DNA from: Chitinophagales bacterium
GTDB lineage: Bacteria; Bacteroidota; Bacteroidia; Chitinophagales; Chitinophagaceae
DNA: 64,000 bases
Assembly (NCBI GenBank): GCA_025353485.1
Contig: JANXQO010000143.1
Span: forward strand, 1-64,000
Reading direction: 5' to 3'
Part shown: in pieces, positions 1-64,000 of the stretch
How positions within the stretch are numbered: the stretch's first letter is position 1
How the letters are laid out: each line of letters opens with the position of its first letter
Program-made: the position numbers and the translations under genes
Notes under the pieces: model-generated
What the model saw: only the letters and a program-made list of their open reading frames with translations
Databases searched by the model: none
Told to the model about the DNA's origin: nothing

Positions 1-166
1 CCAACGGGAGCCCGGCGTAGTAATACACTGTAAGCAACTACGGAGCTTCATGATGTTTTAAAACTATTTCTATAAACACGCAGCTTAATGACATTGCGCC
101 TTTAGGAGAACTCAGCTCCGACATTATTACTAATCTAAAATTTTTGTTTGGAAGATATAATTATCC
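1..166. other. window edge, no gene recognised
   Basis: No gene is supported here. The words CTTAATGACATTGC and TTTCTATAAA in this stretch also occur together near 16500-16560, so it probably contains part of a dispersed intergenic repeat. It lies downstream of the minus-strand lipoprotein gene ending at 167. Confidence 0.4.
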
Positions 167-712
167 TCAATTTGAAACCAATTCCGTTTTAGGTTTTATT
201 ATTCCCATTGTAAAACCTGAGGCAAGCATACTGGTAGTTTTCGCAATGATATTTGAAATTTTTGAAATAGTAAAAGCAATATTATTTAACCTGTCCGATG
301 TTTTATTTATATGATCTATAACCGAATTAAGTGAGCTCGTTTTTTCCCGCAACTGGTCAATAATTTCCTTTTGCGTTTCTAACACTATAAGTTCTTTGGC
401 AACATTCATCTGCTGCAATGCTTCATTCACATCTTCCCGCTCTTCCATTGAAAGATTCATAAGCCGGCTGGAACTTCTTATTGTTGTATATGCTGCATCA
501 ATTGAATCCATTGTTTGCTTTGCCATATTGATAAGCAGCATTACCTGTGCTTCTTTTTCAGCTTTTGTACCCGTGGCCATGGTAGGATCAAATTGAAATG
601 CTGATGATGTATCTGTTGTATTTTTTGTTTTTTGTGTTTCAGATTTATCTGTAGAACTTTTACAGGAGAAGAATAAAAATACGGAGATAAATAAAATTAT
701 AAACCTGTTCAT
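167..712 (-). CDS. putative lipoprotein, hypothetical
   Basis: Small exported protein of 181 aa with no recognised family. The N-terminus is a lipoprotein signal: a hydrophobic segment ends in FFSC, so Cys17 is the likely lipidated residue. A Ser/Thr/Lys-rich linker follows, then a mostly helical, heptad-like region (about residues 50-150) and a hydrophobic, Ile/Ala-rich stretch near the C-terminus (about 145-170). It starts 5 bp after the stop of the upstream lipoprotein gene (718-1644), so the two are probably co-transcribed and may work together at the envelope. Function is unknown; the lipoprotein call rests only on the signal sequence. Confidence 0.7.
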   Translation of the reverse strand: MNRFIILFISVFLFFSCKSSTDKSETQKTKNTTDTSSAFQFDPTMATGTKAEKEAQVMLLINMAKQTMDSIDAAYTTIRSSSRLMNLSMEEREDVNEALQQMNVAKELIVLETQKEIIDQLREKTSSLNSVIDHINKTSDRLNNIAFTISKISNIIAKTTSMLASGFTMGIIKPKTELVSN

Positions 713-717
713 ATAAA

Positions 718-1644
718 TTATTTTAAAGTGTCAAGTGCTTTTAAATTATCGTAGCCGTGTTTAATTTTCCCCATCATCAGGTAAAGGTCTTCTACTTCCA
801 AAAGAAATTCGCCGGAAATATTGTCTTTTAAAGAAGAAAGTAATTTTGTATGCGCTGCTTTTATTTTCTGCATGGCAACTGTTGTTTCATCCAGCAAAAT
901 ATGAAGCTGCACAAGTGTTTGCTTAAGGCCCAGATAAACAGGGTTATAATATTTATAATAATTAAATGAGCTTACATTTTGCTTTCGCTCATAAATTTCT
1001 ATGTTATCATAAAAATTACGCATTACATTATCAAACTGTGCATCCAGCGAATTTAGTTCGGATTTTAACCCTACACTTACCTCTTCTGTAAAATAATCAC
1101 ATACATCATTTACAATAACATCTCCGGAAGTAATATACTCTACAAGATATTTTTTTTGCAATTGCTGTAAACGCATGGAGGCTAATTTACTTATAACAGA
1201 TCCTAAAAAATTACCTGTTCCGGAAGGTATCTTTTTGCCAAAAGCCTTATTATAATTGTTTAGTATGCCATTCATTCTTACAGGCAGATCTATAGTTTTT
1301 TCTCTCCAGTTTTTTTCCTCACCAGCCAGCAAAGCAAGGCCATCTATATACACACTTAATAATTCGCAGGCACTTTCTACCTTAACAACATTGTCTTCAA
1401 AAGCCTGTTTCAACTCTAATGTCTGGTTAAGCCTTGGTATAATTTTATCAGCAGTAAATAAGGTGCTGCTTTCTACCAATCTTAAATGATGCCTGAAATC
1501 AGAAACATTATGATATAATTCTGCGGGAGTTAAAGAAAGGGATTTGGCAGAACCGGAAAATGCTTTTACGTTTTGCATGCGCCCAACATGCAGCGAAGTG
1601 CTGCAACCCGATATTATTAATAGAAAAAAAAGTAAAATCCTCAT
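718..1644 (-). CDS. putative lipoprotein, hypothetical
   Basis: Predicted lipoprotein of 308 aa. The leader is a run of Leu/Phe/Ile ending in ISGC, giving Cys14 as the lipidation site. The mature part is rich in Leu, Lys and Glu and looks alpha-helical throughout, with no catalytic motif that I can see. The first gene of a two-gene unit with the smaller lipoprotein 167-712 (5-bp gap). A 145-bp spacer separates it from the TolC-like fragment upstream on the same strand. A link to that efflux protein is possible from position but not shown by sequence. Confidence 0.7.
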   Translation of the reverse strand: MRILLFFLLIISGCSTSLHVGRMQNVKAFSGSAKSLSLTPAELYHNVSDFRHHLRLVESSTLFTADKIIPRLNQTLELKQAFEDNVVKVESACELLSVYIDGLALLAGEEKNWREKTIDLPVRMNGILNNYNKAFGKKIPSGTGNFLGSVISKLASMRLQQLQKKYLVEYITSGDVIVNDVCDYFTEEVSVGLKSELNSLDAQFDNVMRNFYDNIEIYERKQNVSSFNYYKYYNPVYLGLKQTLVQLHILLDETTVAMQKIKAAHTKLLSSLKDNISGEFLLEVEDLYLMMGKIKHGYDNLKALDTLK

Positions 1645-1789
1645 AGCTGTTACTGTTATATAAAGTTCAACAATTTTTAATTACCGAACTTATTAAATAG
1701 TATCCTATTCTCAAAATATAAGATAAAATATATAACAGAATCCATAAACTACCGCAAATAAAAAAATTATTGAGGGAGAAAAAAACATC

Positions 1790-2720
1790 TTATAAAATAA
1801 GTTTACCCTGGTAATAGTCAAGAATTTTTGTCTGGAATATGTACCCGTACCTGGCAGTTATAAGATTAATGTTAGCTCTGTCTAAATTATTTTTTGAAAT
1901 TAAATAATCCACCTGTGTTGATACACCTTCATTATATCTCACTTCTGCACCGCGGAAAGCTTGTGCAAAATCATTTACCTGTTGCAGCAGCGTTGAATAT
2001 TTTTTGTAAGCGCCTGTCATATTAAAACAGGCTTGTTCAATAGATTGCTTTAATTGTATTTTGGCTGTTTCAGCAATGTATTCAGCATTTTTTACATCAT
2101 TCTTAGCCAGTGCCACATTGTTTCTCGCCCTGAATGCGTTTAGAATAGGAACACGAATGCTGAGATTTACAGAGGTGTTGTAATTATTATTGAACTGGCT
2201 GGAATATTTTATTTTCTCTGAACTGAAATTTGATTTGGTTGTAATAACAGGAAGTTGGTTGCCGCTAACAGTTACAAAATCACCTGACGGCACCTGCACC
2301 GAATTTAAAAAGATATCATTTTGTGCCGCACTGGAATAGTTAGTGCCAATATTTCCACCCAAGCCAACCCGCGGATAAAATTCTCCGCGGGCTACCTGCA
2401 CTGCTTTGTCTGCACTTTGCTTTCGCAATTCAGTTGCTTTTATTTGTGACAACTGCGATACAGCCGTTTTATAAATTGATCCGGGATCGGCTTCATAATT
2501 CATTGCGTAATTATCCGCTGTCAATCTTTCTACTTCCATATTTTTATCATACGCAATATTCATCAACTGGCTCAACAATAATTTGGATGCCTGTACCGCA
2601 TTCTCATAAGTAATAACAGCCAATTCATCATTCGCCTGCTGGCCTTTTAATTCATATAGCTGGGCAGGAATTATTGTTCCTTCTTTATTTAATACTTCTA
2701 CTCTTTCTACCTGTTTTTTT
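1790..2720 (-). pseudogene. TolC-family outer-membrane efflux protein, N-terminus missing
   Basis: C-terminal part of a TolC-like outer-membrane channel, the exit duct of tripartite efflux or type I secretion systems. The usable reading frame shows the typical second half: a coiled-coil helix beginning around SKKQVERVEVLNKEG, a beta-strand region with YSSQFNNNYNTSVNLSIRVP, and the closing helix pair to YYQGKLIL. TolC proteins are usually above 430 aa, and only about 300 codons are present here. No ATG opens the frame; TTG at 2623 is the first in-frame start codon, but similarity to the family appears to continue upstream to about 2710-2720, where it stops abruptly. Immediately beyond lies the opposite-strand remnant of a histidine kinase. 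The gene is cut by a rearrangement or by an assembly join. Confidence 0.75.
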
Positions 2721-2738
2721 GAAAGTATTAACCAGTTA

Positions 2739-3131
2739 ATGCAACCTACGCTTGACCAAAAAAATATTGACCTTCAAATTGTTTTAAAGGATACAGGTAT
2801 AATGCTGGAAGTTGATACCAATCTTATTGAACAGGTATTAATTAACCTGGTTGTAAACAGTATTGAGGCGGTAAAAGATAAAGCAGAAGCTAAAATTGTT
2901 TTATCATCTTACAGAGATTCTAATAATAAAATGGTTATTAGTGTTGCGGATAATGGTACCGGGATGCCGGCTGAAGTAATAGATAAAATATTTATTCCGT
3001 TCTTTAGTACTAAAAAAAATGGAAGCGGTATTGGTTTAAGCCTGAGCAAACAAATAATGATGCTTCATCGTGGCAATATTCAAATACACTCTGTTGAAGG
3101 GGTCGGCACTTCTTTTTTACTTCATTTTTAA
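2739..3131 (+). pseudogene. histidine kinase, C-terminal ATPase fragment
   Basis: Only the HATPase_c domain of a sensor histidine kinase is present (130 aa from the first ATG). The N box is seen as LINLVVNSIEAV, the G1 box as VADNGTGMP and the G2 box as [13 protein letters not shown]. The sensor and the H-box dimerisation domain are absent. The frame stays open upstream of 2739 (reading SINQLMQPTLDQ, typical of this kinase type), so ATG 2739 is an internal Met rather than a real start. Kinase-like sequence seems to begin near 2712-2720, exactly where the divergent TolC fragment ends. As it stands it cannot autophosphorylate. It is likely a remnant created by a breakpoint, or an assembly artefact. 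Confidence 0.75.
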
Positions 3132-3283
3132 CTTCTATTTCTACTAAAAAATGGGATTGCATACCCATCCTTTTTAACATTATTTAACATTCCATCCGCT
3201 GTAATCCTTATCCCTGTTATGTTTCAGCATTTTTGTCATTCATCAAATTATTCTACCACTTACAACGCTATTATGCCATTCAA

Positions 3284-3326
3284 TGTACTATGTATTGTAT
3301 AGTACAATAGAAAGCATGTATATTTG
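3284..3326 (+). promoter_or_regulatory. dyad plus TAnnTTTG promoter
   Basis: TGTACTAT at 3284-3291 and ATAGTACA at 3299-3306 form a perfect 8-bp inverted repeat around a 7-nt centre. The centre contains TTG at 3295-3297. A Bacteroidota -7 element TAtaTTTG follows at 3319-3326, 21 bp after that TTG, and the next start codon is ATG 3363. The dyad overlaps the -33 element and is therefore a candidate repressor operator; the regulator is unknown. Confidence 0.45.
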
Positions 3327-3362
3327 TTCTATCAAAAAATAATAACCATTTAAAATAAAAAC

Positions 3363-3578
3363 ATGAGAACTCAATTAATTAAATCAGAAAGCAGTTTATG
3401 GGTAAATTTTAAACGCACTATGTACGCCTTAATGGTAATTGCTGTAGCAATTGCAATTCCTTTACTCAGCTATTTAGCATTATCTTATAATTCCAATACA
3501 GAGGAACAAAAAGAAAATAGCGTGAAAATTCAGAAAATTGCAGGTTCTTCAATAAAGCAAAATACTATTAAGCTTTAA
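3363..3578 (+). CDS. small single-pass membrane protein, hypothetical
   Basis: Small protein of 71 aa with one clear membrane span (about residues 20-43, ALMVIAVAIAIPLLSYLAL) between a basic N-terminal part and a Lys/Gln-rich C-terminal tail. No family recognised. It is preceded by a plausible promoter with an overlapping palindrome, which makes it more credible as a real, regulated small gene. No partner gene follows it on the same strand. Confidence 0.5.
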   Translation: MRTQLIKSESSLWVNFKRTMYALMVIAVAIAIPLLSYLALSYNSNTEEQKENSVKIQKIAGSSIKQNTIKL

Positions 3579-3763
3579 GAACGTATAAGAGATTATTGTG
3601 AAAGAGTTCCTGTAACGAACCTTTAATTCTTAAAATACTTCTACGCTTTTATTGGCAGAGAATATAATTACAAAAAGGTTTTGTTTTGGAAGAAGGTTGC
3701 TAAATGCAGATAAAATTTTATGCTACACAATAAGGAGTAGTACAAAAGCTGGCTAATAAATAC

Positions 3764-3952
3764 TTACTCAAGTACCAATTCTTCACCTTCTCTGTGTGCT
3801 TCTGAAAACTGTAGCATTTGCAAAAGATCTAATAATTTTTTTTGATGCGGAGACGCTTTTTCATGTGCAATTTTCACGAAGTCTTTTTTGGAGACTGGGT
3901 CTTTTGACAGCAATTTGGCAAAAGGCTTTAACATGTCGCTTAATATGTGCAT
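3764..3952 (-). CDS. small hypothetical protein
   Basis: A 62-aa charged, mostly helical protein with no membrane segment and no recognised family. It is supported mainly by normal-looking composition and by the absence of a better overlapping gene. It stands alone between the small membrane protein and the response regulator gene. Its reality is uncertain. Confidence 0.4.
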   Translation of the reverse strand: MHILSDMLKPFAKLLSKDPVSKKDFVKIAHEKASPHQKKLLDLLQMLQFSEAHREGEELVLE

Positions 3953-4074
3953 GGGTGTAAAGTTTTTTACTGGTTAACTCATAGAAAAAAGCATGCCAAC
4001 CGGCATATCCATAAATTTTATGGTGATAAGAGGTGAATAGTGTAGGGTTCTATCGTGAATGTATGAATATATAA

Positions 4075-4770
4075 TTATCCTGATCCCATCAAAAATCTGT
4101 AACCAATCCCTTTAATGGTAAGTATTTCAACAGATGGGTCAGCTTTTAAATATCCACGAAGCTTGGTTATGTAAACATCCAGGTTGCGGCTGTTAAAAAA
4201 ATTATCGTTACCCCATAATAAATTTAAAATATCCCGACGGGCAATTATTTTATCCCGGTTTTGGTATAAAACTTTAAGCAACTCTGCCTCACAAAAAGAA
4301 AGCTTCTGCTCATTATCTTTTGTTGATAGAACTTGCCTTGGTAAATGAAAGGTATACTTCCCAATATTTATTACCTCTTTTTTATCAGTGTTCTCCTTAT
4401 TCCCGGTATACTTTACTATATTTTCCAGGCGCACAATAAGCTCTTCCATACTAAATAGTTTACGTATATAATCATTGCCGCCAATTTTAAATCCTTTTAC
4501 AAGATCTTCGGTTTGCGATTTAGCCGTTAAAAATAAAAGAGGAACTTTTTCATTGATGGCCCTGATCTCTTCCGCAATCTGAAATCCATCTTTATTAGGC
4601 AGCATAACATCAAGCACACAAATATCCGGCTTGCATGTGTTGTATAATGCTACAGCCTTGCCTCCATCTTCCTCCATAAATATTTCGAAGCCCCTGCTTT
4701 CAAGACTTTCTTTTACAATCTTTCCAAGAAAACTTTCATCTTCAACATATAATATTTTAACCTTCGCCAT
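4075..4770 (-). CDS. OmpR/PhoB-family response regulator
   Basis: Two-component response regulator of 231 aa: receiver domain (about 1-120) and winged-helix DNA-binding domain (about 130-231). The acidic pocket is E10-D11 and the phospho-acceptor is Asp54 in VLDVMLP. The usual receiver motif K-P-F reads K104-L105-F106 here, so the conserved cis-Pro is replaced by Leu. The effector domain ends with the usual wing signature TIKGIGYRF. The start codon lies inside the end of the kinase gene (14-bp overlap), so kinase and regulator are translationally coupled partners. A probable target is the divergent promoter at 6265-6344 with phased TTAACC boxes; this link is inferred. Confidence 0.93.
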   Translation of the reverse strand: MAKVKILYVEDESFLGKIVKESLESRGFEIFMEEDGGKAVALYNTCKPDICVLDVMLPNKDGFQIAEEIRAINEKVPLLFLTAKSQTEDLVKGFKIGGNDYIRKLFSMEELIVRLENIVKYTGNKENTDKKEVINIGKYTFHLPRQVLSTKDNEQKLSFCEAELLKVLYQNRDKIIARRDILNLLWGNDNFFNSRNLDVYITKLRGYLKADPSVEILTIKGIGYRFLMGSG

Positions 4771-6229
4771 GTATCCCTGGTATTTTAATTGTGAATGTAC
4801 TTCCCTTATTTATTTCACTTTCCAAATGTATTGTTCCTTTATGCCGGTCAACAATATGAGAAACATAACTCAGTCCCAGTCCATAACCTTTAACCACCTG
4901 TTTATTTTCTGTGGGCACACGAAAAAACTTTTCAAATATTTTGGAGTGATATTCCGGCGCAATGCCAATACCATTATCACTTACAATTAATTTAATATTA
5001 TTTTGCTGCGCAGAAAGGTGCACATTAATTACCGGATATTCTTTACTATATTTTAATGCGTTGTCAAGCAAATTATAAATAACACTAGTGATATGAAGTT
5101 TATCAGCAGTAGTGATAAAATCATTTCCATCGGTTTTAAAGTTAACAAGTGCGTTATTTTTTTCAAACTGAAGTTTCATTGTATCCAACACTTCCCCGGT
5201 TAATTCTTTCATATCAAAATGCTCTTTGTTCAATTCAATTTCTTTATTCTCAAACATTGAAAGTTTAAGCACTTTATCAACCAGCAAACCTAAACGCTGT
5301 AATTCATTGGCTGAAATATCAAGATACTCTTTTGTTTTCAGCGGATCATGTATGGCATTAAAATTCTTCAGCGCTTCTATAGCAACACTAACTGTTGCGA
5401 TCGGCGTTTTTAATTCATGCGTAATGTTACTTATAAATTCATTTTTTATTTCCGCCAGCTTTTGTTGTTTTAATAAATTGCGATACAATAACACAAACGA
5501 AAAAATAGTAACACTCACTAAAAAAAGAGAAAATAAAATTGGGAGCGTAATTCTTTTAATAAGATAGGGCCCAGTATTTCCCAACGATAGACGATAGGTA
5601 ACAGGATGAGCAAAGCCCACAATTACGGCTGAAAGATCCTGTTCTTCCTTTGCTTCAGCGCTATCTGATTTTGAAACTGTGAAAGGGATTTTCAGTCCTT
5701 CTTTTTTTAATGTTCCCGAATAGGCTTTTATTATCTCAGGAAGTTTTAATGAATCCTGTAAGGAATCTACTCTGTATAAAAGATTAAAAACATGATCACC
5801 GCTATCTGCACGTTTACTGAACTCTGTTACAGATGTATTTTTAAACTCTTCCCGGGCTCCTTTGTTCATAGTTATCATAACAGTTGCATTTAAACCGGTA
5901 TCTTTTTTCACAGAATTACGCAACGTATTTACCATCGTAATTATCTCACGGCGTGGTCGTCTCTTTATATCTATTTTTGATTCATTGATATCTTCATCAA
6001 TAAAAATTCTTGCTCTTCCTTTATGGTTGAAATCAGGCATAAAAGAATCAGGTAATTTTAATTTTGCTGTTTGCAGTTGCCGGATAGTTTCCTGGAAAGC
6101 AACACCTGTCTTGATCTGCATAGTTCTTTTTTCCCTGTCATAATTATCTTTTAACCAGTATGTCTGGAAACCAATAATTATAATTAGAGTAATGCCCATT
6201 AAAACAGTAAGCCACCGTAGTTTTTTCAT
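4757..6229 (-). CDS. membrane sensor histidine kinase
   Basis: Inner-membrane sensor kinase of 490 aa, partner of the OmpR-type regulator. TM1 spans about residues 7-25, a periplasmic sensor follows (about 26-230) and TM2 is at about 233-255. The dimerisation domain carries the H box FISNITHELKTPIA and the catalytic domain the N box YNLLDNALKYS, G1 box SDNGIGI and G2 box GYGLGLSYVSHIV. I chose ATG 6229 (MKKLRWLTV) because it gives a canonical first membrane span; the frame stays open far upstream, but that extension covers the divergent promoter region and has no family likeness. The gene is transcribed away from the GLPGLI and TonB-receptor genes, which suggests envelope-related control. Confidence 0.92.
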   Translation of the reverse strand: MKKLRWLTVLMGITLIIIIGFQTYWLKDNYDREKRTMQIKTGVAFQETIRQLQTAKLKLPDSFMPDFNHKGRARIFIDEDINESKIDIKRRPRREIITMVNTLRNSVKKDTGLNATVMITMNKGAREEFKNTSVTEFSKRADSGDHVFNLLYRVDSLQDSLKLPEIIKAYSGTLKKEGLKIPFTVSKSDSAEAKEEQDLSAVIVGFAHPVTYRLSLGNTGPYLIKRITLPILFSLFLVSVTIFSFVLLYRNLLKQQKLAEIKNEFISNITHELKTPIATVSVAIEALKNFNAIHDPLKTKEYLDISANELQRLGLLVDKVLKLSMFENKEIELNKEHFDMKELTGEVLDTMKLQFEKNNALVNFKTDGNDFITTADKLHITSVIYNLLDNALKYSKEYPVINVHLSAQQNNIKLIVSDNGIGIAPEYHSKIFEKFFRVPTENKQVVKGYGLGLSYVSHIVDRHKGTIHLESEINKGSTFTIKIPGIHGEG

Positions 6230-6264
6230 AATTTGTAATAACAAAAATAGTTTATTCGTTGGGC

Positions 6265-6344
6265 GGTTAACAGAGCTGTTAACCTTTATTAACCTTAATG
6301 CAAGGTGCGTTAACCTATGAACCCACATGCAGGTATTAGTTTTG
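6265..6344 (+). promoter_or_regulatory. divergent control region with phased TTAACC boxes
   Basis: GGTTAACAG (6265-6273) and CTGTTAACC (6276-6284) form a near-perfect dyad. Further TTAACC boxes lie at 6289-6294 and 6310-6315, so the boxes starting at 6279, 6289 and 6310 are spaced by one and two helical turns. The last box sits 21 bp upstream of a -7 element TAgtTTTG (6337-6344), in the place of a -33 element that is otherwise absent. This layout fits an activator-dependent promoter of the OmpR type driving the gene at 6386. Confidence 0.5.
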
Positions 6345-6385
6345 ATTTTTAAAATAAATAAATACAAACCGGTAAATAAAATTTT

Positions 6386-7180
6386 ATGAAAAAAGTTTCT
6401 TTTGCATTCATCAGCATTTGCTTTTCGCTTTCGATATTTGCTCAGCAGAAAGAGGGCAAGGTAATTTACCAGCGAACCATGCAAATGCAAATTCAGATTA
6501 ACGATAATGATCACCTGCAACAAATGATGCCTAAAAGCCGTACCGATAAATTTGAATTGAGCTTTGGCAACAATCAATCGGTATGGAAACATATTGATGA
6601 AGATGAAAATACTGATGAGATGAACACCAATGGCATGCAGATAAGAATGATGGCACCAGGTCAGAACGATATTATATTTTATGATTTTGGCGCAGCAAAA
6701 AAAACAGAGCAAAGAGATATGATGGATAAAAAATTTATTATAACAGACAGTATTCGTAAACTTAACTGGAAACTTACAGGCGAAACACAAACTATTCTTG
6801 GTCATGCATGCCAGCAGGCAATTGCACAGCGCACAGGCAAGCGTACTCAAATGAATATGGATAATGGAAAAATGGAAAGAAAAGAAATAAACGATACTAC
6901 AAAAATGGTTGCATGGTTTACCAATGATATTCCTGTACCTGCAGGGCCGGAAGTGCAGGGACAATTACCGGGACTGATACTTGCGCTTGATATGAACAAT
7001 GGACGCATGGTGTACAAAGCGCTGGAGATACAAACCAAAATTGATATAGCCACTATTAAAGAACCAACGAAAGGAAAAAAAGTTACTCCTGATGAATTTA
7101 CAAAAGAAAGAGAAAAGATGATGGCCGAAATGCAAAAGAATAACCAGGGCAATGGCAACCGTGTTATTATCCGCAATTAA
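6386..7180 (+). CDS. GLPGLI family protein
   Basis: Exported protein of 264 aa of the GLPGLI family, a Bacteroidota-specific group of unknown biochemical role often found beside TonB-dependent receptors and proteases. A signal peptide is present (MKKVSFAFISICFSLSIFAQ, cleavage after AQ about residue 20). The family signature appears as QLPGLILALD at about residues 199-208, with the variation Q for the first G. The mature protein is unusually rich in Met, Gln and Lys, including a Met-rich segment at about residues 75-87. It is divergent from the two-component operon and ahead of a TonB-dependent receptor. A terminator at 7202-7231 separates it from the receptor gene, so the two are probably not one transcript. 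Confidence 0.85.
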   Translation: MKKVSFAFISICFSLSIFAQQKEGKVIYQRTMQMQIQINDNDHLQQMMPKSRTDKFELSFGNNQSVWKHIDEDENTDEMNTNGMQIRMMAPGQNDIIFYDFGAAKKTEQRDMMDKKFIITDSIRKLNWKLTGETQTILGHACQQAIAQRTGKRTQMNMDNGKMERKEINDTTKMVAWFTNDIPVPAGPEVQGQLPGLILALDMNNGRMVYKALEIQTKIDIATIKEPTKGKKVTPDEFTKEREKMMAEMQKNNQGNGNRVIIRN

Positions 7181-7201
7181 AAAATTTCGCAGTTTATACT
7201 G

Positions 7202-7231
7202 CCGTCTCAATTGTTGAGGCGGTTTTTTTTT
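7202..7231 (+). terminator. rho-independent terminator
   Basis: Hairpin CCGTCTCAA / TTGAGGCGG (one G-T pair) with a 3-nt loop, followed by a run of nine T. It sits 22 bp after the stop of the GLPGLI gene. Confidence 0.85.
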
Positions 7232-7400
7232 GTTCCTTTTTTATACTTATAACCACCTATTTATAGTGGAAAAAAATTCTATCTCATAAATGGATTACAG
7301 GCAAATAAGAATTAGAACATCTTCTAAAAAGAATTTTATACTTTCACAGTGCCAACCTTCTCAAATACCACGCTTTATTTTTTACTCAAACTAAACTTTT

Positions 7401-10115
7401 ATGAACCCCAAATTATTAACACTTACAATTGCTGTTGCATTTTTTATAATTAATGCAGCATCTGCCCAAACAATTTCAGGAAAAATTATTGATATCTCCA
7501 CTAAAGAACCTCTCGCAGGTGTTTCCGTTAAGGTAGTAGGGAGTTCTGTTGGAGTAACTACTGATGCGAATGGAGTATTTACAATTAAAGCAACGCCACA
7601 ATCAAAATTAGATATTACGCAGGTGGGTTATGCACCTGAGCGTATATCATTAAATGGAATTACAGAAATAACGATTGAATTATCCAGACAACAAACCGTG
7701 TTAGAATCTGTAACAATTGCAGTAGGTAGCCGAAATGCACAAAGAACTTTAACCGAAACCCCATTGCCTGTAGATATTTTTTCTGCTATTGATTTAAAAA
7801 CAACAGGGCAATTAAGTTTTGATAAAGCGCTGCAATACCGTGTACCATCTTTCAATACTATTAATACACCCGTAAATGATGCAACTACACTTTTAGATCC
7901 TTATGAAATTAGAAACCTCGGCCCCAGCCGCACATTGGTTTTAATAAATGGTAAAAGAAAAAATTTAAGTTCATTGCTATATGTACAGTTTGCACCTGGC
8001 AGGGGTGAAACAGGCGCAGATTTATCTGCCATACCTACCGATGCTATAAAGCGTGTGGAAATATTACGTGATGGCGCTTCTGCGCAATATGGTTCAGATG
8101 CCATAGCGGGTGTAATGAATGTAATTTTAAAAGATAAATTTCAATATAGTTCTTTAAACCTTAATGCCGGTGTTACCAGCAAAGGCGATGGAGGTACTTA
8201 TGGTTTAGCTTTTAATAGTGGCGCCAGTTTGCCACGCAACGGATTTATTAATTATACAATAGATTTTAGCCATCAGAATAATGCAGTCCGCTCCGGAATT
8301 ATTGATGTGCCTACAGAAATAGCCACCTTTGGTGATCCATCCAAACCAGCTACAGACCCGGTAAACAAACCCATTGTAGATTTTCTTAAAATTTATCCTA
8401 CCGGAAAAAATACAAATGGCACGGGAGAAATTACAGCTGCAAAATTTCTTTATAACTTAGGTGTTCCCGTTGGCGAGAACGGTCAATTTTACAGCAATGC
8501 TGCTTTTGTTTCAAAAAAAGTTATTAGTAATGCCAATTACCGTACACCTTACTGGAAACAGGACTATGGTTTATTACATGCAGCAGGTACTACCTATATA
8601 GGCTACCAGCCTACATTTGAGGGAGATTTAATTGATTATAATGCAACGTTCGGTATGAAAAATGAAAAAAGCGGATGGAAGAATGATGTAAGCGTTACGT
8701 TTGGAGGTAACCAACAAATATATAGCGTTGATAATACAGTGAATCATGATTTGAAGGCTGCCAGCCCTACTTCTTTTAAACCGGGTGGATTTAGATTTAC
8801 AAATATTATTGGCAACTACGATGTTTCTAAATCTATCACTGATAATTTTGGTTTAGCTTTTGGTACGGAAATAAGACAGGAGACTTTTAAAATTATAGCA
8901 GGTGATACTGCTTCCTATTCAGGACAGGGAGCTAATTCATTTCCCGGTATCCGCCAGGAAAATGCTACCACCAACAGCCGGTTTAACTTTGGCGCCTATT
9001 TAGATGCAAGTTGGGATATTACCAAAGACTTTCTGGTAAATGGTACAGTACGTGGAGAAAGATACAGCGATTTTGGAAATGCCTTTGTTTATAAAGTATC
9101 TTCCCGATATAAAATTCCCGGAGATAAAGTGGTAATCAGAGGCTCTGTATCAAGTGGGTTTAGAGCGCCTACTTTACACCAGATATTTGCCCAATCAACC
9201 CAGGCATCCTTCGTGGGAGGCACCATACAACTTTCAGGTTTATTTAATAACCGAAGTAAAGAGGCATTTGCTTTGGGCATACCATTATTAAAACCTGAAA
9301 AATCAGACAACTTTACTGTGGGCTTAGGTTTAAACCCCATTAAAAACCTGAGTATAACGTTAGATTTTTATAACATTACTATAAGAGACAGAATCGTGTA
9401 CAGTTCGGCTATTTCTTCCAGCAATCCGAATAGTACATTGGGAATGATATTGGCAAATGCCGGGATAAAACAAATTCAATTTTTTATTAATGGTATAAAG
9501 ACAAGAACTAACGGAATTGATTTTGTTGCCAATTATAAAAACATTGATTTAGGCAACGGAAAGCTGGGTGTAAACCTGGCTGGCAATTACACTTTAAAAA
9601 ATGAAATATTAGGCAGCCCAAATGATCCTGCACCTATAAAAGCAGATGGCTCAACCATACTTAGTACACAAATAAAATCATTATTAACTGAAAGTCGTCC
9701 AAAATATAAAGTAGTATTGGGGGCAGATTATCACATTAATAAATTTAGTGTTAATCTTAATAATACTTTATTTGGAACAACACAGTTTCAGGATTTAGAT
9801 AATGGCGGAAGTGATTTGGAAAACATCAGGCAGAAATTTTCGCCTGCAGTAGTTACTGATATAAATGTAGGATTTGATATTTCGGATAAAATAAATTTTT
9901 CTGTTACTGTAAATAATATACTGAATGTTTTACCTAAGTGGAAACTTGAAGCATTAAACCCTGCAGGCCAGGCTGTTTTAAATAATGCTGCAGCAAAAAG
10001 TTTGCTGGAAGGATTTTTAGAATTTAGTGGCCGCTATAAAATTTTAGCCTATAATGGTTCCCAGTTCAGCCAATTGGGTACTATCTTCCAGGCTTCTTTA
10101 AATTTTAGGTTTTAA
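7401..10115 (+). CDS. TonB-dependent receptor
   Basis: Outer-membrane active transporter of 904 aa. The order is a signal peptide (cleavage near ASAQ, about residue 23), a carboxypeptidase-regulatory-like beta-sandwich (about 25-110; ISGKIIDISTKEPLAGVSVKV), a plug domain (about 115-245; LVLINGKRKNL, IKRVEILRDGASAQYGSDAIAGVMNVILK) and a 22-strand type barrel ending in ASLNFRF with the terminal aromatic residue. Gene size is normal. No SusD partner follows, which argues against a classical glycan-uptake pair and leaves a siderophore, vitamin or peptide ligand open. It lies downstream of the GLPGLI gene and the divergent two-component system, though a terminator intervenes. The substrate cannot be read from sequence. 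Confidence 0.93.
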   Translation: MNPKLLTLTIAVAFFIINAASAQTISGKIIDISTKEPLAGVSVKVVGSSVGVTTDANGVFTIKATPQSKLDITQVGYAPERISLNGITEITIELSRQQTVLESVTIAVGSRNAQRTLTETPLPVDIFSAIDLKTTGQLSFDKALQYRVPSFNTINTPVNDATTLLDPYEIRNLGPSRTLVLINGKRKNLSSLLYVQFAPGRGETGADLSAIPTDAIKRVEILRDGASAQYGSDAIAGVMNVILKDKFQYSSLNLNAGVTSKGDGGTYGLAFNSGASLPRNGFINYTIDFSHQNNAVRSGIIDVPTEIATFGDPSKPATDPVNKPIVDFLKIYPTGKNTNGTGEITAAKFLYNLGVPVGENGQFYSNAAFVSKKVISNANYRTPYWKQDYGLLHAAGTTYIGYQPTFEGDLIDYNATFGMKNEKSGWKNDVSVTFGGNQQIYSVDNTVNHDLKAASPTSFKPGGFRFTNIIGNYDVSKSITDNFGLAFGTEIRQETFKIIAGDTASYSGQGANSFPGIRQENATTNSRFNFGAYLDASWDITKDFLVNGTVRGERYSDFGNAFVYKVSSRYKIPGDKVVIRGSVSSGFRAPTLHQIFAQSTQASFVGGTIQLSGLFNNRSKEAFALGIPLLKPEKSDNFTVGLGLNPIKNLSITLDFYNITIRDRIVYSSAISSSNPNSTLGMILANAGIKQIQFFINGIKTRTNGIDFVANYKNIDLGNGKLGVNLAGNYTLKNEILGSPNDPAPIKADGSTILSTQIKSLLTESRPKYKVVLGADYHINKFSVNLNNTLFGTTQFQDLDNGGSDLENIRQKFSPAVVTDINVGFDISDKINFSVTVNNILNVLPKWKLEALNPAGQAVLNNAAAKSLLEGFLEFSGRYKILAYNGSQFSQLGTIFQASLNFRF

Positions 10116-10137
10116 AATAACTCATTTTATTTTTAAT

Positions 10138-10170
10138 GAAACCGTCTCTATATTGGGACGGTTTTTATTT
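10138..10170 (+). terminator. rho-independent terminator
   Basis: AAACCGTC and GACGGTTT pair around a short loop and are followed by a T-rich stretch. It ends the TonB-dependent receptor gene. Confidence 0.8.
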
Positions 10171-10223
10171 TTAAATAAATGATGCGGGTAAAATTTCATG
10201 CAAAGAAGAAAAAAATAAGTTTA

Positions 10224-10286
10224 AACTTTCCAAAAGTTTAAATTAAGTATTGGCGTTAGTTTATAATTACCAACTTTTGGAAAGTT
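10224..10286. repeat. 15-bp perfect inverted repeat
   Basis: AACTTTCCAAAAGTT (10224-10238) and AACTTTTGGAAAGTT (10272-10286) are exact reverse complements separated by 33 bp. They lie in the convergent spacer between the receptor and the response-regulator gene. Each arm is itself nearly palindromic. It may be a bidirectional transcription end or a dispersed repeat. Confidence 0.7.
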
Positions 10287-10341
10287 CTGTAATTAGACAT
10301 GCCCTAAATGTTATTGGCTTTAAGAAATGCCATAAACAAAA

Positions 10342-10713
10342 CTAAGCTGCATATTTACTAATATGTTCTTCTACTATTTTTTTAAGAGTGGAAACATCGA
10401 AAGGTTTTTTTAAAAATCCGTTTGCGTTTGACCTGTTGCAAACTTCCTCAATTTCATCATTGGCAGAAAAAAGTATGACGGAAATATGTTGGGTAGCCTT
10501 GTTATTCTTCATAAGGGATATTGCATTTTCTCCACCTATTTCAGGTATCCATAGATCCAATAAGATCATATCGGGTTTTACATCGCTGATATCCTCAATA
10601 ATATTATCGCACCGTGTCCTGGTTTCTACCCGGTAATTTTGTTGCTCTAATATTAATTTACACACTAATAATATTTCAGTATCATCATCAAAAATTAAAA
10701 CACATTTCTGCAT
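10342..10713 (-). CDS. single-domain response regulator
   Basis: Stand-alone receiver protein of 123 aa with no output domain. The acidic pocket is D9-D11, the phospho-acceptor Asp53 in ILLDLWIP, and the conserved Lys lies in FLKKPF (Lys103). It begins 3 bp after the stop of the giant CheB-CheR-PAS kinase, so it is almost certainly its phospho-partner. Such proteins act by protein-protein contact or as a relay intermediate. The downstream target is not in this window. Confidence 0.9.
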   Translation of the reverse strand: MQKCVLIFDDDTEILLVCKLILEQQNYRVETRTRCDNIIEDISDVKPDMILLDLWIPEIGGENAISLMKNNKATQHISVILFSANDEIEEVCNRSNANGFLKKPFDVSTLKKIVEEHISKYAA

Positions 10714-10716
10714 AGC

Positions 10717-13700
10717 TTATCTTGGTAATGTAAAATAAAAAGTGCTGCCCCTGTCCGGCTCGCTTTGTACCCATATTTTCCCATTATGGCGTTGAATAAT
10801 TTCATAACAAATAGATAATCCTATACCCAGGCCCTGGAAATGAATAGAACGTCCATCTTCCCTGTAGTACCGCTCAAATATTTTTTTGAGATTCTCTTTG
10901 CGAATACCAATACCATTGTCTTTTACTGAAACTGTTACTTCTCCATTTTCTTTAACCAAATGTACAAACACTTTATAATTCTTAGGTGAATATTTTATGG
11001 CGTTGGTCAATAAATTTATAACTACCTGCTGCAATCTTTGTTTATCGCCGGTTACAGGTTGATCTATTTCTCCCGATTTTATTATGCTATACATAGGGGC
11101 TCCATATTGCAATTGCTCTATAGAGGCCGTTATCATATCATTAAAATTAAATGTGCTAATGTGCAGCGGAAGTTTTCCATTTTGTATCTTACTCACATCT
11201 AATAATTCTGCAATAAGATTATTCAGCCTGTCAATGGATTCACCTGCTTTTTTCGCAAACATCAAATCTTTGTCATTTGTTTTCTCCATACTTAGCTGCA
11301 CCAATTGTATGTAAGCTTTAGCGGTTGTAAGCGGCGTTTTTAATTCATGGCTGGCAATAGCTATAAATTCATCTTTTGCCTGTTCTTTTGTTTTTTGATC
11401 ATGAATTTCAGTTTTAGAACCTACCCACATTTTTATTTTTCCATCCTCATCTTTTAAAGCTACTGCCCTTGTAAGATGCCATAAATATTCCCCGTCTTTT
11501 CTGAGCAACCTGTTTTCCGTCTCATAGTCCTTTCCTGTGCTTATGGATTCCTCCCATTGTTTTTTATCTTTTTCCCAATCATCCGGATGAATAATTTTTT
11601 GCCATCCCTCGCCTTTTAATTCTTCAAAAGAGAATCCTGCATAGTCGAGCAATGTTTGATTAAAATAATTTTTATTGCCTTTAGCATCAGCAGTCCATAT
11701 TTTTTGAGGCATTGAATTAGTAAGAATACGAAATTGTTCTTCACTTTCTTCTATTTTTCTTCTAGCTAAAACCTGTTCACTAACATCAGTAGCCAGCACC
11801 ATCACCCCGGTAATAGTGCCATCATCTTCCCTGTAGGGCTGGTAAACAAAGTTGAAATAAAGTGTTTCCTTTTCACCGTTTTCACGTATGAAATAAGCAG
11901 GTTCTTCCTGGCCATAATGCGTGATGCCATTTTTGTAAACATCCAGTAAATAACCCATAAAAGGCTGGTCCTTCATTTCCGGAATAATTTCCAGGAATGG
12001 TTTTCCAATCGCTTCATTACCCACATGCCAGATTTTAAATACCGATTCATTTGCGACATCAAGAATCATATCTTCTCCTTTTAAAATGCAAATAGGAGTA
12101 GATGTTTTTTCTACAATGTTGCGAAAGCGGCTTTCGCTTGCTACCAGGGTTTGCTCGGCTCTTTTGCGTTCGGTTACATCAGTAAAAAGTACGGCTACCC
12201 TGCGGCTCTCCGCTTCGCCCACTTTAAATGCATTTATCTCAAACATGCGGCCCAATGCCACTGAACCTTCTACAAGTTGTGTGGACTGACCGGTGGCAAC
12301 AACTTTTCCAAAAATTTCCATCCACTTCCTTTCAAAATCCGGAACCAGTTCCAGTATTGTTTTTCCTGCAGCATCTTTTAACCCGCTTTGTTGTTCAAAT
12401 ACAGGGTTTACTTCTACAAAAAGATAATCAACAGGTCTGTTGGCATTATCAAATATTAATTCAATAATACAAAAACCCTGTTCCATGGTTTCAAAAAGTG
12501 AACGGTATTTTGCCTCGCTTTCTTCAATCCTTTTGCGGGCAAGCACCTGTTCTGTAACATTGTCGGCTATTACCATTACTCCTGAAATAGTGCCGTCATC
12601 TTCCAGGTACGGCTGGTAGGAAAAGTTGAAATAAATAGTTTCTACCGTTCCATCCTTCCGGTTAAAATAAGCAGGTTCTTCTTTGCCAAGGTGGGTAACT
12701 CCATTTTTATATACATTATGTAACCATCCGGTAAATGGCTGCTCATTCATTTCAGGAAGAATTTCCAGGAACGGTTTTCCAATCATTTCCGGTTGTGCCC
12801 CCCATAATTTAAGTATGGCTTCATTTGCTACTTCCAGTACCATTTCTTTCCCTTTTAAAATACAAATAGGATGGGTAGCCTGTACGATCAAACTGCGAAA
12901 ACGTTTCTCATTTGCTATCAAGCTATTTTTGTATTTCTCTTTATCTGTTATATCCTCAATAGAAAGCAGGATCAGTTTTTCTTCTTTTTTTTCTCTCGTT
13001 AATTCCAGACCACTTAATAAAATTATCCGTTCGCCAATAGATAAAAAGTTATGGGTTACCTTATAATCCGTGATCTGCTTTTTTTGTGGTAAAATTTCTT
13101 CCAGCAAGGTCCGCAGCTCAGGTATATTCCATTGGCGGTTGCCCAGGTCGTAAATCAATACGCCTTCTGTTTCCTGTTCATTTACCTTGAATGTTTTATA
13201 AAAAGCCTGGTTAGCCGTTTTTACCCGCAGGTTTTTATCCAGCACCAGCAAAGGTTGATAAAGGGTGGCCACTATGCTTTCGGAATAATTTCTTGCATCT
13301 GTTACCTGCTCATTCAGGTTAATTAATTCGTGGTTCAAAACAGTCAATTCTTCGTTGGTGCTTTGTAATTCTTCCTTGCTGGTTTCCAGCTCTTCGTTCA
13401 GGCTTTGTAATTCTTCGCTGCTACTGAGCAGTTCTTCATTGGCGCTTTGTAGTTCTTCGTTTGCGGCCTCCTGTTCTTCGGTAATGCTGCGCATATCTTC
13501 CCGTACCTGTAATAGTTCCTCCTCTAATTGTCGTATCCGCAAATCTTTTTCGTCGTTTTTTGTTCTGGCAAAATTTGTTTTCTTTTTGCTTATTGCTGCT
13601 GAATCTGCCTGGGCGTTACTGTTATTTAAATCATTGTCGTGAAAGAGTATAAGGTAAAAGGGCTCCACCGTGTTTGGTAGTGGAATGGCTTCGAGGGAAA

Positions 13701-15510
13701 TATTTCGTATGGCGCCATTTACATCCACCGGGATATTTTCTTTTACAACCGTTATTTTTTTAGCTTTTGCCTTGTGCAAAATATTACGCAGTTCAAAAGC
13801 CAAACCCGGTTTTGCCATCATCAATAAATTATGGCTGGGTTTACCCGGAGCTTGTTCTAAATAGTTTGTGGTGTTGCCCCTGAAATGCAAAATGTCTAAA
13901 GTCTCATTTACTACCACACCCGCCGGGGTGTATTTAGTAAGTAAAATATCATCGGCCGTTTTTTGAAAGTCGGTGCGGATGATTTCGTTTTTGGAACCGT
14001 TTGGCAGCAGGCGGTTCAAAACTTGTTCGCTTCGCTGGCTGGCTACCTTTATAAACTTGCCGGGCACATTTTTCCGGGTAAATAATTTATCAGTTTTTGT
14101 AGCCGCTTCAAAAAGGTCGGATACACCGGCGGTAGTTTCGGATGTACCGAGCAATAAAAACCCTTTGGTGTTTAATGCATAATGAAAAGTTGTCAATGCC
14201 CTTTTTTGCAGGTAGGGCTCCATGTATATAAGCACATTGCGGCAGCTTATTACATCCATTTTGCCAAAAGGAGGGTCTTTTAAAAAATTGTGATGGGCAA
14301 ATACACACATATCCCTGATACTCTTATTCACCTGGTAACTGCCATTTGATTTGGTAAAAAATTTCTGCAATCGCTCCGGCGACACAGTCGCTGTTTCGAT
14401 CTTTTCATACAGGCCATTACGGGCTTTTACAATAGCTGGTTCGCTAAGGTCTGTGCCAAAAATTTGTATCCGTTCATGCTGGTCACCTAAAAATTCTTTC
14501 AGGCAAATTGCAATAGAATATACTTCCTGGCCGGTGCTGCAGCCTGCCACCCATATCCTTGTTATTTCTCCGGGTGTTTTATTTTTTAGAATAGATGGAA
14601 AAACAAGTGTGGATAAATTATCAAAGGTTTTTTTGTCGCGGAAAAAAGACGTAACGGGTATCAGCAGGTCCTGGTATAAAAGGTCCTGCTCTTGGATATT
14701 TGCTCTTAAAAATTTTAGATATTCGCCTGGCTCTTCGTTTTTATTAACCACCATTCTGCGAAATATGCGGCGGCGGATAGTGGTTTGTTTGTAATAGGTA
14801 AAATCCACTCCCATGCGGATGGTAAGCAGGGAAAGAATTTGTTTAAAAACATTTTCCTGCTGTTGTGGAATATTTTGAATTTCATCATCAGTAATTACTG
14901 TTTTGCTGATGACTTCTAACAATTTTTTCGGCATTTTTTCAGGTGGCAAAATAAAGTCCACCACTCCTGCCAGGGCGGCACTATGTGGCATTCCTTCATA
15001 TTCTGCCGATTCTTCGTCCTGCGCAAAGGTAATGCCCCCATGGTCTTTAATGGCTTTTAATCCCTGCGTACCGTCGGATGCAGTACCGGATAATACCACG
15101 CCTATTGCAAATTCCTGGTGCACTTCTGCCAGCGATGTAAAAAAAAGATCAATGGCGAGGTTTCGTTCGTTCCTGCCTTTTTCCGGGCGGGGTTTAAGTT
15201 TCAGTACGCCATCATTAGCAATCATCATTTTGTTGCTGGGGATGATATAAATATGATTGGGCTCTACCCGGATATCATCAGTAATTTCCATTACCGGTAT
15301 TTTGGTAACTTTTTGTAGCAGTTCGGGTAACATGCTTTCATGTTTAGGATCTAAATGCTGCACCAGCACATAAGCTATGCCCGACTCTTCGGGAATGGCA
15401 CCCAGTAATTTTTTAAAAGCATCAAGCCCGCCGGCTGAAGCGCCAATGCCTACAACCGGAAAGAGGTTTTTAGAGAGAATTTTTGTTTTATCCCGCTCGG
15501 TTGAAGGCAT
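10717..15510 (-). CDS. CheB-CheR-multi-PAS hybrid histidine kinase
   Basis: Very large cytoplasmic signalling protein of 1597 aa with no membrane span. Order: CheB-type methylesterase (about 15-200; Ser in GIGASAGG, His in VQHLDP, Asp in SGTASDGTQG), CheR N-terminal helices and SAM methyltransferase (about 215-480; SAM loop VAGCSTGQEVYS), a linker, a long coiled coil of repeating EELQS/NEEL units (about 655-750), about five PAS-like domains (about 750-1365), a HisKA domain with H box ASHELKTPL (His1388), and HATPase_c (N box LLTNAIKYS, G1 DNGIGI, G2 GLGIGLS). All catalytic residues look intact. Two of the PAS domains are close copies of each other. The fusion is known in many bacteria, but its methylation target is generally unclear; no chemoreceptor gene is nearby. 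It is co-transcribed with the receiver 10342-10713. Confidence 0.93.
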   Translation of the reverse strand: MPSTERDKTKILSKNLFPVVGIGASAGGLDAFKKLLGAIPEESGIAYVLVQHLDPKHESMLPELLQKVTKIPVMEITDDIRVEPNHIYIIPSNKMMIANDGVLKLKPRPEKGRNERNLAIDLFFTSLAEVHQEFAIGVVLSGTASDGTQGLKAIKDHGGITFAQDEESAEYEGMPHSAALAGVVDFILPPEKMPKKLLEVISKTVITDDEIQNIPQQQENVFKQILSLLTIRMGVDFTYYKQTTIRRRIFRRMVVNKNEEPGEYLKFLRANIQEQDLLYQDLLIPVTSFFRDKKTFDNLSTLVFPSILKNKTPGEITRIWVAGCSTGQEVYSIAICLKEFLGDQHERIQIFGTDLSEPAIVKARNGLYEKIETATVSPERLQKFFTKSNGSYQVNKSIRDMCVFAHHNFLKDPPFGKMDVISCRNVLIYMEPYLQKRALTTFHYALNTKGFLLLGTSETTAGVSDLFEAATKTDKLFTRKNVPGKFIKVASQRSEQVLNRLLPNGSKNEIIRTDFQKTADDILLTKYTPAGVVVNETLDILHFRGNTTNYLEQAPGKPSHNLLMMAKPGLAFELRNILHKAKAKKITVVKENIPVDVNGAIRNISLEAIPLPNTVEPFYLILFHDNDLNNSNAQADSAAISKKKTNFARTKNDEKDLRIRQLEEELLQVREDMRSITEEQEAANEELQSANEELLSSSEELQSLNEELETSKEELQSTNEELTVLNHELINLNEQVTDARNYSESIVATLYQPLLVLDKNLRVKTANQAFYKTFKVNEQETEGVLIYDLGNRQWNIPELRTLLEEILPQKKQITDYKVTHNFLSIGERIILLSGLELTREKKEEKLILLSIEDITDKEKYKNSLIANEKRFRSLIVQATHPICILKGKEMVLEVANEAILKLWGAQPEMIGKPFLEILPEMNEQPFTGWLHNVYKNGVTHLGKEEPAYFNRKDGTVETIYFNFSYQPYLEDDGTISGVMVIADNVTEQVLARKRIEESEAKYRSLFETMEQGFCIIELIFDNANRPVDYLFVEVNPVFEQQSGLKDAAGKTILELVPDFERKWMEIFGKVVATGQSTQLVEGSVALGRMFEINAFKVGEAESRRVAVLFTDVTERKRAEQTLVASESRFRNIVEKTSTPICILKGEDMILDVANESVFKIWHVGNEAIGKPFLEIIPEMKDQPFMGYLLDVYKNGITHYGQEEPAYFIRENGEKETLYFNFVYQPYREDDGTITGVMVLATDVSEQVLARRKIEESEEQFRILTNSMPQKIWTADAKGNKNYFNQTLLDYAGFSFEELKGEGWQKIIHPDDWEKDKKQWEESISTGKDYETENRLLRKDGEYLWHLTRAVALKDEDGKIKMWVGSKTEIHDQKTKEQAKDEFIAIASHELKTPLTTAKAYIQLVQLSMEKTNDKDLMFAKKAGESIDRLNNLIAELLDVSKIQNGKLPLHISTFNFNDMITASIEQLQYGAPMYSIIKSGEIDQPVTGDKQRLQQVVINLLTNAIKYSPKNYKVFVHLVKENGEVTVSVKDNGIGIRKENLKKIFERYYREDGRSIHFQGLGIGLSICYEIIQRHNGKIWVQSEPDRGSTFYFTLPR

Positions 15511-15986
15511 GAATTAGTTTCCTTTTGAGAAATATTAATATTACTAATTAGCAGTTGGTTAAGGAAAAAACTTATTAAAAAAATAAGATGCTCAAGTTAA
15601 CATATTTTACTATCACTCTTACATAAAAACAAATGTACTCAAAATTGTTCTGCGGGAATAACTTTTGGAAAACTTTTCCAGCATGTATGTCATTGCAAAT
15701 AAATATGCCTGTTATAAGATGGTTTGAATTGAAAAGAACCCGGCATCTTATGTGGCAATCCTCTGTTGGAATTTATAATAAATTAGCCACATTATATAAG
15801 CTTGATAGAACGGAAAGATTCATAAATAATTTAAGATTGCTTCGTCGTTCCTCCTCCCCGCAAAGACGAAACGTTCTGCTTTCGGTAAGATATAAAGTAA
15901 ATGACAGCAATAAATTATTTACACCAAACATCAGCTAATATAATCCCATAAGCGTTCTCCCGTTTAGGATCAGTTGACGTTCCGAA
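15511..15986. other. intergenic region with repeat remnant
   Basis: No convincing gene. A repeat-like segment at 15833-15870 contains TTCGTC and GACGAA as inverted arms around CTCC-rich sequence; it resembles a dispersed intergenic element common in Bacteroidota. An open frame of about 100 codons across 15633-15938 is judged spurious because this repeat runs through it. Confidence 0.5.
15833..15870. repeat. dispersed intergenic repeat, single copy here
   Basis: The core AGATTGCTTCGTCGTTCC is followed by a C-rich part and GCAAAGACGAA. Inverted ends TTCGTC/GACGAA could form a hairpin. Recognition as a dispersed family is from memory of similar sequences; only one copy is seen in this window. 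Confidence 0.5.
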
Positions 15987-16280
15987 TTATACAACTTTTA
16001 TTCTTTCAACACTTGTCTCGTATTTTGACAATAGCCGGCAAACACTTTCTGCAAATTCCTTTTGCGGTGTGCTGTAATCAACGGTAACATATAAAACAGA
16101 TGCAATGCTGATAATTGCATCTTTTACTTTTGGTAAAGCTTTTACCTGAAGCATAGCAGCAGCTTCATCTTTTACTACAGGTTCATCCGAAGATTTTTTG
16201 ATTAGCATATCCTGGTTCTGTGTTGAATTGTTATTGCATGCTGCAATAAATAAAAATAAAATGAAGAGTATTTTTTTCAT
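15987..16280 (-). CDS. small putative lipoprotein
   Basis: Protein of 97 aa with a lipoprotein leader ending in FIAAC (Cys15). After an Asn/Gln-rich linker the mature domain (about 40-97) has an alternating pattern (VKDAIISIASVLYVTVDYSTPQ) that may form a small alpha/beta fold. No family recognised. Standing alone, it is divergent from the plus-strand gene at 16598. Confidence 0.6.
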   Translation of the reverse strand: MKKILFILFLFIAACNNNSTQNQDMLIKKSSDEPVVKDEAAAMLQVKALPKVKDAIISIASVLYVTVDYSTPQKEFAESVCRLLSKYETSVERIKVV

Positions 16281-16403
16281 AAATAAATTTTGGCGCTTTA
16301 ATAATTGTTTTTTATAAGTAGATTAATATTCATTGTTCACGCTTTTAAATTACTACTTTTTTTTACTTTCAACATTATTTGGATGGATTGATATAAAAAA
16401 CAC

Positions 16404-16511
16404 AACGCATTAAGTTAACACAAACCAAGAAGGTTTTATAATTCTTTCTCAATTTAAAATCTTGAAAAAAACCTTCCTGGTTTGTATCGTGTATTCTTAA
16501 CTTAATGACAT
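16404..16511. repeat. imperfect inverted repeat element
   Basis: Left arm 16404-16436 and right arm 16467-16511 are imperfect reverse complements around a 30-nt AT-rich loop. The outer right end CTTAATGACATTGC also occurs at 84-97 in the window, pointing to a dispersed element. Confidence 0.6.
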
Positions 16512-16556
16512 TGCAAGGTGTGACACAAAAGATATTAATGGTTTAAAATATTTCTA

Positions 16557-16564
16557 TAAATTTG
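16557..16564 (+). promoter_or_regulatory. TAnnTTTG -7 element
   Basis: TAaaTTTG lies 33 bp upstream of ATG 16598. It overlaps the in-frame TTG at 16562, which makes that TTG unlikely as a start. No clear -33 TTG was found at the ideal distance. Confidence 0.4.
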
Positions 16565-16597
16565 TATATCCCTATTATACCTCAAAACCTATCATTA

Positions 16598-17560
16598 ATG
16601 ACACCTGCCAAATTTTTATTTTTTCTTATCGCAATCTTTACTATTACTACCGCTTATTCGCAAAAAAAAACGGAGCGGTATTACGATTATAAATGGCGCC
16701 CATGTATGATTGAGGATGCAAGATTTTACTCAAACGTAAAAAATACTGATACAGGTTGGTATAGAACTGATGTTTTCATTAATCTGAAAAAAATACAAAT
16801 GGCAGGATTATATGAGGACCAGGAAAACACAATTAGTAATGGAACATTTTATTGGTTTTACTCTATTGGGATAATAAAAAGTGTGGGCAGATATGTTCAC
16901 AATAAAAAGGAAGGGGTTTGGCTAAATTATTTTCAGGACAGATCGCTAAAAGATTCTTTAAATTATAAAGATGGTAATTTAACCGGTATATCCCTGGGGT
17001 GGTACAGCAACGGATATCCAAGGGATTCTTTAAACGTTGATGCTAAAGGAAACGGTGTATTTGTTTCGTGGTTTGATAATGGCAATCCATCTTCTGCCGG
17101 AAAATATATTGAATTTAATAAACAACAGGGCACGTGGCAATATTTTCATAAAAATGGTAAACTAAGTTCTGTAGAAGTATTCGACCATAATATTTTAAAA
17201 GATAAACATTACTTTGATGAAAATGGAAGTGCAATAACAGATACAACTTCCCGTGATAGAGATGCGTATTTTGCGGGCGGTAGTAAAGCATGGAGTAAAT
17301 ACATGTCTAAAAATTTACATTTCCCATCCAACTATGAAATACAGAACAACCACCAGATAATTAATGTTGTTACAGGCACTATTACTGATGAAGGGAAAGT
17401 TATTGATGTTGAAGATAATGTTCCGGTATCTGATGTATTTGATAAATTAGCCTTAGATGCTTTAAAAAAATCACCAAATTGGATTCCGGCAGTTTCGCAT
17501 AACAGGAAAGTATATGATACTTTTTCGCAATCCGTAAATTTTAGTCAGAGTTATGATTAA
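16598..17560 (+). CDS. MORN-repeat protein with TonB-like C-terminal domain
   Basis: Exported protein of 320 aa. It has a signal peptide (cleavage after AYSQ), then about residues 60-215 form a run of MORN/YwqK-like repeats (GRYVHNKKEGVWLNYF, GKYIEFNKQQGTWQYFHKNGKL), and the last ~90 residues resemble the TonB C-terminal domain (ending ALKKSPNWIPA, a hallmark of TonB-like tails). Proteins with this layout are widespread in Bacteroidota and are usually annotated as energy-transducer-TonB-like, but lack the N-terminal anchor and Pro-rich linker needed for true TonB action, so the role is unknown. I chose ATG 16598; an in-frame TTG at 16562 overlaps the promoter. It converges on the beta-barrel receptor gene. 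Confidence 0.8.
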   Translation: MTPAKFLFFLIAIFTITTAYSQKKTERYYDYKWRPCMIEDARFYSNVKNTDTGWYRTDVFINLKKIQMAGLYEDQENTISNGTFYWFYSIGIIKSVGRYVHNKKEGVWLNYFQDRSLKDSLNYKDGNLTGISLGWYSNGYPRDSLNVDAKGNGVFVSWFDNGNPSSAGKYIEFNKQQGTWQYFHKNGKLSSVEVFDHNILKDKHYFDENGSAITDTTSRDRDAYFAGGSKAWSKYMSKNLHFPSNYEIQNNHQIINVVTGTITDEGKVIDVEDNVPVSDVFDKLALDALKKSPNWIPAVSHNRKVYDTFSQSVNFSQSYD

Positions 17561-17631
17561 TTTTTTATTGCTATTATTATCACCAGCCTTATTCGCTTAG
17601 ATATAGCTTAATAAAAAAATATCTAAAATTA

Positions 17632-20424
17632 TTATCGCATCATCCTCATCCCTCCATTGTTTGAATTGTTCAATCCCGTTTTAGTAAGGTTATAAGTAAA
17701 ACTCAGCAAAAAGAAACGGCGTAAAGTGTTTACCCTGCTGTCTTCAATATAGTTTTGATTGGCGCTGCGGTTGATACCGATGTTTTGATTTAGCAGATCT
17801 TTTACAGAAAGTTTTAATTCGCCTCGATTAAAATGCAGTACCTGCCTGCTGAAGGATGCGTTCCACAAAGAAATTTTTGTGTTGAAGTCTGCAGCATACT
17901 GGTTATTGATGCGGTAATTAAAATCTGTTGCCAGTAAAAATCCTTTGGCAAATTGCCAGTTAAGATCAACACCATACTCCTGTGTAAAATATTTTGAGTT
18001 GCGGGCAGATGGAATTGAATATGTTGTTTTTGAATAATTGAGGGAAGCGTTTAAAGAAAGATTTAATTTATCTGTTGGGCTCATGTCTAATCTTACTTCG
18101 GGGCCTACCGTAATTGTATTGATGGTATTTTCCAGTGTGTTGGCAAATTGCTTTCCGTGATATGTATTTATCACCGAACTTATATCTAATGTGCCTTTAA
18201 GAAAATGGACAGGAAAGCCGAAACTTATATTTCCATTCATGCTGTACACACCATTTACATTTACCGGCAATACAGAGTCAACACCAAAACTGTTTATTTT
18301 ATCATAGTTCACTATCTTGTTTTGTGTTTTTTGCAATGTAAAAAAAGCAAACATATTCCTGTTTTTAAATGGATTTACAAATGATGCAGTAAGCCTCAGA
18401 CTTTGTGTGAACTCCTGTTTCAAATCAGGATTACCCAGTTTTATGTACAATGGGTTGCTGTTATCAGGCACAGGCTGCAACTGTGTTATAGAGGGCTGAT
18501 TGGTATTGGTGGTATAGTTAAGTGTTACATTTTTAAATCTTGAAAAATTATATTGAAACCTTGCATTGGGTAAAATATTTGTAAAGCTTTTGCCTATAAC
18601 GGTATCTTTAAAATTACTGATCACCCCTTCAAGCTCTGCCTGCTGCCATGTACCGCCTACTGCATAATTATATTTTTTTGTTTGCCTGCGTATGCGCAGC
18701 CCTGCCGTGGTGTAGCCATAGGTATTTTTAAAATTATTGGTAAGTGTGTTATTTATAAGATCAAATTTTCCGTTGTTGTGGTTATAGTCATAAGTAGTTT
18801 TAAAAGAAACATTTTCTGTATAACTTCTGCCAATGCTAAATTCCAACAGCGATCTTTTAAATATTGGTTCTGTATATACCGCTTTTGCATTGAACCCTTT
18901 TACGTTGGCAGCATTATTATTTTTTTGATTTATGGAATCTTTTCGCAGTGGCAAACCGGAAGAGTCGTAAAAATTAGTTATTGATTGAAGGCTGCCATCA
19001 CCATCGCTGTTATTAAAATTGGTGAGCAGGTTTAAAGAAAAGGTTCTTCCTTTTTTCCGGAATTTATTCCTGAACAAAATATTGGTTGAAAGACTTGTGC
19101 CTTCATTGTTGGCAACATTATAACTGTTTCCGTCATTTATATTTATTCCCAGGTTAGATACTGTATTATAGTCCGATGTGGTTTTGTTACTTGTTTTTTG
19201 ATAACTGAAATTAGGTGCAATTTTTATTGAGCGGAAAGAATCTATCTGGTAATCTGCGCTAAAATTTAGGCGATGGGTATTATTAATATTATCGGTAAAA
19301 GAATTTTGCTTATACAAATTTGTCGGCGCAAAATATTGCCGCCGGATATTGCTTGTACGGATTGGATTGTAACGGCTGTAAAAATAATTACTCTGGAAAT
19401 CTGTTTTTGTGCCGATAATATTGTTGTAATTAACACCGCCTCCGAATGTGGTATTGATACCGCTGTTATTGCCGCCCAGTAAGCCTGCCAGCGGATCATC
19501 CTGAGAAATTGAAAGATTAATATTGCCGCCGCCGCCATTCTTTAATTGGTTCATAGCGCCGGTAAAATTTAAAATATCCATGAAAGAAAACCCTTCGGCG
19601 TTGGTATTGTTACCCATGCCTATCACTGACATTTGTCGTGCTCCTTTAAACGAGTTTACATTAAACTTTCCCTGGTAACGGTCATCGGTTCCTGCGCCTG
19701 CATTTACTTTTCCAAAGGCGCCTTTCTTTTTATCTTTTTTTAATTTCAGATTAATTGTTTTTTCACTGTTGCCGTCATCAAAGCCTGTCATCTGCGCCTG
19801 GTCGCTGAGTTTATCATACACCTGCACTTTATCAATTGCATCAGCAGGTAAATTTTTTGTAGCAAGTTTGGGATCATTACCAAAAAATTCTTTTCCATCT
19901 ACTAAAACTTTTTGCACTTTTTCTCCCTGCGCTTTTACGGTACCATCTTTATCAACTTTTACACCGGGTAATTTTTTTAAAAGATCTTCAACACTTGCAT
20001 TGGGTTGGGTTTTAAATGAGCCGGCATTATATTGTATTGTGTCGCCAATCATTGTTACCGGCGGCGCTTCTATAACAACTTCGCTCAGCACTTTATTCTT
20101 ATCGTTCATAACTACATTGCCAAGATCAATATTTTTGTGTTCGTTGTCAATTGTAAAAATCTTACCTGTGTTGCGGTAATTTACTTGTGTAAGAAGAAGG
20201 CGGTATTCTCCATTCGGGATTTCAGATAAATTAAATCTGCCGTTATTATCTGCCATGCTGAATGTAATCAATGAAGAATCTTTTTTCTTCAATATTGTTA
20301 TGGTTGCATTTGGTACAGCCTGGTTTATGGATGTATCAAAAGCAATACCTTTTACAGTTCCGTTTTGAGAAAATGCCTGAGCAGATAAAAAAATAAAAGA
20401 AAGGAGTGTAATGAATTGTTTCAT
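17632..20424 (-). CDS. outer-membrane beta-barrel protein, TonB-receptor-like
   Basis: Outer-membrane protein of 930 aa. It has a signal peptide (cleavage after AFSQ, about residue 20), a carboxypeptidase-regulatory-like domain (about 22-110; GTVKGIAFDTSINQAVPNATI), a plug-like domain (about 120-225; LLKKLPGVKVDKDGTVKAQGEKVQKVLVDGKEFFG) and a barrel rich in Asn, Tyr and Thr. It matches the 'outer membrane beta-barrel family' offshoot of TonB receptors. The C-terminus ends NNSNNGGMRMMR after the last strand LLSFTYNLTK, a Met/Gly/Arg tail common in that group, sometimes thought to bind metal. ATG 20424 is preferred over an upstream start because it gives a proper signal peptide. Transport substrate unknown. 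Confidence 0.9.
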   Translation of the reverse strand: MKQFITLLSFIFLSAQAFSQNGTVKGIAFDTSINQAVPNATITILKKKDSSLITFSMADNNGRFNLSEIPNGEYRLLLTQVNYRNTGKIFTIDNEHKNIDLGNVVMNDKNKVLSEVVIEAPPVTMIGDTIQYNAGSFKTQPNASVEDLLKKLPGVKVDKDGTVKAQGEKVQKVLVDGKEFFGNDPKLATKNLPADAIDKVQVYDKLSDQAQMTGFDDGNSEKTINLKLKKDKKKGAFGKVNAGAGTDDRYQGKFNVNSFKGARQMSVIGMGNNTNAEGFSFMDILNFTGAMNQLKNGGGGNINLSISQDDPLAGLLGGNNSGINTTFGGGVNYNNIIGTKTDFQSNYFYSRYNPIRTSNIRRQYFAPTNLYKQNSFTDNINNTHRLNFSADYQIDSFRSIKIAPNFSYQKTSNKTTSDYNTVSNLGININDGNSYNVANNEGTSLSTNILFRNKFRKKGRTFSLNLLTNFNNSDGDGSLQSITNFYDSSGLPLRKDSINQKNNNAANVKGFNAKAVYTEPIFKRSLLEFSIGRSYTENVSFKTTYDYNHNNGKFDLINNTLTNNFKNTYGYTTAGLRIRRQTKKYNYAVGGTWQQAELEGVISNFKDTVIGKSFTNILPNARFQYNFSRFKNVTLNYTTNTNQPSITQLQPVPDNSNPLYIKLGNPDLKQEFTQSLRLTASFVNPFKNRNMFAFFTLQKTQNKIVNYDKINSFGVDSVLPVNVNGVYSMNGNISFGFPVHFLKGTLDISSVINTYHGKQFANTLENTINTITVGPEVRLDMSPTDKLNLSLNASLNYSKTTYSIPSARNSKYFTQEYGVDLNWQFAKGFLLATDFNYRINNQYAADFNTKISLWNASFSRQVLHFNRGELKLSVKDLLNQNIGINRSANQNYIEDSRVNTLRRFFLLSFTYNLTKTGLNNSNNGGMRMMR

Positions 20425-20510
20425 AAGAGAAAAATTTTCAGCTACGAAAATATTCTTACATAAGAACAATCATAGTTAACCAGCATTGTTTTATTGTTAA
20501 TCAACGTTAA

Positions 20511-20606
20511 GATTTTCACCGCAGAGAAAAGGAGTTAAAAGAGTTTTCGCTGAGTAAAATTTTATCTCTCCGAAAACTCTGCTTCTCTTTTCTCTGCGGT
20601 AAAATC
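20511..20606. repeat. palindromic repeat (ACCGCAGAGAAAAGG type), copy 1
   Basis: Left arm 20511-20549 (GATTTTCACCGCAGAGAAAA...) and right arm about 20570-20606 (...TTTTCTCTGCGGTAAAATC) form a long imperfect hairpin immediately after the metalloprotease stop codon. A second, more complex copy lies upstream of the same gene. Confidence 0.85.
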
Positions 20607-23017
20607 TAATCCATATCACAACCGATCGGTGATCCCGGCGGCATTGGTTCAGGAACAAAGGGCTTGCCTTCCAAACGATTTTTTATTCTTTCAAGCGTTA
20701 ATAAATAATACCCTTTTGTTTTTGCATCAGATGTTGCAAGTTTAGAAGTTGCAAAGTTTTTTACATCATCAATTGCTTTTGTAATTGCAGCATTGGTTGC
20801 AAAAGAAATATCTGTGTTTAGAGAAACACCTAACAAATAAGTTAATAATAATTGTTCATTTTGCTGAAGTATCAAGCCTTCTAATCCCTTTAAGCGTGGC
20901 GCTTTCCACGTTTTATCCATCAAAACATTTATCATCTCATCTATACCCAATCCATTATTTTCTGCCTGGTATTGCACCATCCTGTTTAACCGTGAAGGAT
21001 TAAATAAAAATGATAATGGAAAATCTGCAGCACTTTCAGCAGCAGCTAATGGATCAAATGCCAAACCGGTTCTGCGGTTAAATAATTCTTTTGTATAATC
21101 ATATCCTGCAGGCCGCGGCGGAATTAATTTTATGATCTTTTCCGGCAATGCCAAAAATTTTGGATCCATACAATCCACAACAATATTCAATGCACTTAAT
21201 TGTTCCTGTTTGGTAAGCGGACGTGTAATAAATTGTCCATCTCCTTTTAAAGCATACGAATAATTTAATCCACCTACCTGTTTTGTAACCGCTTCCAATT
21301 GATACCGGTGAAAAAGATATATAGGAACCAACACATCTTCTATCATTGCCATAGGCGTGCCTTTTACAATATTGTTCTCACCAAATTGCGATAAAGCTTT
21401 TTCACGAATCTTCATTACTTCTTTTAATCCACTCACAGGATCTTTGCCAACATCCCATAAATGTGCGGTAGGATGCAGGCCCGCAGGGTCTCTTGCATCA
21501 CGATCAGAAATAAATGTCAACCCATTTTTTGCAGCATCGGTTAAAATTTTATTTAATGCAGTTGCTTCATTTATGCCTGCAGCAAAATCAGAATAGCCAT
21601 AAGCAATTGTTACTTTATCCCAATCACCAATTTGATTTGTGTAGGCATCACTAAGATCGAGTTCACCTTTATTATTTATACCAACAACCGGGGAAGGATA
21701 ATCCATAACACTTGCCCGGCCTTGTGTACTTGCAATATAATTATGCATCAGCCCAAGTGTATGGCCAATTTCATGTGCAGTTAATTGCTTAAGCCGCTGC
21801 AAACTCATCTTAAGCATTTTGCCCCCGTCCCCTAAAGGGGTGTCAAATGGCGCTAATAATCCTGACGCAATTAAATAATCCTGGCGTACACGAAGAGAAC
21901 CCAATGTTACATTGCCTTTTATAATTTCACCAGTGCGTGGATCAACAACCGCTGCACCATACGACCATCCTCTTGTAGAACGGTGAACCCAGTTCACCAT
22001 GTTGTAACGAATGTCCATCGGGTCAGCATCTTCAGGTAATATTTTTACCTGGAAAGCATTTATGTATCCTGCCGCTTCAAATGCCTGATTCCACCACTTC
22101 GCACCTTCCAGCAATGCACTGCGAATGGGTTCGGGTGTGCCATTATCTAAATAATAAATAATTGGTTTTACGGGTTCACTCATTGCTGCTGAAGGATCTT
22201 TCTTTTGCAACCGATGACGAATGATAAACATTTTATTGATTGGCTCTGTAACCGGAGTGCTGTAATCAAAATAAGAAACAGGAATAAAACCTGAGCGTGC
22301 ATCAAATAAGCGTGGCTTATAATTATTATCTGGCAGTTGCACAAATGAATGATGCATGCGCAAAGTGACAGCATCACCAACAGGTGCAACAGATGAAACA
22401 AGATTTCCGGGCCTTGCATCTCTTGTTATAAATGTTATCGTTGTTTCAAATTCAGTGTTCTGAGGAAAATTTTTTGTTCGTGCCAAATACATAGCAGACC
22501 TTGAAAGATCAATACTATAATTACCCTGCTTGCTATTTTGTAACCGATTGGAAACCTGCATTGCATCTCTCATAAAAAATGCAGTGGCATCTACCAATAC
22601 ACTTCCTTTGGTTTCTGCTTCTGCTGTAAAGCCCCACAGGTTTGACTGTGCGAAGGATTGTTCTACGGCTCTTTTTTCTGCCAGGTCGTTTGTTATGGCA
22701 CGAAAATCATAATTAGGCTGCACCATTAAAATTTTATTTCCTACCCGTGTAAATTTAATGATGGAAGTGCTGCCTAATAATCCACGGTCTAAGCCAATAT
22801 CGTTGGAGCCTAATCCTGCAGGCAAAGAAGTTTGATATAATATTTCTGAATCCAGTTTATTTATTTCAAGCCATACCTTGCCTGCGCTTTCATCCCAATA
22901 AAATTTCATAAACCCCGGATAAGATTTTAAGTTTTTTGTTTTATCTTCTATGGATGGGAGTGGTTGCGACTTTGTATAAAAAGGAAGGCACAAAAGTAAT
23001 AGCAGTAAATATTTCAT
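20606..23017 (-). CDS. zinc-dependent metalloprotease, metzincin type
   Basis: Exported peptidase of 803 aa, like Bacteroidota proteins with DUF5117/DUF5118 N-terminal regions and a DUF4953 catalytic domain. The signal peptide is MKYLLLLLLCLPFYTKSQ. Zinc ligands and catalytic Glu form HExxHxxGxxH at His415-Glu416-His419-His425, and a Met-turn follows in SVMDYPSP, so the metzincin signature is complete. I chose ATG 23017; an upstream in-frame start reads through the intergenic repeat. About residues 392-399 (DTPLGDGG) are encoded by a copy of a dispersed GC-rich repeat (21821-21844), 16 residues before the zinc motif, apparently a tolerated surface-loop insertion. Palindromic repeats lie just outside both ends of the gene. 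Substrate unknown. Confidence 0.9.
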   Translation of the reverse strand: MKYLLLLLLCLPFYTKSQPLPSIEDKTKNLKSYPGFMKFYWDESAGKVWLEINKLDSEILYQTSLPAGLGSNDIGLDRGLLGSTSIIKFTRVGNKILMVQPNYDFRAITNDLAEKRAVEQSFAQSNLWGFTAEAETKGSVLVDATAFFMRDAMQVSNRLQNSKQGNYSIDLSRSAMYLARTKNFPQNTEFETTITFITRDARPGNLVSSVAPVGDAVTLRMHHSFVQLPDNNYKPRLFDARSGFIPVSYFDYSTPVTEPINKMFIIRHRLQKKDPSAAMSEPVKPIIYYLDNGTPEPIRSALLEGAKWWNQAFEAAGYINAFQVKILPEDADPMDIRYNMVNWVHRSTRGWSYGAAVVDPRTGEIIKGNVTLGSLRVRQDYLIASGLLAPFDTPLGDGGKMLKMSLQRLKQLTAHEIGHTLGLMHNYIASTQGRASVMDYPSPVVGINNKGELDLSDAYTNQIGDWDKVTIAYGYSDFAAGINEATALNKILTDAAKNGLTFISDRDARDPAGLHPTAHLWDVGKDPVSGLKEVMKIREKALSQFGENNIVKGTPMAMIEDVLVPIYLFHRYQLEAVTKQVGGLNYSYALKGDGQFITRPLTKQEQLSALNIVVDCMDPKFLALPEKIIKLIPPRPAGYDYTKELFNRRTGLAFDPLAAAESAADFPLSFLFNPSRLNRMVQYQAENNGLGIDEMINVLMDKTWKAPRLKGLEGLILQQNEQLLLTYLLGVSLNTDISFATNAAITKAIDDVKNFATSKLATSDAKTKGYYLLTLERIKNRLEGKPFVPEPMPPGSPIGCDMD
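21821..21844. repeat. CCCCTAAAGGGG repeat inside a coding region
   Basis: GCCCCCGTCCCCTAAAGGGG plus TGTC closely matches, in reverse complement, the repeat abutting cysN (TTCCCCTTTAGGGGACAGGG). Here it is in frame inside the metalloprotease gene. Confidence 0.75.
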
Positions 23018-23079
23018 GAGATGATTTTTGTATCTCACAAAATACAAAGAATCCAATTGAGAATTAGAAAAACTGTGCG

Positions 23080-23217
23080 AAAATCTACCGCGGAGAAAAG
23101 GAGTTAAAAGAGGTTGCGCAGAGTTTAAATTATTCACTCTGCGAAAACTCATGTCCCTCTTTTCTCTGCGGTGAAAACCTTCGAAAACTTATGTCACTCT
23201 TTTCTCTGCGGTGAAAT
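23080..23217. repeat. palindromic repeat (ACCGCAGAGAAAAGG type), copy 2
   Basis: Left arm 23080-23123 (CTACCGCGGAGAAAAGGAG...) pairs with 23137-23176 (...CTCTTTTCTCTGCGGTGAAA). A second right arm follows directly at 23179-23217, so this copy has one left and two tandem right arms. It fills the spacer between lysE-like and metalloprotease genes. Confidence 0.85.
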
Positions 23218-23218
23218 A

Positions 23219-23842
23219 TTATTTTACAAGTGCCACTTTAATGCCAAGTGCAACTAAAATAAAACCGCACGCCTTTGTTAAGTAATTACCTGTTCTTTTA
23301 TTCTTAATAAGTGCTGAAGAAATTACAGATGCAAACAACGCTAACAATAAACACCATAATGTTCCTGTAACAGTGAAAGATAATCCAAGAACTAAAAAAG
23401 ATAAGTAGTGGTTAGAATATGTGGGATCAATGAATTGTGGAAGAAATGAAATGAAGAACAAAGCCACCTTTGGATTCAATACGTTCGTTAGTACAGCCTG
23501 CCAATATATCTTAGGATATTTTTCGTTGCCGGGATCATCTAATTTTATTACTGAAGATTTTGAAAAGATCATTCTTAAACCAATATAAAAAAGATAAGCA
23601 GCTCCTGCATATTTTATAATATTAAATAGAACAAGTGATTGTGCAATGATAACCGAAAGCCCAACAGCAGCAAAGGTTGTGTGCACCAAAGAACCTGTGC
23701 CAATACCCAATACTGACATGATCCCCGCTTTACGGCCCTGAGCAATTGTTCTGCTTAAGATATAAATGGTATCGTTACCGGGAGTAATATTAAGCAGGAT
23801 GCCTGCCAGCAAAAAGGTTTCGTAATGTTGAATGCTCATCAT
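23219..23842 (-). CDS. LysE/RhtB family exporter
   Basis: Inner-membrane amino-acid exporter of 207 aa with six predicted membrane segments, the normal size for the family. The N-terminal family signature is clear: LLAGILLNITPGNDTIYILSRTIAQGRKAG, and NPKVALFFISFLPQF lies in the middle. Start is ATG 23842, or the adjacent ATG 23839. The substrate (often homoserine, threonine or other amino acids) cannot be told. Its stop abuts the palindromic repeat at 23080-23217, which may end its transcript. Confidence 0.9.
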   Translation of the reverse strand: MMSIQHYETFLLAGILLNITPGNDTIYILSRTIAQGRKAGIMSVLGIGTGSLVHTTFAAVGLSVIIAQSLVLFNIIKYAGAAYLFYIGLRMIFSKSSVIKLDDPGNEKYPKIYWQAVLTNVLNPKVALFFISFLPQFIDPTYSNHYLSFLVLGLSFTVTGTLWCLLLALFASVISSALIKNKRTGNYLTKACGFILVALGIKVALVK

Positions 23843-24019
23843 AATTAGAAGATAATAATGCCAAAGATAAATTAACTGAAATTAAGCACAAGCAGAAACC
23901 ATTTGAAAAACGCTTCTGTCAATGAAATAACGGTACAAGGTGGCATATCCCAGAATATAAAGAATATTGATATGTAAAAAATATTGATTAATTTTTACTG
24001 ATTACAACGAACTGCTTTT

Positions 24020-26410
24020 ATGAGATTATTTTCATTGCTTAGTTGCTTGCTGATCTCTTTTTTTGTGCATGCGCAAAAGACATCTACTGATACATTAATT
24101 ACACAAAGCTTCACTTATCAAACTGATAAAGCCGGAGAAATTTATTTTTTATGGGCGGTTGATAACTGGAAGGGGCCGGCTGATAAAAAATACCTGCCCG
24201 TAAATACGTTTATAAAAAAGAAAATGGCCTGGTCTAAAATGACCAAAGACGGCAACCGCTTTACAATTATTCTCTCATTACCCAGGAATACTATGGTGAA
24301 TTATATATTCTGGGTTCCTGTTGATAAAAATAATTACAGTACTGACGGCTGGGACACTTTCGGTGAAATATTTTATTCATCATTATTTTCAGAGAACAGG
24401 AATATACACATTGACGATCATGCATTGTATATTCCCGGGGATCACGTTTCCATGCATGGTTTAACCATCGCAAAATACATTTTATTCTTCCTGGTATTCT
24501 TATGTATTGTGCTGATTATAATATTCAGAAAAAGATTGTCGTTTTCAACAACAGGTTTTTTTGCAGGACTGGTTCTTGGAACAGCCATTCTGATGATACT
24601 GGTGCGTATGTATATGAACCAGCTATTTGGTCATCCGTTCAGGGCTTTCGGAGCTGCTTTCCAGGACCTGGTGTGGTTATCCCTGGCAAGTGCCTTCTTT
24701 CTCTTCCTTCTTTATATTACCCGGGGGGGAAGATGGCTGAAAAATATAGTTTTCACTGTCTTCCTGGTTACTACTTTATTGTTCACCTTATTTGCGATTG
24801 CAAATATTTTAATAGTAAAATTCCTGGGAAGGCCATTGACTTATCAATGGCTGTATTACTCTGATTTCATGAAGGGGTCTGAGGCAAAGAATGCTGTAGC
24901 CCAAAATCTTACTCCCGGGCTGATCTCAAATATTATTTCGTTACTCATCCCGGGCTTACTGATAGCAACAGGATTTGCTTTTATACCTGCAAGGGTAATG
25001 AAGAAAACAAATTATGTTTTACTTTCTTCTCTTCTTATTCTCCTGGTAGCAGGGTTTGTACAGGTAAAAACCATTCCATACAACTATGGCAAAATCCGGA
25101 ACCCTTTCATTGAACTTATTTCTTCTGCCATATCTGCCGGGCAGAGCCCGGGATTATATTCCATGAAGGTTTCCGGGCAAAGTAAAACATATATGGAACA
25201 GTTTCATCAACCCGAAGTTACCCCGAAACCGGACTCTGCTTCCTTGATCAGCAACATTATCCTGTTTGTGTTGGAATCCACTCCAAGAGACCTGGTGGGA
25301 ATATATGACAGCTCCATAAAAGTTACACCCAATCTTATAAAATATAAAAGTATTTCAACTGCTTACTATAATATGTATGCACACATTCCCAGTACCCCAA
25401 ATTCCATGTTATCCCTGGTGAATGGTATCTACCCACTTATCACATATAAATCTTTTTTAAATGAATACTCCTATAGTAGTCTGCCAGCTCTGCCGGCAGC
25501 ACTGAAAGATCACGGCTGGCAAACATCCTTTTTTTCTTCCTCCGACCTGGCATTCAGCAATATGAGAAGTTTCGCTCAGAAAAGCGGTTTTCAGACGGTG
25601 GAGGATAACAGGGTGATCAGTTGTTCACTTAAAGCATTCCATACAACCAATACCGTATTGGATGGGCTGAATGATGAATGTATAGTTGACCGGTATTTTC
25701 AATGGCTGGATCAAAATAAAATACAGAAGAAATATTCCATGCTATGGACCAACCAGACGCATTATCCTTATTTTTTTGATGCTGACAGCGAAGTAAACTA
25801 TGTAAACAATAAGGACCTTAACCATTATCTGAATGCTTTAAAGAGTACAGATGAAGCATTCGGCAGTCTGATGAAAGGCCTGGAAGAAAGGGGAATGCTG
25901 AAAAATACAATGGTGATAGTTGTTGGGGATCATGGAGAAGCGTTCGGTACTCACAACCAAAGCACACATGCTTCCTACATTTACGAAGAAAATGTTCATA
26001 TACCTTGTATCATATACAGCCCGCTTCTTTGCAGGGGAGATACCAGTAATAGGATCGGGGAACTGGTAGATATTGTCCCAACGATCGCAGGCATTGCCGG
26101 TCTGCCTATTGCCTTGGAATGGCAGGGAAGAAGTTTGTTTTCTCCTGTACAACATGACCGTGCATTTTTCATCACTCCCTATTCTGATTTTTTATTTGGC
26201 TCAAGAAGCGGCCGATGGAAATATATTTACAACGTTCTAAATAATAAAGATGAATTGTATGACCTGGTGGATGATCCGAAAGAGCTAAAGAATGTGTCAT
26301 CACTGCATCCTGATGTTGCAAAGAGAGAACATGAATTGATTGCAGCATGGGTACAGTATCACAGGGGCAGGCTTCAACAATGGGAAAAAGAAAAAAGGAT
26401 CCGCCGTTAG
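24020..26410 (+). CDS. LTA-synthase-like membrane phosphotransferase/sulfatase
   Basis: Membrane enzyme of 796 aa of the alkaline-phosphatase superfamily. Order: signal peptide (cleavage near HAQ, about 19); a small extracytoplasmic beta domain (about 25-140) resembling a carbohydrate-binding fold; five to six membrane spans (about 150-345); and a sulfatase-like catalytic domain (about 410-790). Metal and nucleophile sites appear as LFVLES (Glu419), STPNSML with Thr459 as likely nucleophile, VVGDHGE (Asp637-His638) and NVHIP (His660). Thr at the nucleophile site, not Cys, points to phosphoglycerol or phosphoethanolamine transfer onto an envelope glycan or lipid, not sulfate hydrolysis. A Gram-negative host has no lipoteichoic acid, so the acceptor is probably an extracellular or outer-membrane glycan. 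It converges on the glycan cluster, a possible functional link. Confidence 0.82.
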   Translation: MRLFSLLSCLLISFFVHAQKTSTDTLITQSFTYQTDKAGEIYFLWAVDNWKGPADKKYLPVNTFIKKKMAWSKMTKDGNRFTIILSLPRNTMVNYIFWVPVDKNNYSTDGWDTFGEIFYSSLFSENRNIHIDDHALYIPGDHVSMHGLTIAKYILFFLVFLCIVLIIIFRKRLSFSTTGFFAGLVLGTAILMILVRMYMNQLFGHPFRAFGAAFQDLVWLSLASAFFLFLLYITRGGRWLKNIVFTVFLVTTLLFTLFAIANILIVKFLGRPLTYQWLYYSDFMKGSEAKNAVAQNLTPGLISNIISLLIPGLLIATGFAFIPARVMKKTNYVLLSSLLILLVAGFVQVKTIPYNYGKIRNPFIELISSAISAGQSPGLYSMKVSGQSKTYMEQFHQPEVTPKPDSASLISNIILFVLESTPRDLVGIYDSSIKVTPNLIKYKSISTAYYNMYAHIPSTPNSMLSLVNGIYPLITYKSFLNEYSYSSLPALPAALKDHGWQTSFFSSSDLAFSNMRSFAQKSGFQTVEDNRVISCSLKAFHTTNTVLDGLNDECIVDRYFQWLDQNKIQKKYSMLWTNQTHYPYFFDADSEVNYVNNKDLNHYLNALKSTDEAFGSLMKGLEERGMLKNTMVIVVGDHGEAFGTHNQSTHASYIYEENVHIPCIIYSPLLCRGDTSNRIGELVDIVPTIAGIAGLPIALEWQGRSLFSPVQHDRAFFITPYSDFLFGSRSGRWKYIYNVLNNKDELYDLVDDPKELKNVSSLHPDVAKREHELIAAWVQYHRGRLQQWEKEKRIRR

Positions 26411-26560
26411 CAGAAAGGTTGATTAACATGATGCTCAAATGGTCCACAAAAGTATAAGCTGGATTTTCTGTTATATTGAAGCACTGCCTTTTAGTGCCTA
26501 ATTTATATGAATAACTTATAAGCCGTTGCATTATAGGAACACAAGCCCAAAAAGTAAAAG

Positions 26561-27727
26561 CTAAAAAATCCTATTCAACAAGTGCAAAAGTACTTGTTGG
26601 GAGGCAAAATTTTCTTCAACAAATTTTCTTGCTGCCTGACACTGATATTTATAATCTTTGTTTATATTAGTTATGCCTTCTACTGCCTGTTCTATTGTCT
26701 TGAAAGGAAACATCCCTTTACCTGTTTGTATAGTCTGTGAAAAGCCCGTATCCTGGACTACAACGGGTTTCCCACTTGCCATGTAACACAGGGTTCGTTC
26801 ACTGAACCAGCCGCTGTTGCTACCGACATAACCATGTTTTGCCACACTCCACTCACCCTTGGAATTAGCAATATATTCCTGGTAGCTCCAGGGTGTTTTT
26901 GTAGGTATTAACGAATTGATAATATGCCACCCTTTATTTATTAATTCATTTACAGGCGCTGTGATGCTTCCTAATGCTAACTCAAAATTCTCAGATGGCA
27001 TCAAACAGGGTAAGCATTCATACTGTTTAAATGACATTGATTTCATTCCAAATATCCTGTCATCATATTGCTGCACTTCGTAACTATCCCATTGCATCAC
27101 TGTCGTCCATTTTTCAGTTGCCATTGGCTTGGCTTCCTTCCATATATCCATTACTACTGGTTGCCTTGTAGGTTTCCAATTAAATCCATCAGCCGGAATG
27201 GTGCAATAGGGTTTACCTATATTTTCCCCAAAAGAAAAAAAAGCTGTATGATGTTTTGCTTCTGCAAAATCCTTTTTATTTGTGAGATGCCTTATTTGCG
27301 TAAATGCAGGATCGGTATCAATTAAAACCCTGGAGGGAATTTTTGCCCACCATTCACGAAGAGGGTTAACTGCTGAAAGATTAAAAACCACATCAGCGTT
27401 TTCACAAAACAAAAAAATTTCCTGCTTACTTTTGCCATACCAGGTATTGGTATGCGCATCAAAATAAGCCCAGTTATTTTGCAAATCAAACTTTGTAAAT
27501 ATACGCTTCAGAAAATCAAGGCCATACTTAGGGTTTTCGCTCAGCTCAAATGTTTCGGGATTATAGCAACCTGCAAAGTCATCGCTATCTTCTAAAAATA
27601 AAACCTCGTGGCCCAATTCTTTCAACCCAATAAGATATTGCAAATGATGCCAAACAAGCCCACCAAGCGGACCCCGGACAATATATCCAAGAACAACAAT
27701 TTTTAATTTCGATGATACAATATACAT
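26561..27727 (-). CDS. GT-B-like glycosyltransferase, paralogue A
   Basis: Protein of 388 aa that looks like a GT-B fold transferase: N-terminal KIVVLGYIVRGPLGG, and a C-terminal nucleotide-sugar-binding style region with GWFSERTLCYMASGKPVVVQDTGF, as in CgeB-like or group-1 enzymes. Its closest relative in the window is the gene at 29078-30265: both share a GxxWxxxQY-type start, a DTDPAFTQI/DSDPMFTQI segment and an NWKPTRQPV/NWRPTRQPV motif. No membrane span is present, so it should act in the cytoplasm. It is the last gene of the eight-gene glycan cluster. The sugar donor and acceptor are unknown. Confidence 0.72.
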   Translation of the reverse strand: MYIVSSKLKIVVLGYIVRGPLGGLVWHHLQYLIGLKELGHEVLFLEDSDDFAGCYNPETFELSENPKYGLDFLKRIFTKFDLQNNWAYFDAHTNTWYGKSKQEIFLFCENADVVFNLSAVNPLREWWAKIPSRVLIDTDPAFTQIRHLTNKKDFAEAKHHTAFFSFGENIGKPYCTIPADGFNWKPTRQPVVMDIWKEAKPMATEKWTTVMQWDSYEVQQYDDRIFGMKSMSFKQYECLPCLMPSENFELALGSITAPVNELINKGWHIINSLIPTKTPWSYQEYIANSKGEWSVAKHGYVGSNSGWFSERTLCYMASGKPVVVQDTGFSQTIQTGKGMFPFKTIEQAVEGITNINKDYKYQCQAARKFVEENFASQQVLLHLLNRIF

Positions 27728-27806
27728 CTCTTCATTTTTTGAAATTATCTTCCAGGAGAATGTAAAGTCCTTTTCCTGACAACTGTTTTTGGATTATGAA
27801 ACAACA

Positions 27807-28424
27807 TTACGGATTAAGATAACGTACAATTTTTGCAGGGCTTCCTGTTACCACTGCATAAGGAGGTACATCAAAATCAATGATTGTTTTGCAACCAACA
27901 ACACAACCAGTTCCAAGCCTTACACCCGGCAGGATTACAGCATCAAATCCAACCCAGCAGTTGTCTTCTAAAATAATTGGTGAAGCATCACCAAAAAAAG
28001 GATAAGGCCGTGATGGATCTTTTGCAACTTTTATCAAAATAGATTTCCTTATTTCTATTGAAAAAATATTTTCAATCCAGGTATCAGTTAATACCGAACC
28101 CCATGCAAGCATGCAATGATTGCCAATGATGATATTTTTTTTGCACACCAATGTTGTCCCGTTTAAAATATTGAATTTCCCAATAGTTATTTTTCCTTCG
28201 CCTGATACGATCATTGAAGCCCGGTCGTAACAACCACTTGCTTCTCCTATTCGCATAGCATCAGGTTGCGTAGAACGAAAGCCGGCAAATCCATAAGAGG
28301 TATCTATATAAACATTATCCTCAATCAGTACATTAGAAGGTATGCCCCTGCTGTACCAATCACCATCTAAATAAATGCGGTCATCCAAACCTTTGGTTCC
28401 GGTCTGTACATAATTTTCTCTCAT
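27807..28424 (-). CDS. hexapeptide-repeat acyltransferase A
   Basis: Left-handed beta-helix (LbetaH) acyltransferase of 205 aa, the fold used by O-acetyltransferases of the WcaF/maltose-acetyltransferase type. Hexapeptide turns are visible at both ends (GKFNILNGTTLVCKKNIIIGNHCMLAWGS; DNCWVGFDAVILPGVRLGTGCVVGCKTIID), and the typical closing VTGSPAKIVRYL is present. Its start codon overlaps the stop of the next acyltransferase (ATGA), so the two are translationally coupled. It probably adds acetyl groups to sugars of the cluster's product; the residue modified is unknown. Confidence 0.85.
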   Translation of the reverse strand: MRENYVQTGTKGLDDRIYLDGDWYSRGIPSNVLIEDNVYIDTSYGFAGFRSTQPDAMRIGEASGCYDRASMIVSGEGKITIGKFNILNGTTLVCKKNIIIGNHCMLAWGSVLTDTWIENIFSIEIRKSILIKVAKDPSRPYPFFGDASPIILEDNCWVGFDAVILPGVRLGTGCVVGCKTIIDFDVPPYAVVTGSPAKIVRYLNP

Positions 28425-29020
28425 TGAAAAACATTTACAGGTTTTGCAGGATTGCCTGCAACAGTAGCGCCTGCAGGTACAGCCTCAATTACTAAAGCTC
28501 CCGGTTGTATAACAGCGCCTGCGCCAATATGTACCCCTTTTAAAATGGTAGCATTAAAACCGATCCATACATCATCGGCTATCACTACAGGTTCCGAACG
28601 CATCGCAGGCCTGTTCTTAGAATTGCCAATGGGAGAAAGTGCAATTGTATCTGCAAGCCGCAAAGCAGGGTCAAGCGGATGAAAATCAGAATCGGCAATG
28701 GTAACACCACCGGCAATGAAAACTCTTTTGCCGATAGTAATTTTTTCTGCGCAAACTAATGAAGCATTGGTTATGTAGCAGTAATCGCCAATCTCAATAA
28801 ATCCTTTTTCTTCAGTTGATATTGCCGTTCTCCAGAGTGTAACATTATTACCAACTTTTAAAGCAACAGGAAGTGAAGAAAAAAAATGTTTAAAAGAAAA
28901 AGAAGATTCCACAACTGTGTTTTCGCCAACAGTAATGTTAGAAGGAATGGTTCCGGGAAACCAATCATCCGGGATTTTTTCTCCACCAATTAAAGGATAC
29001 AATAACTGTTGCTGAGGCAT
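28421..29020 (-). CDS. hexapeptide-repeat acyltransferase B
   Basis: LbetaH acyltransferase of 199 aa, paralogous in layout to the gene that follows it. The hexapeptide coil runs through GDYCYITNASLVCAEKITIGKR and DDVWIGFNATILKGVHIGAGAVI, with the candidate catalytic His in the loop DSDFHPLD, a typical acetyltransferase position. It ends in VAGNPAKPV, the usual closing motif. It overlaps paralogue A by 4 bp (ATGA) and lies 57 bp after the glycosyltransferase 29078-30265. Its role is inferred as sugar O- or N-acetylation. Confidence 0.85.
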   Translation of the reverse strand: MPQQQLLYPLIGGEKIPDDWFPGTIPSNITVGENTVVESSFSFKHFFSSLPVALKVGNNVTLWRTAISTEEKGFIEIGDYCYITNASLVCAEKITIGKRVFIAGGVTIADSDFHPLDPALRLADTIALSPIGNSKNRPAMRSEPVVIADDVWIGFNATILKGVHIGAGAVIQPGALVIEAVPAGATVAGNPAKPVNVFQ

Positions 29021-29077
29021 AAAAAAATTAATTTTTTAAAACATTTTTAAGGTATCACAAGAATTACAATAACCCAT

Positions 29078-30265
29078 TTATAATTGAGCTAAAAGATTAC
29101 TCAATACTTTGTTACTGTCAAAATACTCATTTGCTATTGCTTTGGCAAATAAAGACTGTTGTTGATACCCGGAAATAATTTTTTCAATAGCTTCTTTTGC
29201 AGTTGCCATATCATCAAATGCAAACACTCCTTCACCCGAAGGTATAATTTTCGACCAGCCTGTATCTTGCGTTACCACCGGCTTTCCCATGGCAAGGTAA
29301 CATGCCGATCTGCAGGAGAACCATCCTGTTCTTCCTTTTACATAAGTATTTTTGGCTACAGAAAATTCACCTGATGAGTTATTAATAAAATGGCGGTAGG
29401 CATTCCAGTCTCCGGCACTTTTATCAGGATCAAGAATATGCCATCCGGCATTTTCTATTTTTTCTTTTGAAAAAAATTGATCAGTACCACCCGTTTTATT
29501 TATCACTACAGAAAATGTTGCGTTCTTTACCAGGTTGGGAAGCTCAAAAAACTTTTTAAATTCATTATCTTTTTGTCCCCATTCTTCATTTTGATAATGC
29601 AGCACTTTTGCTGCTGACCAATTCATTAATGTTGTAAAAGAAGAATAGTTTAGATCAAAACCATTATGGGGTTTCCAATACTCCAAACAAACCGGCTGAC
29701 GGGTAGGTCTCCAATTCAACCCACAGTGTGGTATGCGGCAATCATCCGAATTAATATTTTCGCCAAAAGTAAAATGATAATTATGTGCATCTACCAATTG
29801 CCGCAAGCCCGGCTCACCCGGTGTAAACATTTGTTGCGATAAATATTGTATCTGTGTAAACATCGGGTCAGAATCAATAAGCACACGTGCCGGAATTTTT
29901 AAATATTCATCACGCAAAAATGTAGAGCAGGAAATATTCACAAACACATCTGCGGTTGCACATATTTCTTTTATCTTTTCTTCTGTCATCCCAAAACATT
30001 TTCCTGATGCTTCATCACGGTAAGCCCAATGATCTTCAAAGCCAAAATATTTCATTACGCTTGCAAGGTGTTCAACACAGGATGATGCATCTGCATAATC
30101 ACTTCCCTGTTTTTGATAAATGGGATACAACCTTGTGTCTTCAATATAATAAACATTATGGCCCAAGGCTTTAAAGCCAACAGGGTATTGAACATAATCC
30201 CATGTTATACCACCGGCAGGCATTATGCCAATAAAGCCTCCAACAACAATCTTTATTTTTTGCAT
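29078..30265 (-). CDS. GT-B-like glycosyltransferase, paralogue B
   Basis: Protein of 395 aa homologous to the gene at 26561-27727. It begins KIKIVVGGFIGIMPAGGITWDYVQY, shares the NWRPTRQPV motif, and carries the GT-B-like C-terminal signature GWFSCRSACYLAMGKPVVTQDTGWSKIIPSGEGVF. ATG 30265 gives an N-terminus equivalent to the paralogue and lies 4 bp past the upstream stop codon; in-frame ATG 30277 or GTG 30283 would overlap that gene. Probably a cytoplasmic sugar transferase of the same pathway. The two paralogues flank the acyltransferase pair. Confidence 0.72.
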   Translation of the reverse strand: MQKIKIVVGGFIGIMPAGGITWDYVQYPVGFKALGHNVYYIEDTRLYPIYQKQGSDYADASSCVEHLASVMKYFGFEDHWAYRDEASGKCFGMTEEKIKEICATADVFVNISCSTFLRDEYLKIPARVLIDSDPMFTQIQYLSQQMFTPGEPGLRQLVDAHNYHFTFGENINSDDCRIPHCGLNWRPTRQPVCLEYWKPHNGFDLNYSSFTTLMNWSAAKVLHYQNEEWGQKDNEFKKFFELPNLVKNATFSVVINKTGGTDQFFSKEKIENAGWHILDPDKSAGDWNAYRHFINNSSGEFSVAKNTYVKGRTGWFSCRSACYLAMGKPVVTQDTGWSKIIPSGEGVFAFDDMATAKEAIEKIISGYQQQSLFAKAIANEYFDSNKVLSNLLAQL

Positions 30266-30269
30266 ATTA

Positions 30270-31289
30270 CTAATCATTGGCACTTACATACCAATTTTGG
30301 GGCGCTACATCAGCTTTAGAAAATTGTTTCTTATCTAAAAGATGTACAGCAAGCGTGAAGCTGTAATTATCCTTATAGAATCCAATATCCTTTACGGCCT
30401 GTTCTATCACTGGAGTAGCAAGTAAAGCAGCTTTGTACAATTTATCAGGTTTTATTTCTTTTTGTGAATATTCATTTTGTATTGCCCGGCAGGCTGCTTG
30501 TAAAGTTAACTTTAGTGCTTCATCATTATTTAAGGTAAGTAAGTCACCAATGATCCACTGATGTTCTCCGGCCTTAAAATCGAATGTAAATAATCCGATA
30601 AGCTTATTGTCGTAATAAATACCTCTCAATTTAATTCTGTCATGACTCAAAGCAATTTTCCATTGGTAGAATTTCGCATTTCTAGTAAGTGAACATATAT
30701 TTTCTTTTGAACTTTGCATCCATAAACTGTCTATGTCCGGATCAGTATCTTCAATCTTCTTTATATCTATTCTTGTATCAATATTTATATTTTCGCCGAG
30801 CGGAAGTTTATGACTCCATAAAGGATATTGGCACATTTCGAAAGGCATAGTTTTTAGAATTCTGCCCCATCGCGGATCTGGAATAATATAAGCAATAACA
30901 GCATTCTCTTCCAACGCTATCTCCGTGCCTTTTTTATATAATTTATGTAATGGATGAGTGCCTGTTAAGAAGTTAGCTATACCAAATTTTGAGCGAAAAC
31001 TTTCTTTAAAAACAGCGCCAAAGGGCCGGTAACATTTTCCTACTTTATTATTGATAGTAACAGAAATAGGAAGAAAACAAAAAAGGCCAACCACTTCGTC
31101 TACATCATTATCTATGGCAATCATAATAATAGGTGCTCCCAGAGAGGAACCGCAAAATCTTCGATTAAATTCAGTGCGGTCCATATTGTCATCCCATCCG
31201 GAATTTTCATTCCAAAATATTATGATCTTATCTATATCTGTATCAACAAAATTTCTGTAGGTAATATTCATGTGGTTGTTTTTAATCAT
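30270..31289 (-). CDS. GNAT-like acyltransferase, paralogue A
   Basis: Protein of about 339 aa with an N-terminal GNAT-like half (YRNFVDTDIDKIIIFWNENSGW, then VGLFCFLPISVTINNKVGKCYRPFGAVF). Its relation to the next gene (31282-32274) is clear from the shared start and from the shared ending pattern AALLATPVIEQAV / KLMQTPVIDKVL. I chose ATG 31289, whose ATGATTAA overlaps the stop of the upstream gene, a sign of translational coupling. The length suggests a double-GNAT or FemAB-like protein that may acylate an amino sugar. The exact reaction is unknown. Confidence 0.65.
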   Translation of the reverse strand: MIKNNHMNITYRNFVDTDIDKIIIFWNENSGWDDNMDRTEFNRRFCGSSLGAPIIMIAIDNDVDEVVGLFCFLPISVTINNKVGKCYRPFGAVFKESFRSKFGIANFLTGTHPLHKLYKKGTEIALEENAVIAYIIPDPRWGRILKTMPFEMCQYPLWSHKLPLGENINIDTRIDIKKIEDTDPDIDSLWMQSSKENICSLTRNAKFYQWKIALSHDRIKLRGIYYDNKLIGLFTFDFKAGEHQWIIGDLLTLNNDEALKLTLQAACRAIQNEYSQKEIKPDKLYKAALLATPVIEQAVKDIGFYKDNYSFTLAVHLLDKKQFSKADVAPQNWYVSAND

Positions 31290-32274
31290 CGGGCATAATA
31301 AACCATTCTTTATTTTCCGGTATTTGTTCGCATAAAAAAAAATGAACGAATGCAAACCTGAAATCAATTTTATCGTGTGGTATTGAAAGAAGTACCTTGT
31401 CAATAACCGGGGTTTGCATTAATTTGATTTCAGTAAATTTTTGTTCCTGATTATCCGAATTGTTTTGATGTAACAATTGAACAGTAAGCAGTACCACTGA
31501 TTGCATTTCTTCAATACTTCCTGCTAAAAGATCAACTACCAGTCCTGCATCTTTTTTAATAACTATGTAGCCTTTTAATTGATGATTGGTTTTACTTCGC
31601 ATCTCGAAAAGTAAATGTGGCGCCTTTTTCCACTTAAGCCATATTGCATGTCTTGCAACCGCACATTGTATGGGAAGTGAATTAATCGCACCTTCCCAAA
31701 GCTGATCGTACTCTTCATTAAAATTCCCTGGTTGCACATAATAGTCTGAATGTTTATCAGGAAAAATGTTATCGTCATTCAATTTTAGTCTTAAGCAATC
31801 ATTAATAGCGATGGAGGCTTCCGGTAAACCATACTTTGGAAAAGTTCTAACCGTAGCTACCCACCCCAGCGAGGGAAGAAAATAAATAATATTGTGGTCA
31901 TTTTTTTTTGCTTCTTTTATTCCAAAACGAAACATGGCATAAGCCGGATGTTCAATGTCTTTAATATCAAATCCCCGAAAATTATTATTAATGATAGGAG
32001 CCATGATTCGATAAGATTTTTTTTCACTTCCATCTATATAAACTTTTGATGGTACAAATATCATTTGTCCAATTACACCATCAACTGAATCTTCCGCTAC
32101 AATTATCATGCAGTCGCCATATGGCGTATTCATGTGCCAATCATGAAATTGCTGCTCACTAATAGCACCCCATCCTGAATATTTTTCCCATAATTCCAGT
32201 ACTTTTTCCAAATCGCTTTGTTTAAAAATGCGATAGGAAAGTTTAGTGGCAGTTTCTTTAATTGTACTTATCAT
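31282..32274 (-). CDS. GNAT-like acyltransferase, paralogue B
   Basis: Protein of 330 aa paralogous to 30270-31289, with matching N-terminal SYRIFKQSDLEKVLELWEKYSGW and a mid-region VIGQMIFVPSKVYIDGSEKKSYRIMAP typical of a GNAT core. Start and stop overlap with neighbours: its ATG shares one base with the ABC-transporter stop (TAATG), and its stop overlaps the next start. Such tight coupling implies a fixed ratio of products. Likely an N-acyltransferase for an amino sugar in the cluster's glycan; no substrate-defining motif is seen. Confidence 0.65.
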   Translation of the reverse strand: MISTIKETATKLSYRIFKQSDLEKVLELWEKYSGWGAISEQQFHDWHMNTPYGDCMIIVAEDSVDGVIGQMIFVPSKVYIDGSEKKSYRIMAPIINNNFRGFDIKDIEHPAYAMFRFGIKEAKKNDHNIIYFLPSLGWVATVRTFPKYGLPEASIAINDCLRLKLNDDNIFPDKHSDYYVQPGNFNEEYDQLWEGAINSLPIQCAVARHAIWLKWKKAPHLLFEMRSKTNHQLKGYIVIKKDAGLVVDLLAGSIEEMQSVVLLTVQLLHQNNSDNQEQKFTEIKLMQTPVIDKVLLSIPHDKIDFRFAFVHFFLCEQIPENKEWFIMPDD

Positions 32275-34067
32275 TAAGTAATGTGTTGATATTTATAAAG
32301 CCCTGCGTACACCTTATTCTCATCCAGCAAACTTTGATGTGTTCCTCTTTCCACAACCTGTCCTTCTTTTATAGTAATGATCTGGTCTGCATGTTTTATG
32401 GTTGATAATCTATGTGAAATAAGAAATACAGTTTTACCTTTTGAAAAATGACTCAGTGCTTCAAAGATTTTTGATTCGGTCAATGAGTCAACCGCAGACG
32501 TAGGTTCATCAAGAATTAATACCGGCGCTTTTTTTAAAAATGCCCTTGCAATTGCAATGCGTTGTTTTTCTCCACCTGAAAGAGAAGATCCCTGTTCACT
32601 AATGAGTGTTTCATAACCATTGGGAAGCTTTGAAATAAAATCATGTGCCTGTGCACCTTTAGCTGCTTCCACAATGTCTTCGAAGGAAGCTTCCGGATTA
32701 CCGAAAGCAATATTCTCCACAATAGTCATCGGGAAAATAAATGGCTCCTGCAATACAAGCGAAACATTTTCCCTGAGCGAATGCAGTTTTATATCTGCGA
32801 TATCTACACCATCAAATAAAATTGATCCTTTCCAGGGATCGTAAAAACGGGAAAGTAAGGAGATTATTGATGTTTTGCCGGCACCTGTTGCTCCTACCAA
32901 AGCCACGACCTGCCCCGGCAAAACCTTAAATGAAATGTTTTTTAAAACGGGCAATTGCAATGCATTGCCATATCCAAAAGTTACATTTCTGAATTCAATT
33001 TCTCCTTTTGGATATTTAATATCTATAGCATGTGGGTTTTCCTTTACCACTTCTTCTGAATCCAGGATATCAAATACTCTTTTACCTCTTGCACCAATGG
33101 CTATTGCAGCGCCAATTGCAGTTGTCAATGAGTTTACTGGACCAAATAATGCAGTGAGATATCCTAAAAATATGAACAGATCACCAACAGACAATGTTCC
33201 ATTTAATCCCCTCAAAGCTCCAAGCGTAACTAAAGTGGCAGATGCAATGCCGGTTATGAGCACCGACATTTGATTATATGTCATGGATACCCGGTTAGCC
33301 ACAATAAAGGCATTGCCGAATTCTTCTGCGTGTTTTTTTAATTTTTGATGCATGAAAGATTCCCGTCCAAACGCCTGTATGATCTTCATGGAGGAAAGAC
33401 TTTGTTGCAAAAAAGCAGAAAATGATCCCTGTGTTTTGTACTGCACCGTAGTTGTATCGTTCATTGGCTTTGCAAAAAAACCAAGTACGATGGCGAGTAC
33501 AGGAACAACAGAAAAAGCAACCACTGCTAACAATAAATCTATCCGTGACATAATATAGAACATGCCGCCAAGGCAAACCAAGGAGGTTAGCGCAGGTAAA
33601 ATAATTTGCGCCACAAGAAAATAGACTACAAATACATCACCGCTCATTCTCTGCAGAAGGTCTCCAACTTTATTTTTTGAATAAAATGAAAGAGAAAGAC
33701 GTTGGAGTTTGGCAAAGAAATCTATCATAAGATCAAACACCAGTCTTTGTGCCATGCCCACAGTAAGGTTAAATATCACCAGGCTAAATACAAAACTGAA
33801 CAAGGCGATGAACAACATTATGCCAACAGATGCGTATAGTAAATTCTTTTTGTTTTCAATGAAGGAGGTATCAGAAAAGAGATTCGAGAGAAAATGAGGC
33901 AAGGGATGACCAGATAAAACATTATCAATAACAAACTTGATGGGCAAGGGTTTTGCAACTTCAAACACAACACCTATTAACCCCAACACAGCGATCAATA
34001 AAAGCTTTGATTTGTATTTGGATACGTATTGCAACAACCTCTTAAACACATACAACTGGTTCATCAA
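32274..34067 (-). CDS. ABC exporter, fused membrane and ATPase domains
   Basis: Half-size ABC exporter of 597 aa (MsbA/lipid or glycan flippase type): six membrane spans (about 15-320) followed by an ATPase domain (about 355-590). Walker A is GATGAGKTS, the Q loop lies in VLQEPF, the signature is LSGGEKQRIAIARA, Walker B is VLILDEPTSAVD and the switch His is in LISHRLS, all intact. It lies 17 bp after the GH-GT2 fusion gene and overlaps the next gene by 1 bp. It is probably the step moving a lipid-linked sugar or finished glycoconjugate across the inner membrane. Confidence 0.93.
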   Translation of the reverse strand: MMNQLYVFKRLLQYVSKYKSKLLLIAVLGLIGVVFEVAKPLPIKFVIDNVLSGHPLPHFLSNLFSDTSFIENKKNLLYASVGIMLFIALFSFVFSLVIFNLTVGMAQRLVFDLMIDFFAKLQRLSLSFYSKNKVGDLLQRMSGDVFVVYFLVAQIILPALTSLVCLGGMFYIMSRIDLLLAVVAFSVVPVLAIVLGFFAKPMNDTTTVQYKTQGSFSAFLQQSLSSMKIIQAFGRESFMHQKLKKHAEEFGNAFIVANRVSMTYNQMSVLITGIASATLVTLGALRGLNGTLSVGDLFIFLGYLTALFGPVNSLTTAIGAAIAIGARGKRVFDILDSEEVVKENPHAIDIKYPKGEIEFRNVTFGYGNALQLPVLKNISFKVLPGQVVALVGATGAGKTSIISLLSRFYDPWKGSILFDGVDIADIKLHSLRENVSLVLQEPFIFPMTIVENIAFGNPEASFEDIVEAAKGAQAHDFISKLPNGYETLISEQGSSLSGGEKQRIAIARAFLKKAPVLILDEPTSAVDSLTESKIFEALSHFSKGKTVFLISHRLSTIKHADQIITIKEGQVVERGTHQSLLDENKVYAGLYKYQHIT

Positions 34068-34084
34068 AAAATATTAATAATTAC

Positions 34085-36727
34085 TTAATTGTTAGACTCC
34101 GCTAATTTATAATCGTTTTTTTCTTTGGTAAACGATTCATTATTTATTAACCGCACAATTGTTTTATCCGGATCTAATAAAATAATTCGCCCTACATCTA
34201 CGAGTTCTTCTGAAATTAAAGTTTCATTCAATGCATTCCATTTTTTGCTAACCTGCAGCAGGCTTAATTTAAAATGATTTATTGCAATAGAAGTATCTAA
34301 TATATATTCAATGAAAAACAATAATGAGAACACCGCGAGTGTTGCTGAAACAACAAATGCTTTATCTAATGCAGCAAACACAGCAAGAATAGAAAAGAAT
34401 CCGAATGCACAAATGAAAGTTTTTGATTGTTTTGTCCAGGTTTTCATTCGTAACAACTGCTTACCTGCACCATGTTCCTCTATAGTAAAAATAGCACGAC
34501 TGACAGAAGTAATGCCATTCCTGGTTTGCATATCCCATTTATCAAAATCCCCTCCCCGTTTCACACGGCTTTTTAATTGAATTAATATTTGTTCAATATC
34601 CATCAGCCATTCTTCCGGGGCTCTCCATTTCTCCGACCAAATAGTAGCAGTATTATTGCGAAGCGATATACTCAATTTCCACTTTTTATCTGATGGTCTT
34701 TTTCTCCATGGAGCTAAGCCGTGTTTTATTCTTCCGTACAACCGAGCCATTGGCTGTACAATGTGCAAGGCAGTTATTAACGAAATATATTTAAACTTAT
34801 GTCTTTTGTCGGATGGTAAAGAAGTATTTTGATAAGCGCTTATAATTGCCTGGATAAAAATGAGGAGAAGAGCAAACACAAAAACCGGTAATGCCCATAA
34901 TAGAGGGGCCCAAAAAATACCAAGCGCAGATAAAAATCCGAGTAAGCCTACAAGCAAATACCACTCGGGCATTAATGGTATAGAGGTTATAAATCCTTCT
35001 GCAGGCTGATAAACGGATTGAAAAAGTGCTGTGCCCCAAGTGCCATGAAAGATCCTTTCTTTTTTTACTTTGATGGGCAATGTAATTCCATTACCATAGA
35101 TGCGGCCGGCCCATGTCAGGTGGCCAAACCCGTTATATTTTTCAGGCCATTTTGCTTCCAATAAAGCTTCTGCTTTTCCATAACCTTTCTGTTGATTCCA
35201 ATATGCCTTAAACGAATTCCGCCGATGATGCCAAACCAATGCAGATGGGTGAAATCCAATTGTTCTTCCTGATTCCTGTATGCGCCAGCAAACATCTACA
35301 TCATCACCTGCAGTGCGATACACAGGATCAAATCCGCCAATCTTCATCAAAGCTTCTTTTTTAAATGACATATTACAACCAGGAACATGCTCTGCAACTT
35401 CATCTGAAACAAGTACATGAACCGGGCCCCCTGGAGCATTGGCAACACAAGTTGCTATAAAGCCATCATCAAAAGGTGCAATGTTAGGACCACCAATACA
35501 TCCGTGATCAGAAACAGAATATGCATACGCCAGGTAGCGTAACCACTGGGGGTCAGGATATGCATCATCATCAATGTATGCAAGAATTTCACCTTTAGCA
35601 TTATACATTCCCGTATTTCTTGCACTGCTAAGGCCGCGGTTTGCTGTAGTGATAAGTTTCACCGGATACTCCTGTACAATTTCAGGTAAACTATCTTTTG
35701 ACCCATCATTAACTACTATTACTTCATAATTGGGGTAATCAATTTTTTGTATTCCTTCCAATGTATCTCTTATTGTTGCACCGCCATTATAACTACAAAT
35801 AATAACACTGATAAGAGGTAATTTATAAGCAGGCGCAAAAGGGATATTGTTCATTGCAACTGATACACTAAACAATGCAGGCTTAGATTCCCGTTGCCTG
35901 TTTACCAATCCAAAATCCCAATCTTCAATTTCAAAACCCCCTCTCCACCATTCATCTGTCCATGCAAAAACAAACATGCCTGCACAGCCTTTGGCAAAAA
36001 TAGTTTCAATTTGCCATGTAAGTATTTCAGCCTGCTTTTCATTTCCATTACGCTTGCTGTCCAGCCCTATTTCTGCGAGTACCAAAGGCCGGTCTCCACA
36101 AAGGTTGTGTAACCTTGCAATATAACTACCTAATTTCTCCGGTGTTTCCAGGTAAACATTAAAACAATCAAAATCCAGGAAGCTTAGATCAAGATATTCG
36201 GTTGTAGGATAATTTACATACGTAACAAGAGAATCAGGATCTACACTTTTAACTTCTTTATAAAGTGTTTTCAGAAATTTTTCTATTTTATTTTTTCCAT
36301 ACCAGCGTACAATAGAAGGAGGAATTTCATTACCAATTGTATAACATAATATAGCCGCATGTTTATTGCAACTAATCACACCTTTTTTTACCCGGCGGAT
36401 AATATCAGATTTAATAGAATGCTTATCCAAAAAAGTGATATGCTGCTCCCACGGAAGCCCCACCATCACTTTTAAATTTAAGGAGTCAGCAATATCCAGT
36501 AAATGAAGAGGGGGAACTGTATAGGTTCTGATGCAATTAATGCCATGCATCGTCATCATTGTAAAATCTTTCTTTATCTTTGAAACATCAGGGAACTGGC
36601 AACCATCTTTATCAGGGGCAAATGTGCCATAGGTAACTCCTTTAATATAGAATTTTTCTTCTCCGTAATATAAAAATTTTCCTTTTACATGCATTCCTGC
36701 TGGATGATGATCCCATGTAGTACTCAT
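34085..36727 (-). CDS. glycoside hydrolase-GT2 glycosyltransferase fusion
   Basis: Unusual two-enzyme protein of 880 aa. Residues about 10-290 form a TIM-barrel glycosidase-like domain (GH2/GH5-like, clan A), with likely acid/base Glu134 in IGNEIP and nucleophile Glu219 in LAEIG. Residues about 304-540 are a GT2 family transferase (SVIICSYNGGATIRDTL; DDD at 386-388 in AYIDDDAYPDP; AGDDVDVCWR). Two membrane segments follow (about 605-650), then a soluble part, another membrane pair (about 765-810) and a C-terminal tail. The GH half has no signal peptide, so it sits on the same side as the GT2 half, probably the cytoplasm. It is the first gene of the cluster. It may make and trim, or transglycosylate, one nascent chain; this is inference. 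Confidence 0.85.
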   Translation of the reverse strand: MSTTWDHHPAGMHVKGKFLYYGEEKFYIKGVTYGTFAPDKDGCQFPDVSKIKKDFTMMTMHGINCIRTYTVPPLHLLDIADSLNLKVMVGLPWEQHITFLDKHSIKSDIIRRVKKGVISCNKHAAILCYTIGNEIPPSIVRWYGKNKIEKFLKTLYKEVKSVDPDSLVTYVNYPTTEYLDLSFLDFDCFNVYLETPEKLGSYIARLHNLCGDRPLVLAEIGLDSKRNGNEKQAEILTWQIETIFAKGCAGMFVFAWTDEWWRGGFEIEDWDFGLVNRQRESKPALFSVSVAMNNIPFAPAYKLPLISVIICSYNGGATIRDTLEGIQKIDYPNYEVIVVNDGSKDSLPEIVQEYPVKLITTANRGLSSARNTGMYNAKGEILAYIDDDAYPDPQWLRYLAYAYSVSDHGCIGGPNIAPFDDGFIATCVANAPGGPVHVLVSDEVAEHVPGCNMSFKKEALMKIGGFDPVYRTAGDDVDVCWRIQESGRTIGFHPSALVWHHRRNSFKAYWNQQKGYGKAEALLEAKWPEKYNGFGHLTWAGRIYGNGITLPIKVKKERIFHGTWGTALFQSVYQPAEGFITSIPLMPEWYLLVGLLGFLSALGIFWAPLLWALPVFVFALLLIFIQAIISAYQNTSLPSDKRHKFKYISLITALHIVQPMARLYGRIKHGLAPWRKRPSDKKWKLSISLRNNTATIWSEKWRAPEEWLMDIEQILIQLKSRVKRGGDFDKWDMQTRNGITSVSRAIFTIEEHGAGKQLLRMKTWTKQSKTFICAFGFFSILAVFAALDKAFVVSATLAVFSLLFFIEYILDTSIAINHFKLSLLQVSKKWNALNETLISEELVDVGRIILLDPDKTIVRLINNESFTKEKNDYKLAESNN

Positions 36728-36766
36728 AAAAATTATTTTTTGCAGTTAGTAAATTTCATAACCACC

Positions 36767-36774
36767 CAAATTTA
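36767..36774 (-). promoter_or_regulatory. TAnnTTTG -7 element for the glycan cluster
   Basis: On the minus strand TAaaTTTG reads at 36774-36767, about 40 bp before the ATG at 36727. No -33 TTG is seen at the ideal spacing. Candidate promoter for the eight-gene cluster. Confidence 0.4.
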
Positions 36775-36901
36775 TTCAGGTGAAAATTTAAATTCTAAAA
36801 AAAACAATCATTGGGGAGGTTTAAACAGGATAATTGCTTAATAGAAAGTGAATATATATAAAAAAAATCATTAAAATTATTTTTTTGAATCAAGTCTAAC
36901 T

Positions 36902-37126
36902 TTAAAGTGAATTCATTGATATTGATAAATGACGCACTTTAAACTTTGGTAACTTATGTCTTTTATATTTTAATGAAATAGAATATAGCGAATGCTTACT
37001 TCGACGTTTGATTACCGATTGGGATACCTTTAATATTTCAATATTAATATCGGATTTTAGCCAATTAGCGATATTTTTCTCTAACTCAATAAAACTTTCA
37101 CTGGAAAATATCTGTACAGAATGCAT
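36902..37126 (-). CDS. small hypothetical protein, Cse60-like pattern
   Basis: Protein of 74 aa, basic in its second half. The start (VQIFSSESFIELEKNIANWLKSDINIEILKVSQSV) resembles the small conserved family annotated as Cse60/DUF2758 in which a beta strand, a helix and a strand 'I.V...' alternate. The resemblance is by eye. It stands alone upstream of ppc and divergent from it. Confidence 0.5.
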   Translation of the reverse strand: MHSVQIFSSESFIELEKNIANWLKSDINIEILKVSQSVIKRRSKHSLYSISLKYKRHKLPKFKVRHLSISMNSL

Positions 37127-37222
37127 ATTAGTTTTTGGTAAACAGAATAATACTTGGGCAGAGAAAGTATAACAGTAAGTATTGGAATTTGTAAAAATCC
37201 AGTAATCTACCTTATCATCCTA

Positions 37223-37237
37223 TACTCAATTTGAGTA
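37223..37237. promoter_or_regulatory. palindrome upstream of ppc
   Basis: TACTCAA T TTGAGTA is a perfect 15-bp palindrome with a single central base, about 95 bp before the ppc start. It is a candidate operator, without a known regulator. Confidence 0.4.
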
Positions 37238-37331
37238 AAATTAATAATATACTAAAATCTAAACGAAGTTTTTAGAGTATTTTCATTGCAGGATTGATTG
37301 CTGATTTTTTATTTCTATAAATTTTTTCTCC

Positions 37332-39911
37332 ATGGATAACCAGGCTTTACGGGGACTGCAGCATTTTAAAAACTATGTTGGTATAAAATTTCAACTCTAT
37401 AATAGTTTATTCACTTCACTGCCTTTTCACCGCATTGAAAAAACAGGAATTCTTTTATCCCTGTTTTTAAATAATTGCGAAGAAGGATATAAAAAGAAGT
37501 TTAGCCCTACAGAAATAGTTGAAGACTTTTTTATAAAGCATACAACCTATACCAATCAGCCAGAAAAACTTGACATACTTTTTCGTTTTATCCAGTTTGT
37601 AGAAAGGCAGGTGGTTTTATTTGATGCATTGGAAGATGCCGCATTTACCCAGGTGCATGATATGAGTGGCGCAGGTACACTAAAGCAGCTGGAGATGGAA
37701 GTGCTTCAAAATAAAAAAGAGGATGCGTTATCAAAAAAGCTGGAAGATTTTTGTATCAGGATGGTTCTCACTGCACACCCTACACAATTTTATCCGGGGT
37801 CGGTATTAGGCATTATCAACGATCTTTCAAAATCGCTTTCAGAGAATAATACAGCGCAGATAAATATGTATCTGCAGCAATTAGGTAAAACACCTTTTTT
37901 TAAAAAAGAAAAGCCATCGCCTTATGATGAAGCGGTAAGTTTGATCTGGTATCTTGAAAATGTTTTTTATGCTGCGGCCGGAAGAATAATTTCATTTATA
38001 AAAAACCAGTTTCCCGATGCTATTCACCAAAATAATGCTGTAGTTAATATGGGTTTTTGGCCAGGCGGAGATAAGGATGGGAACCCTTTTGTAACGGCAG
38101 ATATTACACTAAAAGTTACAGATGCATTAAGAGGAGGAATTATTAAATGCTATTACCTGGACATCCGGAGATTAAAGCGCAGACTAACTTTTGAAGGGGT
38201 GGATATTTTATTGACAGAACTGGAAAAGCAATTGTATGATAATATTTTTATCCCGGGTAATCGTACCTCATTAACAAAAAATGATATTCTTTCTTCATTA
38301 AATAAGATAAAAGAAATTCTTATTTATCAGCATAACGGATTATTTCTTCACCTGGTAAATAATCTAATAAATAAAGTGCAGGTTTTCGGGTTGCATTTTG
38401 CTTCGCTTGATATCCGGCAGGAAAGCTCTGTGCATAATACTGTGTTAGAAGAAATTTCATTACAGGATAAAATTCTTCCCGCTGATTATTCAATATTGAG
38501 TGTCGAAAAAAAAATAGAATTTCTTACCAATAATGAAAACGCACTTATCGGTCATGCTTACAAAAATGAAATTGTAAATGATACTATCAATACTATAAAG
38601 GCAGTTAAATTAATTCAGACATACAATGGAGAATCAGGATGCAACAGGTATATTATCAGCCAGTGTAATTGTGCTTTAAATGTAATTGAAGTGTATGGCT
38701 TGTTTATTTTATGCGGATGGCAAAAAAAGGAAATGAATATTGATATTGTTCCCTTATTTGAAACAATAGATGATCTTCAAAATGCAGAAAATATAATTAA
38801 AGCTTTGTATGAGAATACAGAATACAAGCAACATTTAAAAAGAAGAAATAACAGGCAAACAATTATGCTTGGCTTTTCTGACGGCACAAAAGATGGCGGT
38901 TATTTAATGGCTAACTGGAGCATTTATAAAGCGAAGGAAAAACTCACTGCCATTTCAAAAGAATATAATATTGATGTTATCTTTTTTGATGGCCGTGGCG
39001 GGCCACCGGCACGCGGTGGGGGAAAAACACACAAGTTCTATGCATCAATGGGCAAAAATATTTCCAACAAAGAAATACAATTAACCGTACAGGGACAAAC
39101 CGTAAGTTCCAACTTCGGAACCATTGATTCTGCACAATATAATATTGAGCAACTGATACATGCAGGTATCAGCAACGGGCTTTTCTCTATCCGCACCATT
39201 ACCTTGTCAGAAGAAGAAGAAGCTTTGCTGCAGGATCTATCAGGCGAAAGTTTTAAGGCATACACCAGTTTTAAAAATCATCCTGATTTTGTGGATTACC
39301 TCATACACATCAGCCCCTTAAATTTTTACAGCGAAACAAATATCGGCAGCCGGCCTGCAAAACGTAAAGGTTCAAATAAATTAGATCTAAAAGATCTGCG
39401 TGCAATCCCTTTTGTAGGAGCATGGAGCCAGCTTAAACAAAATGTAACGGGCTTTTATGGCGTTGGCACTGCCTTACAAAAATTAGAAAAAGAAGGGAAG
39501 TTTAGTAAAGTAAAATCTCTATATCAAAATTCATTATTTTTTAAAACCCTTATGGATAATTGTGAAATGGCGATGAAGAAATGTTTTTTTCCATTAACTG
39601 AATATTTATCTAAGGATGATAAATACGGCGAGATATGGAATATGATTTACCAGGAATATACTATCACAGAAAAATATCTTTTTTTATTGAGTGGTAAAAA
39701 TGAATTAATGGCTGACTACCCTGTTGAACAATTATCTATAGGCATGAGAGAAAAAATTGTTTTGCCTCTGTTAACCATACAGCAGTTTGCTATCACACAA
39801 ATACGTAAAATAGAAAATGAAATGGTAAATGATCCTTTAAAAAACACTTATCAAAAATTAGTTATCCGATGTTCATTTGGTATAATAAATGCCGGAAGGA
39901 ATTCTGCATAA
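37332..39911 (+). CDS. ppc: phosphoenolpyruvate carboxylase
   Basis: Anaplerotic enzyme converting PEP plus bicarbonate to oxaloacetate in the cytoplasm; 859 aa, the normal family length. The conserved sites are present: His149 in VLTAHPTQ, GGDKDGNPFVT, LGFSDGTKDGGYLMANW, the mobile loop FFDGRGGPPARGGG and the C-terminal SRPAKRKG...LRAIPFVGAWSQLK. The position next to amt and the glutamate synthase genes suits supply of carbon skeletons for nitrogen assimilation. It is transcribed from its own promoter on the plus strand and converges, 35 bp away, on the porin gene. Confidence 0.97.
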   Translation: MDNQALRGLQHFKNYVGIKFQLYNSLFTSLPFHRIEKTGILLSLFLNNCEEGYKKKFSPTEIVEDFFIKHTTYTNQPEKLDILFRFIQFVERQVVLFDALEDAAFTQVHDMSGAGTLKQLEMEVLQNKKEDALSKKLEDFCIRMVLTAHPTQFYPGSVLGIINDLSKSLSENNTAQINMYLQQLGKTPFFKKEKPSPYDEAVSLIWYLENVFYAAAGRIISFIKNQFPDAIHQNNAVVNMGFWPGGDKDGNPFVTADITLKVTDALRGGIIKCYYLDIRRLKRRLTFEGVDILLTELEKQLYDNIFIPGNRTSLTKNDILSSLNKIKEILIYQHNGLFLHLVNNLINKVQVFGLHFASLDIRQESSVHNTVLEEISLQDKILPADYSILSVEKKIEFLTNNENALIGHAYKNEIVNDTINTIKAVKLIQTYNGESGCNRYIISQCNCALNVIEVYGLFILCGWQKKEMNIDIVPLFETIDDLQNAENIIKALYENTEYKQHLKRRNNRQTIMLGFSDGTKDGGYLMANWSIYKAKEKLTAISKEYNIDVIFFDGRGGPPARGGGKTHKFYASMGKNISNKEIQLTVQGQTVSSNFGTIDSAQYNIEQLIHAGISNGLFSIRTITLSEEEEALLQDLSGESFKAYTSFKNHPDFVDYLIHISPLNFYSETNIGSRPAKRKGSNKLDLKDLRAIPFVGAWSQLKQNVTGFYGVGTALQKLEKEGKFSKVKSLYQNSLFFKTLMDNCEMAMKKCFFPLTEYLSKDDKYGEIWNMIYQEYTITEKYLFLLSGKNELMADYPVEQLSIGMREKIVLPLLTIQQFAITQIRKIENEMVNDPLKNTYQKLVIRCSFGIINAGRNSA

Positions 39912-39946
39912 TAGATGGTATTTTATTGATTAAAGAATATGTTTAT

Positions 39947-41056
39947 TTAGAAATGATATACAGCCGCGATTAAGAAATTACCATTGCTTTTTGTAGGTGC
40001 TCCACTTGATTTTGCAAAAATTTCTTTGCTGGCATTTTCAAATCTTACTTCAGGAATAATTACAAGGTTATCAATTTTGAAATTTGCAGAAAGCGTAGTT
40101 TCAAAAATACTCCCCCCACTGGGCACTCCTGCAAATACATTTTGATGTTTTTCATCATTAAAATATTCTGTACGAAGGGTAAGCCCAAATAAGCTGGTAG
40201 GATCGTAATTAAAATAAAGCCCACTACACCACCAGTTTTGAGAGTCTTCATATTTTCCTGACTTTTGATATTTATTAAAGCAAAGGCTTCCAATATAAAG
40301 TACATTGAATTTGTCGCTAAATTTTTGTGTGAGGATGGCTTCCAGTTGAGATACTTTAGCAGTATCACTCGGCCGCTTACCTGAAAAATAGTTTACATAA
40401 GCCTTGAATTTATCATTAGGAGAAAAAGAGTATTGAGCCAGCAGATATTTTTTCCCATTGTTCAATGATTTATAATCATTGGGGTTAGCTACTCCCAACA
40501 TAAATCCGTGTTTTCCAAATGTACCTTCAGCTTTCAACCCCGTATGAAAAAAAGGCCCGAATGTAAACATGTATGACATACTATAGTTACGGTTAGCATC
40601 CGGCTCAAATATTTCATTATCAAAATGAGTAGCCCAATCACCCGCAGTAAATTTTATATCTTTCCATGGAGTATAAGACACATACAATTGTCTGATGGCA
40701 GCACGGGTGCCAGCATCATTGTATGAAAATTCCTCAGCCCGTTTGCCAAACGCAAGCTCAGCTACCATGTCAATTTTATTAACGGTATGCTCAACCTTTA
40801 ATCGGGCAGCGCCCAGCTCAAAGGAATTATGTGAATTGGTGAAACTTGTTTTATTATTTGCCGCCTGTTTATTAAAATCATATTTATAATAAATATCCAC
40901 AGATCCGGAAATAACTGTTTTGGGTTTGGATTCTTCGGTAGCAATAGTAGCCGATGCAGTTAAATCGCTTTTTATCTGCGCAATAGAATTGGTTTGTGCA
41001 AAACCAAAATAAAATGTACCCAATACGACACATGTAGTCAAAATTTTCCTTAACAT
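39947..41056 (-). CDS. outer-membrane porin-like beta-barrel protein
   Basis: Predicted outer-membrane protein of 369 aa with a signal peptide (cleavage after GFAQ, about residue 20). The mature part is a run of amphipathic beta strands (GSVDIYYKYDFNK, ARLKVEHTVNKIDMVAELAFG, YVSYTPWKDIKFTAGDWAT) ending in LIAAVYHF with a terminal aromatic residue. It resembles the beta-barrel porin-2 family. It lies 49 bp after amt on the same strand and is probably co-transcribed, so it may admit ammonium or small nitrogen compounds across the outer membrane. Confidence 0.8.
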   Translation of the reverse strand: MLRKILTTCVVLGTFYFGFAQTNSIAQIKSDLTASATIATEESKPKTVISGSVDIYYKYDFNKQAANNKTSFTNSHNSFELGAARLKVEHTVNKIDMVAELAFGKRAEEFSYNDAGTRAAIRQLYVSYTPWKDIKFTAGDWATHFDNEIFEPDANRNYSMSYMFTFGPFFHTGLKAEGTFGKHGFMLGVANPNDYKSLNNGKKYLLAQYSFSPNDKFKAYVNYFSGKRPSDTAKVSQLEAILTQKFSDKFNVLYIGSLCFNKYQKSGKYEDSQNWWCSGLYFNYDPTSLFGLTLRTEYFNDEKHQNVFAGVPSGGSIFETTLSANFKIDNLVIIPEVRFENASKEIFAKSSGAPTKSNGNFLIAAVYHF

Positions 41057-41105
41057 TGTTTTAGATTTAAAGGTTCAAAATGAGGGTATAGCTGATTAAC
41101 TTTTC

Positions 41106-42509
41106 TCAGAAGTTAATTGTTTCGGCTATACCCTTTTCTTCTTCAGTTAAAGCACCATTATGTTTTACCAATAAAGTGCCCTGCAAATATTTTTCATTAT
41201 GTTGTGAAGCATCCAATCCCATTTCTTCATCAGCTTTACTTACTCTCATTGGCAGGATAAAATTGATAAGTTTAAAAATGCCATAAGACATTGTAAAGCT
41301 GTATGTAACTACAATTGCCAATGCTTTCAGTTGTGTTATAAGAAATGCAGGATTTCCATAAAACAATCCATCATTGCCACCACTGTTTACATTCTTGCTT
41401 GCAAAAATTCCTGTCATTATCATACCAACTATACCACCAATACCATGACAAGGGAAAACATCCAATGTGTCATCTAATCTTGATTTAGATCTGTAATGAA
41501 CAGCAACATTTGATATAAGGGCAGCAACGGCACCAATAAAAATACTTTGAGGTATTGCAACAAAACCTGCAGCTGGTGTTATGGCAACAAGTCCAACAAC
41601 TGCACCAATACAAAATCCAAGTACGGAAGGTTTTTTCCCTTTCAATACATCAAAGAACATCCATGCTAATCCTGCCGCTGCGGCAGCAGTATTAGTAGTT
41701 GCAAATGCAGACACGGATAATGCATTAGCACCTCCTGCAGATCCTGCATTAAAGCCAAACCATCCAAACCACAGTAAACCTGTTCCGATAAGAACATAAG
41801 GAATATTGGCTGGAGGAATTTCTCTATTTTCCAAGTGCACCTTTCTGCGTTTTAAAACTATTGCACCTGCTAATGCTGCGCAACCTGCAGAAATATGTAC
41901 CACGGTTCCTCCGGCAAAATCGAGTACGCCCATTTTAAATAAAAATCCTTCGGGATGCCATGTCCAATGTGCAATAGGCGCATATACCAGCAGGCTGAAT
42001 AAAACAATAAATAATATATAAGAAGCGAAACGTATTCTTTCTGCTACTGCACCTACTACCAGGCTAGGCGTTATGATCGCAAACATTAACTGGAAGAGTG
42101 CAAATAATGTTAGCGGAATTGTTGGCGCAAGACTCCATGGAGTACCCGAAGCAACACCCTTGAAGAAAAGATGTGTCATGGGATTACCGATAAAGCCACC
42201 TATCGAATCACCAAAACATAAGCTGTATCCCACTGTAACCCATACAATGCTTACAATACCCGTGGCAACAAAACTTTTAATCATTGTAGAAAGAACATTT
42301 TTCCTGTGAACCATTCCTCCATAAAAAAATGCCAGGCCAGGAGTCATTAAAAAAACCAGAGCTGTGGCTACAATTATCCATGCAATGTCTGCAGCGTTGT
42401 ATTTTCCTCCATCAATATAATTCTGGATGGAAGGAACGAATAATGCAGCGACAGCAATAACCATTAAAACAATGAATGGTGCAGCGTCTTTTAAGTTTAT
42501 CTTTCTCAT
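41106..42509 (-). CDS. amt: ammonium transporter
   Basis: Amt/Rh family ammonium channel of 467 aa with 11 to 12 membrane spans, the normal length. The N-terminal part TPGLAFFYGGMVHRKNVLSTM is diagnostic. Pore His residues are seen in YAPIAHWTW and FPCHGIGGIVG. An additional hydrophobic segment at residues about 10-27 precedes the core. It is followed by the porin-like gene and preceded by gltD, giving an ammonium uptake and assimilation locus. No GlnK/PII gene is adjacent, although Amt is usually paired with one. Confidence 0.96.
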   Translation of the reverse strand: MRKINLKDAAPFIVLMVIAVAALFVPSIQNYIDGGKYNAADIAWIIVATALVFLMTPGLAFFYGGMVHRKNVLSTMIKSFVATGIVSIVWVTVGYSLCFGDSIGGFIGNPMTHLFFKGVASGTPWSLAPTIPLTLFALFQLMFAIITPSLVVGAVAERIRFASYILFIVLFSLLVYAPIAHWTWHPEGFLFKMGVLDFAGGTVVHISAGCAALAGAIVLKRRKVHLENREIPPANIPYVLIGTGLLWFGWFGFNAGSAGGANALSVSAFATTNTAAAAAGLAWMFFDVLKGKKPSVLGFCIGAVVGLVAITPAAGFVAIPQSIFIGAVAALISNVAVHYRSKSRLDDTLDVFPCHGIGGIVGMIMTGIFASKNVNSGGNDGLFYGNPAFLITQLKALAIVVTYSFTMSYGIFKLINFILPMRVSKADEEMGLDASQHNEKYLQGTLLVKHNGALTEEEKGIAETINF

Positions 42510-42527
42510 ATTTTTAATTTATTTTTT

Positions 42528-42561
42528 CAAATTTATACGAAAAAAAGAGAATTGTAACCAA
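42528..42561 (-). promoter_or_regulatory. promoter of amt
   Basis: On the minus strand a -33 TTG (plus-strand CAA at 42559-42561) is followed after 23 bp by TAaaTTTG (plus-strand CAAATTTA at 42528-42535), about 19 bp before the amt ATG. The spacing is at the upper end for the Bacteroidota consensus. Confidence 0.5.
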
Positions 42562-42643
42562 TATACATATATATTATAAATTATAATGTGTTATAATAAA
42601 TAGTATATCACTGATTTTCAATTAAGTATATAAATATATAAGT

Positions 42644-42666
42644 TTTCCACATTCAATTTGTGGAAA
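42644..42666. promoter_or_regulatory. TTTCCACA/TGTGGAAA hairpin
   Basis: An 8-bp perfect dyad (42644-42651 and 42659-42666) with a 7-nt centre in the very AT-rich spacer between gltD and amt. It could end gltD transcripts or be an operator for amt. No long T run follows. Confidence 0.4.
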
Positions 42667-42732
42667 TATATTTAATATAATTATTTAGTATAATATATAC
42701 ACTAACATCTAAACAATAAAAAAATGAGAATC

Positions 42733-44205
42733 TTAAAGTTGCTGCAAAATGTTGGTATCCCTGGATTCAAGCAATGAATAGCTCATAAGGTATTCATCAA
42801 CTTTGCAGGCGCATTCCCTTCCTTCGCTTATTGCCCAAACAACAAGTGATTGCCCACGGCGCATATCTCCGGCAGTAAATATTTTGGGAATATTTGTATG
42901 GTAGGAATTTTCTGTAGCTTTTACATTTCCTCTATCATCTAATTCAATTTCTAACTGATTCAATAAACCTTCATGCTGAGGATGTATAAATCCCATGGCA
43001 AGTAAAGCAAGTTCACAAGGAATTTCTGTTGCACTACCAGGGATCTCAATAAATTGAGCAGGCTTATTTTGTTCAGTAAATTTCCATTCAAGGTCAACAA
43101 TTTTAAGTGCCTTTAGATTTCCATTTTCATCCCCAATAAATTCTTTTGTAGCAATAGCCCAATGCCGCTGTACGCCTTCTTCGTGCGAACTTGAAGTTTT
43201 TAATATCATTGGATAAGTTGGCCAGGGCATAAAATCAGTCCGGTCTCCGGGAGGTTTCGGCATCAATTCAAATTGTGTAACAGCCGATGCTTTATGCCTG
43301 TTGGCAGTTCCTACACAATCACTTCCTGTATCGCCTCCACCAATTACAATTACGTTCTTACCGGTTGCTATAATATCTGCAACTTCTGATTGTTTCTTGG
43401 CTATCCTGCTATTTTGTTGAGTTAAAAAATCCATTGCAAAATGAACTCCATTCAAGTCTCTTCCAGGGATATTCAAATCTCTTGGAATGGTAGAACCCCC
43501 TGCTAAAACAATTGCATTATTTTCTCTGAGAAGATCATTTATATTAATAGACTTTCCTACTTCTGCATTACATCTGAAAACAATTCCTTCTTCTTCCATT
43601 AATTGTATCCTCCTGTCAATAACCCATTTTTCTAATTTAAAATCCGGGATACCATACCGTAATAATCCTCCGGGAGCATCATCTCTTTCATATACTACCA
43701 CTGTATGTCCTGCATAATTTAATTGTGCCGCAGCAGCCAAACCTGCCGGGCCAGAACCAACAAGAGCAATTTTTTTTCCTGTTCGGATATGAGGTATTAA
43801 AGGTTGTACATACCCTTTATCAAAAGCGATTTCTATTATATGTTTTTCTATTTCTTCAATGGTTACTGCAGGGGCGTTTATACCTAATACACAGGAGGCT
43901 TCGCAGGGAGCAGGACATATACGCCCGGTAAATTCAGGAAAATTATTTGTTGATGAAAGTATATCATATGCTTCCTTCCAGCTTTTGCGAAATACTGCAT
44001 CATTAAACTCAGGAATCACATTTCCTAACGGGCAACCACTATGACAAAAAGGTACGCCACAATCCATACAGCGTGCAGATTGTTGATTTAATTTTTCATC
44101 AGAATATCTTTCACTAAATTCATTATAATCATTAACTCTTTCCTGCGGTGGACGCTTTGCAGGAAGCTCTCTTTCAAATTGTAAAAAGCCTGTTATCTTA
44201 TTCAT
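42733..44205 (-). CDS. gltD: glutamate synthase small subunit (NADPH)
   Basis: Small subunit of NADPH-glutamate synthase, 490 aa. The N-terminus carries Cys clusters for [4Fe-4S] centres (CMDCGVPFCHSGCPLGN; RICPAPCEASCVLG). FAD is bound at GSGPAGLAAAAQL and NADPH at IGGGDTGSDC. It passes electrons from NADPH to the large subunit encoded just upstream (49-bp spacer containing a palindromic repeat). Cytoplasmic. Confidence 0.97.
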   Translation of the reverse strand: MNKITGFLQFERELPAKRPPQERVNDYNEFSERYSDEKLNQQSARCMDCGVPFCHSGCPLGNVIPEFNDAVFRKSWKEAYDILSSTNNFPEFTGRICPAPCEASCVLGINAPAVTIEEIEKHIIEIAFDKGYVQPLIPHIRTGKKIALVGSGPAGLAAAAQLNYAGHTVVVYERDDAPGGLLRYGIPDFKLEKWVIDRRIQLMEEEGIVFRCNAEVGKSININDLLRENNAIVLAGGSTIPRDLNIPGRDLNGVHFAMDFLTQQNSRIAKKQSEVADIIATGKNVIVIGGGDTGSDCVGTANRHKASAVTQFELMPKPPGDRTDFMPWPTYPMILKTSSSHEEGVQRHWAIATKEFIGDENGNLKALKIVDLEWKFTEQNKPAQFIEIPGSATEIPCELALLAMGFIHPQHEGLLNQLEIELDDRGNVKATENSYHTNIPKIFTAGDMRRGQSLVVWAISEGRECACKVDEYLMSYSLLESRDTNILQQL

Positions 44206-44220
44206 ACCTGTTTATCTAAG

Positions 44221-44285
44221 TTTCGTGAAAAGTGAAAGGTGAAACGTGAGATATTTATTTCACGTCTGTCGTCTCACGTTTCACG
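44221..44285. repeat. GTGAAACGTGAGA/TCTCACGTTTCAC element, copy 1
   Basis: Left arm contains CGTGAAAAGTGAAAGGTGAA and ACGTGAGA, right arm contains TTCACGTCTGTCGTCTCACG then TTTCACG. It spans the end of gltB and the gltB-gltD spacer, and its right arm encodes the last residues of GltB. A second copy is at 60203-60282. Confidence 0.85.
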
Positions 44286-47200
44286 GTTATGTATTCCTTA
44301 AGCACTTTCTTATAATCTTTCGGGAAAACCTTTACAAAATTTTTCAGTTGATTATCAAAATCATTCAGCAAGAAATTTGCAACTGCGCTGTTAGTATAAT
44401 GATAATGTTTACTTATCATTTCATGCAATAATTTTTCATCATCTTCTTCAGGTTTGTCAAGATCAACCATTGCCTTATTGCACATTAAATTTAGATTATG
44501 TTGCACATCATAAACATATGCAATACCGCCACTCATGCCGGCCGCAAAATTTCTACCTGTTTCACCGATGATGATAACATTTCCACCTGTCATGTATTCG
44601 CAACCATGGTCGCCAACGCCTTCTACCACTACGTTTGCGCCGGAGTTACGAACAGCAAAACGCTCACCCGCTTTACCCCTTATAAAAACTTCTCCTGATG
44701 TTGCGCCATACAATGCAACATTGCCTACAATAATATTTTCTTCGGGAACAAAGGCCGCATTTTTTGATGGATATATTATAAGTTTTGCGCCACTCAATCC
44801 CTTACCAAAATAATCATTTGCATCTCCTTCCAGTTCAAGTGTTACACCCTTAGTATTGAAAGCCGCAAAACTTTGTCCTGCTGTGCCCGTGAATTTAAAA
44901 TGAATAGTATCATCCGGCAATCCATTTGCTTTATACTGTTTTGTAATTTCATTTGATAAAATTGTTCCTGTTGTTCTGTCGGTATTTTTTAAAGGGAATT
45001 CTGCAAATATTTTTTCCTGTTTATCGAGTGCAGGTTGTGCGATCTGTAATAATTTCCAATCAAGTACATCACTTAAACCATGATCCTGTTCTTCTGATTT
45101 ATATAACCCTGTATATTTTGATGCAGGTTGTTTATATAGAATAGGAGACAGATCAACATTGCTGTATTTCCAGTGAGTAATGTTTTCTTTCTTTTCTAAA
45201 AAATCTACCTGGCCAACCATTTCATTGATTGTTTTAAAACCCAGTTCTGCCATGATCTCTCTTAATTCCTGTGTTAAAAATTTAAAGAGATTTACAACAT
45301 GATCTGCTTCGCCGGTAAAAAGTTTGCGTAGATCTTTGTCCTGTGTTGCAACACCAACGGGGCATGTATTAAGATGACACTTACGCATCATGATACAACC
45401 TTCAACAATTAATGCAGCAGTTGCCACTCCCCATTCTTCGGCGCCGAGTAAAGTTGCGATTGCAATATCACGTCCGGTTTTTAATTGCCCGTCGGTTTGT
45501 AAAACCACCCTGCTTCTTAATTTATTTTTTACAAGAGTCTGATGCGTTTCTGCAAGACCTAATTCCCACGGCAAGCCTGCATGTTTTATTGAACTTATTG
45601 GTGATGCACCTGTGCCGCCGTCATGACCTGAAATTAATATCACATCCGCTTTTGCTTTAGCAACACCTGCTGCAATAGTGCCTACGCCTGCTTTGGAAAC
45701 AAGCTTTACATTTATTCTTGCTTTTCTGTTTGCATTTTTTAAATCAAAAATTAATTGTGCAAGATCTTCAATTGAATAAATATCATGATGCGGTGGCGGC
45801 GATATCAATCCAACTCCCGGTGTAGCATTACGAACTTTACCTATCCATTCATCTACTTTATCACCTGGTAATTGTCCGCCTTCTCCCGGCTTTGCACCTT
45901 GTGCCATTTTGATTTGTAATTCATCCGCTTCAGTTAAATACAAACTCGTTACACCAAATCTTGCAGAGGCAACCTGTTTAATTGCGCTTCTCATTGAATC
46001 ACCGTTAGGCAATTTTTCGTAACGGCTTTCATCTTCTCCGCCTTCACCTGTATTACTTTTTCCTCCAAGCCTGTTCATAGCAATAGCCAGTGTAGTATGG
46101 GCTTCCCACGATATAGATCCAAACGACATAGCGCCTGTTGCAAAACGTTTGTAAATATTTTCTGCAGGTTCTACTTCATCAATTGAAATAGATGGACGGT
46201 TGTATTTGAACTGAAATAAACTTCTTAGTGTTACTGCTTTTTCACTTTGATCATTTACAAGTTTTGAATATTTTTTGAAAGTATTATAATCATTTAATCT
46301 TGTAGAATATTGCAGCAGGTGAATAGTTTGCGGATTAAATAAATGAAACTCACCCTTTCTTCTCCATGAATAAATACCTCCTGCCTGCAAACCATTTACC
46401 GGCATACTTGTTTTAGTGAAAGAGAAAAAATGTTTAGATAATGCTTCTTTTGCAATCTCATCAAGCCCCATTCCTTCAATTCTTGAAATGGCGCCTGTAA
46501 AATATTTATCTACAACAGATTTATTTAAACCTATTATCTCAAAAATTTGCGCACCCTGGTATGACTGCAATGTTGATATCCCCATTTTTGAAAATACTTT
46601 TAGCAAGCCATCGCAAATTGCTTTTATATAATTCTTTCTTAGCTCATACCAGGAAAGATCAGTTTCTAAAGATCCATTGGCTTTCATATTGCGGATAGTT
46701 GCTAATGCCAAATAAGGATTGATAGCTGTTGCACCAAAGGCTATTAAACAGGCAAAGTGATGAACTTCCCAAACATCTCCGGATTCAATTACCAAACCAA
46801 CCTGCCCCCTGTAACCTTTTCTGATAAGATGATGATGCACGGCAGCAGTTGCTAATAAAGAAGGAATGGGTGCATGTTCGGAATCTATGGCCCTGTCAGA
46901 TAGAATCAAAACTTCAAAACCATCTTCAACGGCATCAACAGCGTACCTGCATAACCGCTCTAAACCTTTTTGCAATGAGCCCGGTTTACCATCTGCCATA
47001 AAATATGTTTGTAACGTTTTTGCCTGAAAAATACCGGTATCAATACTGCGGAGTTTTTCTAATTCGCCACTTTGTAAAATCGGTTGTTTTAATGCTACAC
47101 TATGGCAATGCTTCGGATCTTCATCTAATAAGTTTCCATTATTTCCTACAAACGTAACAAGGCTCATTACTAATTGTTCCCTGATGGGATCAATTGGCGG

Positions 47201-48778
47201 GTTGGTAACCTGCGCAAATAATTGTTTAAAGTAATTGCTTAAATGTTGGGGCTGATCGCTGAGAATAGCCAATGGCACATCTGTACCCATTGAACCAACA
47301 GGTTCTTTTGAATGTAAAACCATTGGGGCAATGATAGCATCTATATCCTCACGGCTATAACCAAATGCCTTTTGATATTTTAAAACTGAATCGTCTGAAA
47401 GATGTGTAAACGTTACCCTGGGCTCATCCAGTTCATCGAGACGTATTTTATATTTATTAAGCCATTCCTCATACGGTTTTTGCGAACATATTTGTTGCTT
47501 TAATTCCTCATCACTAACAATTCTTCCCTTCTCAAGATCAACCACAAACATTTTACCCGGCTGAAGTCTTCCCTTTTCTTTGATGAGTTCCGGTGCAATT
47601 GGCAACACTCCTGTTTCTGATGCCATTATTACTCTGTCATCAGTTGTTAAACAATATCTTGAAGGACGCAAACCATTTCTATCTAATGTTGCGCCGATTA
47701 TTTTTCCATCAGTAAAAGTTATTGAAGCAGGACCATCCCATGGTTCCATAAACGATGCATGAAATTCATAAAATGCTTTTTTCACCGCACCCATTTGCTC
47801 ATTACCATCCCACGCTTCCGGTATCAACATCATCATAACATGAGGCAATGACCGTCCACACAAGGTGAGCAATTCTACCATGTTATCAAGGCATGCAGAA
47901 TCAGACTGGCCCGGTTCTACAACGGGTAACAGCAATTCCATTTCTTCTTTACTAAAATAAGGAGATGTAAAATTTCTCTCACTCGTTCTAAGCCAGTTTA
48001 AATTTCCCTGTAAAGTGTTTATCTCTCCATTGTGTGCTATGTAACGGAATGGCTGCGCCAGTTTCCACGAAGGAAAAGTATTGGTTGCAAAACGTGAATG
48101 TATCAAACCAAATGCTGATACAATTCTTTTATTACTAAGGTCAGGAAAATAATTTCGTAACTGCAGGCTGGTAAGTTGTCCTTTATAAATTACTGTTTTG
48201 TAAGATAATGATGCTACATAAAAACCTACTGCATCTTTTCTTACCGTGTTGTTTATTGTTTGGGTTGAATAATTTCTTAATACAAATAATTTGCGTTCAA
48301 AATCTTCAGGATTATTAATATAATCAGGAGATGCAATAAAAACCTGTTCAATTTCCGGCTCTACGGATAAAGCTGTAAGCCCTATGTCATCTGCATTTAC
48401 AGGCACTTTGCGGTAGCCTAAAATTTCCAGGCCAACTTTTTCTGCAGACCGGTTAAATATGTCGCGGCATTCTTCTTTTAGCCGGATATCTTTTGGAAAA
48501 AATAAAACACCAACTCCATATTTACCGTAAGATGGTAAATGAATTCCCAGCTTCATACATTCATCAAAAAAAAATTCATGCGGCGTTTGAATGAGAATGC
48601 CTGCGCCATCACCGGTGTTAGCTTCGCAGCCACAGGCGCCACGATGCTCCATATTTTCTAAAATAGTTAAGGCATCAGAAACTATCTGGTGGCTCTTATT
48701 ACTTTTAATATTGGCAACAAAGCCGATACCACATGAGTCATGTTCAAATTGAGAAGAGTATAAACCTTTACCTGCCAT
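44255..48778 (-). CDS. gltB: glutamate synthase large subunit
   Basis: Large subunit of glutamate synthase, 1507 aa, catalysing amide transfer from glutamine to 2-oxoglutarate. Domains in order are N-terminal amidotransferase, central domain, FMN-binding synthase domain and C-terminal beta-helix domain. Cys16 in HDSCGIGF is the nucleophile, so the first 15 residues are a short propeptide to be removed. The [3Fe-4S] Cys cluster lies in MMRKCHLNTCPVGV. The last nine residues (VKRETTDVK) and the stop codon are encoded by the right arm of a palindromic repeat (44221-44285), so the natural C-terminus was replaced or extended. First gene of the gltBD operon. Confidence 0.96.
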   Translation of the reverse strand: MAGKGLYSSQFEHDSCGIGFVANIKSNKSHQIVSDALTILENMEHRGACGCEANTGDGAGILIQTPHEFFFDECMKLGIHLPSYGKYGVGVLFFPKDIRLKEECRDIFNRSAEKVGLEILGYRKVPVNADDIGLTALSVEPEIEQVFIASPDYINNPEDFERKLFVLRNYSTQTINNTVRKDAVGFYVASLSYKTVIYKGQLTSLQLRNYFPDLSNKRIVSAFGLIHSRFATNTFPSWKLAQPFRYIAHNGEINTLQGNLNWLRTSERNFTSPYFSKEEMELLLPVVEPGQSDSACLDNMVELLTLCGRSLPHVMMMLIPEAWDGNEQMGAVKKAFYEFHASFMEPWDGPASITFTDGKIIGATLDRNGLRPSRYCLTTDDRVIMASETGVLPIAPELIKEKGRLQPGKMFVVDLEKGRIVSDEELKQQICSQKPYEEWLNKYKIRLDELDEPRVTFTHLSDDSVLKYQKAFGYSREDIDAIIAPMVLHSKEPVGSMGTDVPLAILSDQPQHLSNYFKQLFAQVTNPPIDPIREQLVMSLVTFVGNNGNLLDEDPKHCHSVALKQPILQSGELEKLRSIDTGIFQAKTLQTYFMADGKPGSLQKGLERLCRYAVDAVEDGFEVLILSDRAIDSEHAPIPSLLATAAVHHHLIRKGYRGQVGLVIESGDVWEVHHFACLIAFGATAINPYLALATIRNMKANGSLETDLSWYELRKNYIKAICDGLLKVFSKMGISTLQSYQGAQIFEIIGLNKSVVDKYFTGAISRIEGMGLDEIAKEALSKHFFSFTKTSMPVNGLQAGGIYSWRRKGEFHLFNPQTIHLLQYSTRLNDYNTFKKYSKLVNDQSEKAVTLRSLFQFKYNRPSISIDEVEPAENIYKRFATGAMSFGSISWEAHTTLAIAMNRLGGKSNTGEGGEDESRYEKLPNGDSMRSAIKQVASARFGVTSLYLTEADELQIKMAQGAKPGEGGQLPGDKVDEWIGKVRNATPGVGLISPPPHHDIYSIEDLAQLIFDLKNANRKARINVKLVSKAGVGTIAAGVAKAKADVILISGHDGGTGASPISSIKHAGLPWELGLAETHQTLVKNKLRSRVVLQTDGQLKTGRDIAIATLLGAEEWGVATAALIVEGCIMMRKCHLNTCPVGVATQDKDLRKLFTGEADHVVNLFKFLTQELREIMAELGFKTINEMVGQVDFLEKKENITHWKYSNVDLSPILYKQPASKYTGLYKSEEQDHGLSDVLDWKLLQIAQPALDKQEKIFAEFPLKNTDRTTGTILSNEITKQYKANGLPDDTIHFKFTGTAGQSFAAFNTKGVTLELEGDANDYFGKGLSGAKLIIYPSKNAAFVPEENIIVGNVALYGATSGEVFIRGKAGERFAVRNSGANVVVEGVGDHGCEYMTGGNVIIIGETGRNFAAGMSGGIAYVYDVQHNLNLMCNKAMVDLDKPEEDDEKLLHEMISKHYHYTNSAVANFLLNDFDNQLKNFVKVFPKDYKKVLKEYITVKRETTDVK

Positions 48779-49128
48779 ATATAATTAAATAATTAAAAAT
48801 GTTTTGATAAGTTTTTCAGTTTAACAGTAAGCAAGTGTTGTGTACAGGTTTTCTGTTGCTCATTCTATCACTGCAAAAAAAGCAATCGTATCCTTCCGAA
48901 ATTATCTTTAATAAGCTGAATTATAAATTTAAATATATGGGGATTTTACAGTGAGCAACTGGTAATATTCCCCCTAAAATGTACGATGATTGGGCATATG
49001 AGCGATTATCAATTACAATGCCCAAAACATGATAACAAAAGCGTGGTATGGGCTCACCGTTTTTATTTGCAGACTGGGAATGGTTTTTTTGGGCTGGTAA
49101 ATATTTTGGTTACCGGCATTAGCTTTTC

Positions 49129-49148
49129 ATCCCGATAGCTATCGGGAT
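49129..49148. repeat. 20-bp perfect palindrome
   Basis: ATCCCGATAGCTATCGGGAT is fully self-complementary. It is of a kind seen between genes in many Bacteroidota. Likely a transcript end or recombination site. Confidence 0.8.
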
Positions 49149-49180
49149 CATCGTGGAGTTTATCCTGACTTTATCGAAGG

Positions 49181-49230
49181 GTCAATCACTTGTACTACAG
49201 GTTCATTGGGCAGCTTTTATCGAAGCGATC
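49181..49230 (-). repeat. island repeat copy A (inverted)
   Basis: Read on the minus strand it gives GCTTCGATAAAAGCTGCCCA, then TGAACCTGTAGTACAAGTGA. It aligns along its length to copies B (50681-50732) and C (52843-52893), but in the opposite orientation. Confidence 0.75.
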
Positions 49231-49265
49231 ATGTTTCGTAGAACAAGAAATAAATAAGTACATAC

Positions 49266-50579
49266 TCAACTAAAAAGATTTCTGAAAAGAGTTAATTTTA
49301 AATACAACTTTTCCTCATAATTAAGCTGGATATAGTAATTATCTTTTTGCCATGTTCGCCCACACCAAATTCCATTCGTAATCTCTTCTATTTTAAAGAG
49401 ACTTTTATCATGCATATCGTTTTTTAACTCACTAGTAAGGGCATTGGTTATTCTTTCAATATCTTGAGTTAATACTCCTGTCATAAGTGTATCATCTTTT
49501 TTAAAAAATAAATATTCAAATCTATCAATGATTTCTGAAATCTGTAAACTATTAAAATAACCAAACAGTAATTTGGAAGTGCTTTTAACTAAGTAGGTTT
49601 TCCCATTTACATCAGTGGCAATACTTATTTCATTTTTATCTAATTGTTCAATCTCGGTTGATAACTCTTGTAATGTATTTGAAGGAACATATGATTTAAG
49701 AAACATCTTAAATTCTTCGGTATTCATTAAAAGCGTTCCAATATTATTTATTGAATAGAGAAATTTAGATTTATTTATAAAATCTTCATCATCAGAAACA
49801 ACGAGATCACAAGATGCACCAAAAAAACTATGCCTGCCGTCATTTAGAAAATTGATAAATTTCTGTTTTCTATGTTTACCCTTTACAAAACCATAGAGTT
49901 CAAGACCTGCATACATTTGCATAAAAAGATTGTATATGGATTTATCTGTTATGGATTTCTCTACATGGTTAGTATAAGTTGTTCTAAACAGTTCTTTATT
50001 TGTGATTTGACCATTCTCAAATCCTTTAATACCATTCAATTCATGTGTTGAATCTGAATTGTGCAAGTGATATATCAATTCTTTAAAGTCTTTAGATTTA
50101 CTATCACTTAATCTTTCTGTAAAATTCATCATGCCCTTTGCAAAATCAAAAAGATTAGTAGTATTAGCCATCAGTTCAGCAAAGCCATCTGGCACATTAA
50201 TATTTCCTTCTAAACTACTTTTGAAATTTAGTGGGACTTCTTCCATTTTGGGTTTTAAGAAATTAATAATTTCGTTTTTGTCCAAATTAAAATCAAAAGT
50301 AGAATCCCAATCAAACCTATGATAGTAATCCTTTGGTGTTTCATATTTGAATTGAATTTTCTTTTCTTCAAAGGAAAAGCAATTTCTTTCCACTATACCT
50401 TTATAAAATTCCATATCTGAGAATTTATTTGGTGTTTTATCACGGTTCAAATCATGAATGTGCGCCTCCGAAAAACAATAGACATTATTAGCTTTATCGT
50501 TTTTAATTAAGGAGAAAATTTCTTTATTTTCCTCACTTTTTAATTCCTGTAATACACAAGTGTCTAAATAGATTTGCAT
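49266..50579 (-). CDS. PIN-domain-like protein, hypothetical
   Basis: Protein of 437 aa. The N-terminus MQIYLDTCVLQEL resembles the first strand of a PIN nuclease with its acidic residue (Asp6). About residues 268-285 (ASCDLVVSDDEDF) resemble the late PIN motif with two further acidic residues, so the two conserved parts are separated by an unusually long helical insert. The remaining C-terminal third has no recognised fold. The PIN call is by eye and needs profile confirmation. The gene is visibly more AT-rich than the flanking core genes. It stands next to a restriction-modification-like pair, with copies of one repeat on each side, which suggests a mobile defence role, for example RNA cleavage on infection. 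Confidence 0.5.
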   Translation of the reverse strand: MQIYLDTCVLQELKSEENKEIFSLIKNDKANNVYCFSEAHIHDLNRDKTPNKFSDMEFYKGIVERNCFSFEEKKIQFKYETPKDYYHRFDWDSTFDFNLDKNEIINFLKPKMEEVPLNFKSSLEGNINVPDGFAELMANTTNLFDFAKGMMNFTERLSDSKSKDFKELIYHLHNSDSTHELNGIKGFENGQITNKELFRTTYTNHVEKSITDKSIYNLFMQMYAGLELYGFVKGKHRKQKFINFLNDGRHSFFGASCDLVVSDDEDFINKSKFLYSINNIGTLLMNTEEFKMFLKSYVPSNTLQELSTEIEQLDKNEISIATDVNGKTYLVKSTSKLLFGYFNSLQISEIIDRFEYLFFKKDDTLMTGVLTQDIERITNALTSELKNDMHDKSLFKIEEITNGIWCGRTWQKDNYYIQLNYEEKLYLKLTLFRNLFS

Positions 50580-50680
50580 TGCATATGTCTTTATTTTTGA
50601 CTAATTCTTTTATTTTCTTATCATACCCATGAAATCGCAAGAATGAGGCGTTGGTTTGTGTTCTGATTCCTTGTGCTCTT

Positions 50681-50732
50681 TGCTTCAATAAAAGAATCCC
50701 AAAGAATCTGCAAGTACAAGTGAGTGAGCTAA
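50681..50732 (+). repeat. island repeat copy B
   Basis: TTTGCTTCAATAAAAGAATC is followed by AAAGAATCTGCAAGTACAAG and TGAGTGAGCT. It shares a long core with copy C, 2.16 kb away in the same orientation. It lies between the PIN-like gene and the methyltransferase. Confidence 0.8.
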
Positions 50733-50760
50733 TGAATTAGGTGAATAATAATTATTCTTT

Positions 50761-51651
50761 TCAAAACTTCATTAGAGATGTAAAGTTTTGAATCCGATTT
50801 TCAGCAAGCTTAACATAATCAGCATTTATTTCATAACCCACAAAATTTCTTGTTGACTTTAATGCTGCCACACCTGTGGTACCACTGCCAATAAAAGGGT
50901 CTAAAATAATATCATCTTTAAAAGAAAATAATTGAATTAAGCGGTACGGCAATTCTTCGGAGAAAGGCGCTGGGTGCCCGATGCGTCTTGCGCTTTCTGC
51001 ACTCATGGTCCAGATGGATTTTGTCCATTCCATGAATTGTTCTTTCGTAATTGTATTTATTTTATTTTTTCCTTCCCTGCGGTAATCGCCTTTTGAGAAT
51101 ATTAAAATGTATTCATGTACATCCCGTAAGATTGGATTAGAAGCGCTTTGCCAGCTTCCCCACGCTGTGGACGGGCTTGCACTGCCGGCTTTATTCCAAA
51201 TGATTTCCCCTCTCATATTAAAACCAATTTCTCTCATCATTTTGGTAATATAATCTGATATTGGTATGTATGGTTTTCGCCCAAGGTTTGCAACATTAAT
51301 ACAGGCACGTCCGCCATTTACAAGAACTCTGTATGTTTCAGAAAATGAATTTTTCAATAGCATTAAATAATCCTCTAAAGACAAATTATCATCATATTCT
51401 TTTGTAACATTATAAGGTGGTGAAGTAATCATTAAATGAACAGAGTTGTCGGGAATCTCTTTCATGTTTTCTGCCGAGCCAAGAATAACCTTATTTAATT
51501 GTTCAGAAGGGAAAACAAATTCCATACTATCAGCTTCATTATGCTGAATGGTAGTATATAATTTTGAATTATAAAATTTACTTGAATCATGGTTAGCTCT
51601 GCCGGATGACCCGAAAGAACTTGTTTCTGTTCCTAAATTTTGCTTATTCAT
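50761..51651 (-). CDS. site-specific DNA methyltransferase, beta class
   Basis: DNA methyltransferase of 296 aa. The catalytic motif IV reads TSPPY (ITSPPYN, about residue 81), ahead of the SAM-binding motif I DPFIGSGTTG near the C-terminus, the order that defines the beta class. SPPY, in place of DPPY, favours N4-cytosine modification, though adenine cannot be excluded. The N-terminal region SSGRANHDSSKFYNSKLY is typical of such enzymes. It starts 9 bp after the stop of the putative endonuclease gene, so the two form a type II restriction-modification-like operon with the nuclease first. Confidence 0.88.
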   Translation of the reverse strand: MNKQNLGTETSSFGSSGRANHDSSKFYNSKLYTTIQHNEADSMEFVFPSEQLNKVILGSAENMKEIPDNSVHLMITSPPYNVTKEYDDNLSLEDYLMLLKNSFSETYRVLVNGGRACINVANLGRKPYIPISDYITKMMREIGFNMRGEIIWNKAGSASPSTAWGSWQSASNPILRDVHEYILIFSKGDYRREGKNKINTITKEQFMEWTKSIWTMSAESARRIGHPAPFSEELPYRLIQLFSFKDDIILDPFIGSGTTGVAALKSTRNFVGYEINADYVKLAENRIQNFTSLMKF

Positions 51652-51660
51652 TTTATAAAA

Positions 51661-52788
51661 TTAATCTAATACTTTGTATAGATTTTTTAAATGATTTTTA
51701 TTGTCAGTATAATAAAGTTTTGCTTCTGGTATTCCTTTAAACTGACCGTGTGAATACCTGCATTCAACTCTAAAAATAACATTATTAGAACCAATTTTGT
51801 TTGAGATTTCAAAAGTGAAATACACATTCAACTGCGATTGCGGAACCTTAATTTCAACATCAATTAATTTGACTTCACATTCACTGCTGGCAGGAACTTC
51901 GTATAAGTGAAGTTCACCATAGCTTTTTCCATAATAGTAAGACAAATCATAAATCTGTAAGAGCTCTAATATTTTTTGTTCATCAATGTCTACATTCTTA
52001 TTTATAAACTCCTTTAAGTTTTCACCCGCTTTTAAAGAGCATTGTTTTTTCAGAGATGTATAGGTCTCATCATTTTTTTCTAATTCTTCTTTCACCCATT
52101 TACTAAAAGTATGTTCAAGAATATCTCCACCTAAAGTTGAATTGAAGGAAATTTCATCAACATGATCTTCAAACCTAATTTCAATCTCTTTATTTAGTTT
52201 CCCAAAAATTAATCCTTCTTCATTTCTTTTGATGTAAAATCCTTTAGTTGCATATGAAAAAATAATTTGATTTGGCTCATATTCCCTTGCACTATCTTTT
52301 AGTTTATTAAAAGCATAATCAAACCAGGTATTAAATTCTTTATTAGCAAATTTTCTGAAAACATGTACATTTTTAAATTTGCTTTCAGGTTGGATTAATG
52401 CATTTAAATAATCTGCAAACGAAGGATTCTTTAAAATAAAGCTGTCCTCTTTTAAAGCAATCCCTTTATCACCAATCATTATATCAAATGGATATTTGGA
52501 TTTTACTTTTGAGCCAACCCAGGTAATGTCGCCTTCAAACTTAAGTTTAGCAAATATCAATTCACCTAACTTAACACCATTGTCAATAATGCTGTCATAA
52601 ATTTTAAAGTCTTTTAATTGTTTAATCTTTTCTATTTCGGAATTACATTCATCTATATTGATACAATATTGTCTAATGAGGTTTATGAAAGTTTCAACAT
52701 CAATTGCAGTTACAGCTATTTTATATTTTGAAATTATAAATCCAAATATGACGCTTAATTCTCTTAAGATTGTTTTTATGTCTGCCAT
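51661..52788 (-). CDS. putative type II restriction endonuclease
   Basis: Protein of 375 aa with no named family that I recognise. About residues 100-115 (PFDIMIGDKGIALKED) fit a PD-(D/E)XK nuclease core: Asp103 followed after a short strand by the E/A-L-K pattern. Its position directly ahead of a solitary DNA methyltransferase, 9 bp apart on the same strand, strongly suggests the cognate restriction enzyme. The rest is AT-rich and Lys/Glu-rich with no other motif. The target sequence cannot be inferred. Confidence 0.62.
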   Translation of the reverse strand: MADIKTILRELSVIFGFIISKYKIAVTAIDVETFINLIRQYCINIDECNSEIEKIKQLKDFKIYDSIIDNGVKLGELIFAKLKFEGDITWVGSKVKSKYPFDIMIGDKGIALKEDSFILKNPSFADYLNALIQPESKFKNVHVFRKFANKEFNTWFDYAFNKLKDSAREYEPNQIIFSYATKGFYIKRNEEGLIFGKLNKEIEIRFEDHVDEISFNSTLGGDILEHTFSKWVKEELEKNDETYTSLKKQCSLKAGENLKEFINKNVDIDEQKILELLQIYDLSYYYGKSYGELHLYEVPASSECEVKLIDVEIKVPQSQLNVYFTFEISNKIGSNNVIFRVECRYSHGQFKGIPEAKLYYTDNKNHLKNLYKVLD

Positions 52789-52842
52789 TATAATTTTTGG
52801 AATAAATTAAATGAAAGTAAACATTTTAGAATAGCTTGTCAA

Positions 52843-52893
52843 TGCTTCGCTTCAATAAAAGCTGCCCCAAAAAGAATCTGCAAGTACAAGTAA
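52843..52893 (+). repeat. island repeat copy C
   Basis: GCTTCAATAAAAGCTGCCCC is followed by AAAGAATCTGCAAGTACAAG and TAAGTGAGCT. It is a direct repeat of copy B and an inverted repeat of copy A. It borders the upstream side of the restriction-modification pair. Confidence 0.8.
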
Positions 52894-52986
52894 GTGAGCT
52901 ATTCTTTTTCATTAACTCTTCTTCACCAAATACATTTAACCCCTGCCGGAGTTGAAGCCAGTAGTCTGGGTTTCTATTCTACGGAT

Positions 52987-53463
52987 TGCACCCGGAGTTA
53001 TTCTTGTTGAAGCCCTTCGGGCTTTTAGTGGTTGGCAAAATAATATTTGTGCCTTTAAATTATTTCGTGTTGTGGCCTTCCTCTAAAAAATTTTGATCCG
53101 GTAACCATCGGATTAAATAGCCTGCATAAAACTTTTACCTGTAAAATGTTTTTGCCCAAGAGAAAAAAATTAGCCCGATGGGCTTTACTATCAATAACTG
53201 CTGGCGCAACCAGCTGACATAACATAATGATGAACTACAACCCCGAAGGGGTTGAATGTGAGTGACCGCAGGTGCAGCCTGCGGATGGGGCACTGAGCAA
53301 GGCTCAACCCTGAAGGGGTTGAAAGTGAAATGCACAATTAAGATACTGCTATAACTTTGATCGAAGCACTAAAATTCAACCACTTCGTGGTTGAGGGCAT
53401 TGGTGTAGTTGTTGTACTCCTGGTTGCACCCGGAGTTATGGGGATTGAAGCCCTTTGGGCTTG
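52987..53463 (+). repeat. REP-like hairpin array with terminal direct repeats
   Basis: Two direct repeats of the form TTGCACCCGGAGTTAT, a 5-6 bp gap, then TTGAAGCCCTTCGGGCTT (second copy TTTGGGC) lie at 52987-53026 and 53424-53463. Between them are smaller hairpins with central GAAGG, TTCG or GATG loops. The group lies immediately upstream of a Y1 transposase, as REP sequences do for their transposase. Confidence 0.75.
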
Positions 53464-53523
53464 ACGCATTCATGCTATGAGATGTTCTATAGAATTATTA
53501 TGTTGCAATCAAAACATATTATT

Positions 53524-53970
53524 ATGAGCACTTATCGACAAATCTTTTATCAAATTGTATTCGGTACAAAACATCGTAAGCCAACACTTGCAAGAGCGCA
53601 TGATGAAGAATTATATAAATACATTTCTGGTATTATAAAAAAGAAAAACTGCAAACTGTATCGCATCAATGGAATTGAAGATCATATTCACATCATGTCT
53701 GATCTGCATCCATCTGTCTGTCTTAGTGATTATGTAAAAGATATAAAGGTAGCCAGCAGTTTATGGATGAAAGAATGTGGCAAGTTTCCTGACTTTGAAG
53801 GATGGCAGGATGGGTATGGAGCATTTACTTATTCAATCAGGGAGAAGGATATGATAATTAATTACATTAAAAAACAAAAAGAACATCATAAGGTTGAAAA
53901 ATTTTATGATGAATATAAACGGTTGCTGATTGAAAACGATATTGAGTTTGATGAGAAATATTTATTATAG
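53524..53970 (+). CDS. REP-associated Y1 (IS200/IS605-like) transposase
   Basis: Single-strand HUH endonuclease of 148 aa from ATG 53524 (MSTYRQIFYQIVFGTKHRKPTL). The HUH motif is in GIEDHIHIMSDL, and the catalytic Tyr lies in the helix IINYIKKQKEHH. Size and start fit the TnpA/RAYT group. The preceding 500 bp hold an array of GAAGGGG-type hairpins, and the direct repeats flanking them end close to the gene, as expected for a REP-associated transposase (RAYT). An in-frame start upstream at 53455 would read through the repeat. It is convergent with the lysoplasmalogenase gene. Confidence 0.88.
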   Translation: MSTYRQIFYQIVFGTKHRKPTLARAHDEELYKYISGIIKKKNCKLYRINGIEDHIHIMSDLHPSVCLSDYVKDIKVASSLWMKECGKFPDFEGWQDGYGAFTYSIREKDMIINYIKKQKEHHKVEKFYDEYKRLLIENDIEFDEKYLL

Positions 53971-54001
53971 CGATTATAGTTTAAACGACTATTCAGTAAA
54001 A

Positions 54002-54694
54002 TCATTTCTTATCAACTTTCTTAATGGCCGGTGTAATATATTGTATTGCCCCTTCAACAATAAAAAGCTGTGCCAATCCGTAGGTAATCATTATAACCAC
54101 AGATGCTATTTCAAACGGATGATAGAATTTATTTACAGCAAGCAGCGAATCCGACATCACAAATAATAAAGCTCCCGTCATCATCAATTTACCGGCGATC
54201 TTATTTTTTATAAACAGCATGTGCATTGCCAGCATGAACATACAGCTGATAACAATGCCATAAACAAGTACCGGCAATTTCATACCACCAAGATGTGAAT
54301 AAAGTAAAGTTATCAATGATCCATAATACACCACAACGATCAGCAAGAGCAAAACATTACCACGTACATTTTCATTTGCTCTTACACGGTTAAAGAAAAC
54401 TATGTAAAAAATATGCGCAATTAAAAAAGCAGATAAGCCAAGTAAAAAGAAAAGTGAATCGTTTTGCTGAAACAATAATAATACATCTCCTGACCACGAA
54501 AAGAACAATGCTGCCAGTATCCATTTTTTCAAACCGGAATTGATATTGATTGTTTGAGAAAGAAAATACAACATCAGCCAAATAACTATCATCGGCTTTA
54601 TCAAATATTCCAGCAATTGAATGTTGAATACAATACCTGCAAGATGAACCGCAAGGATAACAATAAAGCAAATGATCCAGTTTTGTTTTTTCAT
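54002..54694 (-). CDS. lysoplasmalogenase, YhhN family
   Basis: Membrane protein of 230 aa with about eight spans, in the YhhN/TMEM86 family. Known members hydrolyse the vinyl-ether bond of lysoplasmalogens. Signature parts are IKPMIVIWLMLYFL at the start, WSGDVLLLF in the middle, and VMSDSLLAVNKF near the C-terminus with its conserved acidic residues. ATG 54694 is chosen; an upstream in-frame TTG at 54763 gives a hydrophilic extension that does not fit the family. An AGMO-like sterol-desaturase gene is 0.8 kb away, on the other strand. Confidence 0.85.
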   Translation of the reverse strand: MKKQNWIICFIVILAVHLAGIVFNIQLLEYLIKPMIVIWLMLYFLSQTININSGLKKWILAALFFSWSGDVLLLFQQNDSLFFLLGLSAFLIAHIFYIVFFNRVRANENVRGNVLLLLIVVVYYGSLITLLYSHLGGMKLPVLVYGIVISCMFMLAMHMLFIKNKIAGKLMMTGALLFVMSDSLLAVNKFYHPFEIASVVIMITYGLAQLFIVEGAIQYITPAIKKVDKK

Positions 54695-54857
54695 ATCGCA
54701 TTTTAGTTTTAAAAATATTAAATCTACAACTTTGCCGTAAACATTTACCTGCGCAAATTGCAAGAAACTAAAACGCCATTTTATCCTGTTCAGAAATTAA
54801 TATTCCATTAAGGATTTAAGTTTTACTTTACTGCTTCAATAACTAACTTGATCACTT

Positions 54858-55442
54858 ATGAAACTGCTAACGCTCTTATCTCTTTTTGTTTCAATGGCAA
54901 CAAATGGAATTGCTCAAATAAATAAAGGGCAATTTTTAATTGGTGGGAATGTAAGTTTTGAATCTAATAAAAACGAAGCCACCAATGTTGTTAATTACAA
55001 AACCACAGATATATTTATCTCACCGAACATTGGCTATTTTATTATTAATAATCTGGCGGGTGGTTTAAGATTTGACTTTAAATCATATAGACAAAAAGTG
55101 CCCAATGATTTTACCCAGACATATACTTCTATTTCGCCTTTTTTAAGATATTATTTTTTACATGCAACAAAAAAACTGAATGTATTTATAGATGTCAGTT
55201 ATATTAATCGTACATCAAAATTCAAAAATTCACAAGGGGGGTCTTATAATGTAAAAACAAACGGCTATGCCATTTCAGCCGGTCCCAGTATATTTTTAAC
55301 TAACCAGGTAGCATTGGAATTTACGGTGGGATATAAACGTACTATAGAAAATGCCCCCTATCCTACAACGTCAACTATAATTAATAGTGGAATAGGAGTA
55401 CAAATTCATTTCGAAAAAGCAAAAATCAGATCAAAGAAATAA
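54858..55442 (+). CDS. outer-membrane beta-barrel protein, small
   Basis: Protein of 194 aa with a signal peptide (cleavage after GIAQ) and an eight-stranded barrel-like pattern (GQFLIGGNVSFES, DIFISPNIGYFIINNLAGGLRFDF, NVFIDVSYINR, VALEFTVGYKRTIE, GIGVQIHFEK). It resembles the small OmpA/OprF-like barrels common in Bacteroidota. It is divergent from the lysoplasmalogenase gene and lies ahead of the sterol-desaturase gene by 94 bp, perhaps in one transcript. Confidence 0.8.
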   Translation: MKLLTLLSLFVSMATNGIAQINKGQFLIGGNVSFESNKNEATNVVNYKTTDIFISPNIGYFIINNLAGGLRFDFKSYRQKVPNDFTQTYTSISPFLRYYFLHATKKLNVFIDVSYINRTSKFKNSQGGSYNVKTNGYAISAGPSIFLTNQVALEFTVGYKRTIENAPYPTTSTIINSGIGVQIHFEKAKIRSKK

Positions 55443-55509
55443 AACGACATACTATTGCCTTGAATCTAAATTGTTGATGTTTTTATTACGCACCTGAATC
55501 TACCTTTTG

Positions 55510-55517
55510 TAAATTTG
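55510..55517 (+). promoter_or_regulatory. TAnnTTTG -7 element
   Basis: TAaaTTTG stands 19 bp upstream of the ATG at 55537. No matching -33 TTG at the right distance, so weak. If real, the desaturase-like gene has its own promoter. Confidence 0.35.
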
Positions 55518-55536
55518 AATAGCTTATAATTGTTAT

Positions 55537-56817
55537 ATGGAAACTTACGGTAAGATATTGCTGTTTGCGATGCCTGCTTTTTTGTTACTTGTACTTTTTG
55601 AAAAGTGGTACGGATGGTATAGAGGCAAAGACACTTTTCGCAATATGGATATGATTAGCAGCCTGAGCAGTGGCGTTACCAACGTTACCAAAGATGTACT
55701 GGGCCTTAGTATTGCCATCATTGCTTATAGCTGGCTGGTGAGCAAAGTTGCTGTCTGGCATATTCACGCAACGTGGCTTACTTATGTAATTGCTTTTATC
55801 TGCATTGATTTTGCAGGTTACTGGGTGCACCGTTGGAACCATCATATAAATTTATTTTGGAACCTGCACATCATCCATCACAGCAGCGAAGAATTTAATT
55901 TGGCCTGTGCCCTGCGGCAAAGTGTGTCAATGTTCGTTAACCCATTCGCATTTCTTTTATTACCCGCTGCCCTGCTGGGAGTACCTACAGAAGTAATTGC
56001 AATTGTAGGGCCGGTGCAATTGTTTGCTCAATTCTGGTATCATACTCAGCATATAAATAAAATGGGATTTCTGGAAAATATTATTGTAACTCCTTCTCAT
56101 CACCGTGTGCATCACGCCATCAACAAAGAATATCTTGATAAAAATCTTTCACAGATATTTATTATCTGGGATAAACTGTTTGGCACTTACCAGGAAGAAC
56201 TGAAAGAAACCCCGCCGGTATATGGTATTACAAGACCTGTAAGAACATGGAACCCCATCAAAATAAATTTTCAACATGTATGGCTGTTGATGAAAGATGC
56301 GTGGAGAACAAATAATTGGAAAGATAAATTTGCGCTGTGGTTTAAAGCCACTGGCTACCGCCCCGCAGATGTTGCAGAAAAATATCCCGTTTATAAAATT
56401 GATGACGTTTACAATTTTGAAAAGTATAACCCCAAATATTCTGTAGCATTAAATGTGTGGAGCTGGGTGCAGATGATTGTGATATTACTTTTTATCAGTT
56501 ACCTGTTTGGAAATATAGCCGACATTAACAAACTAAACGGCGCATACATATATATGTATGGCGGCTTTGTGTTCCTGAGTGTGTATGCCTATACTGAACT
56601 GATGGATAGAAATACGTTTGCCATATTTTGGGAAGTGATAAAAAATGTTTTAGGCATATTCATCATTTACCGGCTGGGAAATTGGTTTGGGTCCGGCGCA
56701 TATTCTTCATGGATCAGTTATGCATTGATAGCTTATTTTATTTTATCTACTGCTATTACCGGCTTGTTTGTACTCCAGCATAAAAAAGAAGATGAACAGC
56801 TTACGCTTGCCATATAG
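55537..56817 (+). CDS. sterol desaturase/AGMO-like fatty-acid hydroxylase family protein
   Basis: Polytopic membrane di-iron enzyme of 426 aa. The family His boxes are visible: HRWNHHINLFWNLHIIHHSSEE (about 104-125) and PSHHRVHHAINKEYLDKN (about 187-204), with QFWYHTQHINK between them. The segment NLFWNLHIIHHSSEEFNLACALRQS is close to that of alkylglycerol monooxygenase (TMEM195/AGMO), an enzyme that cleaves glyceryl ether lipids and needs tetrahydrobiopterin. Four or five spans precede and follow the core. A plausible link is with the adjacent lysoplasmalogenase in ether-lipid turnover. Hydroxylation of another lipid cannot be excluded. Confidence 0.85.
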   Translation: METYGKILLFAMPAFLLLVLFEKWYGWYRGKDTFRNMDMISSLSSGVTNVTKDVLGLSIAIIAYSWLVSKVAVWHIHATWLTYVIAFICIDFAGYWVHRWNHHINLFWNLHIIHHSSEEFNLACALRQSVSMFVNPFAFLLLPAALLGVPTEVIAIVGPVQLFAQFWYHTQHINKMGFLENIIVTPSHHRVHHAINKEYLDKNLSQIFIIWDKLFGTYQEELKETPPVYGITRPVRTWNPIKINFQHVWLLMKDAWRTNNWKDKFALWFKATGYRPADVAEKYPVYKIDDVYNFEKYNPKYSVALNVWSWVQMIVILLFISYLFGNIADINKLNGAYIYMYGGFVFLSVYAYTELMDRNTFAIFWEVIKNVLGIFIIYRLGNWFGSGAYSSWISYALIAYFILSTAITGLFVLQHKKEDEQLTLAI

Positions 56818-56998
56818 ACATGGATCTTTGCAATCAATTTTGTGTTACTTCTACAATCGGTAACATAATATATTTATAATCATAACCAATGTGGTAAAGG
56901 TTTTAGAGCAAATCCAATTACGTTCCCCAACAATTTTCCGGTACCTCCATATTCTAAAATCACTTTGATTTTTCATGCGATTTTTAAAATGTCCGGCT

Positions 56999-57006
56999 TA
57001 TCTTTG
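56999..57006 (+). promoter_or_regulatory. TAnnTTTG -7 element of the cys operon
   Basis: TAtcTTTG stands 29 bp before the ATG of the Cys-rich leader. Transcription would start about 57012-57015, so the leader lies near the mRNA 5' end. No ideal -33 TTG was found (nearest at 56965-56967, too far). Confidence 0.5.
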
Positions 57007-57035
57007 GCTAAACGGAAACAAAATATACAAATAAA

Positions 57036-57101
57036 ATGAAGTTTCTTTCTTCCATACTGTATATGTGCACTCCCTGCAATTGTATGTGTTGTTGTTGCTA
57101 A
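57036..57101 (+). CDS. putative cysteine-sensing leader peptide
   Basis: Reading frame of 21 codons: MKFLSSILYM, then C-T-P-C-N-C-M-C-C-C-C, then TAA. Cys occupies residues 11, 14, 16 and 18-21, so seven of the last eleven codons are Cys and four stand directly before the stop. It is placed about 25 nt after the likely transcription start and 105 nt before cysH. The following 59 nt (57102-57160) contain 19 C and only 2 G, resembling a Rho-loading region, and I see no intrinsic terminator. A ribosome slowed at the Cys codons would keep Rho or an inhibitory fold off this RNA when cysteine is scarce. Regulation by Cys-rich upstream frames is known in mycobacteria. The low-complexity TGTTGT run could also be chance; conservation would decide. 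Confidence 0.6.
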   Translation: MKFLSSILYMCTPCNCMCCCC

Positions 57102-57160
57102 TACACTAACACTATCACAACCGTTTCCATTCCCCGCCATTATTTTTCAATTTCTCTTAT
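57102..57160 (+). promoter_or_regulatory. C-rich, G-poor leader segment (rut-like)
   Basis: Fifty-nine nucleotides with 19 C and 2 G lie between the leader-peptide stop codon and cysH. Such unstructured C-over-G RNA is where Rho binds. No hairpin with a T run is seen here. Confidence 0.4.
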
Positions 57161-57205
57161 CGCCGGCAAAAATTTAATAACATGTTTCTCACGATAAAAA
57201 ACAAA

Positions 57206-57904
57206 ATGTCTCAAATCAAAATTCAGGCAAATGTTTTAAGCATTGATGAGATGTTAAAATATTTATCAGATACATTTAAAGATGAAGTTACCTTCTCAAG
57301 CAGTTTTAGTAACGAGGATCAATTGATTGCTGATAAGATATTACGGAACAATTTACCCATTAACATTTTCACTTTAGATACAGGCAGGCTTTTTCCTGAA
57401 ACATATTCCCTTTGGAATGCTACCAATGAAAAATACAATACACACATAAAAGCTTTTTATCCTGATCACTCGTCACTCGAAAACTTTGTTGAAGAGAAAG
57501 GCCCTAACTCTTTTTATGAATCTGTAGAAAACAGGAAAGGCTGCTGCTACATTAGAAAAGTAGAACCGTTAAAAAGAGCATTGAAAGGAAACTCGGTCTG
57601 GATAACGGGTTTACGGGCTGAACATTCCATTGATCGCAATAATATGCCGCAGGTTGAATGGGATGAAACCAATAATGTTATAAAATATCACCCACTCCTT
57701 CACTGGACATTTGAAGAAGTAAAGCAATATATCTGCGAAAATAAAATACCCTATAATTCATTACACGATAAAGGTTTTGTAAGTATTGGATGTGCGCCAT
57801 GCACAAGAGCCATCAAACCTGGAGAAGATTTTAGAGCCGGCCGCTGGTGGTGGGAAGATGCAACAAAAAAAGAATGTGGCTTGCATGTTCACGTGGTTGA
57901 TTAA
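57206..57904 (+). CDS. cysH: adenylyl-sulfate (APS) reductase, CysH family
   Basis: Reduces activated sulfate to sulfite in the cytoplasm; 232 aa. The PP-loop-type N-terminal part (TFSSSFSNEDQLI) binds the nucleotide. Cys pairs for a [4Fe-4S] cluster are present (KGCCYIRK and IGCAPC), and the catalytic Cys is in the C-terminal KECGLH motif. The Fe-S cluster indicates reduction of APS directly, in agreement with the lack of an APS kinase gene in this operon. ATG 57206 starts the conserved protein; an in-frame ATG at 57182 gives eight more residues and remains possible. First structural gene, downstream of the Cys-rich leader. Confidence 0.93.
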   Translation: MSQIKIQANVLSIDEMLKYLSDTFKDEVTFSSSFSNEDQLIADKILRNNLPINIFTLDTGRLFPETYSLWNATNEKYNTHIKAFYPDHSSLENFVEEKGPNSFYESVENRKGCCYIRKVEPLKRALKGNSVWITGLRAEHSIDRNNMPQVEWDETNNVIKYHPLLHWTFEEVKQYICENKIPYNSLHDKGFVSIGCAPCTRAIKPGEDFRAGRWWWEDATKKECGLHVHVVD

Positions 57905-57930
57905 ATTTTTTGACTAATAAAAATTAAAAG

Positions 57931-58839
57931 ATGAAGAAATATCATTTGGATTATTTAGGACAATTAGAATCGGAAGCCATTCATATTATGCGTGAAGTGG
58001 CCGGCCAGTTTGAGCGTCCTGCATTGTTGTTTAGCGGGGGCAAAGATTCTATAACGCTTGTTCATCTTGCATTAAAAGCATTTCGTCCGGGTAAGTTCCC
58101 TTTTCCATTGGTACATATTGATACAGGTCACAACTTTCCTGAAGCATTGAATTACAGGGATGCGATGGTTGAAAGACTGGGGGAAAAATTAATAGTACGC
58201 AAAGTTGAAGACACAATAAAAGAAAAAAATCTTACTGAACAGAAAGGAAAATTTGCAAGCCGTAATGCGCTGCAAACCTATACTCTGCTGGATATTATTG
58301 AAGAATTTAAATTTGATGCATTAATTGGTGGCGCAAGAAGAGACGAAGAAAAAGCAAGAGCAAAAGAGAGAATTTTTTCTGTGAGAGATGAGTTTGGTCA
58401 ATGGAATCCAAAACTTCAACGTCCGGAATTATGGAATACTTACAATGGAAAAATTCATAAGGGAGAAAACGTAAGAGCGTTCCCGATAAGCAACTGGACT
58501 GAGCTTGATGTATGGAATTATATACGCAGCGAAAAAATTGATCTGCCTTCTATTTATTTTTCTCATGAAAGAGAAGTGCTGAAGCATGAAGGGCAACTGG
58601 TCGCTGTCTCGGAGTTTATTACGCTTGAGCCAACTGATGTGATTCTGAAAAAGAGAGTGCGTTACCGTACCGTTGGTGATATGACCTGTACAGCAGCAGT
58701 GGAATCAAACGCAACAAAAATTGACGATATAATCAACGAAATTATTGCAACAAAGACAAGTGAAAGAGGCGAAACAAGAATTGATGACAGGGTTTCTGAA
58801 GCAGCGATGGAAGACAGGAAGAAGGGAGGATATTTTTAG
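57931..58839 (+). CDS. cysD: sulfate adenylyltransferase subunit 2
   Basis: ATP sulfurylase catalytic subunit of 302 aa, converting sulfate and ATP to APS. The PP-loop is in LLFSGGKDSITL, and the family segments HIDTGHNFPEAL, GGARRDEEKARAKER and the C-terminal RYRTVGDMTCT are intact. It lies 26 bp after cysH and is normally a heterodimer with the GTPase CysN, the next gene, but here a 122-bp spacer with an inverted repeat lies between them. Confidence 0.97.
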   Translation: MKKYHLDYLGQLESEAIHIMREVAGQFERPALLFSGGKDSITLVHLALKAFRPGKFPFPLVHIDTGHNFPEALNYRDAMVERLGEKLIVRKVEDTIKEKNLTEQKGKFASRNALQTYTLLDIIEEFKFDALIGGARRDEEKARAKERIFSVRDEFGQWNPKLQRPELWNTYNGKIHKGENVRAFPISNWTELDVWNYIRSEKIDLPSIYFSHEREVLKHEGQLVAVSEFITLEPTDVILKKRVRYRTVGDMTCTAAVESNATKIDDIINEIIATKTSERGETRIDDRVSEAAMEDRKKGGYF

Positions 58840-58961
58840 CCCCCTAACCCCTAAAGGGGAAATAGGTAGCTCTTGTATAATGAAATTAATTTTTTAACCA
58901 TCAGTACTACACTCAATGTAATACTGATACAAAACTAAGTTCCCCTTTAGGGGACAGGGGT
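58840..58961. repeat. inverted-repeat element between cysD and cysN
   Basis: GCCCCCTAACCCCTAAAGGG (58840-58862, with GGAA) and the inverted TTCCCCTTTAGGGGACAGGG (58938-58961) flank 75 bp. The left end abuts the cysD stop and the right end abuts the cysN start codon, so the element fills the whole spacer. It looks like a short, non-autonomous mobile element or a large hairpin. Confidence 0.8.
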
Positions 58962-60203
58962 ATGGATATTTTAAGATTTATAACAGCAGGCAGTGTGGAT
59001 GATGGCAAAAGCACTTTGATCGGCAGATTATTGTACGACAGTAAATCGATCCTGATCGATCAACTGGAAGCAATTGAAAAACAAAGTAAGAATAAAGAAG
59101 ACGGCGAGATTGATCTTGCTTTGCTTACTGATGGCTTGCGGGCTGAAAGAGAGCAGGGCATTACGATTGACGTTGCATATAAATATTTTTCAACACCAAA
59201 ACGTAAGTTTATTATTGCGGATGCACCGGGGCATATTCAGTACACCCGTAACATGGTCACGGGTGCATCAAACTCAGAGCTGGCAATCATTTTAGTGGAC
59301 GCAAGAAATGGCGTGGTTGAACAAACCCGCCGTCATTCTATCATTACTTCGTTGCTCAATATTCCGCATGTTGTTGTAGCAATAAATAAAATGGACCTGG
59401 TAAATTATTCTGAAGATGTTTACAACAACATTGTAATTGATTTTGAAAAAGTGGCCAGGTCACTTGGATTAAAAGATGTAAAATATATTCCTATCAGTGC
59501 TTTGGATGGCGACAACATTGTTGATAAATCAGAAAATTTTTCATGGTATAATGGTGAATCTCTTTTGCACCACCTGGAAAATATTGAACTGGACTCTGAT
59601 ATTAATCTTACAGATGCAAGGTTTTCTGTTCAATATATTATTCGTCCACAAGCCTTAAAGCTACACGATTACCGAGGTTATGCAGGTAAGGTGATCAGTG
59701 GTATTTATAAGAAAGGAGATAAAGTTATTGTTCAACCTTCGGGAATTGAAACAACCATTAAAGCCATTGAAATTGGCGGCGAAGAAGTTGATGAAGCATA
59801 CGCATTGCAAAGTGTTGTGCTGCACCTTGAAGATAATATTGATGTAAGCCGTGGCGATATGATTGTTCACCGCGATAATCAACCTGCAACTGAAAATGAA
59901 TTTGAAGTACTGCTTTGCTGGATGGGAAATAAACCATTAGTGCCGGGTAATAAATATTTTTTCCAGATAAACAGCCGTGTTGTAAAAAGTGTTGTGAAGG
60001 ATATTGAATACAAGTTGGATGTAAACACGTTGCAAAAAAATTATTCGCTGGAGAAAGCGGAGTTGAATGATATTATAAAAGCAACAATTAAAACTGCCTC
60101 ACCAATTGCATTTGATTCTTATAAAAAATTAAGACAAAACGGTGGAGCTATTTTGATTGATGAAACAAGCTGTGTTACGGTGGGGGCTTGTATGATTCAA
60201 TAA
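58962..60203 (+). CDS. cysN: sulfate adenylyltransferase subunit 1 (GTPase)
   Basis: GTPase that drives ATP sulfurylase, 413 aa. G motifs are G1 AGSVDDGKST, switch region DGLRAEREQGITIDVAY, G3 DAPGH and G4 NKMD. The length matches a stand-alone CysN without a fused APS kinase (CysC). The start codon directly follows the right arm of the inverted repeat, leaving no ordinary Shine-Dalgarno region, so initiation may depend on repeat folding or on weak ribosome binding as usual in this phylum. Confidence 0.96.
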   Translation: MDILRFITAGSVDDGKSTLIGRLLYDSKSILIDQLEAIEKQSKNKEDGEIDLALLTDGLRAEREQGITIDVAYKYFSTPKRKFIIADAPGHIQYTRNMVTGASNSELAIILVDARNGVVEQTRRHSIITSLLNIPHVVVAINKMDLVNYSEDVYNNIVIDFEKVARSLGLKDVKYIPISALDGDNIVDKSENFSWYNGESLLHHLENIELDSDINLTDARFSVQYIIRPQALKLHDYRGYAGKVISGIYKKGDKVIVQPSGIETTIKAIEIGGEEVDEAYALQSVVLHLEDNIDVSRGDMIVHRDNQPATENEFEVLLCWMGNKPLVPGNKYFFQINSRVVKSVVKDIEYKLDVNTLQKNYSLEKAELNDIIKATIKTASPIAFDSYKKLRQNGGAILIDETSCVTVGACMIQ

Positions 60204-60282
60204 CGTGAAACGTGAAAGGTGAAACGTGAGAGGAAACTATAAAGTGAATTTTATTTTCACGTTTGTCGTCTCACTTTTCACG
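60203..60282. repeat. GTGAAACGTGAGA/TCTCACGTTTCAC element, copy 2
   Basis: Left arm CGTGAAACGTGAAAGGTGAA plus ACGTGAGA; right arm TTTTCACGTTTGTCGTCTCA then CTTTTCACG. It matches the gltB-gltD element at 44221-44285 and fills the cysN-cobA spacer. Confidence 0.85.
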
Positions 60283-60294
60283 AAAAAAAACAAA

Positions 60295-61152
60295 ATGAAT
60301 TTAAATAACAACATACAAAAAGGCAAAGTAATTCTTGCAGGTGCAGGCCCGGGTGATCCGGAACTAATTACTGTGAAGGTTGCACGCTACCTTCAATTGG
60401 CTGATGTTGTATTAACTGACCGCCTGGTGAGTGAAGAAATTTTAAATACGTATGTTAAAAAAGATGCAGAAATAATCCGTGTTGGAAAACAATGCCGGCG
60501 GGGAATTTCAACACCACAAAAAACGATCAATGAACTGATAGTTGAATATGCTTTGCAAAACAAATTGGTGGTGCGTTTAAAAGGTGGAGACGTTTCTATT
60601 TTTTCCAATATCATGGATGAATTAGAAACCCTTGTGGCAAATAATATTCCTTATGAGATTGTACCGGGAGTTACGGCAGCTTTAGGTGCGGCTGCAACGG
60701 CAGGTATTCCGCTTACAGCAAGAGGATACTCAACAGCAGTAAGGTTTTTAACGTACTACAAATCTGATATTGTTACGGAAGAATATTGGAAGGAGTTGGC
60801 GAATACGGATGATACATTAATATTTTATATGTCATCAGAAACATTAGATATAGTTGTACAAAAACTTACGGCAAATAATATTGCCAGCGATAAATTGCTT
60901 GCAGTAATTGAGCAGGCAACTACGCCATTGCAAAAAGTGCATACCTGCAATTTGTATGAGTATGATAAAAAATTAAAAGATCAACCATTCATTTCACCAT
61001 CGCTTGTAATCATAGGAAAAGTTGTATCGCTTCACAAAGAGTTTGCATGGCTTGCAAACAGCAACAGCAGCGGATATTATTTTAAACCTATGACGAGCCC
61101 GATCATTGCCATTGCTAATAATCAAAATAAAAAACATGTTAGCAGAGCATAA
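60295..61152 (+). CDS. cobA: uroporphyrinogen-III C-methyltransferase
   Basis: SAM-dependent methyltransferase of 285 aa making precorrin-2, the precursor of sirohaem, the prosthetic group of sulfite reductase encoded next. Signatures are VILAGAGPGDPELITVKVARYLQLADVVLTDRLV, RLKGGDVSIFSN and PGVTAALGAAATAGIPLTARGYS. It lacks the dehydrogenase/chelatase domain of CysG, so that step must be elsewhere. ATG 60295 is right: an upstream ATG at 60226 lies in the palindromic repeat. Its end overlaps cysJ by 17 bp. Confidence 0.95.
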   Translation: MNLNNNIQKGKVILAGAGPGDPELITVKVARYLQLADVVLTDRLVSEEILNTYVKKDAEIIRVGKQCRRGISTPQKTINELIVEYALQNKLVVRLKGGDVSIFSNIMDELETLVANNIPYEIVPGVTAALGAAATAGIPLTARGYSTAVRFLTYYKSDIVTEEYWKELANTDDTLIFYMSSETLDIVVQKLTANNIASDKLLAVIEQATTPLQKVHTCNLYEYDKKLKDQPFISPSLVIIGKVVSLHKEFAWLANSNSSGYYFKPMTSPIIAIANNQNKKHVSRA

Positions 61153-62833
61153 ATTAAAAATATTTGAAGATTTTTTAAAGGGATTATCCGATGATGAACT
61201 CACCTGGGTGAAAAGTTACCTTAATGGTGTTGTATCAAAAACTTCTGAAAAAAATGAAGCCTTTGTTTTAAAACCGGCAGTTAATAAAATAACCATCACT
61301 TACGGAACTGAAACAGGTAACTCAAAAAAAATAGCCACCGATTTTGCCACAAAAGCAAAGAAGAGCGGAATTAATGTAAAGCTTGTAAGTCTTGACCAGT
61401 ACCGCTTAAACGATCTTACCAAAGAAGAATATTTTTTTACTGTAGTCAGCACTCACGGTGATGGCGAACCACCTGCTGCCACTAAAAAATTTTACGATCA
61501 TATACATAATAACGGTTTCAGGTTTGATAAATTAAAATACAGTGTACTTGCATTGGGAGATACTTCCTACCCTTTGTTTTGTAAAACCGGAGAAGATATA
61601 GATGAACAACTAAACAGGCTTGGCGGTAACCGGATTGCACCACTAAGAAAATGCGATCTTGAATTTGATGAAGACGTAAATCAGTGGGTGGAAAAAGTTT
61701 TTCAAACATTGAGTACTTCTTCTCAAACAGAAATTGTTACTACTGCTGCGCCTGCAGAAGTAAAAAAAACTACAACTAAAAAATCATATACTGGTTCTGT
61801 GTTGTCAAATATTAATCTGAATGATAAAGGTTCAAACAAAGAAATTTTTCACATTGAGCTTGTGGTTGATGAGCCTGAATATGAACCGGGTGATTCTATA
61901 GGAATTGTTCCTGAAAATTTAAATGCTGTTGTTGAAGAAGTAATAGCATTATCAGGAATTGACAGGAATAAAGAAATTGAATACAGAGATGAATGGTTCA
62001 CTGTTTTTGGACTGTTGAAAAAGAGAGTAAACATTATACAAATTGCTCCTTCTGTTGTAAAAAAATATGCAGCATTGGTTGGTCATCAAATACCTGATGG
62101 CAAGATTGATCTTACAAATCTTTTGAAAGTTTATCCGGTAAAAGATAGTACACAATTTGAAGAAGTATTAACTCTTCTCAATCCAATTGCTCCGAGGCTT
62201 TATACAATTACCTCTTCACCTGAAGCGCATAGTGGAGAAGTTCATCTTACAGTTGAGAAAGATGAATTTCATGTGAATGATGAATTAAAATTTGGTTTGT
62301 GTTCAGAATATTTAGGTGAAATAAAAATTGATAATAAACTTAAATTTTTTGTTCAGAAAAATAAACGTTTCAGATTGCCTGCTGATGATAAGGATATAAT
62401 TATGATCGGCCCGGGAACCGGGATTGCTGCGTTCCGTTCGTTTCTTTCAGAGAGAGATTCGAAAGGTGCATCAGGAAAAAACTGGTTGTTTTTTGGTGAA
62501 CAATATTTTGCAACCGATTTTCTTTACCAAACCGAAATACAGAACTGGAGCGACATTGGCGTGCTTACAAAAGTAAATGTTGCTTTTTCTCATGACCGGG
62601 AAGAAAGAGTTTTTGTTCATCATAAAATGTTGGAATATGCTGCTGAATTGTATGACTGGATCGAACAAGGCGCTTATGTATATGTGTGCGGACAAAAAGA
62701 TCCGATGAGTGTACTGGTTGAAAATACGTTGCTCCAAATTATTGAGGAGTATGGAAATAAATCAAAAGAAGAAGCGAAGAAATATTTTGATGAGTTGAAA
62801 GATGGAGGAAGATATTCTAAGGATGTGTATTAA
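61136..62833 (+). CDS. cysJ: sulfite reductase (NADPH) flavoprotein subunit
   Basis: Electron-transfer subunit of assimilatory sulfite reductase, 565 aa: flavodoxin-like FMN domain (about 55-200; TYGTETGNSKKIATDFA, STHGDGEPPAAT, ALGDTSYPLFC), FAD domain (about 215-420; EYEPGDSIGI, RLYTITSSP) and NADPH domain (about 420-565; MIGPGTGIAAFRSFL, GEQYFATDFLY, YVYVCGQKDPM, GRYSKDVY at the end). ATG 61136 overlaps cobA, indicating coupled translation. It has the usual length for CysJ. Confidence 0.96.
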   Translation: MLAEHKLKIFEDFLKGLSDDELTWVKSYLNGVVSKTSEKNEAFVLKPAVNKITITYGTETGNSKKIATDFATKAKKSGINVKLVSLDQYRLNDLTKEEYFFTVVSTHGDGEPPAATKKFYDHIHNNGFRFDKLKYSVLALGDTSYPLFCKTGEDIDEQLNRLGGNRIAPLRKCDLEFDEDVNQWVEKVFQTLSTSSQTEIVTTAAPAEVKKTTTKKSYTGSVLSNINLNDKGSNKEIFHIELVVDEPEYEPGDSIGIVPENLNAVVEEVIALSGIDRNKEIEYRDEWFTVFGLLKKRVNIIQIAPSVVKKYAALVGHQIPDGKIDLTNLLKVYPVKDSTQFEEVLTLLNPIAPRLYTITSSPEAHSGEVHLTVEKDEFHVNDELKFGLCSEYLGEIKIDNKLKFFVQKNKRFRLPADDKDIIMIGPGTGIAAFRSFLSERDSKGASGKNWLFFGEQYFATDFLYQTEIQNWSDIGVLTKVNVAFSHDREERVFVHHKMLEYAAELYDWIEQGAYVYVCGQKDPMSVLVENTLLQIIEEYGNKSKEEAKKYFDELKDGGRYSKDVY

Positions 62834-63014
62834 AGCCCCCTATCCCCTGAAGGGGAAACTCAGAATGAAAGTTTTCTTGATTAACATAACACCTTAATTA
62901 AGAAAAGGATTTAAAAAAGTTTTTATATGAAGAGTAATAATTAAAAAATGGAAAATAGTTTTAATAAACAAGTGGACAATAAACCTGAGTTCCCCCTTCG
63001 GGGGACAGGGGGCT
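62833..63014. repeat. inverted-repeat element spanning the cysJ-cysI junction
   Basis: AAGCCCCCTATCCCCTGAAG (62833-62862, with GGGAAACTCAG) and inverted TGAGTTCCCCCTTCGGGGGA plus CAGGGGGCT (62986-63014) flank about 120 bp. It is the same family as 58840-58961 and has a similar layout. The cysI start codon (62948) lies within it. Confidence 0.82.
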
Positions 63015-64000
63015 TATCATCAATCGAAAAAATAAAAATAAACAGTGACGGTTTGCGTGGAACTATCAAAGAAAGTTTGAGCGATGAACTTACCGGTGCC
63101 ATTCGTGAAGATGACCAGGCGCTGATAAAATTTCATGGCATGTACCAGCAGGACGACCGTGACCGTCGTGAAGAAAGAGCAGAAAAAAAACTTGACAGGC
63201 TGTATAGTTTTATGATTCGCTTACGCTTGCCGGGTGGTTTTTTATTGCCTGAACAATGGATAGCAATGCAGGAGATCGCAGGAGAAAATTCTACCGGGGT
63301 TATAAAAATTACAACAAGACAAACGATACAACTACATGGCATTTTTAAATCGAAAATAAAACCAACAATAAAAGCATTCAATGCTGCAAAGCTTGATTCC
63401 ATCGCTACCTGCGGGGATATTAACCGGAATGTTTTATGCAGTTCTAATCCGAAACAATCTCCCATTCATCAGCAAATTTTTTCTTACGCAGGAAAGATAA
63501 GTGAGATTCTGATGCCTAAAACAAAAGCGTATTATGAGATATGGCTTGATGAAGAAAAAATTATTGATAAGAAAGATGAAGAAGATCCCCTTTACCAGGA
63601 CAGGTACATGCCCCGTAAATTTAAAATTGCCATCGCCATTCCGCCAAACAATGATATAGATGTTTTTGGAAATGATATTGGGCTGATCGCCATTATTGAA
63701 AATGAAAAATTATCGGGCTTTAATATTGCCATCGGTGGTGGATTATCAACCACTCACGGTAACGCTGAAACATATGCAAGGCTCGCAACAGTGATTGGTT
63801 TTGTTGACAGTGAAGAGAAAACGTTGAAAGCCATTTACGAGATACTAACCGTTCAAAGAGATTATGGAAACCGCAGCGACAGGAAACTTGCACGGTTAAA
63901 ATATACCCTTGACAGGTTAGGAATTGATTGGTACAAAAGTGAAGTCGAGAAGCGTGTAGGTTTTAAGTTGGAGGAAGCAAAGCCATTCACATTCACCAGC
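62948..64000 (+). CDS. cysI: sulfite reductase haemoprotein subunit, 3' end outside window
   Basis: Open to the end of the window, 351 codons visible. Sulfite/nitrite reductase ferredoxin-like half-domain signs are KFHGMYQQDDRDRREERAEK, YSFMIRLRLPGG and TTRQTIQLHGIFKSKIK. The [4Fe-4S]/sirohaem Cys motifs would lie downstream, outside the window. The first ~27 residues do not belong to the family: residues 14-23 (EFPLRGTGGL) come from the right arm of the inverted-repeat element, and conserved sequence begins at about IEKIKINSDGLRGTIKE. No later ATG before that point could start the protein, so it seems the element supplied its start region. Confidence 0.92.
   Translation, partial: MENSFNKQVDNKPEFPLRGTGGLSSIEKIKINSDGLRGTIKESLSDELTGAIREDDQALIKFHGMYQQDDRDRREERAEKKLDRLYSFMIRLRLPGGFLLPEQWIAMQEIAGENSTGVIKITTRQTIQLHGIFKSKIKPTIKAFNAAKLDSIATCGDINRNVLCSSNPKQSPIHQQIFSYAGKISEILMPKTKAYYEIWLDEEKIIDKKDEEDPLYQDRYMPRKFKIAIAIPPNNDIDVFGNDIGLIAIIENEKLSGFNIAIGGGLSTTHGNAETYARLATVIGFVDSEEKTLKAIYEILTVQRDYGNRSDRKLARLKYTLDRLGIDWYKSEVEKRVGFKLEEAKPFTFTS

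Follow-up and report, generated by a model that had tools for sequence, protein, structure and literature searches.

A cysteine-codon leader ORF ahead of a sulfate assimilation operon in Bacteroidota: a candidate cysteine sensor with a possible Rho-dependent output

We analysed a 64,000-nt stretch of DNA (the window) from a genome of 3.8 Mb in 189 contigs, in which a short ORF is followed by a sulfate assimilation operon with the gene order cysH-cysD-cysN-cobA-cysJ-cysI (Table 1). As a preliminary description of this DNA had stated, the ORF has 21 codons, seven of which are Cys codons, and the final four of these stand in a row directly before TAA. A recount of the 59 nt past the stop gave the composition it had reported, and a terminator search confirmed its statement that the window has no intrinsic terminator, so that such an element is ruled out here. 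The start of cysH is most likely at 57182 and not at 57206, since same-genus relatives use the matching ATG and several of them have no second ATG. Taking 57182 as the start, 80 nt separate the leader stop from cysH. The start at 57206 was used in most analyses; the energy of opening the start was computed for both positions, and the test with shuffled start regions used 57182.

Table 1. Features of the leader region and the downstream operon in the window
Feature	Position	Strand	Basis or remark
Probable -7 promoter element, TATCTTTG	56999..57006	+	seen in sequence
Cys-codon leader ORF, MKFLSSILYMCTPCNCMCCCC	57036..57101	+	21 codons and TAA, read from sequence
Predicted weak hairpin, Cys codons 57087-57095 with post-stop bases 57103-57111	57087..57111	+	predicted fold
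C-rich, G-poor tract, candidate Rho-loading region	57102..57160	+	19 C, 2 G
cysH, (phospho)adenylyl-sulfate reductase, first operon gene	57182..57904	+	start codon by comparison
cysD	57931..58839	+	NCBIfam CysD
cysN	58962..60203	+	NCBIfam CysN
cobA/cysG-type uroporphyrinogen-III C-methyltransferase	60295..61152	+	profile match
cysJ-like sulfite reductase flavoprotein	61136..62833	+	best NCBIfam model cysJ, below cut-off; Pfam domains
Sulfite reductase hemoprotein (cysI-like)	62948..64000	+	extends past window end

The box TATCTTTG, which has the form of the Bacteroidota-type -7 motif, lies 29 nt 5′ of the leader ATG, and this distance would argue against a leaderless mRNA; no clear -33 element was seen in the window. 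Judging from the -7 box, the 5′ UTR of the leader mRNA would be about 20–25 nt, and with the mRNA start placed in this way the codons for the end product of the operon lie near the 5′ end of its mRNA, as they do in the leader-peptide class. Paired bases of the predicted hairpin between Cys codons and post-stop bases had base-pair probabilities of 0.86–0.97; across loci, pairing of this kind showed only a mild excess over shuffled sequences (6 of 49 at p≤0.05), and the predicted fold of the leader RNA as a whole was ordinary (z -0.64). No Rfam family matched the leader at gathering score in the seven loci searched, which rules out a known RNA of this kind there. Elsewhere in the window, the ORF at 53455-53970 resembles, by reading, a REP-associated tyrosine (IS200-like) transposase.

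CysH was found in 12 of 20 same-genus genomes, that of the window included, and 11 of these loci were readable, the twelfth being truncated by a contig end. Nine of the 11 loci (window counted) carry a Cys-rich short ORF of 20–22 codons that ends in Cys, such as MKFFSSIMYMCTPCNCMCCCC, MKSFFPLINMCNCGNSMPCCC and MMLCTSLMYMCPNRYSMHCCCC, and two of the nine leaders (G814 and G816) terminate in only two Cys. The two loci without a Cys ORF have a more distant cysH (54–55% identity). Between the window and G806, 60 of 66 bases of the leader ORF are identical, and the differences comprise two replacement changes, three silent changes and one change from stop to stop; there is no indel within the ORF, and both of its flanks have indels. 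Conservation at the genus level is mainly that of the start, the Met at position 17 and the Cys residues.

In the family, 95 of 147 genomes had CysH matches, and we counted 88 loci with at least 54% CysH identity, again including the window. The seven genomes left out had distant matches (six, at 32–34% identity) or a match at E 2e-4 (one); a second weak match in G124 and L194, a false match inside a gene, were excluded as well. Using as criterion an ATG-initiated ORF with at least three Cys among its last eight codons and an end 25–260 nt before cysH, we found a Cys ORF 5′ of cysH in 36 of the 88 loci. The preliminary description had made its reading depend on such an ORF upstream of cysH in close relatives, and the counts in genus and family bear it out. 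When the same scan was run for other residues, Leu gave seven loci and each remaining residue at most five, and at a stricter threshold of at least four in eight codons Cys gave 30 loci and Leu three. L008 and L176, with two Cys near the stop, fall below the criterion. Of the 52 loci without an ORF by this criterion, about 20 have a long same-strand frame that ends within 60 nt of cysH, so that cysH is probably not the first gene there; the absence of the ORF from the remaining ones counts against the leader reading.

Six further loci (L142, L151, L263, L264, L265 and L267) were added to the 36 family loci to give a set of 42. In 39 of the 42, a mixture of TGT and TGC codes for Cys, which indicates conservation of the amino acid and not of a DNA motif. 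Family-wide, little of the leader body is kept besides the Cys codons, whose number ranges from 3 to 9; codon identity and position are thus kept and the peptide body is not, as is found in the leader-peptide class. A TAnnTTTG box stands at most 90 nt 5′ of the short ORF in 37 of the 42 loci, with a median distance of 28 nt from box to ATG.

Where cysH is not the first gene, the Cys ORF may precede whichever gene heads the operon, be it metY, sulfite reductase, cobA or cysJ. It stands before metY (O-acetylhomoserine sulfhydrylase) in L226, before a cysJ-type flavoprotein in L235, before a nitrite/sulfite-reductase-type protein in L272, L275 and L280, before a TP-methylase in L276 and L283, and before cysH itself in L290; the first-gene families were profile-tested for L226, L235, L272 and L276 and assigned by N-terminus likeness for the others. 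Cys ORFs before a first gene other than cysH were seen in 2 of 20 loci in one sample and 5 of 27 in another. As a control, we collected from the window and 47 loci 244 gene starts preceded by 60 nt or more of free sequence, 20 of these 48 sources being family loci chosen mainly for a cysH without adjoining ORF. A Cys ORF was present at 6 of 60 sulfur-type genes vs none of 184 others (Fisher p=1.8e-4), and at 5 of 57 vs none of 160 when the window was excluded. The six genes are metY, two sulfite reductases, a TP-methylase and two cysH, one of which is that of the window. Under a looser criterion, L226, L284 and L297 each had one Cys ORF that does not precede a sulfur gene. These ORFs, the small share of sulfur-type genes with a Cys ORF (6 of 60) and the choice of sources weigh against the leader reading. 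In L284, a short ORF at -7682 to -7592 relative to cysH contains several Asn and Thr codons and precedes a gene that by reading alone is thrA-like; it is a possible threonine leader.

CysH matches at E≤1e-40 were present in 42 of 217 genomes of the class sample and 107 of 296 of the phylum sample, and the class, phylum and family samples overlap. Several further families contain Cys ORFs (L151, L263-L265, L267, L272, L275, L276, L280, L283, L290, L353-L355 and L362). In one set from the phylum sample they occur in 4 of 31 loci (L353-L355 and L362), with five other ORFs outside this count, and the gene after the Cys ORF of L353 encodes a solute-binding protein. Most loci in the order, class and phylum samples had no Cys ORF in the stretch available, and none was found at 70 CysH loci of other phyla (72 less two with short flanks). 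In L372 and L382 (G801:C7), a single open frame of 491 codons holds two head-to-tail CysH copies.

In the genus of G450 (Flavobacterium), a CysH match was present in 37 of 61 genomes, and 30 loci were read. A Cys ORF and an intrinsic terminator together precede cysH in five of the 30 and also in Flavobacterium soli (L038). These six loci have the organization of a classical trp-type attenuator, which is missing from 41 of the 42 loci described above, including the window; one of the 42 has a terminator candidate. In five of the six, two modules of Cys ORF and terminator are arranged in tandem, and in L266, L311, L313, L314 and L038 tandem attenuators were observed about 450 nt upstream of cysH. 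Each of the 11 modules has, within the ORF and 10–18 nt past the last Cys pair, a segment able to base-pair with the terminator's 5′ arm. Compared with 500 single-base shuffles, this antiterminator pairing was beaten by at most four in seven modules and by 17, 30, 32 and 46 in the other four. The predicted geometry is as expected of an attenuator: the antiterminator would stay free when the ribosome stalls at Cys codons and would be at least partly covered when it stands at the stop. Met codons adjoin the Cys codons in L266, L313 and L314 (MMMCMCC, CMMMMCCM). Among the other 25 Flavobacterium loci, 23 had no Cys ORF in the stretch read, and L318 and L324 had one each. Terminator candidates also occur in L272, L275 and L362, and none was found in L276, L283, L290 or L353-L355. 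A SAM-II riboswitch above gathering score was observed in one Flavobacterium on the other strand upstream of cysH (L312:1015-1074, minus strand).

A gene of the Rrf2 type is likely to serve as an alternative regulator in relatives. Genes like the Rrf2-like gene of L225, the only one tested against Pfam, lie upstream of or in the operon in 10 of 20 loci, and an operon-type Rrf2 is present in 98 of 147 family genomes. The genome of the window (G000, rated 100% complete) has no Rrf2 match, and 13 of 14 control genomes have one. Cys ORFs were found in 7 of 9 cysH genomes without an operon-type Rrf2 vs 31 of 79 with one (Fisher p=0.036), in a comparison that counts two near misses, takes presence from the match list and ignores kinship; that Rrf2-less family genomes more often carry the leader ORF is therefore suggestive only. 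In L028, L007, L027, L030 and others, a partial inverted repeat similar to CTACYNNNTTNGTAGACT recurs just past the TAnnTTTG box, at the expected transcription start of family sulfur operons; it is absent from the window and is possibly a repressor operator. CTAC..GTAGAC after the -7 box was considered as an Rrf2 operator and dropped, as the presence and absence of motif and Rrf2 gave no support (Fisher p=0.29); the window lacks both.

The region past the leader stop was compared for signs of how a sensor might act on the operon. RNA past the stop in the window is C-rich and G-poor, as in Rho-coupled leaders, and its C-G skew of 0.30 is the highest of the 42 loci. The 36 family loci have 24.2% C and 11.2% G past the stop, a skew of 0.130 vs 0.033 for the 60 nt directly 5′ of 47 other genes (p=1.9e-5). 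For the 42 loci the skew is 0.154 vs 0.023 in the 11 terminator-bearing modules (p=2e-4), a comparison that spans different genera, which makes base composition a confounder; both comparisons draw on other genomes with other base composition, and as a sign of a rut site the skew is weak. In the predicted fold the post-stop tract of the window is only partly open, its bases having a mean unpaired probability of 0.60, and rho is encoded in the genome of the window. A closing of the downstream start by the Cys segment, as in mycobacteria, was predicted to have no effect in the window, the opening energy going from 2.14 to 2.19 kcal/mol at 57182 and from 5.28 to 5.02 at 57206. With no terminator, no predicted opening of the cysH start by a ribosome on the Cys codons, a skewed post-stop RNA and a rho gene in the genome, Rho is our best guess for the effector here; given a cysteine sensor, we consider it somewhat favoured.

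Since the ORF is kept in place and in Cys identity, is tied to sulfur operons and has counterparts in the Flavobacterium attenuators, the sensor is well supported, and the ORF of the window is very probably, as far as its sequence allows a judgement, a cysteine-sensing leader of the sulfate operon. That so many relatives keep such an ORF in place suggests that the leader probably reports cysteine shortage through stalled ribosomes. Our main reading, to which we give a probability of roughly 0.55, is that a cis-acting cysteine sensor with Rho as output controls the operon. On this reading, the operon mRNA would carry the 21-codon ORF at its 5′ end and ribosomes would translate it. When Cys-tRNA is plentiful, the ribosome would reach the stop and leave, and the C-rich, G-poor RNA past the stop would be free for Rho to load and halt transcription before or early in cysH. 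With scarce Cys-tRNA, the ribosome would stall on the four last Cys codons and cover the stop and the beginning of the tract, and transcription would continue into cysHDN-cobA-cysJI. We infer translation of the ORF, stalling, the direction of the response and Rho as effector. The preliminary description had proposed a "cysteine-responsive, Rho-linked switch"; its cysteine-responsive leader is upheld by conservation, the sulfur tie and the Flavobacterium attenuators, and its Rho link did not gain in the same way, resting on the missing terminator, the tract and the rho gene.

The same sensor could have a translational output, in which pairing between the Cys segment and the cysH start would prevent initiation until a stalled ribosome opens the start. 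In 13 of the 42 loci, among them L007, L028, L182 and L186, predicted closure of the cysH start by the Cys segment exceeds that in all 15 shuffles, where about three loci were expected, and a paired test over all loci gave p=0.019; start sequestration in these 13, as modelled, points to translational control there. Mycobacterial polycysteine ORFs offer a functional precedent, as far as the available text describes them (PMC9031893). Against this, the opening energy in the window hardly shifts at either start, a polyCys probe pairs equally well with cysH starts lacking a short ORF (p=0.82) and is only marginally better at cysH starts than at other genes (p=0.06), and shuffled start regions gave 2 of 49 loci at p≤0.05, with 7 of the 49 starts placed at a fixed 90 nt. 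A general hairpin between polyCys and start was dropped, as these probe and shuffle tests showed weak or no excess, and no inverse relation of start sequestration to C-G skew was found over the 42 loci. We regard a translational output as unlikely for the window, and several output modes may coexist among loci.

A nascent-peptide arrest is far less probable. In the tna operon of E. coli, a ribosome stalled at the end of the TnaC leader masks Rho access just past the stop; TnaC senses free Trp through its nascent chain and conserved residues and induces a catabolic operon. A leader of this kind would bind free cysteine and arrest at its stop, and high cysteine would induce or modulate the operon. 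The Cys run directly ahead of the stop and the absent terminator would suit it. However, arrest peptides need conserved residues along their length, whereas the family keeps little but the Cys codons and the genus mainly the start, the Met at 17 and Cys, and a biosynthetic operon such as this one should not respond to its own product by induction. The TnaC analogy drawn in the preliminary description therefore fits only as a model of the output, the proposed masking of Rho access past the stop by a stalled ribosome, and fails as a model of the sensor, because little of the peptide body is kept beyond the genus, which fits stalling for lack of Cys-tRNA. There is a slim chance that the ORF encodes a functional Cys-rich micro-protein for metal or redox: seven of its 21 residues are Cys, but residues outside the Cys run diverge freely, the Cys number varies from 3 to 9, and the ORF precedes varied first genes of sulfur operons. 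A chance or repeat by-product is negligible and was ruled out by frames, shuffles, the control of 244 gene starts and conservation: TGYTGYTGYTRA does occur at 44 sites in the genome of the window, but 42 of them fall within stop-to-stop open frames of at least 90 codons (the other two being the leader ORF and a site without ATG in a short frame), 20,000 dinucleotide shuffles of intergenic region 56821-57205 (385 nt) gave no match to the leader ORF (an ATG ORF with six Cys in its last eight codons or a terminal run of four), and the genus conserves it with silent changes.

For polycysteine ORFs of mycobacteria, the model advanced by Canestrari in 2020 is said to be that the RBS or start is sequestered unless a ribosome stalls. 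These leaderless short ORFs use contiguous Cys codons to tune downstream genes to cysteine availability, according to the available parts of two reports (PMC9031893, PMC9094748). The likeness to the window lies in contiguous Cys codons ahead of genes that respond to cysteine there and probably do so here; the difference is that the window has an expected 5′ UTR of about 20–25 nt and no predicted start sequestration. Cys leaders themselves are already known in Actinobacteria, where candidates precede cys operons of Mycobacterium and Propionibacterium and cbs of Bifidobacterium; that study, in its accessible text, reports no terminators, suggests Rho as in tna and calls its own prediction weak (PMC1262725). 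Those candidates share with the window Cys codons near the stop, a sulfur operon 3′, no terminator and polypyrimidine motifs in between, whereas the present leaders belong to Bacteroidota, precede varied first genes and have Flavobacterium relatives with terminators. The uORFC-8-2 motif before cysS of Rhodobacterales, for which ribosome-mediated attenuation is proposed, likewise places tandem Cys codons upstream of a Cys-related gene, but it differs in a 3′ U run that fits an intrinsic terminator, in the gene cysS and in its alphaproteobacterial hosts (PMC8632094). Leader-peptide clues are reported before amino-acid operons of Flavobacterium psychrophilum in a study whose main text, as available, names cysteine only for a protease (PMC9723704). 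In the literature searched, which included few subscription papers, no description of a Cys leader in Bacteroidota was found.

Taken jointly, these observations allow a broader reading that we hold as tentative: a Cys-codon leader found throughout the phylum Bacteroidota may move with the heads of sulfur operons and may be read out through tandem terminators in Flavobacterium (with Met beside the Cys codons), through Rho in window-like lineages and through start sequestration in others, acting beside Rrf2 and in some genomes, including that of the window, as its sole local substitute. The literature searched has very little on how Bacteroidota control sulfate assimilation. If the reading is true, several families would have a codon-based cysteine sensor with interchangeable outputs and a tandem form, which would be a clear case of leader-peptide switches that change their effector in evolution and would give a simple reporter test of Rho-coupled amino-acid sensing at a biosynthetic operon.
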